Of a DNA stretch of 55,595 nucleotides, positions 1 through 55,595 are shown piece after piece. Location of the stretch: positions 1 to 55,595 of the IMG/VR virus record IMGVR_UViG_3300042860_000924. One strand, written 5' to 3'. The number at the start of each line of letters is the position of its first letter. The stretch's first letter is position 1. The notes under the pieces are model-generated. The model saw only the letters and a program-made list of their open reading frames with translations. It did no database searches and had not been told where the DNA came from. This stretch comes from a virus. Made by a program: the position numbers and the translations under genes.

Positions 1-3000
1 TATCAACTTCACTACCCTTAGCTTTCATATATTGTTTCCACCAAGCAGGCGCTATAACTTCAGCTATACGACCATCCATAGTAGAGTTATCTGATACCAT
101 ATTTAATCTAGTAGGAATTAACATCCTATCTGTATTAAGAGTATCAATAAGTTCTTTCTCACTATCAGATAATGCGGTATACTCCATAGTCATATCTTTA
201 TGACTTTCCCAGTGAGTATATGAGTTATTATTTAAGTAATAAGAATTTACTTTTAACTTTAAAACTTCCTTAACATGATAGGGTAATAATTTAAAAGCAT
301 CAAAAGATTTCTTCTCACTTTCTGTTAAATCATTAAATAACTTAACCTGACCACCAATTCTAAATACTGAAACTCCACGATCAGCTTGTAATACTAATTT
401 ATTACCACTACCTACAATAGACTTTACAGAGTTATTAGCAGCACCACTCATTAAGCTTATCTCAACCCTATTACGTAATGCTGGGAAGTTTAAGCTAATC
501 AAGTAATTACCTCTGCCATCTTTAGCACGAATAAACTCCTCAAACCTTTCATAACCAGCCATACCTGATACAGCTTCAGCTAATACATTTCTAACTTTAT
601 CTTCGTTAATCTCAAACTTATTACCTACATACTTACCTAACTTTCTTAAGTAAGCATTAAAGTTAGTACGCATTATCAAGGCATCAATATCATATACCAT
701 CTTAGTAGCTTCAGTATTTAACTTATTAACGTTTAAGAAATAAGTTAACTGACTAAAGTTAGTTACATCACCCTCAGAACTTGCTGGGTTAGATTGTATA
801 CTATAATATTTAGAAGGTACATTTATAATACCATTACCATTTTGTCTAGTAGTTGTAGCTATGTGATCTGATATAGACTCGCCATTCTTTAATAAACGAG
901 CAGGAGCTCCTACTTTGAATGCTGAACTATGATGAAACTCCATAATGTTATTGTCTTCCATATCTTTACGGAGATCAGCTAACTCAGGAAACCTAGCACA
1001 TAAACTATCTGATAACTCAATACCAGAGTTTTTACTAAATCTAGTAACACCATACTTATCAATAAAGTACAGTACAGGTTTTAAAACTCCCTTAATACCA
1101 TACTCATATCCATATCCTTTCTCAAGCTCCTCTTTCCACTTAGGTAAGTAGTACATCTGAGCATCAGTCTTATCTATCTGTAAGCCATATAAACCATTAT
1201 AAGCTTTAGCTACATCTGTATAAATATTAAATACAGCATGCTGATCTGATGCTACAATGATATTAAAGTTATCAACCATACCATTACCAGATTTAGAAGT
1301 ATCTACCTTTGGTGAATCACCAGGAGATATTCCTCCACTAGCTCTCTTAACTTGTGTAGTAGGATTAGCATACAAAGATCTATCAGACATTTGAAACTGA
1401 TTCAAGAAGTGACCATTAACATAGTTCTGTTTAAATGCCTCAGCTATAATGATATATAAATTCAAATTATATTCTCTATCAATTTCAGGAGAGTATTTAG
1501 AACTAGCATTATACTTATAGTTCTTATTGAATATCTTAGTTAGACTATCAATCTTAGCATCATCTAATAAACCTACTCTTTCTAAGTAACTTATAAAGCT
1601 CTTAGCCTCGTAAGGTTCAATATAATTCTTATCACCAAGACCACGCTTTAACTTAGCTACTAAAGCATTATTGTTTACAATACGCTCATAAAATTTATAA
1701 GCTCTAGTATCAAGATCATCAATTACTTTATCAACTACTCTTTCTAAAGACTCCTGATCTAGTACTTTATTATCAGCTAAGTAAGTAAATCCACCCTTTA
1801 ACTTACCAGTCCACACATACTTATATGTACCATTTTCAAGTACTTGTACTTTCAAAGGTATACCTTTTATAAATATGTTATGATCTTTAGCTAAGGTTTC
1901 ATACCATCTATATCTTTCAACCTGTTGTAATATGGCACTCTTTATATCTTCCCTCATAGTTTTAATATTACTAGCAGGAATTCTAAATGACATATTCTGA
2001 GGTTTGTTAGATGGTGTATATGGTGATTGTATATATGTTGGGTTCTTATCAGACTTTAACATAGTACTGTAGAAACCAAACACTAATGTTCTAACTACCC
2101 AACCACTAATACCCTCATTCTTGTAAGGTGTAGCAGTATCAGCATCTTCAAACATAACGTTATTCTTATAACGTTGTTTTAAAGCTTCTTGTGTAATCAG
2201 TTCTCTAATGACTCTACCTTTAGATCTAAGGAAAGGATTGTATTTATAATACAACTTATATCCAATAGATTCAGGATCAATATGATCTGGTCTTTTAAAT
2301 CCAGTCTCACCAGTCTCATCAAGATTCCTTCTGAACTTCTCAAACATTCTAGTTAAGAAACTACCCTTAACAAATTTATAACTACTTCTGTTCTTAGAAT
2401 CTAAATATCTACTGTTCTCACCAAAGCCTTGAGAGATAGCTAAAGTATCCATAATCTCTTTAATACGATTATTGTTATCGTTAGCTAATGCATCCTCAAT
2501 AGCTTCTAAAGATTCTTTCTTATCTACAAAGCCTATTATATTATTTAATATACCATTTAAAGCATTAATAATTATCTCATTCTGTATAGGAGTTAAGTTA
2601 AAGATTTTAAACTTACCTAATCCTAACATATTAAATACTTTAGAAACAGTTTCTCTATTAGTACTAATCTTATTAGCCTTTACATCAGTAGACTTGTTTA
2701 CAAGTTCTAATAAGCTTTGGGCTTGTCTAATTATAGCTCCTTGGGGATCATCTCTCAATACAGATAGAATACCATCCTCAATAGATAATTTAACAGCTTG
2801 TTCACCACCTAATACAGAATTAGGAATATATCTAGTCTTTAATGTAACTATAGGCTTTTCTCTAGAGTTAGGATCTTCTGCTTCTTCTAATATAACATCT
2901 GTCAATCCCATGTATGGGTGACGTTCTACTAACGAGGATATCCCAGCTTGTATACCAGCACTTAAGTTTCTAGCTTCTTCTCTAGCTAATAATGTAGCAT

Positions 3001-6000
3001 ACATATTAGCCAACTGTTGTTCAGTAAATTTATTAGAAGGAACTAACTGTCCTTGTATATCAAATAACAATGGCTCATCTAAAGCTAATGTCATAGCTAC
3101 TAATCTCTTAATATAATTATTAGCATTAGCATCCTTAACACCATTAGCATCCCTACGAGTAAACTTATAGTCTACACCTTTGATAGTACCAACAACTAAG
3201 TTATTGTTATAATATAAACCACCATCTTTAAAACCACGTTGAGTTATTTTAAGGTTACTTGGTAAGAAGGCTTTTTTGTATCTTAATCTTGATACACCAT
3301 TCTTTACCTCAGTAGTAACCTCACTAGTATATTTATCATTCTCAGCTCTTCTAATTATATCAACTAAGAAGTCATACACTCTACCTACTTTAGGATCTCC
3401 AGAGTCATCTTTCCAACCAAGCTTAGTAGCATTCAAAGACATAGCTTGAATAGCATTCATATCAAAGTTTTCAATACCTTTAAGGAGTTTTAAACTTATA
3501 TAGAATACTGTTCTTCTAGGAATATATTCTTTTAAAAGTACATTACCTTCAGCATCATATTGTTTAATAAACAATGCCGACATTAAGTTTTTAACAGAAG
3601 CAAGTAACTGTGACTCGTAATTTATACGCCAAGACTCTTCGATCTCATCCTTTAAAGAAGGATCATCACCAAATGTCTCGTCAGAATTATCTAAGTTAAT
3701 ACTATCAGTACTTTGTACTAAGTAATCATATACATTATTGTATATCATATTAGCACGTTTAACTTCCTTCTCAGTTATACCGCCAACCAATATCTTTAAC
3801 CATATTGGAGCTTTATCTTTTAAGTTATTAAACTGATCTTTCAAATCCGCATATACAGCAAACTTAGCATCCTCTGGAGTCATAGTAGCTCCATTGTAAT
3901 ATACCTTACCATTAGCCCCAGTTCTAATAGACATTGCTATACCATTAGACTGATCGTTCCTAGGAGAGTCTGGGGATATTTTACTAGCTAATGATTTTAA
4001 TATAGCTACTTGAGCTAAGTTATAATTATCAGCTGAATCCTTGTACTGTCTTTCTGGAGTACCAAACCAAGCATGTATAAGTAATTTATTTAAACCAGTA
4101 CCTTCAACAGCTTCATTAGCAGTCTCATAAGTAAAGTTACCTTTCTGTATACGATCAAAGAAACTTTCAATCTTATCTTGAGCAGATAATTGAATATTAA
4201 ATATACTCTTTATCTTCCTGAAGAAACTATGTAATAGCCTACTAACAAAGTTTGGCTGTCTTAGGTAAGACATAAAGGAGTCTGCTAACCACTCTTCAAT
4301 ATCACGGTTAGTCTTATCCTTTAATAATGGGTTAGCTTGTATAGCTAACTTATATATCTCTTTACGTTGCTCAGCATTAAAGTAAGCATGTGTTACTCTA
4401 TGGAAAGCCTCGTGTCTCAATACATCTATTGAAGCTTCACCTTGAGCATTAGTCATTAAGTAAATAACTCCCTTCTCATATCTACCCCACACATCCTTAC
4501 CAAAGCGTCTAATCATTTCAGCTTTAGATAAGAATAATAATTTATCAGGATCTGAAGCAAAGTCCTTACCAAATATTTCTGATGCTGCTTGTCTAACTAA
4601 ACTAGGTGTAACCCAATTAGTAGGAGTTGTAGTATCACGTACTGTCCAATCAAAACTATCAGTATCATCATCCCAGCTTAAATCAATATCATTACCATCA
4701 GCAGCGAAATCATTAGCAGGTCTAGGATCTTGTGGTACATGAGCTACATCATTAGGGATAGATTGTTCTAAAGCAGCTAGTTCTGCATCATAGTTAACAA
4801 GAATATTTCCTTTAGAGTCCGTAGTAACAGTATAATCTTTACTTAAAGTTTTATATATATTAGGTACCATTACACCTTTTCTCATTTCTGAAAAAGAGTA
4901 TAAACCTTTTACGCCAGAAGGTAAATTTTCTAATATATACTTATATGAATTAGTAGCTATTTTTTTATTTTGATATTCCTTTTTAGTACTTACTTCATAA
5001 ACGTTAATATATTTTTTACCATCTATGTCTATTATATTTCCTTGAAACTTGAATATCGGAACATTTGAGAAAGTACTTTTTTTATCATATACTTTTAATG
5101 TATACTCATCATTTTCAAGAGTAACTTCTGTTGTATAATCATTTTTATTAAAAAATGAAGATATTTCTTGTCTTCTTTTTTCTATATCAGCTTTAGCATC
5201 TGTAGAAACACCACCTTCTAAAGCAGCTAATTCTGCATCATATTTAGCATTAATTTCTAAATATTTTCTTTTTGCTTCAATATTTTCTTCTCTACTATCT
5301 ACATAACCTTTATTAGCTTCTGGATTTGAATACAAACCTTTTTTTCTCCCTTCAATAGTTATATCAGCAATATCAATCCAGTTTTGTAAAGCTTTATCAT
5401 ATCTTGCTGCTACATCAGGTCTATACTTTATTTCATAATCATATCCCCTCACTTCTTTAATTAACTCCTCTTGTCTTCTTCTTTCTATATCAGCTTTTTT
5501 AGATTCTATAGGTTGAGTTTCTTTAATTGGTGGCTTAACATTGTTAATAGTAATACTAGTAGGTTCAATACCCATTAATGAAGTTTCAAAATCATCTATC
5601 AGATCATCTTGAATTCTTTGTTTATATCCTTGTTCAGTTTCAGTAGGAAACCTATTTACAGTTTTAGTATGCATTGGTAATCTTAAACCAAAGCCACTAT
5701 TAACCATACTATCACCATTATTATCAAAAGCATTATCTCCCACTAAAGCATCTAATACTTCTTCAGTGATAGGATCTAATTCCTCAACTACAGTTACTGC
5801 AGATGGTTCGCCTTTAGTAGGTCTATGGCTGTGTATGTAATGAGCCTTAGTGCCATTACCAGGGTTATATAATAAGTTTAATCCTGAGAAATACTTATGA
5901 CCAGTAGCTACACCATCTTTATATTCTTGTTTAGTCTGTCTTAAGTATATTCTTTTATCACCAATGAACACAGATGAGTTAGCCCTAGCTATAGAATCAA

Positions 6001-9000
6001 ATGCTTTAGCTGCAGGACCATGATTACCACGCTCATTAATTAAACCATCAATAACTAACTCTTCAACATATTGTGAAGGATCAATATCCATATTATGGAT
6101 AATACCAGATTCAACTTTAGTACCACCATCTAGTATACGTTTGTAATTACGTTTACCACCATTCTGATCTATAAACTCTTGTGAGTGTATTTCATATACA
6201 GGCATACGCTCTTTACCAGTAGCAAGATCTTTATCTACAGGTATATCAATCTTAATATGTAAGCCTTTAAAGTTATAAACTTTACGCCAAACCTTTAATC
6301 CTTTATTACCCTTCTCTATTAAATAGAATCCTTTTAATGTAGGGTGTGCTGTATAACTATTCTCACCAAGTTTTACTGGACCTTCAACTGCTCTTCTAGA
6401 ACCTTTGTCTCCAGTAATAAAATACTTAGACATGAAATCCTCATCAGTACCCTCATCATTTATAACAGCATTGTTAGGATCATAACCATACTCGTGTAAA
6501 GCTAATGGGTTAAATAATCCAGTACGAATACTCTTAATAAGATTATTATAGGTAGCTATATCAACACCTTTACGTGTAAGCTCTTCTATTACCTTCTTAG
6601 AAATCTCAGACTTAGGATTAAGTAACTTAGAGAATATCTCTGCTTGAGTTCTACCAATAGTCTTACCAGTTGACTTATTAACATAGTCATAACCAGGTAC
6701 AACCTTTAGTCCACCCCAACGTATCTTAGTATCACCATCTAATACAGATAGTATCTTATGAATATCTTTTATGTTATTTAAGAAGCCACGTAACTCATTA
6801 ACAGAAGAATCTAAATTTAAGTTTAATCTTCTAGTAGTTAATGGTACATACAATACTTCTTCTTTACCACTCTTATGAGTAATTTTAATTACTTGGTAAG
6901 GTACACCAGGTCTAACTACACGAGGATTTAATCCTTGTTTAATTATCTCAGCATTATTATATATCTTTAATTCCCAATTGTATTTATCGTCAATAGGATT
7001 AAATGATTCTAAGTTACCACTATCACTATAGTATGTACTCATAATCTTTACATACATAGTATCTAAGAACTCTCTAAAGTCTTTTAAAGGACCCCACTTA
7101 AAGAACTTAGGTGTAGCATTACCAATTTGTCCTACAAGCAATGGAGGATTCTTATCACCCAGATCTGTAGTTAATTTTCCTTCCTTACCCTTGAATTCAG
7201 ACCACTCAATATCATCAGCATCCCTAGTTTGAAACTCAGGGCTAGTAATAGCATCTACAACTTCCTTAGGTAATTTATACTTACCTATTTCATTTATATC
7301 ATCCTTACCTATTACACCAATCAGATACCATGAACCATCAGCTCCCTGAGCAATGATAGCTAGACCAGCTCTGTTGTTAGCCTTATCCCAGTACTTTACA
7401 TATTGTACTTGAGAGCCTGTTGTAATCTTTTTATCCTTATCTTTAATAGAGAAGTATTGTGGATACTTCAAGTTATGAGTATTAATTATAACTTGTGGTT
7501 CCTGCGTATTTTCTATAGGAAAATCTTCAGGCTTATTTAATTCTTCCCTAGCTAAATCAACAGTATCATTATCCTGATCCATATCATCATCAGCTACAAT
7601 ACCCTCATTATCAGGATCTGCAGGCTTAGGATTAGTTGGATTAGCAGAATTAGTTTGTGCTGGATCATTAGCAGCTGGTTTAACTACAGCAGCTTTTAAA
7701 TTAGCATTTAGATTACTGTTAGATATATTATCATATTGTTTTTGTAGCTCACCAACAAAGTTACTAATCTCATCCTTAGTAGGTGCCTTACGTTGTTCAG
7801 CAGCTATTAAAGTTTTATTATCATTAGTAAACTTAGTTGTAGGTGAATGTATAACTACTAAGTTCTTAGCTCTAGATGTAGCTACATACATAGCTTTGTT
7901 AAACATAGCTACGGTACCATCATGTCTAGGAGCTAACTTACCAGTAGGTGTTAGCATAACATATACTTCATCTACAGTATGGCTTTGAGCTTCATGTATC
8001 TCAAGCACATCAACATTAGTTACACCCAAGTCAGCTAACTCTTTAGTTACTTCTTGTACTTCTTTAGCTGAGTTAACAATAACTAATTGATGTCTACCTT
8101 TACCACGATTAGCGATAAGCATATTGTATAAGTCAACTTTACTATTAACTCCAAAGCTACCATTAGCTTTATCTGAAGTTAATGCAGTAGTTACCTTATC
8201 AACAACACTTACCTTATTACGGTATTCTTTCTGTGTTCTAATTATATCAATATCATCAGTACGATATGTAATCGTTAATGGTGACATAAACTCTTTAGAA
8301 GGATATTCACCAATAGGTTGTGCGATAAATGGTGGTATAGTTAAAGTAGATAACTGTGTTGGATCGCCCATCATTACAACCTTTACTGCTGGGTTTATTG
8401 CTTGAGCTTCAAGTATCTTTCTATTAATCTTGTCTAATTGTTCATCAGATAACAACCCAGCCTCATCAATTATAATGATAGGTGAGTCAGCTAGTACTTG
8501 TGAATCCGTATTTAAGAATGTCTCAAGCGGATTAGCATCATTAGGGTCTGATTTACCTAAAGCTATTGCTAAGTTCTTATTAGAAGATTTAGTTGGAGCT
8601 AATGATACTATCTTAGTACTATCAATATTTAATAGCTTAAGTAATAACTTAGTAACAACTTGTGTCTTACCACTACCAGCATAACCAAGTACAACAGCTA
8701 CAGGACCAGTTAATGGATTACCTTTATACCAATTAACTAACTCTCGTAATGTTACAAGTTGTTGTTTGGTTGGTATATATTCTGTGATAGTAGAGAATAA
8801 GTTTACCTCACTCAATAACATATCCTTAGTATTAACTGCAGGATTATTATAATTACCAGGTATGTTCTTAACTACATTTAACATGTAGAAAAGATTACGT
8901 AAGTCAGCTATCTGTTGTGTACTCTCAGTACCATCTTCAGGATTGATTAAAGAATCATCAGAAGCTTTATTTATAATAGTTATATCCTTAGTGTTTATAT

Positions 9001-12000
9001 ACTGACTAATTGGATGTGATATATCCAAGAAGGTACTTCTATAAACAGAAAGTAAATATTGAGTTAAGAATGTTTCAGGATCTTTAGCTAGTAATGCTTT
9101 ATCTAAATGAAAAGGAGTACCATATAAATTTAAATCCTCAAACTTAGTTTTACAATATAAATACAGATCATCAATCTTAGCATTTCTAAAATCAATTAGC
9201 TGATTCCAATATTTAACTGGGTCATTAGGATCTGTCATTGAGCTATAAACAAACTCATTCATAGCTATAGCATAGCTGTGATGTAAGTAATATTTACCAG
9301 TAGCATCTTGTACTAATACACTATCAATGAATATTTTTAAAGCGTCTTTAATAGCATCAGTTAAAGGTAAATTGAATTTTACAACCGCATCTTTATCAGT
9401 ACTAGGTGTATACGTAATACCCATAGGTATTAATGTATTCGTAGTAGCTATGGTATAAGATTCTTCTTGAGCTAATTCCTTATCAGCAAGTCTAGCTCTA
9501 ATAGCTTTTCTAGCGTTAGCTAAGTCTTGTTCAAGTTGCTCAATAGCATTCTTTAACTCCACTGATATCTTTTTATCAGGATTAGTATATAATTGTTTCT
9601 CTTCTATTAATACTTCCTTAAGCCATTTAAGTTTCTTTTCTAAAGCAGCTATTACAGAATCATCTAAGTAATCACTATCAGTATTAGCTTTATCAACTTC
9701 ACCAACCATTTCTTTTAAGAAACGATCCCATACGAATGTGATTTCTTTATCTACCTTTGAAGTGGATATACCTTTAGGTTCTCTAATTAAATTAGCTTCT
9801 TGTAACCTATCTTGTAGCTTTAACGCATCAGTATACTCTTCACGTAAAGCTTTAAGCTTCTGATAGTAATCAGGATCTTCAATATAAGCACTATCCATTA
9901 AATCGTTTAACTCATCAATGGTAGTTATCTTATTCTTATCCCCAAGAGAATCTTCAACCTCTGAAGCTTTATTAAATACTTCTGAAGCTTTTAATCCTAT
10001 ACGTTTTACTATCTCATCATTCTGCTCTTTAGTTATAGGAGCTTTAACTTGTTCAGCATATGCTAATATCTCCTGAGGTAGTACCTCAAGATCTAACATA
10101 CGTTGTACGTTACTTCTTTTATCAGTGTCTCTAAGCAATGAGGTTTCTTCGAGATCTTCTAAGAACTCGATATATTCCTTCTCACCTTTAACACTATTAT
10201 CCATACCAACCATGTTAGAATTCTTAACATATTGGTCTCCATACTTATAAGACAAACCAGACTTCTGAGCTTCAGTACCTAATCTAGCTAGCTTATTATT
10301 CTCTCTAGTTTCTTTACTGAATTCTCCTGAAGCTATACGCTCATTCTCTTTTAAGAGTCTAGCTATAGCTCTCTCTTTAAGTATAATTGGAATATCAAGA
10401 TCATCATAGATCTCATTAAGATTTAAATTCTTAGCCTTTTCAGGATCTAATAATGAATCAAATAACTTTTTTCTTTTACTTAGTAATTTAGTTCTAGCCT
10501 CATTATCAGTAGGCTCATCTATGATAGCTCTGTAAGGATTAATCTCATCATTCTTAAGTGAGAATAAATCAGCTATCTGCTCAGTATACTCACCAATCAT
10601 TAAGCTATTCTTAATAGCTCTCTTACGATCATCTTTACTAATACCTCTAAAGTCATACTTCTCAATAAGATTGAAAATATATTGTGTATCATCTATCTTA
10701 TTAAACTCTGCCTTAGCTTTCTTAAATCTTAATACTTCTTTCTCAGCATCTGCTGGGGTAATATTACTACCTTCGATTTTAGATAATGATCTAATAGAAT
10801 CTATGAAGTAATCCTCTTTATCATTATCAATATACTTAGCATAAGTGTCATACTTAAATCTTAAGTACTCACCATTAGCTTGCTCTTTAGCAGCTCTACC
10901 TAAATACGATTTAGCTTTAGCATATCCATAGTGATCGCTAATAATACTAGCAGCTTGTGGTAAAGTCATCATAGGACCAGCAGCAAGAGCACCAGCATTT
11001 ACAGCTGATATAAACTCGCTGTTAGTATACAATGAAGAGTTACCATTACCAAAGATAGCCTTCTCTACTTCAAATCTATCACTTGCTAACTGGGAAGCTT
11101 GACTAAGTAAACCTAAGAAGCTATCATCTTTATAGTTAGTAGTATCCTTTAATCCTGTTGTGTCCTTACCTAATACCTTATCTAAATATTGTCTAGTGAA
11201 TAACCATTGACTACCCTCCTCGTTCATTTCCATATTGGTATTCAAGGTCAAGGCACCAATCTTTAATCCAGTACGCATCCAACGATTAGTACCCAAAGCT
11301 ATGTTACCTACCTTAGTAAAAGGTGTAACAGCAAGTATAGATTGTAATACATCACCAAACATTAATCCCATGTTCTTAGTTCGCAAACCTTCTAATTCTT
11401 CATGGGCTTTCATTGAAAGTTTATTTAACTCTCTTTGGTGTTTAGGATCTTCAAGCTCAGCCATATCCTGGATATTATTCTTGAGCATGTAATCTTGGGT
11501 AAGTAAAGAAACAGCTTCCTCGTATGCATCATTCTCTTCAGCCTCAGTCTCTTGTACACGAGCTTTCCATTGTACAGCCAGATCACCAGCTAACACAGCT
11601 AACGTAGCACCAGCAGCTACAGCATTACCTATACCAGGAGCCATAGAACCAGCAGCTTCAGCTGTAACTAATCTAGCTATAGCAGCCTTAATAAGTTTAG
11701 GAGTAAATGCAGCAGCAACTGTAGCACCTAAAGTACCAAAGGAGCTACCAAAGTCTTTACCAAACTCATACTTAAAAGCATTGAATGCTGAAGTGTTAGC
11801 ATCACGCTGGAACATATCAGAGAGTAATTTAAACTCTAAATCTATATCCTTATTTCTACGAGCTATATCTTCTTCACCCCCAGCAATTAAACCAGTTAAA
11901 CCAGAACCGTATTTAATATCCTCTTCTAGCTCCATAGTTTTCGTAGCAGTTTCCTGGTCAAACTCTTGAGCTTTTTGTTTAGCTCTACTTAACTCATCTT

Positions 12001-12343
12001 GTAATGAAGCAGCTGTTACTAAATCATTATTCTCAGAAGCCTTCTGCATACGATCCTGTAAATCATAAATCTCCTCCATCTGCTTCATCTTGTTGTAGTT
12101 AAGATTACGCAGTTGAGTTTTTGATGATCCAGTATTTATACTAGCCATAGCATTTAAGAATGTATTGAGAGTATTATCCTGTGACCAGCTATCTTGAATT
12201 AAACCTGGGTCTGTAGTAAATCCTTCAGGTGAAGGTCCTGAATAATACGGTACATTGTTAGTTGCTTGCATTGCATCAAGTGTATTATTTACACCTGTCT
12301 GCGTTTGTCCTGTTAATAAGTATTTTAATACTTCTGGTCTCAT
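1..12343 (-). CDS. Giant multidomain ejected (polyvalent-type) protein: helicase plus zincin domains, C-terminus outside window
   Basis: One uninterrupted minus-strand frame of at least 4,114 codons, open at the left edge. The ATG overlaps the previous stop (ATGA). Seen: a coiled N-terminus; a Gly/Ala-rich hydrophobic stretch at about residues 200-258; an SF1 helicase domain at about 1190-1510, with Walker A GYAGSGKT (1220-1227), a DEAG Walker B near 1288, GDPTQLSTL near 1324 and a motif VI-like ATSRAKNLVV near 1488; two repeat-bounded cassettes (2279-2526); and zincin motif HEAFH (2644-2648) followed by EEWLAD as a possible third-ligand helix. The rest is mostly helical and unrecognised. In crAss-like phages this position carries giant virion RNA-polymerase/ejection proteins. 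No double-psi-barrel polymerase motif was identified here; it may lie in the missing C-terminus. Likely packaged and injected with DNA (inference). Start is certain; helicase and protease calls are strong. Confidence 0.88.
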   Translation of the reverse strand, partial: MRPEVLKYLLTGQTQTGVNNTLDAMQATNNVPYYSGPSPEGFTTDPGLIQDSWSQDNTLNTFLNAMASINTGSSKTQLRNLNYNKMKQMEEIYDLQDRMQKASENNDLVTAASLQDELSRAKQKAQEFDQETATKTMELEEDIKYGSGLTGLIAGGEEDIARRNKDIDLEFKLLSDMFQRDANTSAFNAFKYEFGKDFGSSFGTLGATVAAAFTPKLIKAAIARLVTAEAAGSMAPGIGNAVAAGATLAVLAGDLAVQWKARVQETEAEENDAYEEAVSLLTQDYMLKNNIQDMAELEDPKHQRELNKLSMKAHEELEGLRTKNMGLMFGDVLQSILAVTPFTKVGNIALGTNRWMRTGLKIGALTLNTNMEMNEEGSQWLFTRQYLDKVLGKDTTGLKDTTNYKDDSFLGLLSQASQLASDRFEVEKAIFGNGNSSLYTNSEFISAVNAGALAAGPMMTLPQAASIISDHYGYAKAKSYLGRAAKEQANGEYLRFKYDTYAKYIDNDKEDYFIDSIRSLSKIEGSNITPADAEKEVLRFKKAKAEFNKIDDTQYIFNLIEKYDFRGISKDDRKRAIKNSLMIGEYTEQIADLFSLKNDEINPYRAIIDEPTDNEARTKLLSKRKKLFDSLLDPEKAKNLNLNEIYDDLDIPIILKERAIARLLKENERIASGEFSKETRENNKLARLGTEAQKSGLSYKYGDQYVKNSNMVGMDNSVKGEKEYIEFLEDLEETSLLRDTDKRSNVQRMLDLEVLPQEILAYAEQVKAPITKEQNDEIVKRIGLKASEVFNKASEVEDSLGDKNKITTIDELNDLMDSAYIEDPDYYQKLKALREEYTDALKLQDRLQEANLIREPKGISTSKVDKEITFVWDRFLKEMVGEVDKANTDSDYLDDSVIAALEKKLKWLKEVLIEEKQLYTNPDKKISVELKNAIEQLEQDLANARKAIRARLADKELAQEESYTIATTNTLIPMGITYTPSTDKDAVVKFNLPLTDAIKDALKIFIDSVLVQDATGKYYLHHSYAIAMNEFVYSSMTDPNDPVKYWNQLIDFRNAKIDDLYLYCKTKFEDLNLYGTPFHLDKALLAKDPETFLTQYLLSVYRSTFLDISHPISQYINTKDITIINKASDDSLINPEDGTESTQQIADLRNLFYMLNVVKNIPGNYNNPAVNTKDMLLSEVNLFSTITEYIPTKQQLVTLRELVNWYKGNPLTGPVAVVLGYAGSGKTQVVTKLLLKLLNIDSTKIVSLAPTKSSNKNLAIALGKSDPNDANPLETFLNTDSQVLADSPIIIIDEAGLLSDEQLDKINRKILEAQAINPAVKVVMMGDPTQLSTLTIPPFIAQPIGEYPSKEFMSPLTITYRTDDIDIIRTQKEYRNKVSVVDKVTTALTSDKANGSFGVNSKVDLYNMLIANRGKGRHQLVIVNSAKEVQEVTKELADLGVTNVDVLEIHEAQSHTVDEVYVMLTPTGKLAPRHDGTVAMFNKAMYVATSRAKNLVVIHSPTTKFTNDNKTLIAAEQRKAPTKDEISNFVGELQKQYDNISNSNLNANLKAAVVKPAANDPAQTNSANPTNPKPADPDNEGIVADDDMDQDNDTVDLAREELNKPEDFPIENTQEPQVIINTHNLKYPQYFSIKDKDKKITTGSQVQYVKYWDKANNRAGLAIIAQGADGSWYLIGVIGKDDINEIGKYKLPKEVVDAITSPEFQTRDADDIEWSEFKGKEGKLTTDLGDKNPPLLVGQIGNATPKFFKWGPLKDFREFLDTMYVKIMSTYYSDSGNLESFNPIDDKYNWELKIYNNAEIIKQGLNPRVVRPGVPYQVIKITHKSGKEEVLYVPLTTRRLNLNLDSSVNELRGFLNNIKDIHKILSVLDGDTKIRWGGLKVVPGYDYVNKSTGKTIGRTQAEIFSKLLNPKSEISKKVIEELTRKGVDIATYNNLIKSIRTGLFNPLALHEYGYDPNNAVINDEGTDEDFMSKYFITGDKGSRRAVEGPVKLGENSYTAHPTLKGFYLIEKGNKGLKVWRKVYNFKGLHIKIDIPVDKDLATGKERMPVYEIHSQEFIDQNGGKRNYKRILDGGTKVESGIIHNMDIDPSQYVEELVIDGLINERGNHGPAAKAFDSIARANSSVFIGDKRIYLRQTKQEYKDGVATGHKYFSGLNLLYNPGNGTKAHYIHSHRPTKGEPSAVTVVEELDPITEEVLDALVGDNAFDNNGDSMVNSGFGLRLPMHTKTVNRFPTETEQGYKQRIQDDLIDDFETSLMGIEPTSITINNVKPPIKETQPIESKKADIERRRQEELIKEVRGYDYEIKYRPDVAARYDKALQNWIDIADITIEGRKKGLYSNPEANKGYVDSREENIEAKRKYLEINAKYDAELAALEGGVSTDAKADIEKRRQEISSFFNKNDYTTEVTLENDEYTLKVYDKKSTFSNVPIFKFQGNIIDIDGKKYINVYEVSTKKEYQNKKIATNSYKYILENLPSGVKGLYSFSEMRKGVMVPNIYKTLSKDYTVTTDSKGNILVNYDAELAALEQSIPNDVAHVPQDPRPANDFAADGNDIDLSWDDDTDSFDWTVRDTTTPTNWVTPSLVRQAASEIFGKDFASDPDKLLFLSKAEMIRRFGKDVWGRYEKGVIYLMTNAQGEASIDVLRHEAFHRVTHAYFNAEQRKEIYKLAIQANPLLKDKTNRDIEEWLADSFMSYLRQPNFVSRLLHSFFRKIKSIFNIQLSAQDKIESFFDRIQKGNFTYETANEAVEGTGLNKLLIHAWFGTPERQYKDSADNYNLAQVAILKSLASKISPDSPRNDQSNGIAMSIRTGANGKVYYNGATMTPEDAKFAVYADLKDQFNNLKDKAPIWLKILVGGITEKEVKRANMIYNNVYDYLVQSTDSINLDNSDETFGDDPSLKDEIEESWRINYESQLLASVKNLMSALFIKQYDAEGNVLLKEYIPRRTVFYISLKLLKGIENFDMNAIQAMSLNATKLGWKDDSGDPKVGRVYDFLVDIIRRAENDKYTSEVTTEVKNGVSRLRYKKAFLPSNLKITQRGFKDGGLYYNNNLVVGTIKGVDYKFTRRDANGVKDANANNYIKRLVAMTLALDEPLLFDIQGQLVPSNKFTEQQLANMYATLLAREEARNLSAGIQAGISSLVERHPYMGLTDVILEEAEDPNSREKPIVTLKTRYIPNSVLGGEQAVKLSIEDGILSVLRDDPQGAIIRQAQSLLELVNKSTDVKANKISTNRETVSKVFNMLGLGKFKIFNLTPIQNEIIINALNGILNNIIGFVDKKESLEAIEDALANDNNNRIKEIMDTLAISQGFGENSRYLDSKNRSSYKFVKGSFLTRMFEKFRRNLDETGETGFKRPDHIDPESIGYKLYYKYNPFLRSKGRVIRELITQEALKQRYKNNVMFEDADTATPYKNEGISGWVVRTLVFGFYSTMLKSDKNPTYIQSPYTPSNKPQNMSFRIPASNIKTMREDIKSAILQQVERYRWYETLAKDHNIFIKGIPLKVQVLENGTYKYVWTGKLKGGFTYLADNKVLDQESLERVVDKVIDDLDTRAYKFYERIVNNNALVAKLKRGLGDKNYIEPYEAKSFISYLERVGLLDDAKIDSLTKIFNKNYKYNASSKYSPEIDREYNLNLYIIIAEAFKQNYVNGHFLNQFQMSDRSLYANPTTQVKRASGGISPGDSPKVDTSKSGNGMVDNFNIIVASDQHAVFNIYTDVAKAYNGLYGLQIDKTDAQMYYLPKWKEELEKGYGYEYGIKGVLKPVLYFIDKYGVTRFSKNSGIELSDSLCARFPELADLRKDMEDNNIMEFHHSSAFKVGAPARLLKNGESISDHIATTTRQNGNGIINVPSKYYSIQSNPASSEGDVTNFSQLTYFLNVNKLNTEATKMVYDIDALIMRTNFNAYLRKLGKYVGNKFEINEDKVRNVLAEAVSGMAGYERFEEFIRAKDGRGNYLISLNFPALRNRVEISLMSGAANNSVKSIVGSGNKLVLQADRGVSVFRIGGQVKLFNDLTESEKKSFDAFKLLPYHVKEVLKLKVNSYYLNNNSYTHWESHKDMTMEYTALSDSEKELIDTLNTDRMLIPTRLNMVSDNSTMDGRIAEVIAPAWWKQYMKAKGSEVD
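4766..4798 (-). repeat. Cassette-boundary repeat, copy 2 (encodes YDAELAALE)
   Basis: This 33-nt stretch inside the giant gene matches 5216-5248 with about three mismatches and encodes NYDAELAALE. It closes the second cassette on its C-terminal side. Confidence 0.8.
5167..5194 (-). repeat. Cassette-boundary repeat, copy 2 (encodes ADIEKRRQE)
   Basis: This 28-nt stretch differs at one base from 5470-5497. It encodes the lysine/arginine-rich ADIEKRRQE segment that opens the second cassette. Confidence 0.85.
5216..5248 (-). repeat. Cassette-boundary repeat, copy 1 (encodes YDAELAALE)
   Basis: This 33-nt stretch encodes KYDAELAALE and closes the first cassette. Its partner is at 4766-4798. Confidence 0.8.
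5470..5497 (-). repeat. Cassette-boundary repeat, copy 1 (encodes ADIERRRQE)
   Basis: This stretch is 27/28 identical to 5167-5194 and encodes ADIERRRQE, opening the first cassette. The region between the outermost repeats is visibly more AT-rich than its surroundings. Confidence 0.85.
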
Positions 12344-12912
12344 TTATTGAATGTGTTTGCGAATTGTGTTAGGTAATCTAATACAGTAGAGTTCTTATAA
12401 ACTTTACCATACCGTTTTAAATAAGCTTGATTTAAAGCTTGTTGTGCTGTACTATGTGCTTCAATGTCTCCTAAGTTATTACGCTTAGCGCTTTGATAAG
12501 CTTGTAGGTATAAGTTAGTATCAGGTAATCCTAAGAAGTGTTCCATAGCCATATAGACTTCATCACTAGCTCCAGGAAACTTAGATTTTAATGTTGGTAC
12601 ATTCTTACTATATGAATCGAATAAGTAATCCATATATTGTTCCTGAGCTACATTATTTTTCAAATAATCTTCCTCCTTCTTTACACCAGTTATTTTAGCT
12701 ATAGCATCAGAATGCGCTTTCCATAATACTTGGTATTTTCCACGAGCACTACTGTTAGGATTAACTGCAGCATAGTTATTATTAGTTCCTTCTGGAACTG
12801 TTAGGGCAGACTTGAACTTATCTCTTATCGTATTCCCCCCAGTGGATTGCCCTGCTGTCCCTGAGGTTGAGTGGGGTTTCCAGATATACCATCTACAATT
12901 TCTGCAGGCCAT
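12340..12912 (-). CDS. Virion-associated peptidoglycan hydrolase-like domain, probably a frameshift extension of the upstream gene
   Basis: The last ~164 residues form a recognisable domain: VPEGTNNNYAAVNPNSSARG then KYQVLWKAH, like the E...NPNS..GKYQ core of phage lytic transglycosylase/lysozyme-type domains. Its role would be local cell-wall opening during DNA entry. The only upstream ATG (12912) lies inside the preceding gene, and its first ~26 residues look like an out-of-frame shadow of that gene. The next in-frame ATG falls inside the domain. A GGGGGGA heptamer sits where the upstream protein ends, so the domain is probably made as its -1 frameshift C-terminus (about 924 residues in all). 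A non-ATG start or a homopolymer sequencing error are alternatives. The stop overlaps the giant gene's start. Confidence 0.7.
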   Translation of the reverse strand: MACRNCRWYIWKPHSTSGTAGQSTGGNTIRDKFKSALTVPEGTNNNYAAVNPNSSARGKYQVLWKAHSDAIAKITGVKKEEDYLKNNVAQEQYMDYLFDSYSKNVPTLKSKFPGASDEVYMAMEHFLGLPDTNLYLQAYQSAKRNNLGDIEAHSTAQQALNQAYLKRYGKVYKNSTVLDYLTQFANTFNK

Positions 12913-15113
12913 CCAGAGGCTATACCCTCACGTATTAATATATTCAATCTAGCAAGTCCTTTGTAATCATTAGACTCTTTGTATTGCTTTAACAAAGGTA
13001 ACAATACATTAGATACTGCTTTAGGAGTACGCTTGTTATTCAATACATTCTGCATAGTTAAACTAATTGCTGTAGCAGCACCTTTAGTTTTAGCTATGTT
13101 GTCAGCTACCCTAGTCTCATTTAACTGCATAAGTACTTCTGGGTATTGACTATTCCAAGCATCCTGATTAGCATCATATGTAGAACCAACACCAGCAGCT
13201 TGCCTATTAAAGCTTTGAGCTTTTATAGGAGTATTAATCTGTTCAGGTAAATAGTATTGTAAACTAAATGAACTACCACCCCTAGTTCCAGGATTAACTT
13301 TCATTATCTTACTACCTATATCTTCCCAGAATTCTCCAAAGGAACCGTAAGTACCACTATCTAATGGTGACATATCAAACATATCTGGAGCTACTCTTTC
13401 CATGTAGTTTACAAAGTTTTCTTCTGCAGATAATACTTCTTTACCATCATCTGTAACTGTTGGTCCGAATGTAATATAACCCTTAATGAATCTCTTATCA
13501 TCTACACTAACTACATTCTTTTCTCCTGTAGCTACTCTAAATGGAGCTTCACCAGAATTCATTATCTTATAACCCATCTTGCTTCTAACTTCCTGAATCA
13601 TTTCTTCTTCAGTCATCTTAGCAGATTTATCTAATTGAGCTTTTAATAACTTATTATTTAAAGCTACAACATCACTAGGCTTAGTAATAACTTCACCCAT
13701 CTCTAATGCAGCATTTTGTATAGCTAACCATTCAGGCGATGATGTATCAAGATTAGCTACACTAGCAGCTAACTCATCTGTAGCAGCTTTATATTCCTTA
13801 GTCATGTTTACATAGAATTCTGTAAAGTTTTTATCAGTCATACCAGAAGGTAAGTCTAATATAGAACTAAAGAAGTTACGCTTCTCTACACTATAGTTAT
13901 TATCATCGAATAAGTGGAATGCTCTATTTTGTATTCTAGCTTGTTTAAGTTTCTCACTTAAAGTATACATAGTTTTTATAGGGGCACTTAAACCAAGCTT
14001 AGCCATATTCTCTTCTTGTACAGTATTGTAATTAGCTTCTTTAACTTCTTGCTCATTAGTTAATCCCCTATTACCAAATTGTGTTATACCTTGATCTGTA
14101 GCATCAACAATTACTGTACCATTAGCTTGTAATTGTAACCCATTGAATGCAGCAAAGTCTTTAGGAGTAACTTGGTCAGAAGCAACATAAGCATTAACAG
14201 GAGCTTGCATTTGTGGTTTATCAGTTTTACCATCACTAGAACTAGCTAATCCTTTAGCTATGTTAACCTTACTATTTATTTGCTCAGCACCTGTAAGCAT
14301 AATCATAGCTTTAGCTTGTTCGTAGGGAGTTAACTCATACATAGCTTTACCATCAAAGTAAGTCTTACCACCTAATTGCGATAGTACATCATCAGGTACA
14401 GTACCTAATAGTTCCCTATCACCACTGATAAAATCATTAAAGTTTTCAGACTGCATATAGTTTACAGCACCAGTATTAGCTTTCTCTTCTAAGTCAGCTA
14501 TAGTCTTACCGAACTCTGTAGTGAATGCTCCAGTTGTTGGGTCTATCATAGCTTGTGGATTAATAGCGCTACCAACCCATTTGTTTAATAACTTACCTTC
14601 TATATGTGTACCCCAGTTTTGAGTAAACTTATAATTCATATTAGCTTCCCAAGGATCTTGACTACGTGAGTCTACATCTTGTGGATTAAATTGTAACCAA
14701 GGTAACAACTTATTATCAGCCCTGAAGTCAGGGTCCATCATCTTAGATGCTAAAGCTGTATTGTTAGCTTTGTATAAATCAGCTAAGCTAGTCATACGAT
14801 CTAACAGAGGTTTACTCTCTGATACAAAGTTATTTATAGCCATAGAGTATTTAGTAGGATTCATATCAGGATCAGTAATTAACTGATTCTGTAACTCCTT
14901 ATACTTAGATCTAATAGCTGGTAAATTACCTAACTCATCTTGACTTTGAGGTACAGTTCTAACATTCTTAAATATGTCAGATACTTCCTGATCTGATTCT
15001 GCCCTAGCTTTATCCCAACGTTGTTGTGTCATATCAGCTGCTTTTAATATCAGCTCATATGGTAATACACCTGGGTTCCATTCTGGTGCTTTATCGTATC
15101 TATTTATTCCCAT
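12825..15113 (-). CDS. Large internal/cargo-like virion protein
   Basis: A 762-residue soluble, mostly helical and charged protein without membrane segments, beginning MGINRYDKAPEWNPGV. It ends in a Pro/Gln/Gly-rich linker (PTQPQGQQGNPLGG) and a stop just after a G6 run. It lies between another large virion protein and the giant ejected protein, where crAss-like phages keep cargo proteins stored in the tail/capsid and injected with the genome. The linker-like end and the adjacent hydrolase domain in the -1 frame suggest a longer frameshifted form. No enzymatic motif was recognised; function is inferred from position and style. Confidence 0.72.
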   Translation of the reverse strand: MGINRYDKAPEWNPGVLPYELILKAADMTQQRWDKARAESDQEVSDIFKNVRTVPQSQDELGNLPAIRSKYKELQNQLITDPDMNPTKYSMAINNFVSESKPLLDRMTSLADLYKANNTALASKMMDPDFRADNKLLPWLQFNPQDVDSRSQDPWEANMNYKFTQNWGTHIEGKLLNKWVGSAINPQAMIDPTTGAFTTEFGKTIADLEEKANTGAVNYMQSENFNDFISGDRELLGTVPDDVLSQLGGKTYFDGKAMYELTPYEQAKAMIMLTGAEQINSKVNIAKGLASSSDGKTDKPQMQAPVNAYVASDQVTPKDFAAFNGLQLQANGTVIVDATDQGITQFGNRGLTNEQEVKEANYNTVQEENMAKLGLSAPIKTMYTLSEKLKQARIQNRAFHLFDDNNYSVEKRNFFSSILDLPSGMTDKNFTEFYVNMTKEYKAATDELAASVANLDTSSPEWLAIQNAALEMGEVITKPSDVVALNNKLLKAQLDKSAKMTEEEMIQEVRSKMGYKIMNSGEAPFRVATGEKNVVSVDDKRFIKGYITFGPTVTDDGKEVLSAEENFVNYMERVAPDMFDMSPLDSGTYGSFGEFWEDIGSKIMKVNPGTRGGSSFSLQYYLPEQINTPIKAQSFNRQAAGVGSTYDANQDAWNSQYPEVLMQLNETRVADNIAKTKGAATAISLTMQNVLNNKRTPKAVSNVLLPLLKQYKESNDYKGLARLNILIREGIASGWPAEIVDGISGNPTQPQGQQGNPLGGIR
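12834..12840 (-). promoter_or_regulatory. Candidate -1 ribosomal frameshift site GGGGGGA
   Basis: On the minus strand the zero-frame codons are CTG GGG GGA ATA CGA TAA. G-GGG-GGA fits the X XXY YYZ slippery pattern. A one-base backward slip continues into the hydrolase frame, bypassing the TAA at 12825-12827. Confidence 0.55.
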
Positions 15114-15122
15114 ATCTTCTTC

Positions 15123-17585
15123 TTATTTTGAATAACCATTCTTCTTCAACCATGCCTGAAACTGTGGGTTATCACCCATCATTGGTAAGGCTTCAAAGAA
15201 AGCATTATCATATCTCTTTTGATTACCATACTTACTAAAGTCATTAATACCTTCCATAAGCATGTTACGTTTAGCAGACTTATTCATATCATTCATATCT
15301 CTAATCTTTAATCCTGTTTGAGAATTAAATATTCTAGACTGTTGATTAAACTGATCTGTGTTCATTATAGATGTAGCATTAGCTCTATCTGTTTCTTGTC
15401 TAGCTCCCCACTTCTGTTTCATTGAGTTAACTGTCATGTTAACCATCGAAGCTGGTGAAGAGTTGATTCTACGAAGTGAAGCTAACCCAGCATTAGTAGC
15501 ATCGTTAATCATCATCTGACTAGCCTTATCATCTATTAAGCTAGGCTTTAAGTTAGTAGGTACAGTATAGTCAGAGGCATTTATATTCTCTACCCTATCA
15601 AACAACCCTCTACCAACCTTAGCTGCAGGACTAAGTAACCCTAAGATCTCTGGAGCTTTAGAAGCTAAAGAACTCCACTTAAATCCATTACCACCACCTG
15701 TACCCTTAGCCATATCAGCTTGCATTTGATCTGGTGATAATATACTAGTCCAATTTTTTAATGAGGTACTAGCCCAACCATCTTCAGCCATAGGTATACC
15801 TGATTTTCTCTCCTTAGCTTTCTGCTTAGATATCAAAGACATAATCATCATTTGACGATCTCTCCTATTAGAGTTTTTGAAATCAACTGATTTCTTTTTA
15901 GGTATAATAGCATCACCTTCATTTACAGTAACTGTACTTGATGGGTCCATACCGTTAGTTGGGTGTGGATTAAATGGTGCGTAATTCTGTAATACATTAC
16001 CTAAGAGATCAACTCTAAGTTCTCCCTTCTTCATGTCTTGTATGGTTCCAATTTGTTTCCTAGAACCTTCTATATTAATTTGTGTTTTCATTGCTTGTCC
16101 ACCATGTTTAAATGTGTTTGGGTTAACATTTCCCTCAAGAGCAGATCTACCAGCGCTATATGCAGCACCAGCTAATGGTCCACCTACAGCACTAAGAACT
16201 AGCGGGGCTACTATCTCAGATACTTTACTACTTAATTGTGCTGCCTTATTAAATTGATTAGCACCAAGTTTAGTTGAGTATGTATCAGAATTTATTACAT
16301 TGTCTAAACCAACCACAGCTAAAGCAGTATCTGCCAGACCTAAACCAGTGTCAGCTAAATAATTACCAAAACCTGTTTTATAATTTTTTGAACTATTTCT
16401 TTCTCTTGATGCTCTTGCACCCATACTAGCTAAAGAGTTAGCTCTAGCATCTCTAGTAGTTGAGTAGTCAACTAAACCACCAAAGTCATATTTTTTAGGA
16501 TAAATAGACTGAGTGTTAAGTCTATTCAAGAACTGGCGATCTAATCCCTCATTTTCTATAAACTGATAATTTGTAGGTCCTGCACTATTTCTTAAATAAG
16601 AAGATCTACGTGCATATATTTCTTTTTGTAATCTAGCTTTTATATTATCCAAATTATTAACATCTAAATCTTCCATAGTGCCATAATCAGATGTGCCTTG
16701 TTCAGTATTTTGAATACCTATAAGATTTCCTTTCTTATCATATATGCTTTCTACAGGATTAGCAAGCATGCTTTTTTCTTTAACAATTCCTCCACCACCA
16801 TACTTATTAATTGTAGCCCTATTCTTTACACCATCATTAAATCTATAACCCATCTTACGTAATTGTTCTGGGCTATAGTTCTGACCTGTTTGTGGAGCAT
16901 CTACCCATTCACCACGACTATCTAAGTATAATGGTAGTAACATACCTTTAGTACTCTTAGGAGTAGTCCCAATAGGTTCAGCACTAACATTAGTATTAGG
17001 CATACCACGCATAGGCATTTTTTTCATAGTTGGTGTAGTTGGGTGTTTAGGTGTAGATGGTTCTGGATCGTAAAATACTCCACCTGGTTGATGTCTAAAA
17101 TCATTACCACTACCTAACACAGCATCACCCATTATATTAGTATTACCTGTTTCAGGTTTTCTGTATACTACTGGTTGTACTGGTTTTGCATTGGAATAAT
17201 CTTGTATTTTAGCGACACTCTCATCAAAAACTATATTATCTTTTAAATAATTTATATAACCGCTGGGGTTTATATTAGGATCTACAAGTTGATTTAAATC
17301 CCCAGTACGAAATTGTTCTTTAGCTTTTTTTCTTTCAGCTTCTTTTTTTATACAAGCATAACAAATACTACCATCAGGATTTCTAGGATAGTCTTCTTTA
17401 TTTTTAATAAAATCATTAGATGAATATTTTTTATCTAATAAATTTTTTATTTTTACAAAATCGTTATACACATTTAAACTATCCTGATAAGCTTTAAGTC
17501 TAGGATCATTAGGGTCACTAGTATATATAGGTTCTACTGGTTTTGAAGTGTCACCACTGACACGCGCTCTATTTGTTCTTGGCAT
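15123..17585 (-). CDS. Cargo-like internal virion protein with hydrophobic segment
   Basis: An 820-residue protein, nine bases upstream of the next gene. The N-terminal ~150 residues are Lys-rich, from more AT-rich DNA than the rest, and contain a CYAC pair at about 75-78. The middle has Gly-rich KYGGGG and YDFGG motifs. A hydrophobic Ala/Gly-rich stretch around residues 400-480 (AVVGL, VAPLVLSAVGGPLAGAAY) could insert into or cross a membrane. The remainder is helical and polar. The position beside the tail stabilization gene and the giant ejected protein matches the cargo/ejection proteins of crAss-like phages. Role in ejection is inferred. Confidence 0.72.
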   Translation of the reverse strand: MPRTNRARVSGDTSKPVEPIYTSDPNDPRLKAYQDSLNVYNDFVKIKNLLDKKYSSNDFIKNKEDYPRNPDGSICYACIKKEAERKKAKEQFRTGDLNQLVDPNINPSGYINYLKDNIVFDESVAKIQDYSNAKPVQPVVYRKPETGNTNIMGDAVLGSGNDFRHQPGGVFYDPEPSTPKHPTTPTMKKMPMRGMPNTNVSAEPIGTTPKSTKGMLLPLYLDSRGEWVDAPQTGQNYSPEQLRKMGYRFNDGVKNRATINKYGGGGIVKEKSMLANPVESIYDKKGNLIGIQNTEQGTSDYGTMEDLDVNNLDNIKARLQKEIYARRSSYLRNSAGPTNYQFIENEGLDRQFLNRLNTQSIYPKKYDFGGLVDYSTTRDARANSLASMGARASRERNSSKNYKTGFGNYLADTGLGLADTALAVVGLDNVINSDTYSTKLGANQFNKAAQLSSKVSEIVAPLVLSAVGGPLAGAAYSAGRSALEGNVNPNTFKHGGQAMKTQINIEGSRKQIGTIQDMKKGELRVDLLGNVLQNYAPFNPHPTNGMDPSSTVTVNEGDAIIPKKKSVDFKNSNRRDRQMMIMSLISKQKAKERKSGIPMAEDGWASTSLKNWTSILSPDQMQADMAKGTGGGNGFKWSSLASKAPEILGLLSPAAKVGRGLFDRVENINASDYTVPTNLKPSLIDDKASQMMINDATNAGLASLRRINSSPASMVNMTVNSMKQKWGARQETDRANATSIMNTDQFNQQSRIFNSQTGLKIRDMNDMNKSAKRNMLMEGINDFSKYGNQKRYDNAFFEALPMMGDNPQFQAWLKKNGYSK

Positions 17586-17586
17586 A

Positions 17587-20500
17587 TTATCTGGTATTTA
17601 ACATAACTAAAGAGTTTGAGTTAGTAACCACAAACCTATAGTTATTACTATTATCGTATACAGCATCAACTAAGAACCAACGATCTTTCATACGTTGAGT
17701 TAAAGCTAACCTGGTTTGAGAGATATTAGATGTATCAAAGATATCAACAATATCCTTATTGTTATAAAGTACCCTGTTACCAGGTACTAGTACATTCCAT
17801 AATGTTTTTCTACGCTTAGCAGTTTCAGAACATAGTATGTAGTCTGTATTCTGATAAGTATTACTAACCCTAATTGATTTAAAGAAATCATAAGGTACTG
17901 GTACTGACATAGGATTATATATATCATATATACCTATATCCTGATAAGACTCAGTAACAAATTCAAAGTTAGTTAGTATCTTTTCTTTATCTGATTCCTG
18001 ATTAACTATAAAGCTAACCTTACTATCTACAACTGGCTTGTTATAGAACTTACCATATTGACCATAGTCTTGTAAGTAAATATAACCACCATCACTATTA
18101 GTATTACCAGGGACAGTAAAGATATTTAATCTATCGTTAATGTATAATCTTGGGTAATAAGAATAGAAGGATGTAAAGCCATCTGTGAGTGCACTGTAAG
18201 CTATAGTAAAGTAATCACCTGTACCAACCTCTTCATTCTTATCAAGCATTGATATTAAGAACTCATTATATCTGTGATCGTATGTACAAACAAAACCATT
18301 ATCAGTTATAGGGTTATCAGTTGATTGTATTAAACCATCTAGCTTCCTGTATAAGAAAGCATTAAGTCCTTTGATATCACTTAATGGTTCAGTACCCTGA
18401 GCACTAAACTTAAATATTTTCCTACCCAAGACATCAATGAATACTATTGAATCATCACTTACAGCAAACCCTGATTGATTCTTAGAGCCTACAATAGTTG
18501 ATATATAATCATATCTTTCAAGTACACCACTAGTTCCTAGAACAAGTTCAGAAGTACTGGTAGCGTCTTGTATAAGTTGTTGTGCATTAACCTGGAATAA
18601 ACCAAATCCTCTATCTTGGAAATAGAATAACTTATCCTTAAATACAATAAGATTGTTAATAGGCCCATACTTGCTATCCACGTCTTTGTAAGCTTCAGGT
18701 AAGAATGTAGTCCATGAATCAATATCTTCGCTGTTAGTTTTAGTCTCCGACTTATAGGTCCGTGTATCATACTCGTTAATGTTTTGATAGTTTAATGGTT
18801 TAGCAACGTGAACCATATAGTAGGGATTCCAACTAAACAAGTCACAGGTTGTTGCTTCAAATGATTCTACAGTATCAACTGCACCACTACTACCTTGACC
18901 AAAAGGATCAGAGTAATTAGGTATAGCTGCTGGTAAAATATCTTTACCACGTAGTTCAGTATTAATAGTACTTTCAAGTGGTACACATAAAGTTATACCA
19001 CCAGCTTCTCCAATCAATATACTATTATCACCACCTCCAGCACCACTAGGGTCCATAACTGATATTGCACTATCACCAACCCTACGTTTCCAATCTGGAA
19101 AATCCATGATAGTATCGTAGACTTGTGTGTAAGTATCACCACCAGCTATAAGTAAGTTAGGCATATTAACGCCTGTTACTTTAAAGTAGTTAGATACTGG
19201 TATGTATGTGTTAGTACTACGCTGAGCATATGAACTACCATTGTATTGAGCATTCAATGTTCTATTGTAGTTTACAATATATTTATATAAAGAACTACCA
19301 CCTTGAGAAGTCCAACTATCTAAGTCAGCATATCCTCTACCACCGAATGTTGTTGTTAAGAAATCAACTGAGCCATTAAGGTTACCTGAAGTAGGTTTAT
19401 TACCACCAAATATAATAGCAGCTCTATTAGAGCCTGTTGAATATCTTGTTACAAATCCTGTATTACTATTGCTTGGTGAGAAATTACCTACTCTAGCATT
19501 AGTATTATAAACTAATAATGTTGATGGGTTATAAGCACCAAATGTTGAACTATGTCCTGCTAGAAATGATTCGTGGACTGGGTATATAGGACCATCAGCT
19601 GCACTATCCTTAATACAATAAGGAGAATTAGCTGTATCTATATGTGAGTAGTATTTACTTATAATCCAAGCTACATCTTCACATGGTATGTTATTACCAT
19701 CTAAAGCATTACCACAATCTTGCCCATAAACAAAGCTATTTTGATTGGTACCCAAGATACCAACGAAGTCTATTGAATCACCAGTTTGAAATCCTGGGAA
19801 TCCTCTAAAGTCAAAGTCTGGAGATTTAATTGATCCTACATTATGCCATAATAAAGAATCGGACCTAAGGTTAACTGGGTAATAATTACTACCACCTAAA
19901 CCTGTAGCAGAGTCATGTGATAAGTAAAATGCTGTACCACTTATTACTGATGAGTAATCTTTCTGAGCAAAGTTAAATACACCTTGACCAACAATATGTT
20001 TATCATTATCAGTCCTAGGTACTACTACTATCTGAAACCCAGTAGCTTCAGTTGGTATATTACTTAATGAAAACTTCAAATACATTTGATTTGTATAAGC
20101 TTTCACATTAGTAGAATCATAAGTAGCTAATGGGTATGCTAAGAATCTTTGATGTTTAGCTGTACCATTAGGCATGTACACATGTGGTACACGTATATCA
20201 GCTATCCATTTAGGGAAGCTAGGATTACCAAGATCATCAAAGAATACAACAGCAAATCTATACATCTCATCACGCTGATAGCCAGCCATTAATGGTGCAT
20301 AGAATGGTGAAACAAAACAATCATAAAAATTACCATTAGTATGATCTCTATCACCTAATGATATAATAGTATTAGTCTTTGTAATTATATTCCTATAAGG
20401 AGCTCCATTATATGATCCTGGTGAAAAGCTATTACCTATTTGTTTCTCATCTGCTAATATAGGAAAGCTAGAAAACTCATAACTAACATTTGGTCCTTGA

Positions 20501-22653
20501 CCTCCTAGGTTAGTTAGGGTACTAGCTGATACAGAACCTGGTTTGTATAATAAGTTATTAGTACTTAATGGTGATTGATTACCATAGTCTTGTATAGCAT
20601 CAAATGTCTCAGGTACATCATAAGGTGTTACAGCTGAACCATTTATAGCAGTGATCTGCCAAGTATTACCAGACTTAGTTAAAGTGTATGGTGTACCTTG
20701 TGCATCATATAAGGTAGTGGTAGTAGAGTTTAAAGGAAACCTATAAGCTCTTGAATCATAGTCTACATCAAAAGTATTAGTCCTAACATTAGATAGGAAT
20801 AATATATTGTTCTTAGTAGCCATAGCTTTAGCTCTAACAATATTAGTTGAGAAAGCTGTAAGCTCATCTATACTAATTGGGTAATCAGAATCTTCTTCCC
20901 CAGTATGTAGGAAAGTCATTGTAGATCCTGTAATAACATTATCTGAAATTACTTTAATCTCAGGTGCTGTATTCTTAGTACCATAGTAAATGAAGGCTAT
21001 CTCAATTCTATCAAAGTTTGTATCTATATTAGATACTTCTAATTGAATAGATTTATCAACAGTTACCCCAGCATCTACAGCATAATAGTCTATCCAATTT
21101 GTGGTAGACTCATCCTGTACTGTTAATGGTACTAATATTGATGGCATAGAGAACCTAGTCTCTGCACCATTGTTACGCTTTAACCTATATGCATACTGAT
21201 ACATCCCTGACTTCAAATTACCGCCTTTAACGATACCTGTTAAGTTTAACACATCAAAGTCAATTGCTGGTGTTAAAAGTAATTGTGAGGGAGCTAAACT
21301 AGCTACATTGGGATCTGCGACATTAATATATCTAGGAGGATTAAAATTATCCGTCCAGTATATCTTTTGAATGTTTTCATTCTCATACCTGGCTTCAACT
21401 CTACCAAGATTTAATATTGGATGTTGTGTACTAAAATTTAACTCACTATTGTATATTAGAGTTAATGTTGAATTTATATTTACATTGGGGTCAGCAGTTC
21501 TATCATAAGTAAACTTCCATATCTGACCATTACTAATTGGATCTACACCACCTGGATCAGGATCTGTACATGAGGTTGTAAATAAATAAATATCATCTCT
21601 TAATGTAACCCAACCAATTATCTGCGCACTAGCTACACCAGAAATGTAGTTATTAGTAACATTAAAGATTTGACTATACATCCCAGGACCGTACAAGTCT
21701 ACACCAACAATCCAAACTACAGCAGCTGTAGTAGGTGGAGGAGTAATTGAAGTAGGTGTGAAATCTAATCTAATAGTTATATCATTATTAGTAGGGGTGA
21801 TAGGTGTTGTTATTGTTCTAACTGAGGCACCAGCTACACCACTATAATCTTGACCACCACTAAGAGCATAAGACATTGGAGTAACCCCACCTAAATCTAA
21901 TGATATATAAGCTGTAGTGTTTTGTATAGCCCCAGTCTTGTACTTTAAATTTATAGTGTAATTACCAGTTGGTAATGTCTTAGGTATTGTTTGTGTAACC
22001 TCATGCCATGAAGCAGGACCATTACTTATTTCAGTATTAGCTACCCACTGCATTAGACCCCCTATGTTAACAAATGTAGGGTGATTACTATAAGCAATAC
22101 CAGCACCACCACTATCAGTAGCAACCCATGAATTTAAAGTATTAGCACCAGCAACTCTAGGTAATGTTAAGTACTGATTGTAGTTAACTAAACCAGTACC
22201 ACCACTAACAAATGTAAAGCTAGTTATAGATACATTAGTTACAGCAGATGAGGATATATGAATACTATCAGTATAGCTAGTAGCTACAGTAGTACCAAAG
22301 CTTGAGTTTATATGAGAGGTTAATCCAGTTAATAAGTCAGCTAGGGAAGTATAAGTAAATTGATAAGCAGGTAAATTTGTACCATCAATATTTACTACGA
22401 TAGAATATATACTACCAAGTGATAAGTGTGATAAGTACTCAGTGTTAATTTCTATCTTAGAAACAGAATTAATATCTGGAATAACTGAATCAAACTTATT
22501 ACCACGAATGTTAGTACGTGATAATGTTGTAGCACCATTAGTAGTAACTACACGGAAATTCTCAGAATTATATACTAAGTCTGGTTTTAACAGAGCCTTA
22601 GAAATATCCTGATTCATATTCCCACCTAAATTATTTTTTAATGGTATTAACAT
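17587..22653 (-). CDS. Tail stabilization / tail-muzzle-like protein
   Basis: A 1,688-residue, Thr/Asn/Tyr-rich, mainly beta protein beginning MLIPLKNNLGGNMNQDISKA and continuing LLKPDLVYNSENFRV, which I recognise as the crAss-like 'stabilization protein' start. Members are very long and sit after the neck-ring genes; in the crAss virion such a protein closes the short tail. Here it follows two ring-like genes directly, its start overlapping the previous stop by one base, and precedes cargo genes. The length suits a full gene. No enzymatic motif was seen. The exact structural role is taken from family knowledge. Confidence 0.85.
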   Translation of the reverse strand: MLIPLKNNLGGNMNQDISKALLKPDLVYNSENFRVVTTNGATTLSRTNIRGNKFDSVIPDINSVSKIEINTEYLSHLSLGSIYSIVVNIDGTNLPAYQFTYTSLADLLTGLTSHINSSFGTTVATSYTDSIHISSSAVTNVSITSFTFVSGGTGLVNYNQYLTLPRVAGANTLNSWVATDSGGAGIAYSNHPTFVNIGGLMQWVANTEISNGPASWHEVTQTIPKTLPTGNYTINLKYKTGAIQNTTAYISLDLGGVTPMSYALSGGQDYSGVAGASVRTITTPITPTNNDITIRLDFTPTSITPPPTTAAVVWIVGVDLYGPGMYSQIFNVTNNYISGVASAQIIGWVTLRDDIYLFTTSCTDPDPGGVDPISNGQIWKFTYDRTADPNVNINSTLTLIYNSELNFSTQHPILNLGRVEARYENENIQKIYWTDNFNPPRYINVADPNVASLAPSQLLLTPAIDFDVLNLTGIVKGGNLKSGMYQYAYRLKRNNGAETRFSMPSILVPLTVQDESTTNWIDYYAVDAGVTVDKSIQLEVSNIDTNFDRIEIAFIYYGTKNTAPEIKVISDNVITGSTMTFLHTGEEDSDYPISIDELTAFSTNIVRAKAMATKNNILFLSNVRTNTFDVDYDSRAYRFPLNSTTTTLYDAQGTPYTLTKSGNTWQITAINGSAVTPYDVPETFDAIQDYGNQSPLSTNNLLYKPGSVSASTLTNLGGQGPNVSYEFSSFPILADEKQIGNSFSPGSYNGAPYRNIITKTNTIISLGDRDHTNGNFYDCFVSPFYAPLMAGYQRDEMYRFAVVFFDDLGNPSFPKWIADIRVPHVYMPNGTAKHQRFLAYPLATYDSTNVKAYTNQMYLKFSLSNIPTEATGFQIVVVPRTDNDKHIVGQGVFNFAQKDYSSVISGTAFYLSHDSATGLGGSNYYPVNLRSDSLLWHNVGSIKSPDFDFRGFPGFQTGDSIDFVGILGTNQNSFVYGQDCGNALDGNNIPCEDVAWIISKYYSHIDTANSPYCIKDSAADGPIYPVHESFLAGHSSTFGAYNPSTLLVYNTNARVGNFSPSNSNTGFVTRYSTGSNRAAIIFGGNKPTSGNLNGSVDFLTTTFGGRGYADLDSWTSQGGSSLYKYIVNYNRTLNAQYNGSSYAQRSTNTYIPVSNYFKVTGVNMPNLLIAGGDTYTQVYDTIMDFPDWKRRVGDSAISVMDPSGAGGGDNSILIGEAGGITLCVPLESTINTELRGKDILPAAIPNYSDPFGQGSSGAVDTVESFEATTCDLFSWNPYYMVHVAKPLNYQNINEYDTRTYKSETKTNSEDIDSWTTFLPEAYKDVDSKYGPINNLIVFKDKLFYFQDRGFGLFQVNAQQLIQDATSTSELVLGTSGVLERYDYISTIVGSKNQSGFAVSDDSIVFIDVLGRKIFKFSAQGTEPLSDIKGLNAFLYRKLDGLIQSTDNPITDNGFVCTYDHRYNEFLISMLDKNEEVGTGDYFTIAYSALTDGFTSFYSYYPRLYINDRLNIFTVPGNTNSDGGYIYLQDYGQYGKFYNKPVVDSKVSFIVNQESDKEKILTNFEFVTESYQDIGIYDIYNPMSVPVPYDFFKSIRVSNTYQNTDYILCSETAKRRKTLWNVLVPGNRVLYNNKDIVDIFDTSNISQTRLALTQRMKDRWFLVDAVYDNSNNYRFVVTNSNSLVMLNTR

Positions 22654-23462
22654 TAATATCTACCTCTCTGTCCTTGTTTACCTAAATTTCTAAATGCTGA
22701 TAGATACTCATCCTTACGGACAACCATCTTCAATGATATATTCTTCATAGTCTCCATCTGATGTTCATCTGGAGTTCTAGCTAAAGCGTAAGCTGCAGCC
22801 ATAGCCCAATTACGTTCACGTAATGATACTTTATAAACATCACCACTGATAATACCTTTTCTAAATAATCTCCAGTCTAAGCGCTCTAAAATGTATGCTG
22901 ACACAGCTTGTTTGATTACATACTCATCTGGTACTTTAGGGAAACCCTCATCATCAATAGGGAAAGCCCAGTAAGCCATACAAGCTTTACCAGACTTAAC
23001 ATTGAATGTAATATGATTATTAGTTATGTTAAATGTGATAGGTTCTAATCCTTGCTTTGTTGGTGGGGTAATAGGTTCAGCTGAAGGCGAGAACGCATTA
23101 CCAAAGTTATCATAGTATGTTTCTATAGCTGAGCTACTAACACTATCCCAACCACAACAAGTACCATCTAACATTTCATGGTAAGTATTAGTTGAAGGAA
23201 TAGCTGTAATACCATCTACTGATAATGCTCTTAGCTTATGGAAGTCACTAGGTAATTTAATTTTAAACCCATCAAAGTCCCATGTCTCATCTTCCTTATG
23301 ACCGTATATCTTAGACTCATATACTAGCGGGGAAGCTACACCCTCTAAAGCTTCATAGGCCCAGTATGCTAGATCATCAATATTTAAATCACGATCGGCA
23401 CCTGAGTCCCTATATATTTTTAATATTACTTCTTTTAAAGAAGTGTATTTGTATAACTGCAT
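22653..23462 (-). CDS. Neck/ring virion protein (crAss-like structural protein)
   Basis: A 269-residue soluble protein with an acidic helical N-terminus (YKYTSLKEVILKIYRDSG), a beta middle and a basic helical C-terminus. Both ends overlap neighbours in TAATG junctions, so it is co-translated with the preceding ring-like gene and the tail stabilization protein. Crassvirales carry several ring proteins joining portal and tail at this site. Assignment rests on size, style and position; which ring it forms cannot be decided. Confidence 0.7.
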   Translation of the reverse strand: MQLYKYTSLKEVILKIYRDSGADRDLNIDDLAYWAYEALEGVASPLVYESKIYGHKEDETWDFDGFKIKLPSDFHKLRALSVDGITAIPSTNTYHEMLDGTCCGWDSVSSSAIETYYDNFGNAFSPSAEPITPPTKQGLEPITFNITNNHITFNVKSGKACMAYWAFPIDDEGFPKVPDEYVIKQAVSAYILERLDWRLFRKGIISGDVYKVSLRERNWAMAAAYALARTPDEHQMETMKNISLKMVVRKDEYLSAFRNLGKQGQRGRY

Positions 23463-23971
23463 TATTCGAAATAGTCTATAGAATGATTTGTTTGTAATAT
23501 ATTGGCTAGTTTTCTATGCCAATGTCTAATTGGCTCAAGCCTGTAAGATCTGATATTAGATACATCAGCAAATGCCCAATATAACTTATATCTAAAATAG
23601 TTCCTATGCTCATTTAAATGATATTTAAGCTTACCAGTTTCTCTCCAGTATTTGTAGTCCATCTTAAGTTTTCCCTTAGTCTTAAGTAAGCTAATAGGCA
23701 TTTCCTTCTTCTGTACTCTAAGCTCTCCTAGTTTAAATGGGAGTACAACAGTATAAGATTTAAGCAGTATAGCTTCAAACATTAAGGAGTACAAACGCAT
23801 GTTAACAGCTCTAAAAACAGATTTACTAACTGGTTGTACTTCTGAGTTACCTAAATATTTTCCACTTGTCTTAGGGAAATCAAAAAGTTTAATATAGTTC
23901 TTATACACATCATTTAGTGTGTAGTCTGAAACTACTTTGTTTGGTTTACCTTTCCTACTTAATACTTTCAT
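23462..23971 (-). CDS. Small conserved neck/tail protein
   Basis: A 169-residue, strongly basic, aromatic-rich protein (MKVLSRKGKPNKVVSDYTLN; later YWRETGKLKYHLNEHRNYFR). It is TAATG-coupled on both sides between two ring-like genes, which makes a connector or tail-assembly role likely. Its basic charge could suit contact with DNA in the neck channel. No known motif was recognised and no enzymatic role is proposed. Confidence 0.65.
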   Translation of the reverse strand: MKVLSRKGKPNKVVSDYTLNDVYKNYIKLFDFPKTSGKYLGNSEVQPVSKSVFRAVNMRLYSLMFEAILLKSYTVVLPFKLGELRVQKKEMPISLLKTKGKLKMDYKYWRETGKLKYHLNEHRNYFRYKLYWAFADVSNIRSYRLEPIRHWHRKLANILQTNHSIDYFE

Positions 23972-24663
23972 TACTTAGCCTGTTGCTCCTCTAAATTATT
24001 CTGCGCATTGTTAGTATTATCACTAAGAGGTTTCTGTAAGAACTTAAAGTGAGTATCTATGATTAACCTTTTTAATGTATCTAACATTTGATTAGATATA
24101 GGATAGGGACTATCAGAAGTGAAGCAAGGAGCATTAGAACAATCATTAAATTGTGCTAGCTCCTTAGGGTCTTCAAATACTCCAGTAATATTTATATGTT
24201 CAATAAATGGGGTATTCATTAAGTATAAATAACCCTCCTTTAAAAAGGCCTTAACAGTATGCTTACCAAACTTATTATAGTTCACATAAGGCATAGCTGC
24301 TACAGGAAATATTGAATAAGGTATAGAACCTAATTTAGGTGTACTAACCTTAAGTAACATATCCTCTTCAGCAGATTCAATAAACTTAGGTACACGTAAC
24401 TTAGTTTTAACCAAGTAACACCCTGATATAAGTTCAGGGTTCTCAGATGCATCTACTTGCTCAACCTCTACACATGGTAGTGATTGTATTATATTCTCAC
24501 TTAAGGTTTGACCTTTATCGATCTGCCTACGAATGAGAGTGGCTCTAGTAGAGTGCACCCAGAATTCCAACTGTCTATCGCTGATTGGATCATCGTCACT
24601 TACTAAAGCCCCTCCTCTTAGTATATTTCTTAAGTCGTATATTATTTGATTTAATGTAGTCAT
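23971..24663 (-). CDS. Neck/ring virion protein
   Basis: A 230-residue protein beginning MTTLNQIIYDLRNILRGG and including SDRQLEFWVHSTRATLIRRQ, a pattern seen in phage head-tail connector/ring proteins with helical ends and a beta core. The C-terminus is helical (MLDTLKRLIIDTHFKFLQ) and then Asn/Gln-rich. It opens the ring-protein block and is TAATG-coupled to the next gene. The related phrase NTLKRLIVNKITLKA occurs in the small protein at 45509-45808, hinting at shared ancestry of one helix. Structural class is likely; the precise ring is unknown. Confidence 0.68.
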   Translation of the reverse strand: MTTLNQIIYDLRNILRGGALVSDDDPISDRQLEFWVHSTRATLIRRQIDKGQTLSENIIQSLPCVEVEQVDASENPELISGCYLVKTKLRVPKFIESAEEDMLLKVSTPKLGSIPYSIFPVAAMPYVNYNKFGKHTVKAFLKEGYLYLMNTPFIEHINITGVFEDPKELAQFNDCSNAPCFTSDSPYPISNQMLDTLKRLIIDTHFKFLQKPLSDNTNNAQNNLEEQQAK

Positions 24664-24787
24664 TTATATTTTTATAATAAGGATCTGAAAAAAGATCATC
24701 ATCCCATTCAAAGGGATCTCCTATCCAATGATTTATAGTTCCATTGGAACTACTATAGGTAATTTTCCATTTAATACTACTCCGCAT
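24596..24787 (-). CDS. Possible small acidic protein bridging a gene gap
   Basis: A 63-codon frame overlapping the phosphoesterase end and the next gene's start. The otherwise empty 69-nt gap encodes a sensible acidic-aromatic segment (HWIGDPFEWDDDLFSDPYY), followed by a basic tail. It could be a real overlapping gene or chance; the heavy overlap on both sides lowers confidence. Confidence 0.35.
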   Translation of the reverse strand: MRSSIKWKITYSSSNGTINHWIGDPFEWDDDLFSDPYYKNINDYIKSNNIRLKKYTKRRGFSK

Positions 24788-25809
24788 GATACAATTGATT
24801 TTTTACTAAAAGCTTTAGCGTAATCAAAACTGTATTGCGCATCATCAATACCACATCCTACTTGCATTGCGAATATCCGATCTATCTCAGAGACGTTCCA
24901 GGTGATAGACGCTGTAGTATGTAAGTGCCCACTAACCACAGATAATCTGCGATTTAAAGCTCTATTAAAAGCGGCCCTATCACCTGAAGTCCCAGTACCA
25001 TGAGTATAGATAACACCTTGAATCTGGTGTTCGAGATCGAATTTCCAATTAGGTACTTCAAGTACCTCTGCCAATCCTTTGATCCAACGCTTAGACATAC
25101 CTGAGGTAAATGCCTTACGTTGAATTATCTGATCGTGGTTTCCTAAGCAAACATGTGCTTCAGGGAATGTATAGTACCAAGACTTTAATTTACTGATAGC
25201 TAAAGCTAGTTCATCACCAGCTGAATGACCATCAGGATTAGTCTCATGATATGATGAGTAGTTATTATCAACTACATCACCAATATGTACTACTGTACCA
25301 CAATTAAATCTTTCTTGAACTTCTCTGCAGAACTTTAAATACCCTTTCCTTTCAAAAGGTATGTGGGTATCTCCAATGACCAATACGTTATTCTTATCGC
25401 CCGTTAGAAATGGTTCAATCTTCTCTTCCTGCAGATCAACTTTAATAGCATCATTTTGCTCATCAAATACACCCATCTGAAGTAGTTGATTGAGGAGTTG
25501 TAAGTTCAACTCTCTATCCTCTTGAGCATTACCAGTTCTAAACTTAACTACTGGTATTGGTGTATTTGAATCTAATCTTACTTTTACAACTTTTCTGTTG
25601 CTGCTAATAAAGTTATTATAATTTGAACTACCTCTATCTAAGAGTTCTCCTCTTTTAAAGTAGTCCTTTACTTCTTTAATAATATCTCGAACATCTTCGT
25701 ATGATAAGCTAAATCTATCAGCTAGTTTAGCGTAAGAAGTCTTTAAATGTCCTGGGTGGCTGATTAGCCAATCCCTCAATACTTGTTGTTTTGTTTCTCT
25801 ATTTCTCAT
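24733..25809 (-). CDS. Calcineurin-like metallophosphoesterase with N-terminal helix-turn-helix-like region
   Basis: A 358-residue protein. The C-terminal two thirds carry the full metallophosphoesterase set: GDTH (146-149), GDVVD (177-181), GNHD (223-226), H270 and GHLH (294-297), enough to bind two metal ions. Substrate cannot be read; family members cut phosphodiesters in nucleotides, nucleic acids or proteins. The first ~60 residues (KTSYAKLADRFSLSYEDVRD) look like a helix-turn-helix, suggesting DNA binding. It is the first gene after a consensus promoter and lies between the lysis cassette and the neck genes, so it may be expressed separately. The fold is very well supported; the role in infection is unknown. 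Confidence 0.9.
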   Translation of the reverse strand: MRNRETKQQVLRDWLISHPGHLKTSYAKLADRFSLSYEDVRDIIKEVKDYFKRGELLDRGSSNYNNFISSNRKVVKVRLDSNTPIPVVKFRTGNAQEDRELNLQLLNQLLQMGVFDEQNDAIKVDLQEEKIEPFLTGDKNNVLVIGDTHIPFERKGYLKFCREVQERFNCGTVVHIGDVVDNNYSSYHETNPDGHSAGDELALAISKLKSWYYTFPEAHVCLGNHDQIIQRKAFTSGMSKRWIKGLAEVLEVPNWKFDLEHQIQGVIYTHGTGTSGDRAAFNRALNRRLSVVSGHLHTTASITWNVSEIDRIFAMQVGCGIDDAQYSFDYAKAFSKKSIVSCGVVLNGKLPIVVPMEL

Positions 25810-25829
25810 GGTTTTAATTTTGTTTACTA

Positions 25830-25861
25830 CAAAGATAATAACTAATTATTGAAAATCCAAA
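25830..25861 (-). promoter_or_regulatory. Bacteroidetes-type promoter before the phosphoesterase gene
   Basis: Minus strand shows TTTG (25861-25858), a 20-nt spacer, then TATCTTTG (25837-25830), matching the -33 TTTG / -7 TAnnTTTG consensus of Bacteroidetes primary sigma factor. It lies in a 76-nt gene-free gap, 20 nt before the ATG. Confidence 0.8.
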
Positions 25862-25885
25862 TGTTTTTTTCTAATTAGTTGATTG

Positions 25886-26374
25886 TCAGTTAGAAAAAAT
25901 TTTCATGAGTCTTGAAACAACAAATCCAACAGTGAAAGCACCGAGTAAAGCTAATATATTATACCAAGATTTAACAGGTTTCTCAGTCTTAACTTCTACT
26001 TTCTCTTTATCATTATTCTTTAGAGATGTTATGTAAGTATCCCTTTGTTGTAATAATAGCTTTAAGCTATCTTCAGCACATATACTCTTAGCTGTAAGCT
26101 TACCATCAACTATCTTAACCTCAACCTTAGAACGATCATTACGTACTTGTACTTCATCTAATTGTGCTTTACCTAAGGAATCCACACTAACCGCTACACC
26201 ATCTATAGAGGCTATAACCTCTGGTATATAGATAGTTGTATCCTTGTACGAAGTATTATAGATTACAGTATCCTTACTTACGTAATTAACCTTCTCCCAT
26301 CTTGTTGGGATCGTCCTGCATGAGGTCAGGATTGTTAATCCTATTGCGCTTATTAATATCAATGTCTTGTTCAT
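25886..26374 (-). CDS. Unimolecular spanin (u-spanin): outer-membrane lipoprotein with C-terminal membrane anchor
   Basis: From the ATG at 26374 the 162-residue protein starts MNKTLILISAIGLTILTSC, a lipoprotein signal with lipobox LTS|C at Cys19. A polar, partly coiled periplasmic domain follows, then one C-terminal transmembrane helix (ILALLGAFTVGFVVSRLM). A lipid anchor outside plus an inner-membrane helix is the plan of one-protein spanins such as T1 gp11, which fuse inner and outer membranes in the last lysis step. An ATG ten codons upstream (26404) would hide the signal peptide, so the inner start is preferred; GGAG lies just before it. The gene start overlaps the previous membrane gene by 89 nt. 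It closes the lysis cassette. Confidence 0.85.
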   Translation of the reverse strand: MNKTLILISAIGLTILTSCRTIPTRWEKVNYVSKDTVIYNTSYKDTTIYIPEVIASIDGVAVSVDSLGKAQLDEVQVRNDRSKVEVKIVDGKLTAKSICAEDSLKLLLQQRDTYITSLKNNDKEKVEVKTEKPVKSWYNILALLGAFTVGFVVSRLMKIFSN

Positions 26375-26633
26375 AATCTCCAAAAAATGTAGCTCCTGCA
26401 CCAAATCTACCTTTAATTATATCTACTAGGTTCTCTGCAGTTAAGAACCCTAAACCTAATAATATTATAGTTGCTAGGATATACAAGAAGATCTCTTGTA
26501 TGGCTACCCCAGTATAGAGGTGGACGATATACCCAACATTAAATTGTACAAAGGCGGTAAAGACAGTAACTTTCCTAGCGGAAGGTTTTCCGCGATATTC
26601 AAAAGTTTTCTTAAACCACCTTATTAATTTCAT
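26286..26633 (-). CDS. Two-helix membrane protein of the lysis cassette (holin candidate)
   Basis: A 115-residue protein with a basic N-terminus, two hydrophobic helices (about residues 24-45 and 47-70) and a hydrophilic acidic/basic tail. It is TAATG-coupled behind the lysozyme and overlaps the spanin start. Small size, two helices and charged tail suit a holin or holin regulator. Another small membrane protein precedes the lysozyme, so which of the two makes the lethal hole is undecided. Confidence 0.6.
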   Translation of the reverse strand: MKLIRWFKKTFEYRGKPSARKVTVFTAFVQFNVGYIVHLYTGVAIQEIFLYILATIILLGLGFLTAENLVDIIKGRFGAGATFFGDYEQDIDINKRNRINNPDLMQDDPNKMGEG

Positions 26634-27088
26634 TACCTAAAATATAATTCTGTTTCTAATTTTCTTCTTCTTAATAATACTCTACTGACCTTACCATCAG
26701 CATATTTCCACCTACCAAACTGCGCAGCTATAGCTGGATCATTTGGATTCTTATTAACCATTCTAGCTAGCGTAGAGTTCTTATAGTTAGTTAAACCAAC
26801 ATTAAAAGCAAATGATACTAAAGCATCAAATTGATTCTGAGTTAATGTATCTACAGTTAAAGAGTCTACACCACTTTCATAATGATCTAATAGTTTTAAA
26901 AGCATTACCTCAGCCCACTCCTCTGTTATAGGAGTATCTTGTAAAGTAACTCTTTTACCATTAGGGTACCTAGTAAAGCCATAACCAATAGTAGGCACAC
27001 CTGCCTCACATAAGTATGGTTTAGATCTAAAGCCTTCTAAATATTTAATTAGATTTAGGCCCTGTTGACTTACTTTTGTTACGTGCAT
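26633..27088 (-). CDS. T4-type lysozyme endolysin (glycoside hydrolase family 24)
   Basis: A 151-residue muramidase that cuts peptidoglycan glycan strands. The catalytic segment reads EGFRSKPYLCEAGVPTIGYG: Glu18, Cys27 and Thr33 keep the E-x8-[D/C]-x5-T spacing of GH24, with Cys in the middle position as in phage P1 Lyz. The substrate-cleft motif FVSFAFNVG-like (LVSFAFNVGLTNYKNSTL) and C-terminal RRRKLETELY complete the family pattern. No signal peptide is seen, so export depends on a holin. The start overlaps the upstream membrane gene by 44 nt and the stop is coupled to the next membrane gene. Confidence 0.95.
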   Translation of the reverse strand: MHVTKVSQQGLNLIKYLEGFRSKPYLCEAGVPTIGYGFTRYPNGKRVTLQDTPITEEWAEVMLLKLLDHYESGVDSLTVDTLTQNQFDALVSFAFNVGLTNYKNSTLARMVNKNPNDPAIAAQFGRWKYADGKVSRVLLRRRKLETELYFR

Positions 27089-27296
27089 GTTTAAACTTTT
27101 TAATTAACTTAGTAGCCCAACTTTTAATGGGATTACCAGTTAAGGTATCAACAGCTATTAATATAGCCATGAAGTATGATATCCCCTGAAGGACAGATAA
27201 GAAAGACATAACAGCAAAAACCTGTGCTAGCGTAATAAATATTACACTTGATATTAATCCTTGAAATGAAGACATATCTATACTAACTTGGCTCAT
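27045..27296 (-). CDS. Small membrane protein, likely holin
   Basis: An 83-residue protein with two hydrophobic segments (about residues 14-35 and 36-50, LISSVIFITLAQVFAVMSFL and ISYFMAILIAVDTLTG) and a strongly basic tail. It is directly upstream of and overlaps the lysozyme. LIAVDTLTG resembles the phage holin signature in which a helix ends near (I/V)D.xTG. It would release the lysozyme by membrane permeabilisation. This is the best holin candidate of the two small membrane genes. Confidence 0.72.
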   Translation of the reverse strand: MSQVSIDMSSFQGLISSVIFITLAQVFAVMSFLSVLQGISYFMAILIAVDTLTGNPIKSWATKLIKKFKHARNKSKSTGPKSN

Positions 27297-27832
27297 GATA
27301 CATTATAAACTAATTTAATATACATATCTTGTGGCGCATCACAATCACCACCAAAGTATGGTTTTAAGACATAACCCGCTGTAGGGCTTTTAGAGAATGG
27401 TATACTAACTGTAAGACCATTAATAGTAACAACTGCTAACTTATTTAATAAGTCGTTTTTAATTGAGAACTCGTACTCAGTATCAAAGTTAAAGCTTCTA
27501 CCAGTACCAACATTAACTACTACCCTTTTACCATCTACGTAGGCATATAAGTTAAGTATTAATTTACCAGTACTATTTACACGCCACCCAATCCTAATAG
27601 ACCAAATATGGTGTGAGTTAGGCCATATACCATAACCTATACCACATAGTTTATTAGTATCATTTACACAGGGTTTAACATTTGAGAAATCATATTTACA
27701 CGAGCTGGTTATATTAAATTTACCAGTCATTAAAGTAGCCCCATTATGAAATCCTGGGGGTGTTGGTATTTGAGGTATTGCTGGAATTAAAGAGGAGTAA
27801 TGATCTCCTTCAGGAATATAATAAGTATTCAT
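27293..27832 (-). CDS. Virion protein at the end of the tail-fibre cluster, beta-rich
   Basis: A 179-residue protein without membrane segments, full of alternating beta-type sequence (NSTGKLILNLYAYVDGKRVVVNV), suggestive of a jelly-roll or lectin-like fold. It is TAATG-coupled behind a tailspike and overlaps the holin gene start. Position suggests a fibre tip, accessory or decoration protein. No specific family recognised. Confidence 0.6.
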   Translation of the reverse strand: MNTYYIPEGDHYSSLIPAIPQIPTPPGFHNGATLMTGKFNITSSCKYDFSNVKPCVNDTNKLCGIGYGIWPNSHHIWSIRIGWRVNSTGKLILNLYAYVDGKRVVVNVGTGRSFNFDTEYEFSIKNDLLNKLAVVTINGLTVSIPFSKSPTAGYVLKPYFGGDCDAPQDMYIKLVYNVS

Positions 27833-29313
27833 TATGAAGCTGAGCTAAATGGTCTAAATATGTATGCGCGGTTTGATGGGGATGATCCTGCAGCTTGTAT
27901 AACTGATACAACGCCACCAGGTAATGCTCCAGTAAACCAGTTTGAAGAATCTGCAGGGTCTATTGACATTACACGATCGAAGTACCAGAATGTACTAGAT
28001 TCACCGCTACCACCTGAACCTATCCTATCATCCCTAAATACTGTATTAGATGTCACAGATTCTATATTACTAATAGTAACTTTACTATTAGTTAAGTTAT
28101 CATCAACATGTACTAAAGTATTATCGTATTGAGAATAGATACCATCAACAGTAGCTTTACCACCACCAGATAAATTTAAATAGATAGCTGATGTATTGTA
28201 CTTACATTCTAAGTGAGACCTATGTACAGTGAAATCTTTAACGTTACCAGAACCCCTAGCATGGAATAGTACAGCATAGTTCCAAGGTCTATCAGATGTA
28301 CCTGTAGTTCCCTCAAATATACATTGATTTAATTCTATACCAGAGCAACCATTAACAGCAACAGCTACAGCAGCTGGTGTATGTCCGTTCCAGAATCTAC
28401 ATTTGTAGACTTCAGTACTATTAGACTGTGAGTTAGATGATCCATAAGAACCACCTGTCCAACCGCCAGCATAAACAGAACTATCCCCACAATCTACGTT
28501 TATACCAACAGCAGCTATTTTCTGTACAATACAGTTAGTTACTCTAGTACCAAGGCAGAACCTTAAGTGTAATCCAGATGATAAGTTAGTAAAGTTACAA
28601 CTATCTACTATAGAGTTATATGTAGCTTTTAAATGGATACCTTTCTGTAAGCTACTTACTCCTCTAAATGATAAGTTATCAATATTAAAGGCAGTATTAA
28701 CTTCAGAGTTAGCTTGAGTATTAGTAGTGATATTCCTACTCCACATATCAAACGCAGTAGCAGCTACTGTACTATGTACTTCCATTTGAGCAGCATTACC
28801 TGTTATTACAAATAATGCATACTCTCTATCTGTTGTAGATATATTAGTACGTAATGGTAAGAAGCAGGTACTGGTGAGATAATATGATTTTCTTGAGAAG
28901 GAAATAGAGTACATATACTTCTGCTCCATTAGGTTAAAAGCTAACTTAATAGCAGCAGTATCATACGTATCAGCTGTAGTTACAGTATTAGAACCAGTTA
29001 TAGTATTCCACCTAGCATTTACAGTTGTAGAAGTAAAACCATATGAAGCTAATGTACCTTGGGTTGATGTATTAATACATCCAAACCAATCAACAGACCA
29101 AGTATCACCATCAACTATACGTTCCCAGTAACCTAGTGTAGTACTAGTAGGTTTAATTCTAAACCCAGGTACGTTAGCAACTGATGTGTTGTTTGATAAT
29201 ATCCATCTAAATACACCACCACCAGTTTCGGTATTATTATCAAAACGCTCTACAGTATGTGTAGTATAAGCTTGTGAGGATTCTAAATCCCAAAATGTTT
29301 TGTAGTGTGCCAT
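27832..29313 (-). CDS. Tailspike-like protein with pectate-lyase beta-helix
   Basis: A 493-residue protein. The N-terminus (YKTFWDLESSQAYTTHTVER, then GYWERI) looks like a head-binding/adaptor module. From about residue 170 there are repeating short strands with turns (VDSCNFTNLSSGLHLRF, VTNCIVQKI, IELNQCIFEG, VDGIYSQYD), typical of a right-handed parallel beta-helix. Such tailspikes bind or cut capsular polysaccharide. The C-terminal part is alignable by eye with the previous fibre (SQYDNTLVHVDD / [25 protein letters not shown] / [14 protein letters not shown]), so the two are paralogues. No catalytic residues can be assigned. Confidence 0.78.
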   Translation of the reverse strand: MAHYKTFWDLESSQAYTTHTVERFDNNTETGGGVFRWILSNNTSVANVPGFRIKPTSTTLGYWERIVDGDTWSVDWFGCINTSTQGTLASYGFTSTTVNARWNTITGSNTVTTADTYDTAAIKLAFNLMEQKYMYSISFSRKSYYLTSTCFLPLRTNISTTDREYALFVITGNAAQMEVHSTVAATAFDMWSRNITTNTQANSEVNTAFNIDNLSFRGVSSLQKGIHLKATYNSIVDSCNFTNLSSGLHLRFCLGTRVTNCIVQKIAAVGINVDCGDSSVYAGGWTGGSYGSSNSQSNSTEVYKCRFWNGHTPAAVAVAVNGCSGIELNQCIFEGTTGTSDRPWNYAVLFHARGSGNVKDFTVHRSHLECKYNTSAIYLNLSGGGKATVDGIYSQYDNTLVHVDDNLTNSKVTISNIESVTSNTVFRDDRIGSGGSGESSTFWYFDRVMSIDPADSSNWFTGALPGGVVSVIQAAGSSPSNRAYIFRPFSSAS

Positions 29314-29316
29314 ATA

Positions 29317-30687
29317 TTAAATATTTCTACCAGCAAGTCTGATAGTAGGAGTTTGTCCGTTAGTATTCCAACTCATTACACCTTGATTAACAGGGGGAGT
29401 AGTAATCCACTTTGTAGCATCTTCAGGATTAAATGTAGCTGGTGGGTTAACCCAGAACCAACGACCTGCACCATTGATGTTATTAAATTTAGTATTAGTA
29501 GTTAAGAATGGTACATTGTGTACAATCATCTTAGCATAAGCTGCTGAATCAAAGCTGATTAAGGTACAATCATATTGTGAGAACACAGTATCAATATTAG
29601 CATAACCATCTTTTAATCTTACGTGTACAGCTGCAACTGAAGGTACTTGTTCAATATGACATCCTTTAACAGTAAATTCTTTTACAACTGTAGAGCTATT
29701 ATCATCAAAGTATATTTCGTACTGAGGACCAGCCTGAACACCTTCAAAGATACAATGGTCAATAACTAACCCAGATACAGCTGTAGCCTTAATAGCACCA
29801 AACTGACCTGCAGAATGTCTGAACTTACAATCCCTAATTATACTATGATTAGACTGGGAAGCACTATTAGAACCACCAGTAAATCTAGCATAATCTAATT
29901 CAATACTGATATTGTTTTCCCAGAAGTAACATTGGTCAATTATAGTACCCATTGTCCAACCACCTTTGAAAGCACTTCTAAAGTTAGAGAATCTACATCC
30001 TTCAATACGAGCACCATAGTTAGCTTCCAGATCTATACAGTCAGCACCACGATTAGATGTAGATATAAACTCTACATTACGTATTCTAAACTGCATATCA
30101 ATACCAGAGTTAGCTGCTGTTAAGCTAGCATACTTACGGCTAAATATAGTTGTAGCAGATGTGATTGAGAATCCATGACCCTCAAGTTCTAACATCTTAG
30201 TATAGTTAGGATTTATAGTAACTGGTTGTGTTAAAGTAATATTATTAGCTAAGTGTATAGATCTAATATTAGCGTCAGCGAAAGCTGCTCTAAATTCTGC
30301 TTCATTAGTTACCCAACGAGTATTACCAACATTACCTGTACCACCAGTACCTGTACCAGGAATACCCTGTGGACCCTGAGGTCCTTGTGCTCCAGTATCT
30401 CCTTTGTCACCCTTTTCACCAGTATCACCTTTAAGTCCCTGAATTCCAGGATCACCTGGATCACCTTTAGGACCTTGTAAGCCCATTGGACCAGTACTAC
30501 CTGTAGGACCAGGCACACCAAATATACCACTTATTTCTTCCCAAGAGGTACCGTTATGGAAATAGGATTTCATTGTAGGTACTACTATAATTACATCACG
30601 ATTTGAAACAAAACCAGATGGTTTCTGTAGTGGGAGTTCTGTGGATTCAAATGTGATCCTAGCTAAATTTAAGTCTTTGTTTAACAT
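29317..30687 (-). CDS. Collagen-like tail fibre with beta-helix
   Basis: A 456-residue protein: an N-terminal adaptor containing [17 protein letters not shown], then a Gly-X-Y collagen-like stalk at about residues 58-112 rich in GPxG, GDxG and GEKG, then a parallel beta-helix ([44 protein letters not shown]). A collagen stalk would trimerise the fibre and hold the receptor-binding beta-helix away from the virion. The C-terminal ~100 residues resemble the next tailspike. It is TAATG-coupled to the small gene before it. Confidence 0.8.
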
Positions 30688-31025
30688 TATATATCTTTTA
30701 AAAGTTGAGAACTGTCAAGGCAAGAAGAGCACTGGCATATACCACGTACACCTTCAATTACCCATTGTAGATCTTCAGAAGATAAACATTCATCTTCCTC
30801 AGTTTGTGTGTAGATAACATCACCATTTACTTCATATTCATAGTCTAATGGTCTGTATCTTTTTAAAGCATCCATGTAATATTCTAACATAGTTGCTTGT
30901 AGTTTTAAAGTAGTAGCACATGGATTACCAGATCTCTCAGCTATAATAATATTATAGGTTAATACTGGTAAGCAACATTGTGCTTTTAATCTAATTTCTT
31001 GTATATCCTCGTATGTATAAGTCAT
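30687..31025 (-). CDS. Small Cys-rich protein between fibre genes
   Basis: A 112-residue, Cys-rich acidic protein (seven or so Cys, including AQCCLP and the C-terminal CQCSSCLDS). It is coupled by 1-nt overlaps to collagen-like fibre genes on both sides. Likely a fibre assembly or connecting factor; the Cys pairs could bind metal. The Cys-rich style recurs in the protein at 34637-35269. Function not recognised. Confidence 0.62.
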
Positions 31026-32284
31026 TAGTTTAATGTAAAGGTTATAGTATCAAGTTTTAGATCTAAGTTACTCATAGGTGTTTTAGCACCATTTAATATT
31101 AATAGTCCCCCAGTTGTAACATACCCAGCTACAAAGGTACCACTAAAGTTATCAAATATAAGTACATGTTGTTGTACAAGTGGTCTGTAGCCAGTATTTA
31201 AAGTTAGAACTGGTATATTAGTAGTTATTAATCCAGCTGTAGCTATACCTAAATTAATAGTTAAGTCTCCTTGCATCACAACACTACTACCTTGTTGCCT
31301 ATATCTAACAGGTCTTGTACCAGGTATATATGGAGATACTGGAGAACCAGTAACCCAACCAGTAGTTGTGTAAGCAAATGGTATAGGTGTCCAGCTAGTA
31401 CCATTCCAATAGAAGAAAGACCCACTAGTTGTATTTAAATACACATCACCAACTACACCAGAACCACTAGGATTAGCAGCTCCTGAATTAAAGTTAGATC
31501 CAGTAGGTGTACCACTAGTACCATCCTCACCACATATTTTTGTAAATGGTGTACCATCAGTTAAGAAGTCAGATAGTATAGGTGTTAATGAGGGTAAGTC
31601 TGATAAGAAAGAAATGTAACATCTCTTTATACTACCAGCATTAGCATCATTTAATGAGAAATTAGTACCTGAAGCATCAGTAGCCCAGCCTATATAAACC
31701 CAAGCATCATCACCATCTGTACCATTAGCGCCAGGTACACCAGCGGGACCTGTTGCTCCAGTAGGCCCAGCAGGACCAGTTGCGCCTGTCGCACCCGTAG
31801 CTCCAGTTGCACCAGTGGCACCAGTCGGTCCAGTAGCCCCTGTAGCACCAGTTGGGCCTGGAGGACCTTGTAAACCACCTAAAGCTAAGTACCATGATGA
31901 ATAAGTACCAGCACCAGTAACTGAAGTTACGTTAACTACAACAGCTCCTGTGCCTGAATTATAACTTGTAATAGTACCATTCATATAGTTGCTACCATCA
32001 AATGATAATACAACTGGCTGAGAAGGTACATAAGACAATCCAGTATCTACTGTAAAGCTTTTAGAGCCTATACTAATAGTTAATGAATCAGAAGATGTAG
32101 TACTAAATACATCACCAGGAGCACCAGCTGCCCCATCTGCACCCGCAGGACCTTGAGTTCCCGTAGCGCCTGTAGCGCCTTGCGGACCTGTAGGGCCTGT
32201 AGCACCTGTTGGTCCTTGTTCTCCTTGTGGGCCTTGAGCCCCTGTCAATCCTGATAAAAGGATTGGATCATCACAACATCCCAT
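31025..32284 (-). CDS. Collagen-like tail/head fibre starting MGCCD
   Basis: A 419-residue protein. After [12 protein letters not shown] it has two Gly-X-Y blocks (about residues 12-58 and 140-195; many [11 protein letters not shown] units) separated by a beta domain. A shared fibre module follows ([11 protein letters not shown]...[20 protein letters not shown]), like that of the preceding 783-residue protein. Then come [20 protein letters not shown] and a C-terminal beta tip. The collagen-coding DNA is richer in GC than its neighbours. Likely a trimeric host-contact fibre. Confidence 0.78.
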
Positions 32285-32285
32285 A

Positions 32286-34637
32286 TTACGCTACGACTTT
32301 AGAATTTTCAATTGTATAACATTGACCTTGTTTACCTATTGAAACAAAATCATATAAGGTTGCTAATGTTATATCAGCAACTGGATTAGCAGTCATTTGA
32401 TAAGCTGCAGGTGGTGTAGCTATAGCTATAGGTCTGAATACAACAGAACCACCATCTTCTAATTTTATAAATTTATAAGGACCACGATACGTAGAATAAA
32501 TTCCACTTGAATATGCTATACTGGTTATAATTTGACCAGTACCATTATATAAGTAAAATATACCTGCATGTTCAGCCCATACTGGTAAAGTTAGTGCACC
32601 CGCATTAAATATAGCTACATCACTCATATCTAAGAAAGCATAAGCATTATTAGCTGCTGGTGACATATTGATATAGTCATATGTACCAGTCGAGCTTATA
32701 GTAGGAAAGCTAGCAGCAGAAGGAAAAGTTTCAAATGGTCTTGTAGTATTATTACCGTCTATACCTGAATCATCAAATGCGAATTGATCTAATACAAAAA
32801 AACTAGATGGAGCATCTCCTTGTTGAACAGTTTTAGCAGCAGTTTCAACATTACCTATAGTTCTTGATACAGTATTATCAAATAACACATTTCGTATAGT
32901 ACCCCTATTACCACTTAATCTACCACGTAATATAATACCTTGAGTATTCCAAGCATTAGATGTAATAGAAGCATCATTATCTAATGTAAGCTGTTGTAGC
33001 CTACATTGATTTTTATTAGCTGGTACGTTATTTATATTAAGATTAATAGTACCATTAAACACATTTAGATATTGTAAAATAATGCTTTCATTACTATCAA
33101 TATTAAAAAATCTACCAACAAGATCTTGTACTAATAAGTCTTGGTTATTACTAAATATATTTAAACCAGTACGATTATTTATACCTGTAGAATTATATAT
33201 ATCTAAATCAATATTATTAGTGATATGAAAATTACCAAATAAACTACTAAATACACAAGAATCATTCCCATCAATTGTAGAAGAATCTATATCTGAAGTA
33301 GTTATACTAGTAGCATTTATGTTATCTATAATAGTACTATTTTTTATAGTACTATTAGTAATACTAACATCAGCATCATTACCACTTATATTAGTTTTTA
33401 TTATATCAGATGCTGTTACTATACACTCAGAATTAAATGTTACACAATGTTCAATTTTACTTCTTTGTGTATTACCATTATCATATAAAACTACTTGTGA
33501 ATTAAATACAGTATTATCATTAAATGTGTTATTTACTAAGTCAAAGTAAGTACTAATTGGTACAGTTATACTACCATAACTTGGGGATAACGTAACTACA
33601 TTATTCTTAAACTGACCAGAACTATAACATGGTATAAAGAATAAGTCATTAGGTAATCTACCTACAGCCCATCCCCCACTTACAGTTTGACAATCTAATG
33701 TAATTTTATTACCAACAACATTATCAGTACCCCACCTAAAACACTGTAATAATATCTCATTAGCAGTTGTACCACTAGGTACCCCAGTTAATTCAATACT
33801 ATTACCACGTTGATCCCAACGCTTATAAAACTGATCGTCAGTTATATTATACACACACCCATGTATTTCTGTCCTATAATAAGTAGCATTACTTTTTACT
33901 ACAAATGTCCATTCTGCAGGTGTAGCACATGGCGGATTACCTATAGTTGTAGCTGTAGTAGCATTATAAACCTCATTAAAATCTTCAACATAAGTACCTG
34001 AAGAATAGCTAGTAATCTCAGACCATTGTGAAACTGCTGACCTATTAGGAGTCTTAGCTATAAATATACCAACATTATCAAAAGCATTATTACGTATAGC
34101 ACGTAATATTACACCAGCATGAGCACTACCTATATCACCATCACCAACATCATATACCCAGTATGAAGCTCCAGGTGTTAAACCGCTAGAACCTATTAAA
34201 CTTAATGCATTAGCCCTAGTTATAGTGATAAGACCTGCTGTAACAACAGTTATATCAACCTCACCAGATCCAGCATCTGCACCAGCTATACCTGATAATC
34301 CACTACCTAAGAAATCCAAAGTAGTAAAAGGACCACCTGTTACAGTAGTGTTATTTACTTTAATATTTATACCCGCAGAACCTGACCCATCAGCACCTTT
34401 TATCTTTACCCAGTAACCATCAAAGTCAGCTTCAACTGGTGTAAGTGGTGTGCTGCTTGTTATGATAGCTATCCATTCTGAAGTAGCAAGTGGAGTATCA
34501 GCATTAAAACCAGTAACAACATCTGGTGTACCTAAGGTAACATCATCTGCATAGGCTATATAAGTATAAGATGAGACACCATCATTACCATTAGCTCCTG
34601 GAGCTCCTAGTTCTACAATTCCGTCACAACATCCCAT
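32286..34637 (-). CDS. Large tail fibre/receptor-binding protein with beta-solenoid, starting MGCCD
   Basis: A 783-residue protein starting [17 protein letters not shown]. Residues ~20-85 form the fibre module [13 protein letters not shown]...[17 protein letters not shown]. Residues ~400-560 are an Asn/Ser/Ile-rich solenoid of short strands ([30 protein letters not shown]) from very AT-rich DNA, typical of a beta-helix. A globular tip ends in [16 protein letters not shown]. The first five residues equal those of the next gene. Likely host recognition; the receptor is unknown. Confidence 0.75.
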
Positions 34638-35269
34638 TATTTAAAACAATTTTTACAATTATGTTCGTTACAATACCATTGAGCAGCAGCAAGATTTATC
34701 TTAGCTAGGTTAGCCATTCCGCATGCCATAGCATCCTTAGCAGCTCTTAAGTATCGTTTAGCATTATCAATTTTTTCTAAAGCTTCCTTTTTACAATCAA
34801 TACATTGTGATTTAGCTATTTCTTTAGCCATTTTATCCAAGCAACAATTAACTTGGCAGGCTAAAAGCACTTCACATGTATTAGAAGCTATGTAGTTATT
34901 AGTAACATTCCAATCTCCTAAATACTCTACTTTTATCTCATAGATACCATCAGTTATTACACCAGTAGTACCTAAACTTGAGTAAAGGATTGGATATTCT
35001 AATAATTTATTTACATCTGGTAAATAATCAGTTGTGGGTAATGTACTATAACTAGTAAAAGTATAAACAGTACCGCTTGGTGCTGTTATAGTTATAGTAG
35101 CTTCTGTAACATTGGCTGCATCTGGGTTAGCCACCTCTGTACTATCCCACCCACCAGGATTAGATATAGAATTATATACACCTGTAGTATCACGAATAGT
35201 GATGAATTTACAATTAGGTGATTCACAGACCTCAAATGAAATCCTTAAATTAGTATTTACTCTAGCCAT
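34637..35269 (-). CDS. Cys-rich virion/fibre-associated protein
   Basis: A 210-residue protein with an N-terminal beta domain (MARVNTNLRISFEVCESPNC) and a C-terminal alpha-helical Cys-rich domain (CQVNCCLDKM, CIDCKKEALEKIDNAK, YCNEHNCKNCF). It opens the tail-fibre cluster, 13 nt after a strong terminator hairpin, and is TAATG-coupled to the large fibre gene. The Cys pattern suggests metal binding or disulfide bonding. It probably connects fibres to the tail or helps fold them; the function is inferred from position. Confidence 0.62.
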   Translation of the reverse strand: MARVNTNLRISFEVCESPNCKFITIRDTTGVYNSISNPGGWDSTEVANPDAANVTEATITITAPSGTVYTFTSYSTLPTTDYLPDVNKLLEYPILYSSLGTTGVITDGIYEIKVEYLGDWNVTNNYIASNTCEVLLACQVNCCLDKMAKEIAKSQCIDCKKEALEKIDNAKRYLRAAKDAMACGMANLAKINLAAAQWYCNEHNCKNCFK

Positions 35270-35277
35270 GTTTTTAA

Positions 35278-35313
35278 TAAAAAGGGGTGGGCAGAATAAA
35301 CTACACCACCCCT
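35278..35313 (-). terminator. Rho-independent terminator between capsid and fibre genes
   Basis: Minus strand: AGGGGTGG (35313-35306), a 15-nt loop, CCACCCCT (35290-35283), then TTTTATT. This perfect 8-bp, GC-rich stem in AT-rich DNA follows the 128-residue gene's stop at 35331. Confidence 0.85.
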
Positions 35314-35330
35314 AATTTGATTTTTACTTA

Positions 35331-35717
35331 TTAAACTATATACTCAACTAGGATATTAACTACACCAGCAGTTAAATCTGCAGTAGCGACAGTTAATGTA
35401 ATAGCACCGTTAGCAGTAGCTTTAATAGCAGTAGCTGAAGAAGCTAAAGCTAAAGACTTTTTAACAGTACCAGTATTGAGACCATGCGAAGTAGCTGTGG
35501 CTGCAGATACTAAAATAGCACCACCACCATTGATTGCGATAGTAGCACCAGTTGCGGGGGCAACGTTAGTAGTACAATCAACAAAAACTCCTGTTATAAC
35601 TGCTCCTAATGGTATAGTTGAGTTTGTAGCTGGAGTAATAGTACCTTGAGCACCACCATCTACAGCAAAACTATATGTAGCTTTTGCTACTCTTTTTCTT
35701 TGATAACTTGTAGGCAT
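35331..35717 (-). CDS. Small beta-rich head decoration-type protein
   Basis: A 128-residue Ala/Thr/Gly-rich protein with a basic N-terminus (PTSYQRKRVAKATYSFAVDGG), then strands such as TPATNSTIPLGAVITGVFVD and AVNILVEYIV-like ends. The pattern matches small decoration/auxiliary proteins that bind the outside of capsids. It is the last gene before a strong terminator and so the last of the high-level capsid transcription unit. Exact site on the virion unknown. Confidence 0.62.
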   Translation of the reverse strand: MPTSYQRKRVAKATYSFAVDGGAQGTITPATNSTIPLGAVITGVFVDCTTNVAPATGATIAINGGGAILVSAATATSHGLNTGTVKKSLALASSATAIKATANGAITLTVATADLTAGVVNILVEYIV

Positions 35718-35735
35718 ATTAAATTATATTAATAG

Positions 35736-37025
35736 TTAGACAGACACTGAAGTTAATCCTATAGATTCCATCCAAGGATTAAGTTGTGCCAAAAGACCTG
35801 CAGTTTGTGCAGCACCATCTACGATATATAATCTAACTTCCTCAGCAGCTGGAGTTGGTCCAGTAGCGAAGTGAGGAGCAGCTACGCCATGTAATATAGA
35901 GATATTATCATAAACAGTAGTTGCGCTAGTGAATGTATTACCATAGGTAGCATTTTGAGCTGTAGTAGTACTCTTATCAGCATCTGTTCTAAGAATTGGT
36001 AACGGGATAGTTACACGATTCATAGGACCATCAAAACCTTGAGCAAAGCTCTCGATTTCAGCTACTTGACGACCATCACCACGACCAAGGCTCATTTCTT
36101 GAGTCTTAGTAAGCACTGTAGAACCAAGTCCGCTAAGACCAACTTTGAAGGTTACACGCATAAACTTGAAGAAGTCAAGACGGTAGTCAAGAGTTTCTCC
36201 AGTCAAGCGGATACCAAAGTTAGCACCAGCAGTAAGTTTACCACAGTCAGCGTTAGCATCGAGGTTACTCTGACTAGGACCTTGGTAAGGCCATTCGAGT
36301 ATGATAGTAGTAGTTGATGGTACAGAAGCTACTTTGTAAACTGGGATACCAGTACCGATACCAGAAGCTACAGTAGTAGTTCCAATACGTACATAATCAC
36401 CAGCTACTAAAGAGTGTGCAGATGAGAAAGAAACTGATCTTCCATCATTTACCACAGTAGCAGTTATACCAGCACCAAAGGCAGCAGCAGAACCACTGTT
36501 AAGCATTTCAGCACGGATATGAGAACCTGGATCAATACAGATCTGTTTAGTAATATCTGCAGCTACTTTTTCAGCAGTTGGTACTGCGAATGTAGAGAAA
36601 TATGTTCTACGATCTAATTGCTCAGAGTATTGCATATCATTAAAGGTATTAGTAATATGAACATAGAAATCATTTCCAGCAGTTACATCTAAGTTCTGTG
36701 AACCAGAACCTACATAACCAATGTGATAGATTTGCTCATTACCCTGAGACCCATCGATCCCAGCATATTTTTTTAAACCTTTACCATAGATAGCATTAGA
36801 ATAGTGGATATTGTTTCCACTACGGTAGGCCAAATATATGTATTCTTGATCGGATACAGTAGACCCAGGAGTAAGATATTTTCTATCTTTACCCAAGGCT
36901 ACGATTTCACCGTCAGCGATATAGTTTGAACCTGTAGGGGATGTGAGTTGTACAGAAGCTCCAGTTGCGGATACGTTCTTACCAATCATCATCTGCATTA
37001 CATTTCTTACAGTTGTAACACTCAT
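35736..37025 (-). CDS. Conserved virion structural protein downstream of the capsid genes
   Basis: A 429-residue beta-rich protein (MSVTTVRNVMQMMIGKNVSA), with a Lys/Arg-containing loop and DYRLDFFKFMRVTFKVGL in the middle. It has codon use unlike its neighbours: more C/G at third positions, like the major capsid gene, suggesting high expression. It lies in the capsid unit after the ring-like and small head genes. It may be an auxiliary capsid or tail protein; I do not recognise a defined family beyond crAss-like structural proteins. Confidence 0.62.
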   Translation of the reverse strand: MSVTTVRNVMQMMIGKNVSATGASVQLTSPTGSNYIADGEIVALGKDRKYLTPGSTVSDQEYIYLAYRSGNNIHYSNAIYGKGLKKYAGIDGSQGNEQIYHIGYVGSGSQNLDVTAGNDFYVHITNTFNDMQYSEQLDRRTYFSTFAVPTAEKVAADITKQICIDPGSHIRAEMLNSGSAAAFGAGITATVVNDGRSVSFSSAHSLVAGDYVRIGTTTVASGIGTGIPVYKVASVPSTTTIILEWPYQGPSQSNLDANADCGKLTAGANFGIRLTGETLDYRLDFFKFMRVTFKVGLSGLGSTVLTKTQEMSLGRGDGRQVAEIESFAQGFDGPMNRVTIPLPILRTDADKSTTTAQNATYGNTFTSATTVYDNISILHGVAAPHFATGPTPAAEEVRLYIVDGAAQTAGLLAQLNPWMESIGLTSVSV

Positions 37026-37036
37026 TGTTTTTTAAT

Positions 37037-37483
37037 TTAAAGAATTATAAATTTGATTTTAAGAGTACCATTCAAGGCATTGGCAGCAGCTATATTACCT
37101 ACGGTAATTACAGCAGAGCCAGCTGAAGGCAGAGCTTTAAGGATTAATGGAACTCCATTAGTGAACAGTGTCCCGCTATAATCTTCGATCCAAGCAATTA
37201 CATTACTAGAAGTAGTAATTAAACTGTTAGTTAAAGTTACAGCTTGAGTTGCTCCAGCAGCAGTAGTTAGGGTACCAGTAGTAATCTTACCAGACTGTGT
37301 ATTCAATGTTACAGAGTTACCTGTAGCTGAATTAGCAGTGGCTGAAGTAGTTTCCCCTAATATACTGTTTATGAAATCAACTATTGGGTTAAAGTCACTA
37401 GCACGAGTAAAGAGGTTATTACCCTGACCTTTTACAAGTTGGGCTTGTCTTCCTCTAGTAGTAGCGATTTTATCAAAAGCCAT
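37037..37483 (-). CDS. Small head protein, beta-rich (auxiliary capsid candidate)
   Basis: A 148-residue protein. The N-terminus MAFDKIATTRGRQAQLVKGQ is basic and polar, followed by a helix (DFNPIVDFINSIL) and a Ser/Thr/Ala-rich beta domain. The style resembles the small decoration protein at 35331-35717. It lies in the capsid transcription unit five bases after the ring-like gene. Likely a capsid-surface protein; not assigned to a named family. Confidence 0.58.
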   Translation of the reverse strand: MAFDKIATTRGRQAQLVKGQGNNLFTRASDFNPIVDFINSILGETTSATANSATGNSVTLNTQSGKITTGTLTTAAGATQAVTLTNSLITTSSNVIAWIEDYSGTLFTNGVPLILKALPSAGSAVITVGNIAAANALNGTLKIKFIIL

Positions 37484-37487
37484 TTAA

Positions 37488-38177
37488 TTAGTTATTAGCT
37501 GTTTGTTGTTGTTTAAGACGCATAGCTTCTAAAGCCTTATCTACAGCAATATCAATTATTCTGTAGTATGCTTTATCAACTAGCTCGCAGTTTACATCAG
37601 GTACAGGTACAACAGTAGCATATTGTGAGCCATATTGTATCCTAAGTGGTCTGCGGATATAATCTAAATAGTAAGTGCTTAATGTAACACTACTATCTAC
37701 TAGTAATTCAAAAGTATCAGTATTAGATGTGTTATTATATACTAACCTTAGTACTGCATCAGTAGATGGTTTATTAAAAGGATCATATTTGATCTTATTA
37801 TACCTATCCCTAGTTACTGGGTACACTGGACATCTTTCAGATGTTACCACCCCACATTTAGTGTAAGTGATTTCAGCCTCCTCATGTAAAGCAGTGTAGT
37901 AATCGGAGGGGAGTTGAACTAGCAACCCTCCCTCCTTATTACTTCCAGTATTAAATGTAGTAGTACTAAAAGGTGTAGTAATATTCTTTAACATATCAGC
38001 TAGCTCTTGTGTAGCTTCAACGCCTCTAGCAGTAACAGCTTTAATTAACTCATCTTGACCTATATTCAATAACTCATCGATAGCCTCTGGAGTAAACTCT
38101 GGAGAATTAAAACTATCGACCTTATCGTATAAGATCTTGAATCGTTGATGTGCTTGCGCTAGAGTAAATGTTGCCAT
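37488..38177 (-). CDS. Head-tail connector/ring protein
   Basis: A 229-residue protein beginning MATFTLAQAHQRFKILYDKV and DSFNSPEFTPEAIDELLNIG, the helical N-terminus common to phage connector/ring proteins that stack under the portal. A beta segment and a basic C-terminal helix follow (VDKALEAMRLKQQQT). The start is TAATG-coupled to the previous gene. Which ring of the neck it forms cannot be told from sequence alone. Confidence 0.68.
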   Translation of the reverse strand: MATFTLAQAHQRFKILYDKVDSFNSPEFTPEAIDELLNIGQDELIKAVTARGVEATQELADMLKNITTPFSTTTFNTGSNKEGGLLVQLPSDYYTALHEEAEITYTKCGVVTSERCPVYPVTRDRYNKIKYDPFNKPSTDAVLRLVYNNTSNTDTFELLVDSSVTLSTYYLDYIRRPLRIQYGSQYATVVPVPDVNCELVDKAYYRIIDIAVDKALEAMRLKQQQTANN

Positions 38178-39076
38178 TATTTACGTTGTAATTTACCTAA
38201 GAGACTAATTTTAACTGACTGCCAATCATCAGATTGTAAGTTTTGAAGTGTGGAGATATAAGAATCCCCGAGCTTCTCGCCACCTTTAACATAATATTTA
38301 GGCCCTACTTTCTCAACCAATTTAGCCATCAAGCAATCTTGTAGAAACACAGCTTCTTTATAGAAAGGGTTATTAAACACTTCCAAGAATTTAGTTGGTG
38401 AATCTTCAATTACTTGCTTCATATTTGCGTTGATAAAGTCAGGCTTTGAATTATTAGATACTTTAAATTTACCTTCTTCGTATACTTTTAAGAAGTCCAT
38501 ACGTTCAGAGAGTGTCATAGAACCAAGCTTAGAATAAGCTGCAGTTAACAGTTCAAGACTCTTAGCTTCCTTAGATTTCTCAGCCTCTGTTGAAGTGATA
38601 ATATAATCTGCTCTAGCCTTGTCTTTACAACCATTGATACCGTCTGAATATATACGACTACTAGCCTTTAGAATAAGGTAATCTAGTTTGTTTTTTGCGT
38701 TAACGTCACAGTCAAGAATTAATCCTTCTGCTGGAATTTTAATAAAATAATTTCCCCAATAAGCACGATTGTTTTCGTGAAAGTCTTTTTGGTCGGTATT
38801 TAAAGCCCAAGCAAGAGCTTCACGTAATAGTGGGGATGTAATCCCTGTTATTACTGCGCCTCTGTTAAATGGGCTTAATTCAGGTGTATACATTGTAAAT
38901 GTACCTACGTGTAATACTCTACCATCTGAGTTACCAGCCATAGTGCTTAACCATGTAGTTCTATTATTTTTTATAATAAATTTACCCGAAATCTTATTTA
39001 ATTCCGCTCTATAAATTTCTTCTTGTGTAGGAGTACTAACCTCCTTAACACTAACGTCTTTTGTTATTTTTTCCAT
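38177..39076 (-). CDS. Conserved protein directly downstream of the major capsid gene
   Basis: A 299-residue mixed alpha/beta protein beginning MEKITKDVSVKEVSTPTQEE. It includes a WLSTMAGNSDGRVLHVGTF segment and a charged helical second half (EAEKSKEAKSLELLTAAYSK). It sits between the major capsid protein and a connector gene. No enzymatic motif or membrane segment was seen. A structural or head-completion role is likely by position; family not recognised. Confidence 0.6.
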   Translation of the reverse strand: MEKITKDVSVKEVSTPTQEEIYRAELNKISGKFIIKNNRTTWLSTMAGNSDGRVLHVGTFTMYTPELSPFNRGAVITGITSPLLREALAWALNTDQKDFHENNRAYWGNYFIKIPAEGLILDCDVNAKNKLDYLILKASSRIYSDGINGCKDKARADYIITSTEAEKSKEAKSLELLTAAYSKLGSMTLSERMDFLKVYEEGKFKVSNNSKPDFINANMKQVIEDSPTKFLEVFNNPFYKEAVFLQDCLMAKLVEKVGPKYYVKGGEKLGDSYISTLQNLQSDDWQSVKISLLGKLQRK

Positions 39077-39097
39077 TCTTCTTCCTATTTAATTAGA

Positions 39098-40543
39098 TTA
39101 ATATTGTGACGCAACGTTTTTCAGAAGTTCACACGCCGTAAGAGGATTAGGCATCATAACAGCTTCAGTTGAAGCATAGTAAACACCATAACCGTCCATT
39201 GGATGAGACATCATACCACCATGATTTGGACCATATGGAGATGTAAGACCTACTGTATAACCTTTCTGATCTACACGACCTGCAGGTACTACTTTCTGAA
39301 TATTTGGTTGACCATTGGTTGTTCCTATATTCATGATAGTCATACGGTAGTTTTCTGTGAATCCGCCATCTGGATCTTCCAATCGGTTATCGATAGGATC
39401 ATCATATTCAGGCATATGCATAACATTCCATTTAACACCTTGAGGCCCTAAGAATGTTCTGTACTGTCCACCAAAACCTAAGTTCTGACCAGCACCAAAC
39501 ACACGCTTAGAATCAAGCGGTTGGAACATAGCTACCTTATCTTCGATAAGTCTATGGAAGGCAATCATACCACGCTCACCAGTCATAATTAAGAATTCTC
39601 TACGATCTTGTGGGAGAATGTTAATAGACAGGTTGAGAGCTACTTCCATAAGATAATCCAATGAAAGTGATGTGTAGTAGAATTTGTAAGATGGAGAAAT
39701 CTGATCTCTCAAACCAGCAGACTGTTTAATAACATAGCCGTTTGAAGCACGATTCACATAAGTACCATCTTCTCTCTTATTTGACTTTCCGTAGAACAAT
39801 TGGTTATTCTTCTCACGAATCCACTGGAAGTCAGCTACAGCTTCTTGCCATCTAGTCCAAGTATTAACTTTTTCACCTGAAGGTGTAGTCATACTAATCA
39901 AGAGTGGACGGTCATGCATATTACCAGGAACAAGATATTCCTTAGTCATGGTAGTGAAACCATTACGCATTTCGAACTGTGAACTGAATTGTGTTCCACC
40001 GAACTCATCAGTCATAACGTTAGTAGTTACGCTGTACTCTTTAGATACTCTACGACCACCAGTTAACAATCCTGTAGGGATATAGAAACTAGCATCTGGA
40101 CGCATGTGCTCTACAGTATAGATCCAGTTAGTACCATTAGGTCTACCATCATCTACAATACGTACCCCGTACTCACGATCATCAAAGATCAAGTAGTCAG
40201 TGCGCTGGAAGAAACGTTCTGCTAATTCGAGTTCGAATTGAGCATACCCAAGTCCTGGGAAATTTTGATCTGGAGCTGTGTAGCTCACAATTGCGATCGC
40301 CCGACGATCATCACCTTTAAGTGACCAAGAGTACTCCCCGTCATGAGGCATAACTTTAGTAGGATATTTACCAAGCAATGTTTGAACACCACGTAAGCCC
40401 ATGTAGTCAAATACTTGAACCATAGTGTCCATTACCTTCTGTACATCATTTTGAAAAATACTGTAAAGGTGGTTATCTTGTGTTAATCCTGACCAACTCT
40501 TAGCATAACTCACTTGTAGTGGGCTAAATTTTTGTGTTGCCAT
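39098..40543 (-). CDS. Major capsid protein (crAss-like, HK97 fold expected)
   Basis: A 481-residue protein close to the usual ~490-residue crAss-like capsid protein. It starts MATQKFSPLQVSYAKSWSGL, has the capsid-like DDREYGVRIVDDGRPNG region, and ends GVYYASTEAVMMPNPLTACE then LLKNVASQY. It follows a coiled-coil scaffold gene directly, the usual order. Codon use is richer in G/C at third positions than the surrounding AT-rich genes, consistent with very high expression. HK97 fold is family knowledge, not visible here. Confidence 0.88.
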   Translation of the reverse strand: MATQKFSPLQVSYAKSWSGLTQDNHLYSIFQNDVQKVMDTMVQVFDYMGLRGVQTLLGKYPTKVMPHDGEYSWSLKGDDRRAIAIVSYTAPDQNFPGLGYAQFELELAERFFQRTDYLIFDDREYGVRIVDDGRPNGTNWIYTVEHMRPDASFYIPTGLLTGGRRVSKEYSVTTNVMTDEFGGTQFSSQFEMRNGFTTMTKEYLVPGNMHDRPLLISMTTPSGEKVNTWTRWQEAVADFQWIREKNNQLFYGKSNKREDGTYVNRASNGYVIKQSAGLRDQISPSYKFYYTSLSLDYLMEVALNLSINILPQDRREFLIMTGERGMIAFHRLIEDKVAMFQPLDSKRVFGAGQNLGFGGQYRTFLGPQGVKWNVMHMPEYDDPIDNRLEDPDGGFTENYRMTIMNIGTTNGQPNIQKVVPAGRVDQKGYTVGLTSPYGPNHGGMMSHPMDGYGVYYASTEAVMMPNPLTACELLKNVASQY

Positions 40544-40566
40544 AATAATTTTTTATTATTTTTTGT

Positions 40567-41670
40567 TTATGATTTTAAGCTAGTTTTAATAAACTTCAAA
40601 GCCTCGCTAGCAATCTTTTTAGGATCTTTAGGAGTCTTATTAGTATATGTATTAGCTTTAGTTTTAATGTTTTTAACTACATTGGTTTTAATCTTTTCCT
40701 CTAAAGGTTTAAGATCACCATTGTATAATAATATAAACTGAGCGACTTTAAGCTGCATATCTGGGTCCATTAACTTCTTCTGATACTCAGTCAATCCTGA
40801 TCTATCTTTCTTAGTTATACCAGAGTAAAGCTTATCTTTCTCAGTAGCATTCATTTCGATACCTTCAATAAAAGTACTTGTAGAATCTACAACTTTTTTA
40901 AGTACAGTAAGTTTTTCAGATTCCCGCTCTCTACGTAAGACTTCCTCACGTTCAGCTTCTTTAGCTGCATTCTCGATAGCTTTCTGATTAAACTTAATTA
41001 ACTTATCTTTCATTTTAATAGCTTGTTTACCAAGCATTCCAGCATCTTTTAAGTCTTCAAGTACACTTTCTACTTCCTCTTCTTCAGATTCCATAACTTC
41101 AGTGTAGTACTGTCTAACAACAGATTCAGCTAACTTTTCATCTTTACCTAAATCTTCATTATCTATACCCTCAAGTTTATCAGTAGTAACCTGAGCTACT
41201 ATTAATGACTCTAAGGATACACCCTTTTTATATAAATCATTGATATACTTGATGGTAGGATCTAATGCTTCTTCAGCTCTTTTAGTAAGAACCGCTTCTA
41301 CATTAGCTTCAATCCACTCTTCATCTATATCTTTATCTTTTTCTTCATCAAATTCTAAGTAACCCTTAGAAGAGAAAAATTTAGCTAATCCTATAACTTC
41401 ATCATTTGCTGATTGAACATCTCCTAATGGAGCAGCTACTGGATCAACAGGATCTGCTATAGGTTCATCATCATCTTCTTCAAGATCAGTTATAGAATCA
41501 ACATCCATGATAGGATTATCTATAGGTTCTATAGGATCATCATCCTTATCATTTTGTTGTGTTTGGGTTGTTTCCCCAACATTTGTTATAGATTCCACTA
41601 CAGGTATAATCCCATCTTCAAGGGCACCTCCGAGGAAATCCATGTCTAGTTTTTCAAAGTTTTTTTCCAT
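40567..41670 (-). CDS. Capsid scaffolding protein
   Basis: A 367-residue, highly acidic N-terminal half (DKDDDPIEPIDNP, LEEDDDEPIADP, EEKDKDIDEEW), a long charged coiled coil at about residues 190-275 (KMKDKLIKFNQKAIENAAKE, AEREEVLRRERESEKL), and a basic C-terminus (KTNVVKNIKTKANTYTNKTP). Acidic coiled coil plus basic tail, directly before the major capsid gene, is the plan of a phage scaffold whose tail binds capsid protein. It has its own upstream terminator-promoter region. Confidence 0.82.
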   Translation of the reverse strand: MEKNFEKLDMDFLGGALEDGIIPVVESITNVGETTQTQQNDKDDDPIEPIDNPIMDVDSITDLEEDDDEPIADPVDPVAAPLGDVQSANDEVIGLAKFFSSKGYLEFDEEKDKDIDEEWIEANVEAVLTKRAEEALDPTIKYINDLYKKGVSLESLIVAQVTTDKLEGIDNEDLGKDEKLAESVVRQYYTEVMESEEEEVESVLEDLKDAGMLGKQAIKMKDKLIKFNQKAIENAAKEAEREEVLRRERESEKLTVLKKVVDSTSTFIEGIEMNATEKDKLYSGITKKDRSGLTEYQKKLMDPDMQLKVAQFILLYNGDLKPLEEKIKTNVVKNIKTKANTYTNKTPKDPKKIASEALKFIKTSLKS

Positions 41671-41687
41671 TGTCTTCTTCTTTTTTA

Positions 41688-41719
41688 CAAAGTTAATTCT
41701 TTAAGTTATTGATTAAAAG
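41688..41719 (-). promoter_or_regulatory. Partial Bacteroidetes-type promoter before scaffold/capsid genes
   Basis: TAACTTTG (41695-41688) matches the -7 TAnnTTTG. About 19-20 nt upstream is only TTTT/CTTT instead of TTTG. It lies 18 nt before the scaffold ATG, directly after a terminator hairpin. A weaker or activated promoter is likely. Confidence 0.55.
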
Positions 41720-41755
41720 TACTATAAAATAATTTAAATTTGTCTTTTATAGCAC
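41715..41755 (-). terminator. Terminator after the repeat protein gene
   Basis: Minus strand: GTGCTATAAAA (41755-41745), a 15-nt loop, TTTTATAGTAC (41729-41719), then TTTT. An 11-bp stem with one G-U pair, AT-rich, four bases after the stop at 41759. Confidence 0.65.
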
Positions 41756-41758
41756 TAC

Positions 41759-42535
41759 TTACATCTGAGCTGCTGTTAATGCTTTTATTTTTTTAGCTAG
41801 ATCTTCCAGCCTAGCAACTATGGCTCCAGCCTGATCTGCTGTATAACTAGATGGTAAGTTAACACTCCAAGGGTCACTTACAGAACCCATATTATTCATT
41901 ATTTCACCCATTGTACCAGGGTCATTAAAAGCTGATGCTACACTATTCCAAACAGCTGCAGCCAAGTTTTCAGGACTTAATGTTGTGAATGGTGTTATAT
42001 CTGCCTCTAAAGATAAAGTACCTTTTAAATTACCAGCAAGAGTAGTATTACCTGATAGTGTAGCTTCCATAAAAGCTAATACACTTAAAGATCCTACTAA
42101 GCTACTATTTCCTGATAATGTAGCTGACATTTTAACTAAGCTAGTTAAACTACCCGCTATAGTACTACTACCACTTAATAAACTACTTAAGGAAGTAATA
42201 AGAGATAACCCAGAAGTCATTGTAGATGTACCACTTAAAGTACTATCTATATTTATACCAAGGGCTAAACTAGCTGCTAATTCACTAGAATTATTAATAG
42301 TAGTAGTTGAACTTAATAAACTACCCTTATCTGCCATTACAGTAGAATATGGTGGATTAGTACCTGTAGGAAAACTATCTCTTTTTTCCTGCTCAGATAA
42401 ACTATATTCCCTCTGCCAATAGTTACGCATAGTCATAGGATTCAACCGGTTATAAGGATTGGTTAAGCCACTATGAAAATGTCCACAAATATTGGACTCT
42501 TGAGAATTATAATTTCCTATTAACATTAGTTCCAA
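41759..42535 (-). CDS. Repetitive head-fibre-like protein
   Basis: A 258-residue protein. The N-terminal ~65 residues are polar. The centre (about 70-185) holds imperfect tandem repeats of ~30 residues built on LSG-(N/S)-(S/T)-(T/S)-(L/I)-(A/V)-G-(S/N)-L (for example ATLSGNSSLVGSLSVLAFME and ATLSGNTTLAGNLKGTLSLE). The C-terminus has AAAVWNSVASAFNDPGTMGE, a phrase seen in several phage fibre/appendage proteins, then a short coiled coil. Likely a head or tail appendage. It is the last gene before a terminator and overlaps the gene before it by 10 nt. Confidence 0.62.
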   Translation of the reverse strand: MELMLIGNYNSQESNICGHFHSGLTNPYNRLNPMTMRNYWQREYSLSEQEKRDSFPTGTNPPYSTVMADKGSLLSSTTTINNSSELAASLALGINIDSTLSGTSTMTSGLSLITSLSSLLSGSSTIAGSLTSLVKMSATLSGNSSLVGSLSVLAFMEATLSGNTTLAGNLKGTLSLEADITPFTTLSPENLAAAVWNSVASAFNDPGTMGEIMNNMGSVSDPWSVNLPSSYTADQAGAIVARLEDLAKKIKALTAAQM

Positions 42536-43698
42536 ACAAAGGTTAATAATCCTGAAAATGCACTATTAGCAGGTGTAGCTACGCCACTACCAACTAACCA
42601 ATATAAAGCAGCCCCATCATAAATTCTAGGTAAGCTTGGGAACTCAAATAATAAGTTTCTTTCAGAAGCTAAACCTAATGTACTCAGTGGTAATCTTGTT
42701 ATCTCTTTAATTAAAGCTACTGTGTATTCACCAGATACATAAGATGTAGCATTTTGAATAGTATTGACTTCAGCTATACCAGCATCACCAGCTTGTAAGG
42801 GCATAGTATAATTATACTTACCTGCACCTGTAGCTCCTGTATAAACTATAAGTGAATTAGAAGCTGCTGTTTTACCTACTGGTAAAGTAGTTGGTGTAGC
42901 TCTTGATGTTGTTTGTGAAGAGTTAGTATAACCTAACGATAAGTTAGGTGTAGCTGCTCCCAATGGGGTAGCATTATTAGCAAATATAATTGCTTGTACC
43001 CCAGCACCATTTGTATAACGTGGTAATAACCAAGTTACAGTATGTGTACCTGTACCAGTTGTTGTGATATCAATAGCTGTATTAGCTACGGCATTAGCGA
43101 AAGTAGTAGCTAATTTAAAAGTAGTATCTGAAACTTTGATTACATAATAATCAGTAGCAGTAGCTAATCCTCCAGGTAATGTAGTAGTAGTAGTTAATCT
43201 AACTCTAGTTCCTGTAAGTATATTACTAGGAATATTTGCTGTGGAACTCCACGTACAAATATCAGTAGTATCGTTAGCTGTGAATGTATCAGATTGTCCT
43301 AAAGTATTAGTAGTAGCTTGTGCAGTAGTAGTTGTTACAGATGTTACCCTATAAAAACCTATCACATCAACTAAAGCCATTGTACATGGTACAACTGTAG
43401 CTGCTGCTGTTACTGCATGAGCATTTAATAAATATTTATAATAACTAGGCTGAACATTACCACCATGCTGCATAGCTCCAGCATTAGTAGTATTATCTTT
43501 TACAGCCTGGAACGTTAAATTAGTTCCAGCATTAAATATAGCATCAGCGGGAGGATTACCACCACCTCTGAATAATGTATGCCACTCGTTAGCTACAGCG
43601 GCAGTAGTAGGATTAAAGTTTTTACCCCAAGATAAGTCAAATTTTTGACCGTTACTTAAAGCATTTATAATTTGATCGTTAGATGAAAATCCAGCCAT
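42526..43698 (-). CDS. Virion protein, paralogue of its upstream neighbour with an inserted beta domain
   Basis: A 390-residue protein alignable by eye with the 297-residue gene before it: GGNVQPSYYKYLL / GPNVSPSEKFLTKL, LPRYTNGAGVQAI / LPRYTDGKGVQMM, RLPLSTLGLASERNLLFE / TTAGVVAVPTEKDLL, and both end in LKLIWN / LLTFVWN. It carries an extra ~90-residue Thr-rich segment (about 120-215; YYVIKVSDTTFKLA...GTGTHTV), a common Ig-like phage surface insertion. Probably a head-surface or appendage protein. Family not named; paralogy is clear. Confidence 0.66.
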   Translation of the reverse strand: MAGFSSNDQIINALSNGQKFDLSWGKNFNPTTAAVANEWHTLFRGGGNPPADAIFNAGTNLTFQAVKDNTTNAGAMQHGGNVQPSYYKYLLNAHAVTAAATVVPCTMALVDVIGFYRVTSVTTTTAQATTNTLGQSDTFTANDTTDICTWSSTANIPSNILTGTRVRLTTTTTLPGGLATATDYYVIKVSDTTFKLATTFANAVANTAIDITTTGTGTHTVTWLLPRYTNGAGVQAIIFANNATPLGAATPNLSLGYTNSSQTTSRATPTTLPVGKTAASNSLIVYTGATGAGKYNYTMPLQAGDAGIAEVNTIQNATSYVSGEYTVALIKEITRLPLSTLGLASERNLLFEFPSLPRIYDGAALYWLVGSGVATPANSAFSGLLTFVWN

Positions 43699-43701
43699 AT
43701 C

Positions 43702-44595
43702 TTAATTCCATATTAGTTTTAGACTACCTTGTAATACATTTGAAGCTAAACTTCCTTGTGGTAACACAATGAAATTTAAAAAGGCATCGTCGTAAATTCT
43801 TGTTATATTTGTTTGATGTAATAATAAATCTTTTTCAGTTGGTACTGCTACTACACCAGCAGTAGTTGTTAATGAGTTTCTAAAACAGATTTGTACAATT
43901 GGTTTTACAAGTATTATAGTAAACAATCCTACATCTGATCCTAACATAGTTACAGATTCTATTGATCTAACACCACTATCACCATCTTGTAATGGTAAGA
44001 ATGGTCCTGGTGAATTAGCTGTAGTATTATTATGAGAAGTTACTGTACCAATAACATTGAAAGTATTTTGTGTAATTACAGGAGTAACTCTACCAGCTAT
44101 ACCATCTTGATTAGTATAATTTACAGTAAATTGTTGACCTCCTGTTCTAGCACCAGTAGTTATAGCCATCATTTGTACACCTTTACCATCTGTATATCTT
44201 GGTAATGTTACTGTATTATCCATAACTTGAGGATCAGTAGTACCATCATCTATACTTGGGTAATACAATAAATAGTCCAAAAGTATGGCATTCATTGGTG
44301 CTACTTGTGTAGTACCTGATGCACTGCTTTGAACTGTAAGTTTAGTTAAAAACTTTTCAGAAGGAGATACATTAGGACCATGATAAAATCCACCATCAGT
44401 AGATTGTGTAATAGCTTTAGCTTCTAATGGAGCTGCATCAAACCAATATTTAGGAGTAGGCATTCCAGGACTCATAGATAAGTCAAACCATATACCTGTA
44501 TTAGTAACCTGTGAAGGTACTTTTCTCCAGATATATTCTCTTTTTTTACCACTAAGTTCTGAATCTATTAACTCACCTATTGATTTGAATCCCAT
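43702..44595 (-). CDS. Virion protein, paralogue of the following gene without the insertion
   Basis: A 297-residue beta-rich protein starting MGFKSIGELIDSELSGKKRE, with DAAPLEAKAITQSTDGGFYH and GPNVSPSEKF in the first third and LPRYTDGKGVQ in the middle. It shares its plan with the 390-residue gene after it, which lies four bases away. The ATG overlaps the stop of a zinc-knuckle mini-gene (TAATG). Its site between portal and capsid genes suggests a head-associated protein. Confidence 0.65.
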   Translation of the reverse strand: MGFKSIGELIDSELSGKKREYIWRKVPSQVTNTGIWFDLSMSPGMPTPKYWFDAAPLEAKAITQSTDGGFYHGPNVSPSEKFLTKLTVQSSASGTTQVAPMNAILLDYLLYYPSIDDGTTDPQVMDNTVTLPRYTDGKGVQMMAITTGARTGGQQFTVNYTNQDGIAGRVTPVITQNTFNVIGTVTSHNNTTANSPGPFLPLQDGDSGVRSIESVTMLGSDVGLFTIILVKPIVQICFRNSLTTTAGVVAVPTEKDLLLHQTNITRIYDDAFLNFIVLPQGSLASNVLQGSLKLIWN

Positions 44596-44735
44596 TACTT
44601 TTGTACAAGTTTTGTACCACCATTCAGTTTAGAAGACATCTCCATTATAATTGTAGCATTACAATCACATGCTCTTATCTTCTCACCATTTGGTAATACT
44701 ATAATTTCTAAATTACACTTTGAACATTTATACAT
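44595..44735 (-). CDS. 46-residue zinc-knuckle-like mini-protein
   Basis: Reads MYKCSKCNLEIIVLPNGEKI then RACDCNATIIMEM, with a CxxC and a later CxC that could form a small zinc site. Both ends form exact 1-nt TAATG overlaps with neighbouring genes, which supports translation of such a short frame. Function is unknown; it may be a small structural or assembly factor. Confidence 0.75.
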   Translation of the reverse strand: MYKCSKCNLEIIVLPNGEKIRACDCNATIIMEMSSKLNGGTKLVQK

Positions 44736-45142
44736 TAGTCTTCTGTAATTGATAATGCAGCAATAGCAAATTGTGGTTGAATACCGCTAGATACGCTTCT
44801 TGATGCTGTTAATGCTCCACTTATTACTAATTGACCTGCTCCTGATGCTGTAGTTACTAAACCTACGTGAGTAATTGTTTCAGTACCAGAAGTACATTCT
44901 GGGAATTGTAGCAATCCTGCATTTGTAAATGTAGAACCTGAATCAGTCCATCCAGATGATTTGGTTATAGCTACCCTAGCATAAGAACCATAGGCACACT
45001 CATTTGTAATAGCTGTACCTGCTTCTCCAGGATCAGCAGTATATAAAGCAAGATATATTGTAGCACCAGCTCTCCATGAAGGATCTGTACCTTGGAGCAT
45101 AGCTTTTAATATATCGTTTTCTGTTGTATTTGACTTACTCAT
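44735..45142 (-). CDS. Phage surface/decoration-type protein
   Basis: A 135-residue protein with the phrase ALYTADPGEAGTAITNECAYG then SYARVAITKSSGW, which recurs in many tailed-phage small surface proteins annotated as fibre-like or decoration proteins. The rest is beta-rich with a Ser/Thr/Gly C-terminus. It overlaps the preceding gene by 4 nt and is TAATG-coupled to the zinc-knuckle mini-gene. Likely virion surface; exact site unknown. Confidence 0.68.
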   Translation of the reverse strand: MSKSNTTENDILKAMLQGTDPSWRAGATIYLALYTADPGEAGTAITNECAYGSYARVAITKSSGWTDSGSTFTNAGLLQFPECTSGTETITHVGLVTTASGAGQLVISGALTASRSVSSGIQPQFAIAALSITED

Positions 45143-45519
45143 TTTAAAATATTTATTTTAATTAAATCTCCAGATGAATTATACTGAAAAGTTTTTTTAT
45201 AGGTAATCTTACCTTTATAGTCTATCTCAGATATATTAGAATTAGCATCATATGTAAAGTATGCTGAATGTGAATATTTACCACCAGTATAGTAAGCTAT
45301 CATAGTTATGTCACCAGTAGTAGAATAGAACAATTGTTTATTATAATTACCAAGATCTGAGTCTTGAGTATTATCAATTAGTTCACTACCATTACCTGTA
45401 GATTCTAAACGTAATCTACCATTAGCTAATCCTATATAAGATTGACCATTTAAATCATAATAGATCTTACCATAAGTTGCGGTCTTACCCGCATTTATTT
45501 TACGTATATTATCTGCCAT
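45139..45519 (-). CDS. Small beta protein with RHS-like strands
   Basis: A 126-residue protein with repeating Tyr/Asp/Gly strands (LFYSTTGDITMIAYYTGGKY, FTYDANSNISEIDYKGKITY, FQYNSSGDLIKINI) like the YD-type repeats of fibrous proteins. It overlaps both neighbours by 4-11 nt. Placement among head-surface genes suggests a fibre base or virion protein. Not a recognised family. Confidence 0.55.
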   Translation of the reverse strand: MADNIRKINAGKTATYGKIYYDLNGQSYIGLANGRLRLESTGNGSELIDNTQDSDLGNYNKQLFYSTTGDITMIAYYTGGKYSHSAYFTYDANSNISEIDYKGKITYKKTFQYNSSGDLIKINILK

Positions 45520-45808
45520 AATTCATACTAAGCTCAGATAAACAATATTGAGCTTTTAAAGTTATTTTATTAACTATTAACCTTTTTAAGGTATTTATTT
45601 GATGTTCAGAATATTGAGTCGCAGGGCCGAAATCTAGGGAAGGAAGAAGAAGATTGGTAGCCTCTATTGAGGTTTCCCATAGAAAATCATCTAAAGATTC
45701 ATACGTTCCTAAAAACGAGGTATTAATAATAGTATAAGCACTCTCAATCCAATGAGAGTTCTTCATATCACCAACTAATAAACCTAGTACTTCGACCCTA
45801 CTACTCAT
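45509..45808 (-). CDS. Small connector-like protein
   Basis: A 99-residue helical protein ending HQINTLKRLIVNKITLKAQY, a helix similar to the C-terminus of the ring protein at 23971-24663. Its close packing with neighbours and location after the portal suggest a head-tail connector or head-completion role. Function not shown by motif. Confidence 0.52.
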   Translation of the reverse strand: MSSRVEVLGLLVGDMKNSHWIESAYTIINTSFLGTYESLDDFLWETSIEATNLLLPSLDFGPATQYSEHQINTLKRLIVNKITLKAQYCLSELSMNYGR

Positions 45809-45814
45809 AATAAA

Positions 45815-46066
45815 TTAATCAAAGTCTTCTACTTTTTCATTAACAAGAAGAGCTAGTCCTCTAGCGAAATCAAGGCTAACATTTTCAACCATTGAGTTGA
45901 AAGCGTTATCAATAATAGCTTGAATACCAATATCAAATACAGTCTCTTCAAGACCTTCTACAGACACATCCGTAGATTTGATAAAGTTGTTGGTAATGTA
46001 AAAATTACCAGAGATAGTTACAAGAATGTAACCATCATTGTAAAGATAAAGTTTTGTTGAATTCAT
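45815..46066 (-). CDS. Small unassigned head-region protein
   Basis: An 83-residue acidic protein with a beta N-terminus (MNSTKLYLYNDGYILVTISG) and helical acidic end. It starts one base after the preceding stop. No family recognised. Its place in the unbroken portal-to-capsid gene string argues that it is real. Confidence 0.5.
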   Translation of the reverse strand: MNSTKLYLYNDGYILVTISGNFYITNNFIKSTDVSVEGLEETVFDIGIQAIIDNAFNSMVENVSLDFARGLALLVNEKVEDFD

Positions 46067-46067
46067 T

Positions 46068-46451
46068 TTATTGTTTAAGTTTTGTATATATCAAATAAAA
46101 GTTACCATTTATGTTTTCTCTTGAAGCAAATGGTAAATAGTAGTTAGTTAAATCTATTTTATAATGAGAAGTATCTAAATAAGATTCTAACTTATTTTCT
46201 ACCGCACCTGCATATCCTATTTTAGCTACAACTGTTGCTTTACTATATTGGTTTATCCCCATAGCTACATTATTATCTATATTGATCTCATATTTACCAG
46301 GACCATTATATATAGAAGAAAATTCTGGAGCTGCCTTAAAGTCATTATAGATAAGTTTAATAAAAACAGGCTCAATTGCATCAAACTGTTCAAAGTATGC
46401 TACAAACATATAATATGGTCGTAGTTTATTTTCATTAAATATCTTACTCAT
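46068..46451 (-). CDS. Unassigned head-region protein
   Basis: A 127-residue mixed alpha/beta protein (MSKIFNENKLRPYYMFVAYF) that overlaps the previous gene by 8 nt. The beta-rich middle and YKIDLTNYYLPFASRENING suggest a small virion component. No motif recognised; position suggests a head or connector accessory. Confidence 0.52.
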   Translation of the reverse strand: MSKIFNENKLRPYYMFVAYFEQFDAIEPVFIKLIYNDFKAAPEFSSIYNGPGKYEINIDNNVAMGINQYSKATVVAKIGYAGAVENKLESYLDTSHYKIDLTNYYLPFASRENINGNFYLIYTKLKQ

Positions 46452-46869
46452 AAAATTCTCTTATAACAACTAATATTTCACCTAAAACATCTGTAGTAGA
46501 AGAAAGTGTTATATCAAAAACATTGATATTTAAATTACTTTTTGTATCATTTGTAAAAGAGGCTGTAATAACTATATTACTAGTAGTACTATGTATAATA
46601 CTAACATCTTGTATAACATTTGTTGGGTTCTTAAAAAAACCAACATCAAAAGTAATACCATAACTACCAGTACCATCTGAAACTTGAGTTATAAAAGTAT
46701 CCCCAAACTCATTAATATTGTTAACATATTCCCAAGTTAATGTACTAGCTGGTTTTATTAGTTTTATATAAGCATGTCTAAAAGGACGTATCCTTCTAGA
46801 TATACGTTTAATTTCTTCTGGCTTTCCTATAACACTGAATCCAGAACTATTATTTACAGTTGCTCCCAT
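46444..46869 (-). CDS. Unassigned beta-rich protein after the portal gene
   Basis: A 141-residue protein with a basic KRISRRIRPFRHAYIKLIKP segment near the N-terminus, then beta strands (NIVITASFTNDTKSNLNINV). Its ATG overlaps the portal stop (TAATG), so it is likely made in step with portal. Placement suggests a portal- or head-associated structural protein. Confidence 0.55.
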   Translation of the reverse strand: MGATVNNSSGFSVIGKPEEIKRISRRIRPFRHAYIKLIKPASTLTWEYVNNINEFGDTFITQVSDGTGSYGITFDVGFFKNPTNVIQDVSIIHSTTSNIVITASFTNDTKSNLNINVFDITLSSTTDVLGEILVVIREFYE

Positions 46870-49352
46870 TATTTTTTACTACTTGGTTTAGGTCTATTTT
46901 TTGCTTGTATACGTGCTATCTGAAGATCATTCTTCATATTCTCACGTTCTACTTTTAATTTCTCTTTCTCTAAATTCTCCTTAGATTTAACTTCTCTTTC
47001 TTTAGCAGCTATCTCACGATCCTTTAAAGCTATTTCTCTATTCTTTATTTCTTTCTCAAGACGTAACTTCATACGCTCGTTCATATCTTTAGAAGCTGCC
47101 TCTTGTTGTTTCAAAGCAAGCTCACCAATCTGCATAGGATCTGGTATACCATTATCATCTTGATCCATGTCTTCCTGTCCTATATAAGACTGTATTTGAG
47201 CTACAGCTATCTTAGTATCATTATTACTATCAGCAATATACTTCTGCATCTCAAGCTTCATCATTTCCATTTGTTCTTGTTTAGCTAAAGCTTCTTGCTG
47301 CATTTGTTGCTGCATCTGTAACTGTTCTTGTTCTCTCTGTTGTCTCTCTTGTTCTATTTGCTTAGTCTTAGCTTTTAAGTCAGCAATAGACTCACTATTA
47401 TAAACATCAACAATTTGTGAGAAATCAATCTTATCAGACTGCAGAGCAAATCTTAAGTTATCTTTAAATGCTTGTAATGCCTCATAATCAGAAGCCATAT
47501 CTGTAACAAATACAGCATGATCTATATTTAGAGCATCACCATCTATCTTGAATAGAACATCAGCTAAATCATCAGTAATGTACTGCATTACCTTGTTATT
47601 ACCATCTTGTAAAGCTAACTTAGCTACTTCAAGTAATGCTTCACATACACGTACTTTAGTAAAGTTATGTACTCTGAACCATTCTTCAGTAATGTGTGAA
47701 GATTGTACTACTGCTCTCTCAGTGTTACCAACAAGTTCTGATGCTGATATAGCACCCTTACGTTGTCTAGTTACACCAGATGTAGTTTCTATCTTCTGTT
47801 CTATATAATCAAGTAATTGTAAATTATACTGTATACTATTACCAAGCTCCATATCTAGGGACTTAGTTTGTGTAGACATATTTACATCACCATATCTTTC
47901 AGCCTTCTTACCTTCGTTATAAGTATTAACGAAAGCTACCTTCATCTGCTTAATATAGTAGAACCATTTCTCTGGTTCCCAGCCTGGAGGTATAAGGGTT
48001 GTATCAATAGTAGCTATTTTACCTGGGTTAGTAGCTATAAGTAACTCTGTGTTATACCATATAATCATGTATAGATAAACCCAAGGAACTACCCTATCCA
48101 TTAAAGACACTGACTGTGAATTTAATGCATTATAGATAGTACCAACATAACCACTTCTACAAGCAGTAGGGTTCTCTAATGTTCTATACTGTATCGCGCA
48201 AGGTCTTACATTCAAGTAAATACCTTTAGTCTCATCACCAAGTCTAGTACCTTCCCAATATTCTGTTATCCAGAATTTCTCTAATGTTTGTGTAGGATCT
48301 GTTTCATCTATAACGAAATCCTCATCAACTAAATCTCTTACAAGTTCACCAGTTTCAGGGTTAATATAATTCCAGAAACCCATTTCTCTAAAAGACTTCC
48401 AACGAACACGATGAACAGGAATACCTTTCATGTTTTCTCTAGAAGTTAACTGGAAGATAGACTCAACCTCAGGTATAGCAAATGCCGTAGTCATAGCGTA
48501 CGGATTCATTGTATACTCTGGGAAGTGTTTCTCCATGTAATCAATCTGTTTAGGAGAAAGGTACTCATAAAAATTATCTATAATCTGAGCTAACGTGAGG
48601 TATTCAACCTCATGTATCATATCAGCATAGTCTAATTGATCTGTATTAGGAGGTAATACAAAAGATGTATGTAAAGGATTAACCCTAGTAACTCTAGGAC
48701 CATCTCCTACCATATCTACTCTGTAAATTTCCTCACCAGCTACTAGAGCATCCTTCCAACCTGTCTGGAAAATATCTTGTAAGTTTAATTTCTTTCTATA
48801 ATAAGTGAGTAGTTTCTCCATAACACTCTCTCTCATATCTTTAGGAGAGTAATTAAGGTACTTCATAACCATCTCATCTGATGGTTCTTCACTTTCAGGG
48901 TCTAAACCCAACTTAGCTTTCAATGTTTGATCCAATAATTGGATAATCATCTCCTGCTTTTGCTTTTGTTTGGAGTGTAATACTCCCTCATTAATACCTC
49001 TAACTATTGGATTAAATCTCCTTTTAGCTTCTTCCCCAAATAATAGCATAAATGTTGGTGAAATAACATCATATGGTTGTAGTGAGGCAGGTAATTGGAA
49101 TTCATTTAATCTTTCTTTACTTAAGTTAAATGGATTTAATGTATATTCAAAATCTGCACGGTTAATCTTATTATTCAGCAGATTATAATTTCTTCTCTTT
49201 TGTTGTACTGGGCTTCTTCTTCGGTCTTGGATGTTTCTACAGTGTCTTATGACACTATTAACACACAACTGTCCCCAAGCTTTATCTTTTCTAGCTCGTG
49301 GTAGCTTTTGTCGGGGCCAACCTCTTGATAAGAATTCGTTGTTATCTTCCAT
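46869..49352 (-). CDS. Portal protein
   Basis: An 827-residue crAss-like portal forming the dodecameric DNA gate at one capsid vertex. The N-terminus is basic (RGWPRQKLPRARKDKAWG), the core has LDPESEEPSDEMVMKYLN and VEYLTLAQIIDNFYEYL helices. The last ~180 residues are a long charged coiled coil (Gln/Glu/Lys repeats such as QERQQREQEQLQMQQQMQQE). It directly follows the large terminase gene, after a 72-nt gap, in the usual packaging order. The coiled-coil tail is an unusually long C-terminus that may contact neck proteins (inference). Confidence 0.9.
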   Translation of the reverse strand: MEDNNEFLSRGWPRQKLPRARKDKAWGQLCVNSVIRHCRNIQDRRRSPVQQKRRNYNLLNNKINRADFEYTLNPFNLSKERLNEFQLPASLQPYDVISPTFMLLFGEEAKRRFNPIVRGINEGVLHSKQKQKQEMIIQLLDQTLKAKLGLDPESEEPSDEMVMKYLNYSPKDMRESVMEKLLTYYRKKLNLQDIFQTGWKDALVAGEEIYRVDMVGDGPRVTRVNPLHTSFVLPPNTDQLDYADMIHEVEYLTLAQIIDNFYEYLSPKQIDYMEKHFPEYTMNPYAMTTAFAIPEVESIFQLTSRENMKGIPVHRVRWKSFREMGFWNYINPETGELVRDLVDEDFVIDETDPTQTLEKFWITEYWEGTRLGDETKGIYLNVRPCAIQYRTLENPTACRSGYVGTIYNALNSQSVSLMDRVVPWVYLYMIIWYNTELLIATNPGKIATIDTTLIPPGWEPEKWFYYIKQMKVAFVNTYNEGKKAERYGDVNMSTQTKSLDMELGNSIQYNLQLLDYIEQKIETTSGVTRQRKGAISASELVGNTERAVVQSSHITEEWFRVHNFTKVRVCEALLEVAKLALQDGNNKVMQYITDDLADVLFKIDGDALNIDHAVFVTDMASDYEALQAFKDNLRFALQSDKIDFSQIVDVYNSESIADLKAKTKQIEQERQQREQEQLQMQQQMQQEALAKQEQMEMMKLEMQKYIADSNNDTKIAVAQIQSYIGQEDMDQDDNGIPDPMQIGELALKQQEAASKDMNERMKLRLEKEIKNREIALKDREIAAKEREVKSKENLEKEKLKVERENMKNDLQIARIQAKNRPKPSSKK

Positions 49353-49424
49353 AAATTTAGGATAATCTACAAAATTATTACATTAATTAGTTGTTTTGCG
49401 TAAAATTTGCGAAAGTTACACACA

Positions 49425-51452
49425 CTATATAGCACTATAGTCGAAAAAGGGTCCTCTTGGTTTAGGAGTGTACCTTATATTCTGATTATCACCACTTTTC
49501 TTGTTAAAAAAGTCATGTCTAAAGAAGGCATCATAACCCTCATCTTCAGTTTCCTCTAGTAATGCTTTAATTTTCTTTTTATCTGCAGCATAATACAGGC
49601 ACATCATTAATGACATAACCCTATCGAAGTTCTTTTTAGGGTCTGGATCATAATGTATAAGCTCTTTTAGCAGAGGTATACTCCTGATAGTGTATAGATT
49701 AGATATTCCCTCTTCAGTAGAAGGACCAATTAACCACATCTTTATTAACTCTTCCCCGTACTCCTTCAACTGTGGCGCCATATGCATCCCCTTCTTCCTA
49801 GAAACAGTACTACTCTTAATGATATCATCTACAAATTTAGGCTTATCAGCTAACAAATGTACACAACCTTGGAATTGGAAGTAGTCAAATAATCCAACTA
49901 TCTGATTCTCATACAATGCCTTAGCATTATAGAGCATTATTAACTTCCTACATATCTCGTAGAAGTCACGGGCAGTTGAAGGACGTCCTGTATACTCCGC
50001 AACTATCCGTTGGGTTAGGGTATCAAATATAAATATAGAACCCAGTGAACTAGAGTTCTCAGCCTGATCTTGTTGGTATGGGTCAATACCAGCAATATAC
50101 CTACCGTACATTACTTGACCATCTGCAGCCTCTTTAGGTAACTCAAAAAGAACTACAGCTCCAGTTAAATCCTCATTAGACTGTTTATACGGGAATTGTT
50201 TAATTGGGAATAGGTCTTGATTAATCTTCCACTTAACAGTACCGTCAGTGTCAGATAATAGATCTACAACATAGTCAGCATCTTGTATATCAGGGTGTGT
50301 CTCAAGGAAAGATAATCTCTCCATAAGATCTGCTACAGGGAATATATTACCTGTTGTTCTTAAGAATGCCTCTTGTGGGGTCCTAGGATGCTGTGTAATG
50401 AACGTTTGATATGCACGCTTGTTACCAGACTTCCTAACCAAATCACGCTGTAAATCAAGCTCAGATAAAGCCTTAACCCTATCAGAGTTACCATCATCAT
50501 CTACGTGAGGTAACTTATACCAAGCATCATCTACAAACCAACCACACTCACCTACAGCATTTTCATCCCATATATTCTCATAGGATCTTAAACCATAAGC
50601 CTCAGGACTATAAAACATAGAAGCAAAGTCTTGTGTACCACCTTCCATATCACCACCAGTACCGTATATAATTGGTATACCAATCATGACATCACCATCA
50701 GAGAACAAAGGTTTAGAAAGCATATAAGCCTCAATTAAACCAGGCCACTTACCAGCTTCCTCAAATAACATGACAGAAGATGATTTACCAATGGATTTAA
50801 ATGGGTTATCTTTAAAGCTCATGGTCATAATCTCTGATTTGTACCCATGCTCTACCTCAATACCCTTCTCATTCTTTTCTTTAAATCCAGCTTTAATATG
50901 TACTCTGGTATCTATAAGTTTACGCTTAGCCCAATCTGTATGCTTATTTAAGAAGTTAATCATATCCAAAGCCATGTTCATAGTACTTTGGGAGTAATCA
51001 CTCATAAACGCAGATATGATACTAAAGCTATCTCTATACCAGTTATATTCATAAACTAAGTTAAAGGCTCCTTTATACGAGAACCCTTTACGTCTGGACT
51101 TAGCTACAATCATACCTTCCCTACTATTCTTAGCTTTCTCTAGCTCATGATAGTAGTAGTAATCCATATCAAGAAAGCGAGGGAAAGACTCATACTTTCG
51201 TTGTCTTTTACCCTCGCCTACTGTAACCTTTATCCTACCAAAATTTAGATACGCGTAATGTTCACCAGTAACTCTAACACCAGCAACTGTATAACCTTCT
51301 TTACATCTACGATCTTGCTCATCCCAATATTCCTGATATTCATAAGTACCTGGAGGAGCAAACGTATAACAGTTAAACTTCATGAAGTGCGTAGCAGCTT
51401 CACAAAACAATTGTGTGTTAACAAACTTTAAACTCGTATCTACTTTATTCAT
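49425..51452 (-). CDS. Large terminase subunit (packaging ATPase/nuclease)
   Basis: A 675-residue terminase. The N-terminal ATPase has a divergent Walker A AKSRRKGFS (117-125) in place of GxxGxGK[ST], and Walker B SVMLFEEAG (226-234) with the catalytic Glu. The C-terminal RNase H-like nuclease shows acidic residues in IAGIDPYQQD (D457), YENQ (E515) and FDRVMSLMM (D610). It cuts concatemers and drives DNA through the portal. The start overlaps the stop of a 47-residue mini-gene by one base, fixing the start codon. Confidence 0.95.
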   Translation of the reverse strand: MNKVDTSLKFVNTQLFCEAATHFMKFNCYTFAPPGTYEYQEYWDEQDRRCKEGYTVAGVRVTGEHYAYLNFGRIKVTVGEGKRQRKYESFPRFLDMDYYYYHELEKAKNSREGMIVAKSRRKGFSYKGAFNLVYEYNWYRDSFSIISAFMSDYSQSTMNMALDMINFLNKHTDWAKRKLIDTRVHIKAGFKEKNEKGIEVEHGYKSEIMTMSFKDNPFKSIGKSSSVMLFEEAGKWPGLIEAYMLSKPLFSDGDVMIGIPIIYGTGGDMEGGTQDFASMFYSPEAYGLRSYENIWDENAVGECGWFVDDAWYKLPHVDDDGNSDRVKALSELDLQRDLVRKSGNKRAYQTFITQHPRTPQEAFLRTTGNIFPVADLMERLSFLETHPDIQDADYVVDLLSDTDGTVKWKINQDLFPIKQFPYKQSNEDLTGAVVLFELPKEAADGQVMYGRYIAGIDPYQQDQAENSSSLGSIFIFDTLTQRIVAEYTGRPSTARDFYEICRKLIMLYNAKALYENQIVGLFDYFQFQGCVHLLADKPKFVDDIIKSSTVSRKKGMHMAPQLKEYGEELIKMWLIGPSTEEGISNLYTIRSIPLLKELIHYDPDPKKNFDRVMSLMMCLYYAADKKKIKALLEETEDEGYDAFFRHDFFNKKSGDNQNIRYTPKPRGPFFDYSAI

Positions 51453-51595
51453 TACAATAATTTAATTATTTTATAAGGGATACCAAGCAATAGCCTATTA
51501 ACTATCTTTAGTATCTCCATAGTCTGAGCAATATTTACTTGCTCTTTCAAACCCTCATTCTGTGTTACTAGTTTCGCAAATTCTGTTATCTTCAT
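51452..51595 (-). CDS. 47-residue mini-protein coupled to terminase
   Basis: Reads MKITEFAKLVTQNEGLKEQV, then a helix NIAQTMEILKIVNRLLLGIP and a basic end. The TAA stop overlaps the terminase ATG exactly, and the ATG lies two bases after the previous mini-gene stop. That spacing supports expression. An amphipathic helix could bind terminase or membrane; function unknown. Confidence 0.65.
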   Translation of the reverse strand: MKITEFAKLVTQNEGLKEQVNIAQTMEILKIVNRLLLGIPYKIIKLL

Positions 51596-51597
51596 TA

Positions 51598-51699
51598 CTA
51601 TAAATCTGGGTGTCCTTTATGAATTTCGTATAATTTTAATACCTTAAAGTATGTAATTACTGATACAACCCAAGCTAATACTGAGAATAAAAAGCTCAT
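51598..51699 (-). CDS. 33-residue single-helix membrane mini-protein
   Basis: MSFLFSVLAWVVSVITYFKV followed by LKLYEIHKGHPDL: one N-terminal transmembrane helix and a short basic tail. The ATG overlaps the upstream stop (TAATG), and the TAG is followed two bases later by the next ATG. Probably real because of the two tight junctions; role unknown. Confidence 0.6.
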   Translation of the reverse strand: MSFLFSVLAWVVSVITYFKVLKLYEIHKGHPDL

Positions 51700-52106
51700 T
51701 ATTTTAAGTATTTTAATTTGTAAATTGTTGAATACATTAATGCTTCAACTTCATCGATTTGATTTTGTATATAAGAATCTTGTGGTAATGATCTTCTAAT
51801 AGTTTGTACCTTAGTAACAAACTCATTAAACATAGTAACACAATCTCCACCATAACAATCACACGTAGGCATTGGAATATTTAGTAACCCATACTTACCT
51901 TGAGCTGATTCCGCTAAAGCGTCTACAAGATCTACTATACCACTATAATAATCATCTAGAGCCTTATGCTCAGCAAAACTAGTAGTCTTTAAATGTGCTG
52001 CATGTGCAGCATCTCTAGTACTAAATAACATGGAGATAAACTCTCCTAGAGCCCCAGACTCTTTATTCTTATTTGCTTTATTAAGCAACTTATCAACAAC
52101 CGCCAT
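51699..52106 (-). CDS. Helical ferritin/Dps-like phage protein (DUF5856-like)
   Basis: A 135-residue, all-helical protein with ARDAAHAAHLKTTSFAEHKA-type text (seen: DAAHAAHLKTTSFAEHKALD) followed by DYYSGIVDLVDALAESAQGK. His, Glu and Asp positions recall Dps/ferritin-like four-helix proteins, and this style is known among phages as DUF5856. A CDCYGGDC cluster in the middle adds Cys. Possible roles are DNA protection or virion assembly; metal binding is not proven. It is coupled to the mini-genes before terminase. Confidence 0.6.
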   Translation of the reverse strand: MAVVDKLLNKANKNKESGALGEFISMLFSTRDAAHAAHLKTTSFAEHKALDDYYSGIVDLVDALAESAQGKYGLLNIPMPTCDCYGGDCVTMFNEFVTKVQTIRRSLPQDSYIQNQIDEVEALMYSTIYKLKYLK

Positions 52107-52308
52107 TTCCTAATTTATCTATTCTGAATAACCCTTTTGGTTCAGGTTTTTCTACTTTAATTGTAGGCCACTCGACTCCCTGAAAATTATCTTGTTTAGC
52201 TGGGCCTTCGTAGCCTAACAAGTTAAGGGCTTGATTAATTGTAATAGTACCTTTACGGTAGAGGTCAAGAATTACTTGCACCTCATCTCTATCTGTTGGT
52301 TTATTCAT
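52093..52308 (-). CDS. Small unassigned protein in the packaging block
   Basis: A 71-residue protein (VQVILDLYRKGTITINQALN then LLGYEGPAKQ) with one helix-turn segment and a Lys/Pro-rich end. It overlaps both neighbours by 1-14 nt. The N-terminal part resembles short phage motifs with (L)YRKG.I...A...L; no named family. Confidence 0.55.
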   Translation of the reverse strand: MNKPTDRDEVQVILDLYRKGTITINQALNLLGYEGPAKQDNFQGVEWPTIKVEKPEPKGLFRIDKLGNGGC

Positions 52309-52814
52309 TATCTTTCTCTTGCGAGTACATTACCGCCACCACGTACTCTGTTTTGATTTGTTTCTTCCTTCTTAACTCTCTCCTCTAACTTATCTAGTGA
52401 CTCTATAATTTTACCTAGCTTCTCTAAGTTAGATGTGTAGTTGCGGTGCTCAGGATCTTGGGTACGAAAGAATTCTGATAGTTTCTCCGCAGCAAACTTA
52501 GCTGACATTAACAGTCGTAGTGTTGGAGTCTGTTGTAGTTCCTCATACTTCTTAATAGCTGCATTAACTTTATCATCCCTTACCCAAGATTCATCACGTA
52601 TGAAATCAGATTTTATTTTGTCTTCTCGTTCTCCTGGTGGGTATGCTGTATACGGAGACTTATAATCGGCCATGAAATATACATAAGCAATCTCTTTGTA
52701 GGCCTTACCCTTTTCCTTAGACTTATCTCTATCCCAGATTTCTTTAAATTCTGGAATCGAAATAACTTCTGGAGATATCTTAACAACATTATTTTCTAAT
52801 TGGAATATACTCAT
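52308..52814 (-). CDS. Conserved packaging-region protein, small-terminase candidate
   Basis: A 168-residue charged helical protein (EIWDRDKSKEKGKAYKEIAY, then YKSPYTAYPPGEREDKIKSD) with a C-terminal coiled coil. It lies before the large terminase, separated by short genes, and is TAATG-coupled to its neighbours. Size, charge and position would suit a small terminase or DNA-recognition subunit, but no DNA-binding motif is obvious. The role is a guess from position. Confidence 0.5.
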   Translation of the reverse strand: MSIFQLENNVVKISPEVISIPEFKEIWDRDKSKEKGKAYKEIAYVYFMADYKSPYTAYPPGEREDKIKSDFIRDESWVRDDKVNAAIKKYEELQQTPTLRLLMSAKFAAEKLSEFFRTQDPEHRNYTSNLEKLGKIIESLDKLEERVKKEETNQNRVRGGGNVLARER

Positions 52815-53323
52815 TAGTTAGGTTTTGATTTAGTGGACCAGTCCCCCATAATAGCTACATTAGTTTTAACATCTTCACCATTCTTAGCTAATAGACTTGC
52901 TGATTCTTTCTTAGCTTCCTCAGCTAATCTAAAGATATCATTATCTTCAGTTGTCTGATAGTCTGCATGCATTTTAGCATATTCAGCAGTTACTATATGA
53001 TCTATACGATAAGGATCTACAATTAGAAACTCCTCACCAAATAATGTTGTAATACCCCACTTACCACCAGGTTCTAACCCAGCGTAATCTCCAGGGAATA
53101 TATTAAGTACAGAAGCACCCACAGCTATTACTGGGAAGTATGGTTCAAATTCCATACGCTTCTCATCAGCTATTACAATACCACTATACTTCTTTCTAAG
53201 TACTCTTAGTAATACTTTATTACCTATTACTTTTATATGCTTACGCACAATATCATCACTTACTGTTGGTCTTTCGGACTTTAGTTGTGTTCCTTCCAGG
53301 TTTACCAATTTTTCTTTTCCCAT
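52814..53323 (-). CDS. GroES-like co-chaperonin domain protein
   Basis: A 169-residue protein whose residues ~35-112 follow the GroES plan: GNKVLLRVLRKKYSGIVIAD (edge strands and start of mobile loop), then a variable loop, VIAVGASVLNIFPGDYAGL (matching the VLAVG...VKVGD.V core), GKWGITTLFGEEFLIVDPYR (matching Y.G.....DNEEVLIMSESD) and IDHIV. This is a by-eye match. Like T4 gp31 it could adapt host GroEL to fold the capsid protein. The tail of ~55 residues is charged and unrelated. It overlaps the previous gene by 68 nt. Confidence 0.68.
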   Translation of the reverse strand: MGKEKLVNLEGTQLKSERPTVSDDIVRKHIKVIGNKVLLRVLRKKYSGIVIADEKRMEFEPYFPVIAVGASVLNIFPGDYAGLEPGGKWGITTLFGEEFLIVDPYRIDHIVTAEYAKMHADYQTTEDNDIFRLAEEAKKESASLLAKNGEDVKTNVAIMGDWSTKSKPN

Positions 53324-53627
53324 TTGTTGTTTTTTGTTTTTCGTTTAATTCTATTTTAAAGCCCCGTATCTCAAAACCATTTTGTTTCTTACGTAATTCC
53401 CATAGTTTATCACACGGCATATTGACTATCATTTGACCCAGGTCTCTATGAGAGATAACACTCATATTCTTTACTACCTTACCCTTAGAGTTTAAATACT
53501 CTGTAACATTATCTATCAAATCTAAATCAATCTGATGATGTCTTAGTACATCTCTAGCTATAAGTTTTGAAGAACCATCTGCGTTCTCCTTATATACATC
53601 TGAAAAATAAGGTATCAAATATAACAT
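53256..53627 (-). CDS. Conserved protein of unknown function with basic tail
   Basis: From the ATG at 53627 a 123-residue protein starts MLYLIPYFSDVYKENADGSS. An upstream in-frame ATG exists at 53669, but the inner one is preceded by GGGAGGAATAAT, a strong ribosome site, and follows the previous stop by one base. The core is alpha/beta (ARDVLRHHQIDLDLIDNVTE); the C-terminus is lysine-rich (KRKIGKPGRNTTKVRKTNSK) and overlaps the GroES-like gene. Function unknown. Confidence 0.6.
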   Translation of the reverse strand: MLYLIPYFSDVYKENADGSSKLIARDVLRHHQIDLDLIDNVTEYLNSKGKVVKNMSVISHRDLGQMIVNMPCDKLWELRKKQNGFEIRGFKIELNEKQKTTNGKRKIGKPGRNTTKVRKTNSK

Positions 53628-53628
53628 A

Positions 53629-53850
53629 TTATTCCTCCCATCCCCCATTCTTGTATTTAGGACACCCATCTGGGGTTGATGAGTAAACCTTTAATGGTGT
53701 AAAACAAAGACAGCCCTTACACACCATTGTATTCTCCTCAAGCATATCACACTTCTGACAGATCTCTGATCTTATCTTGGCTTTCTCTGCTATCTCCTGT
53801 GTTGGATTTATCTTGTTCCTCAAGGCTTCCACTATCTCTGTTAACTTCAT
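53629..53850 (-). CDS. Small zinc-ribbon protein
   Basis: From the ATG at 53850 a 73-residue protein: MKLTEIVEALRNKINPTQEI, then ICQKC (CxxC), VCKGCLC (CxxCxC) and a final GCPKYKNGGW, a cysteine pattern for one zinc ribbon seen in many small phage proteins. An upstream ATG at 53886 is possible. The frame overlaps the HU/IHF-like gene end by 104 nt. Protein or nucleic-acid binding is likely; specific partner unknown. Confidence 0.68.
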   Translation of the reverse strand: MKLTEIVEALRNKINPTQEIAEKAKIRSEICQKCDMLEENTMVCKGCLCFTPLKVYSSTPDGCPKYKNGGWEE

Positions 53851-54037
53851 CAAATTTAGCACTCTTTTTAGGGAATAGTATCCCAAAGTTATGTAATCTA
53901 ATTGACTTAGGTTCTTTAGCCCTAACCATATTAGTTATAAATTTAAAGGGCTCACTTATTATAGCCCTAACTTGTATCTTAGACAACCCAAACTCTTCTG
54001 AGAGCTGGTCAACAAAATCATCAATCTTCAGTTTCAT
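53747..54037 (-). CDS. HU/IHF-like DNA-bending protein
   Basis: A 96-residue protein. Residues 1-60 follow HU/IHF: helices DFVDQLSEEFGLSKIQVRAI and PFKFITNMVRAKEP, then strand-turn IRLHNFGILFPKK, equivalent to VRIRGFGTF in HU. A full-length beta arm with the tip proline is not obvious, so DNA bending may be altered. The tail (about residues 62-96) is polar and overlaps the zinc-ribbon gene. Crassvirales commonly encode such proteins, possibly for replication, packaging or genome compaction. Confidence 0.82.
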   Translation of the reverse strand: MKLKIDDFVDQLSEEFGLSKIQVRAIISEPFKFITNMVRAKEPKSIRLHNFGILFPKKSAKFDEVNRDSGSLEEQDKSNTGDSRESQDKIRDLSEV

Positions 54038-54209
54038 GTTGTAACGTTACTTGTATATAATAAGCATTCTTATCATCCCCAACAATAGAAACATACTCAG
54101 TCCTTAAACCAGGTATTAAATCCTCTTGGTGAGCTAACTCTCTCTCCATTATTGAGAGAGCATTAATAAAATCCTCTAAACTATAGAACTTATATAATGT
54201 TACCTTCAC
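54021..54209 (-). CDS. Small conserved protein
   Basis: A 62-residue protein (MKVTLYKFYSLEDFINALSI then MERELAHQEDL) with one amphipathic helix and a beta end (YVSIVGDDKNAYYIQVTLQ). It overlaps the previous gene (ATGA-type) and the next one by 17 nt, so it is part of the co-translated string. No named family. Confidence 0.62.
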   Translation of the reverse strand: MKVTLYKFYSLEDFINALSIMERELAHQEDLIPGLRTEYVSIVGDDKNAYYIQVTLQHETED

Positions 54210-54544
54210 TTAACTTCAAATTCAACATTTATGATATACTTCCCATCTCTTGGGTAGGAAATAAACATAGGGGCTACACCACCATCAGTAATATAGCCCT
54301 TCTGTCTTAACTTTAACATAGCATCATCAAAAACACGTTTACCCAACCGTAACTTAGTACGTAATGAATCCAGTGTATCTTCATGCATCAATATCCCTTG
54401 TATATCTTCCTTATCCTTATTCAAACTATGTAAGGTAATTAAACTAGCTAGTACATTACGCTCAACCTTAGTTAACTTTAACATAGGGTCTAACCATAAC
54501 AAATAGTTATAAAACAAGCTTGGTTTAGTTACTGTTACTCTCAT
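54206..54544 (-). CDS. Winged-helix-like small protein
   Basis: A 112-residue protein with LTKVERNVLASLITLHSLNK, then LDSLRTKLRLGKRVFDDAML and LRQKGYITDGG: helices, a turn and a beta hairpin in the order of a winged helix-turn-helix. It could bind DNA and regulate late genes. It overlaps the first gene by 20 nt. Fold inferred by eye only. Confidence 0.6.
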   Translation of the reverse strand: MRVTVTKPSLFYNYLLWLDPMLKLTKVERNVLASLITLHSLNKDKEDIQGILMHEDTLDSLRTKLRLGKRVFDDAMLKLRQKGYITDGGVAPMFISYPRDGKYIINVEFEVK

Positions 54545-54755
54545 CTTTTATCTTATCGTAAGTTATTCTCAATATAGTAGCCATACCATTCCCATCAGTA
54601 GGAAAAGCAGATGGTACTTCAAGGTAATCTACTCTTTTATAACCCATACCCTCATACTCCTTATCTATATTATCAATATAATCCTGATCTACTAATTCCT
54701 TAACTAGAATCCTAGTTATTGTTGAACCACTAATAATCTTATCTTTTTTCTTCAT
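54525..54755 (-). CDS. First gene of the minus-strand unit, small unassigned protein
   Basis: A 76-residue protein with basic start (MKKKDKIISGSTITRILVKE) and a DQDYIDNIDKEYEGMGYKRV segment, then a beta end. It is the first CDS after the ~360-nt leader, preceded by AAAGGAA (ribosome site). No family recognised. Confidence 0.62.
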   Translation of the reverse strand: MKKKDKIISGSTITRILVKELVDQDYIDNIDKEYEGMGYKRVDYLEVPSAFPTDGNGMATILRITYDKIKDESNSN

Positions 54756-55010
54756 TTCCTTTAATTTTGAAAATACTTCGCCCTGAGTGAAATCTCTTCG
54801 ATTTACTTTTTGATATCATTATCTTGAACTTGAGCTAAGTCGTCTAGTTTTCACCTACCGTAACCCCAGAGCATTCACAATCTCTTCCTAGCTTTATCTG
54901 GGCAAATTCTCTTGTATCAAGATGGGCTCCTCACTACTATTTGTAGGTTTACTGTCCCTTAGAGAGTCTATAGTTGATCCGACGATTACATATAGACGAG
55001 TCTAATTTTG
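54756..55010 (-). ncRNA. Structured leader between tRNA-like gene and first CDS, function unknown
   Basis: No convincing gene in this ~255-nt stretch. Minus-strand RNA folds by eye into a 7-bp hairpin GTCTATA/TATAGAC (54997-54966, 18-nt loop), a 6-bp CCCAGA/TCTGGG pairing over 26 nt (54902-54865), and an 8-bp AGTAAATC/GATTTCACT stem with a bulged C (54807-54786). Composition is less AT-rich than the coding DNA. No known riboswitch, group I intron or RNase P motif was recognised. Confidence 0.45.
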
Positions 55011-55080
55011 GGCTGGGTGAGGGAATCGAACCCCCATTCGATACTTAAGTATCATAATGCCTATTTATACTAACCCAGCC
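55011..55080 (-). tRNA. tRNA-like gene, His-type acceptor, lacking a normal anticodon loop
   Basis: Minus strand gives an acceptor GGCTGGGT/ACCCAGCC of eight pairs (including a G-1:C73-like pair, typical of tRNA-His), U8, a short D stem with GG in the loop, a T arm GGGGG-TTCGATT-CCCTC, and a 5-nt variable region. The anticodon arm is GATACTTAAGTATC, a perfect palindrome: ATACT/AGTAT leaves only TA between stems, so the seven-base loop is missing. CCA is not encoded. It is probably transcribed from the promoter at 55125-55156. Decoding ability is doubtful. Confidence 0.6.
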
Positions 55081-55082
55081 AA

Positions 55083-55119
55083 GTTACTAATCCAAGGTAG
55101 CAACCCGAATTCAAGTAAC
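55083..55119 (-). other. Leader hairpin at the predicted transcript start
   Basis: Minus strand pairs GTTACT with AGTAAC (6 bp) and inside it AATTC with GGATT (one G-U). It begins at about the predicted transcription start and ends next to the tRNA-like gene. May protect or process the 5' end. Confidence 0.45.
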
Positions 55120-55124
55120 AGACG

Positions 55125-55156
55125 CAAAGATAATATATAAATCCTCAAAATCCAAA
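55125..55156 (-). promoter_or_regulatory. Bacteroidetes-type promoter for the minus-strand structural unit
   Basis: Minus strand: TTTG (55156-55153), 20-nt spacer, TATCTTTG (55132-55125), matching TTTG/TAnnTTTG. The predicted start is about 55118. It shares TTTGGATTTT and TATCTTTG with the promoter at 25830-25861. Confidence 0.82.
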
Positions 55157-55207
55157 TAAAAATGGGATTATTTTTTAGTGAAAAATGTAACTACTTGATT
55201 TTGTAGG

Positions 55208-55233
55208 AAAAAAATTTTCTGTAAAAAAATTTT
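55208..55233 (+). repeat. Two A-tract repeats before the plus-strand gene
   Basis: AAAAAAATTTT occurs at 55208-55218 and 55223-55233, 15 nt apart, with TTTG and TATAAAAAAG nearby. It may be part of an early promoter or bent-DNA site. The host consensus is not perfectly matched here. Confidence 0.45.
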
Positions 55234-55272
55234 GTGTATAAAAAAGAGCGCGAACCACCCCAATAACACTAC

Positions 55273-55300
55273 CCCCTTAGTGACCTTGCCCGGCAAGGGG
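55273..55300 (+). promoter_or_regulatory. Competing hairpins in the early-gene leader
   Basis: CCTTGCC-C-GGCAAGG (55284-55298) and CCCCTT/AAGGGG (55273-55278 with 55295-55300) share AAGG, so only one can form in RNA. It lies about 50 nt before the plus-strand ATG. A palindromic operator is an alternative. Confidence 0.4.
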
Positions 55301-55351
55301 TGTGTACCTTATCGGAATCCAAAGTTCAAAAACTAACTAAAAACAAAGAAA

Positions 55352-55595
55352 ATGAACAAATTCAAAAACATTACCGAAGCAGAAGCATTCATTAAAGCTA
55401 ATGGAATGGAACGTTCTGAAGGTAACGCCATGCGCTTACCAAGTGGATTAGAAGTGGGCAATGTATTCAACGCTACTTCAACTGGGACTGTATTCGTTGC
55501 TGAAACGAAGAAGAGCCGCGAAGCAAGGGAGAAAAACCCTCAACTGAAGAAAGCTGTGTATATTGGTTACGAATACCAATCAGAGGAGCATGGTA
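55352..55595 (+). CDS. First gene of the plus-strand (probably early) arm, cut by window end
   Basis: Starts MNKFKNITEAEAFIKANGME and continues with LPSGLEVGNVFNATSTGTVF and VAETKKSREAREKN; about 81 codons are visible. No domain recognised. Base use (many GCC, CGC, AAG, GGG codons) is richer in G/C than the structural genes. The opposite direction and A-tract/hairpin leader mark the start of the second transcription arm, expected to hold early/replication genes in crAss-like phages. Confidence 0.72.
   Translation, partial: MNKFKNITEAEAFIKANGMERSEGNAMRLPSGLEVGNVFNATSTGTVFVAETKKSREAREKNPQLKKAVYIGYEYQSEEHG

Follow-up and report, generated by a model that had tools for sequence, protein, structure and literature searches.

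The DNA analysed here, referred to as the window, is a stretch of 55,595 nucleotides that makes up a 55.6 kb linear virus contig. It encodes terminase, portal and head proteins with matches in phage head-and-packaging families. Among named viruses, its terminase is closest to those of the Crassvirales, family Suoliviridae (for example cr1_1; Table 1), and identity to aquatic contigs (termed aquatic from the dataset context, as no record field states it) reaches 44%. On the basis of the matches to the terminase large subunit, the phage is Crassvirales-like. The first feature of its minus-strand structural operon is a tRNA-shaped element, which lies exactly where a preliminary description of this DNA had placed it.

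Table 1 Minus-strand features from the terminase gene to the promoter upstream of the tRNA-shaped element.
Feature	Position	Strand	Basis or remark
Terminase large subunit	49425..51452	-	phrog_6681, 4.3e-124; 37% identity to cr1_1
First operon ORF, 76 aa	54525..54755	-	starts 256 nt downstream of the element
Untranslated stretch of ~255 nt, element to first structural ORF	54756..55010	-	no Rfam family
tRNA-like element, G-1 (55080) to C73 (55011)	55011..55080	-	direct reading; RF00005 40.5 bits; ARAGORN
Acceptor 3' strand ACCCAGCC, C73 discriminator opposite G-1	55011..55018	-	direct reading; C73/G-1 statistics
T arm GGGGG-TTCGATT-CCCTC	55019..55035	-	direct reading; RF00005 alignment
Collapsed anticodon arm GATACTTAAGTATC, 5-6 bp, 2-4 nt loop, no anticodon	55040..55053	-	ARAGORN; RF00005 alignment; folding
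D arm GTAT-AAATAGGCA-TTAT	55054..55070	-	direct reading; RF00005 alignment
Acceptor 5' strand GGCTGGGT, G-1 included, 8-bp stem	55073..55080	-	direct reading; 8/8 pairs with 55011-55018
Leader of 44 nt, promoter to element	55081..55124	-	GTTACT/AGTAAC hairpin ends 2 nt before G-1
Bacteroidota-type promoter (predicted), TTTG-N20-TATCTTTG	55125..55156	-	consensus match

The promoter consensus has 3 matches in the window, with 1.5 expected by chance. Another gene is immediately preceded, at 25861-25830 (-), by a near copy of the promoter above the element, and the two minus-strand matches are alike well beyond the consensus. The sequences at 25861-25830 (-) and 55156-55125 (-) are near-identical (TTTGGATTTT..TTATCTTTG) and are likely to be late promoters of the phage, read by the polymerase of a Bacteroidota host. 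A structured non-coding RNA downstream of the element was considered and rejected (folding z-score of -0.75 for the leader, no Rfam match). The frame of the 76-aa ORF is open upstream of its ATG (54756-54815 (-), RDFTQGEVFSKLKE) as far as a stop and offers no usual start codon there, which may point to a different start or to a frameshift. On the plus strand, the leader of the divergent ORF (55241-55345 (+)) could form a three-way junction (CACCCC/GGGGTG, CACTA/TAGTG and CCTTGC/GCAAGG). At the left end of the contig, a single frame stays open for >4100 codons (1-12343 (-)) and probably encodes the giant virion protein (RNA polymerase fusion) of crAss-like phages. Since these 12.3 kb form one frame under the standard code, an alternative genetic code with a suppressor tRNA was rejected.

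On the minus strand (55080-55011), the element reads GGCTGGGT TA GTAT AAATAGGCA TTAT G ATACT TA AGTAT C, followed by GAAT GGGGG TTCGATT CCCTC ACCCAGCC. Direct reading bears out the acceptor, D and T arms proposed in the preliminary description, and so does Infernal, the comparison suggested there: the Rfam tRNA model RF00005 scores 40.5 bits, above the gathering cut-off of 29 (E = 6.9e-7 in a 1.1 kb search and 8.2e-9 over the whole record). The folding z-score is -2.9. T8 and A9 separate the acceptor from the D arm, in which positions 13 and 22 are unpaired and A14, A15, G18, G19 and A21 are present. The usual tertiary partners are in place (U8-A14, A15-U48, G18G19/U55C56 and U54-A58); the variable region is 5 nt long and ends in U48, so that the A15-U48 Levitt pair can form. 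C73 is followed directly by C74 A75 A76, and CCA is thus not encoded.

The anticodon arm departs from this regularity. ARAGORN calls the element as 'tRNA-???', with an 'anticodon' of 2 bases, and two readings of the arm are best: either 27-31 ATACT pairs with 39-43 AGTAT, with a G26-C44 pair and a 2-nt loop, or a 5-bp stem carries a TTAA loop. Both readings leave the loop about 5 bases short of the usual 7, in agreement with the earlier proposal that U33, the anticodon and base 37 look as if deleted. A normal 7-nt loop on a shifted anticodon stem was rejected, as no register pairs. Compared with shuffled letters, the stem gives p = 0.06 in the window and p = 0.002 when combined over the class of elements described below, which is only modestly better. 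The palindrome GATACTTAAGTATC, to which the preliminary description had drawn attention, is indeed present in place of the loop. However, the window contains 7 perfect 14-nt palindromes, making this one unremarkable by itself, and a paired stem that has lost its loop is nearly self-complementary, so the palindrome is a by-product of loop loss.

A loop-less element could have been made by an assembly error or a sequencing deletion, the source being a metagenome contig and palindromes being prone to errors. However, the IMG/VR contigs 3300035662_000446 and 3300036719_001328 share the sequence of the element, and both are >99.9% identical to the window (1 difference over 9.5 kb and 3 over 13.2 kb, respectively). 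Since three contigs, each from its own metagenome dataset, thus agree in sequence, an error of this kind is largely refuted and we regard it as very unlikely. As the two contigs are near-clonal with the window, they provide weak evidence on selection. The preliminary description would have been contradicted by such a deletion together with relatives that have a normal loop here; no intact close relative of the element was found in viral or bacterial genomes. Pattern searches with the T-arm/acceptor and D-arm sequences returned only the phage of the window, unrelated DNA and one archaeal tRNA-Ser, and searches for closer phage relatives through the MCP or a divergent 130-aa protein returned near-identical contigs only. 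The attP site of a tRNA-integrating phage was rejected as a candidate, as GTDB scans turned up no host tRNA sharing the 3' half of the element.

The acceptor stem points to the origin of the element. In a set of 573 phage tRNAs taken from fetched loci, 11 of 15 tRNA-His carry C73, as against 3 of 553 tRNAs of other assigned isotype, and an encoded G-1:C73 pair is present in 5/15 as against 0/553. Because both features are concentrated in phage tRNA-His, the element most likely descends from a tRNA-His gene, and the extra pair of the 8-bp acceptor is as the preliminary description had it. Like bacterial and phage tRNA-His, the element has the 8-bp acceptor with G-1:C73, the D and T arms, the tertiary partners and a tRNA fold above the Rfam cut-off. 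Unlike them, it lacks an encoded CCA (also missing in most crAss001 tRNAs), an anticodon and a 7-nt loop with GUG, its loop being of 2-4 nt with no GUG.

One small, recent deletion in such a gene, which removed the anticodon loop and left a dead but still unrotted remainder, would explain everything, the His identity G-1:C73 included. The site fits a remnant of a tRNA array, since the corresponding position in crAss001, upstream of the terminase, is occupied by a 23-tRNA array with a tRNA-His in it. In other phage loci, too, ~1% of ARAGORN calls have odd loops (8/632, the window element being one of the 8). We consider decay of this kind possible although rather doubtful, for nothing is broken in the stems, the T loop, the D loop or the A15-U48 pair, and relatives repeatedly show elements of this shape whose stems stay paired despite large sequence change.

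To find these elements, the tRNA model was run on 15 named relatives and 31 related contigs, and the sequences were then inspected. This gave about 16 elements of related Crassvirales in which the acceptor, D and T arms are intact and the anticodon loop is absent or abnormal (0, 2-6 or 8 nt), a set that is biased in that a tRNA model most readily picks up elements whose other arms are intact. The view of the window element as a lone oddity, taken in the preliminary description, was therefore incomplete. The phages cr52_1 and cr60_1 have two elements each, at matching gene junctions, with the normal anticodon loop missing in both phages: the pair upstream of the DNA polymerase has no anticodon arm at all, and its stems are wholly different in sequence and still complementary, whereas the second pair has 2-nt loops. 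Two elements with 4-nt loops are found in cr10_1 and one with a 3-nt loop in cr1_1; the anticodon-arm sequence in cr273_1 is ACACACTTGTGTGT, and contig G062 has a GAAA-type loop. Further relatives have loops of 5 to 6 nt or of 8 nt, and the members with 6- or 8-nt loops may be unusual working tRNAs. The cr6_1 element falls just below the Rfam cut-off (28.5 bits). A search of the open-access literature brought up no account of loop-less tRNA-like elements in Crassvirales.

With the window element included (n = 17), 96.6% of acceptor positions are paired across 16 different 5' strands, compared with 43% (maximum 65%) once the 3' strands have been exchanged at random between elements; for T stems the values are 100% and, after shuffling, 74%. 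Pairing kept over such varied stem sequences is what a conserved structure would be expected to look like. Of the RF00005 matches, 10 of 70 in crAss-like records are <=69 nt long, as against 1 of 129 in other phage contigs, themselves picked by a tRNA-like pattern (p = 1.5e-4); that shortened matches are much rarer in other phages argues against decay. N73 is followed by CAA in 12/17 elements (C73-CAA in the window) as against 5/27 ordinary tRNAs, tallied by hand (Fisher p = 0.001). All 17 elements are intergenic and co-directional with the next gene, and in 13 of them the next start codon lies 15-57 nt downstream, that of cr52_1 being taken from the deposited annotation. The window element shares with the class the intact acceptor, D and T arms, the lack of a normal 7-nt loop, the intergenic position and the strand of the next gene; it differs in the distance to its ORF. 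Membership of the class rests on shape, and the window element is grouped with it by likeness, such that the losses may have been independent.

In seven relatives the element lies directly 3' of a tmRNA-like RNA. This RNA is laid out as a T-arm/acceptor piece ending CAGCTCCAC, followed by a coding piece starting GGGGCTG..GGATTTGAC, and is clearest in cr10_1, cr1_1, G039 and cr273_1 and weaker in cr118_1, G038 and cr6_1. For three of the seven, the permuted tmRNA model of Rfam gives 60.3, 57.7 and 46.2 bits, the last value being just under the cut-off. The deposited tmRNA annotations of cr10_1 and cr273_1 stop within the element, and these GenBank boundaries appear to be wrong. Permuted-type tmRNA genes are seen in several Crassvirales (L375:7011-7379, L376:1752-1994 and L275:2028-2271; also cr118_1, cr10_1, cr1_1 and cr6_1). 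The element resembles the tRNA-like domain of tmRNA in being a tRNA shape free of an anticodon, and in these relatives it directly follows the coding piece. It differs in being a self-contained cloverleaf with its own acceptor, a D stem and no tag ORF, and neither the window as a whole nor the surroundings of its element gave a match to a tmRNA family.

Aquatic relatives have a smaller element of acceptor and T arm, conserved with paired changes. In L016 and L080, the giant GOLLD RNA (RF02032) lies directly upstream of this mini element on the same strand. Mini elements are found at L016:3043-3088(-), L080:4763-4808(-), L017:4455-4508(-), L007:6139-6205(-) and other positions; in the relatives of the window phage they are built of an acceptor, an ATGGT linker and a T arm, often ending ACTA. 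The palindromic hairpin ACTAGTGCACTAGT occurs in L017 and several other related loci. The GOLLD-side mini elements of these aquatic crAss-like phages are thus like the window element in combining acceptor and T arm, in belonging to the same viral order and, in some related loci, in the palindromic hairpin. They are likened to it by shape, whereas sequence, position and strand differ and they have no D arm; the window, whose element has a D arm, contains no GOLLD match. Matches to RAGATH-22, RAGATH-7-associated RNA, the Hatchet ribozyme and group I introns were seen near elements in the gut crAss-like loci L375, L376, L380 and L381.

Between the three options of the preliminary description (a decayed tRNA, a tRNA mimic or a processing signal), the comparative data favour the last, with decay as the main rival. 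A processing signal is favoured because the elements of relatives are intergenic, structurally preserved and placed beside start codons or non-coding RNAs. Our preferred reading, which we hold at somewhat less than even confidence, is that the window element is a non-decoding processing mark, derived from tRNA-His, at the 5' end of the phage's late (structural) transcript. RNase Z, like RNase P, reads the acceptor and T arm. The top half of the element (acceptor and T arm), braced by the D arm, would be recognised by host RNase P, which would cut 5' of G-1, and RNase Z would probably cut after C73. Cutting would remove the 44-nt leader and give the downstream late RNA a defined 5' end; the anticodon loop, which has been lost, would be dispensable for cutting. 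In relatives, a mark placed after non-coding RNAs or before start codons would free the RNA on either side. That the window copy is transcribed and cut, and does the same job as the copies in relatives, we infer from sequence and context.

Known RNase P substrates offer precedents for the processing mark. RNase P cuts model substrates that consist of the acceptor and T stem-loop alone, and the top half of a tRNA therefore suffices for cutting; the enzyme also has pre-tmRNA and certain phage RNAs and mRNAs among its substrates, and on tRNA-His it leaves 8 bp (PMC11143913). Like the element, the RNase P-processed M3 RNA, C4 RNA and T4 gene 32 mRNA of phages have no decoding role (PMC11143913). 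Unlike these substrates, the element retains a D arm and sits in a late-gene leader, and its cutting is predicted. The tRNA punctuation of polycistronic mitochondrial transcripts is similar in that tRNA shapes between cistrons set RNA ends, but its marks are usually working tRNAs, whereas the phage elements have no anticodon. Punctuation fits the window copy less well, because there is no upstream cistron, only the 44-nt leader, and the ORF is 256 nt away.

Two other roles would keep the tRNA shape. HisRS reads mainly G-1:C73, as microhelix charging illustrates, and the element keeps this main signal; a free small RNA might accordingly act as a mimic or decoy, occupying HisRS, tRNA-modifying enzymes or tRNA-cutting defence enzymes while offering no anticodon to cut. 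Phage tRNAs with anticodon-loop changes that evade host tRNases are a precedent (PMC10264068). However, the published cases retain a decoding tRNA, and the element, having no anticodon, could not replace a cut tRNA; we found no evidence that it confers the resistance to anticodon nucleases suggested for it earlier. The elements of relatives mostly lack C73 and so present no common synthetase target, and their position, 15-57 nt ahead of start codons, points to a role in cis. We therefore consider a mimic improbable. The uncut tRNA shape might instead act in cis in the leader, binding a synthetase or shielding the 5' end. The tRNA-like operator of E. coli thrS is an analogue, and the position at the transcript start, as well as just before start codons in relatives, is consistent with such control of translation or stability. 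Here too the probability is low, and if anything lower, since the window ORF is 256 nt away and loss of the anticodon removes a main synthetase contact for most isotypes.

Few gut viruses are more abundant than the crAss-like phages, and to our knowledge little is known of how they process their long transcripts. Going beyond the window, we propose, more tentatively than for the window element itself, that Crassvirales carry recurring tRNA-derived, non-decoding cutting marks, which may free mRNAs, tmRNA and giant non-coding RNAs such as GOLLD through host tRNA-processing enzymes. If so, 'tRNAs' in phage genomes would gain a role unrelated to codons, and odd annotations, such as tRNAs of unknown isotype and tmRNAs that end inside a tRNA shape, would be explained.
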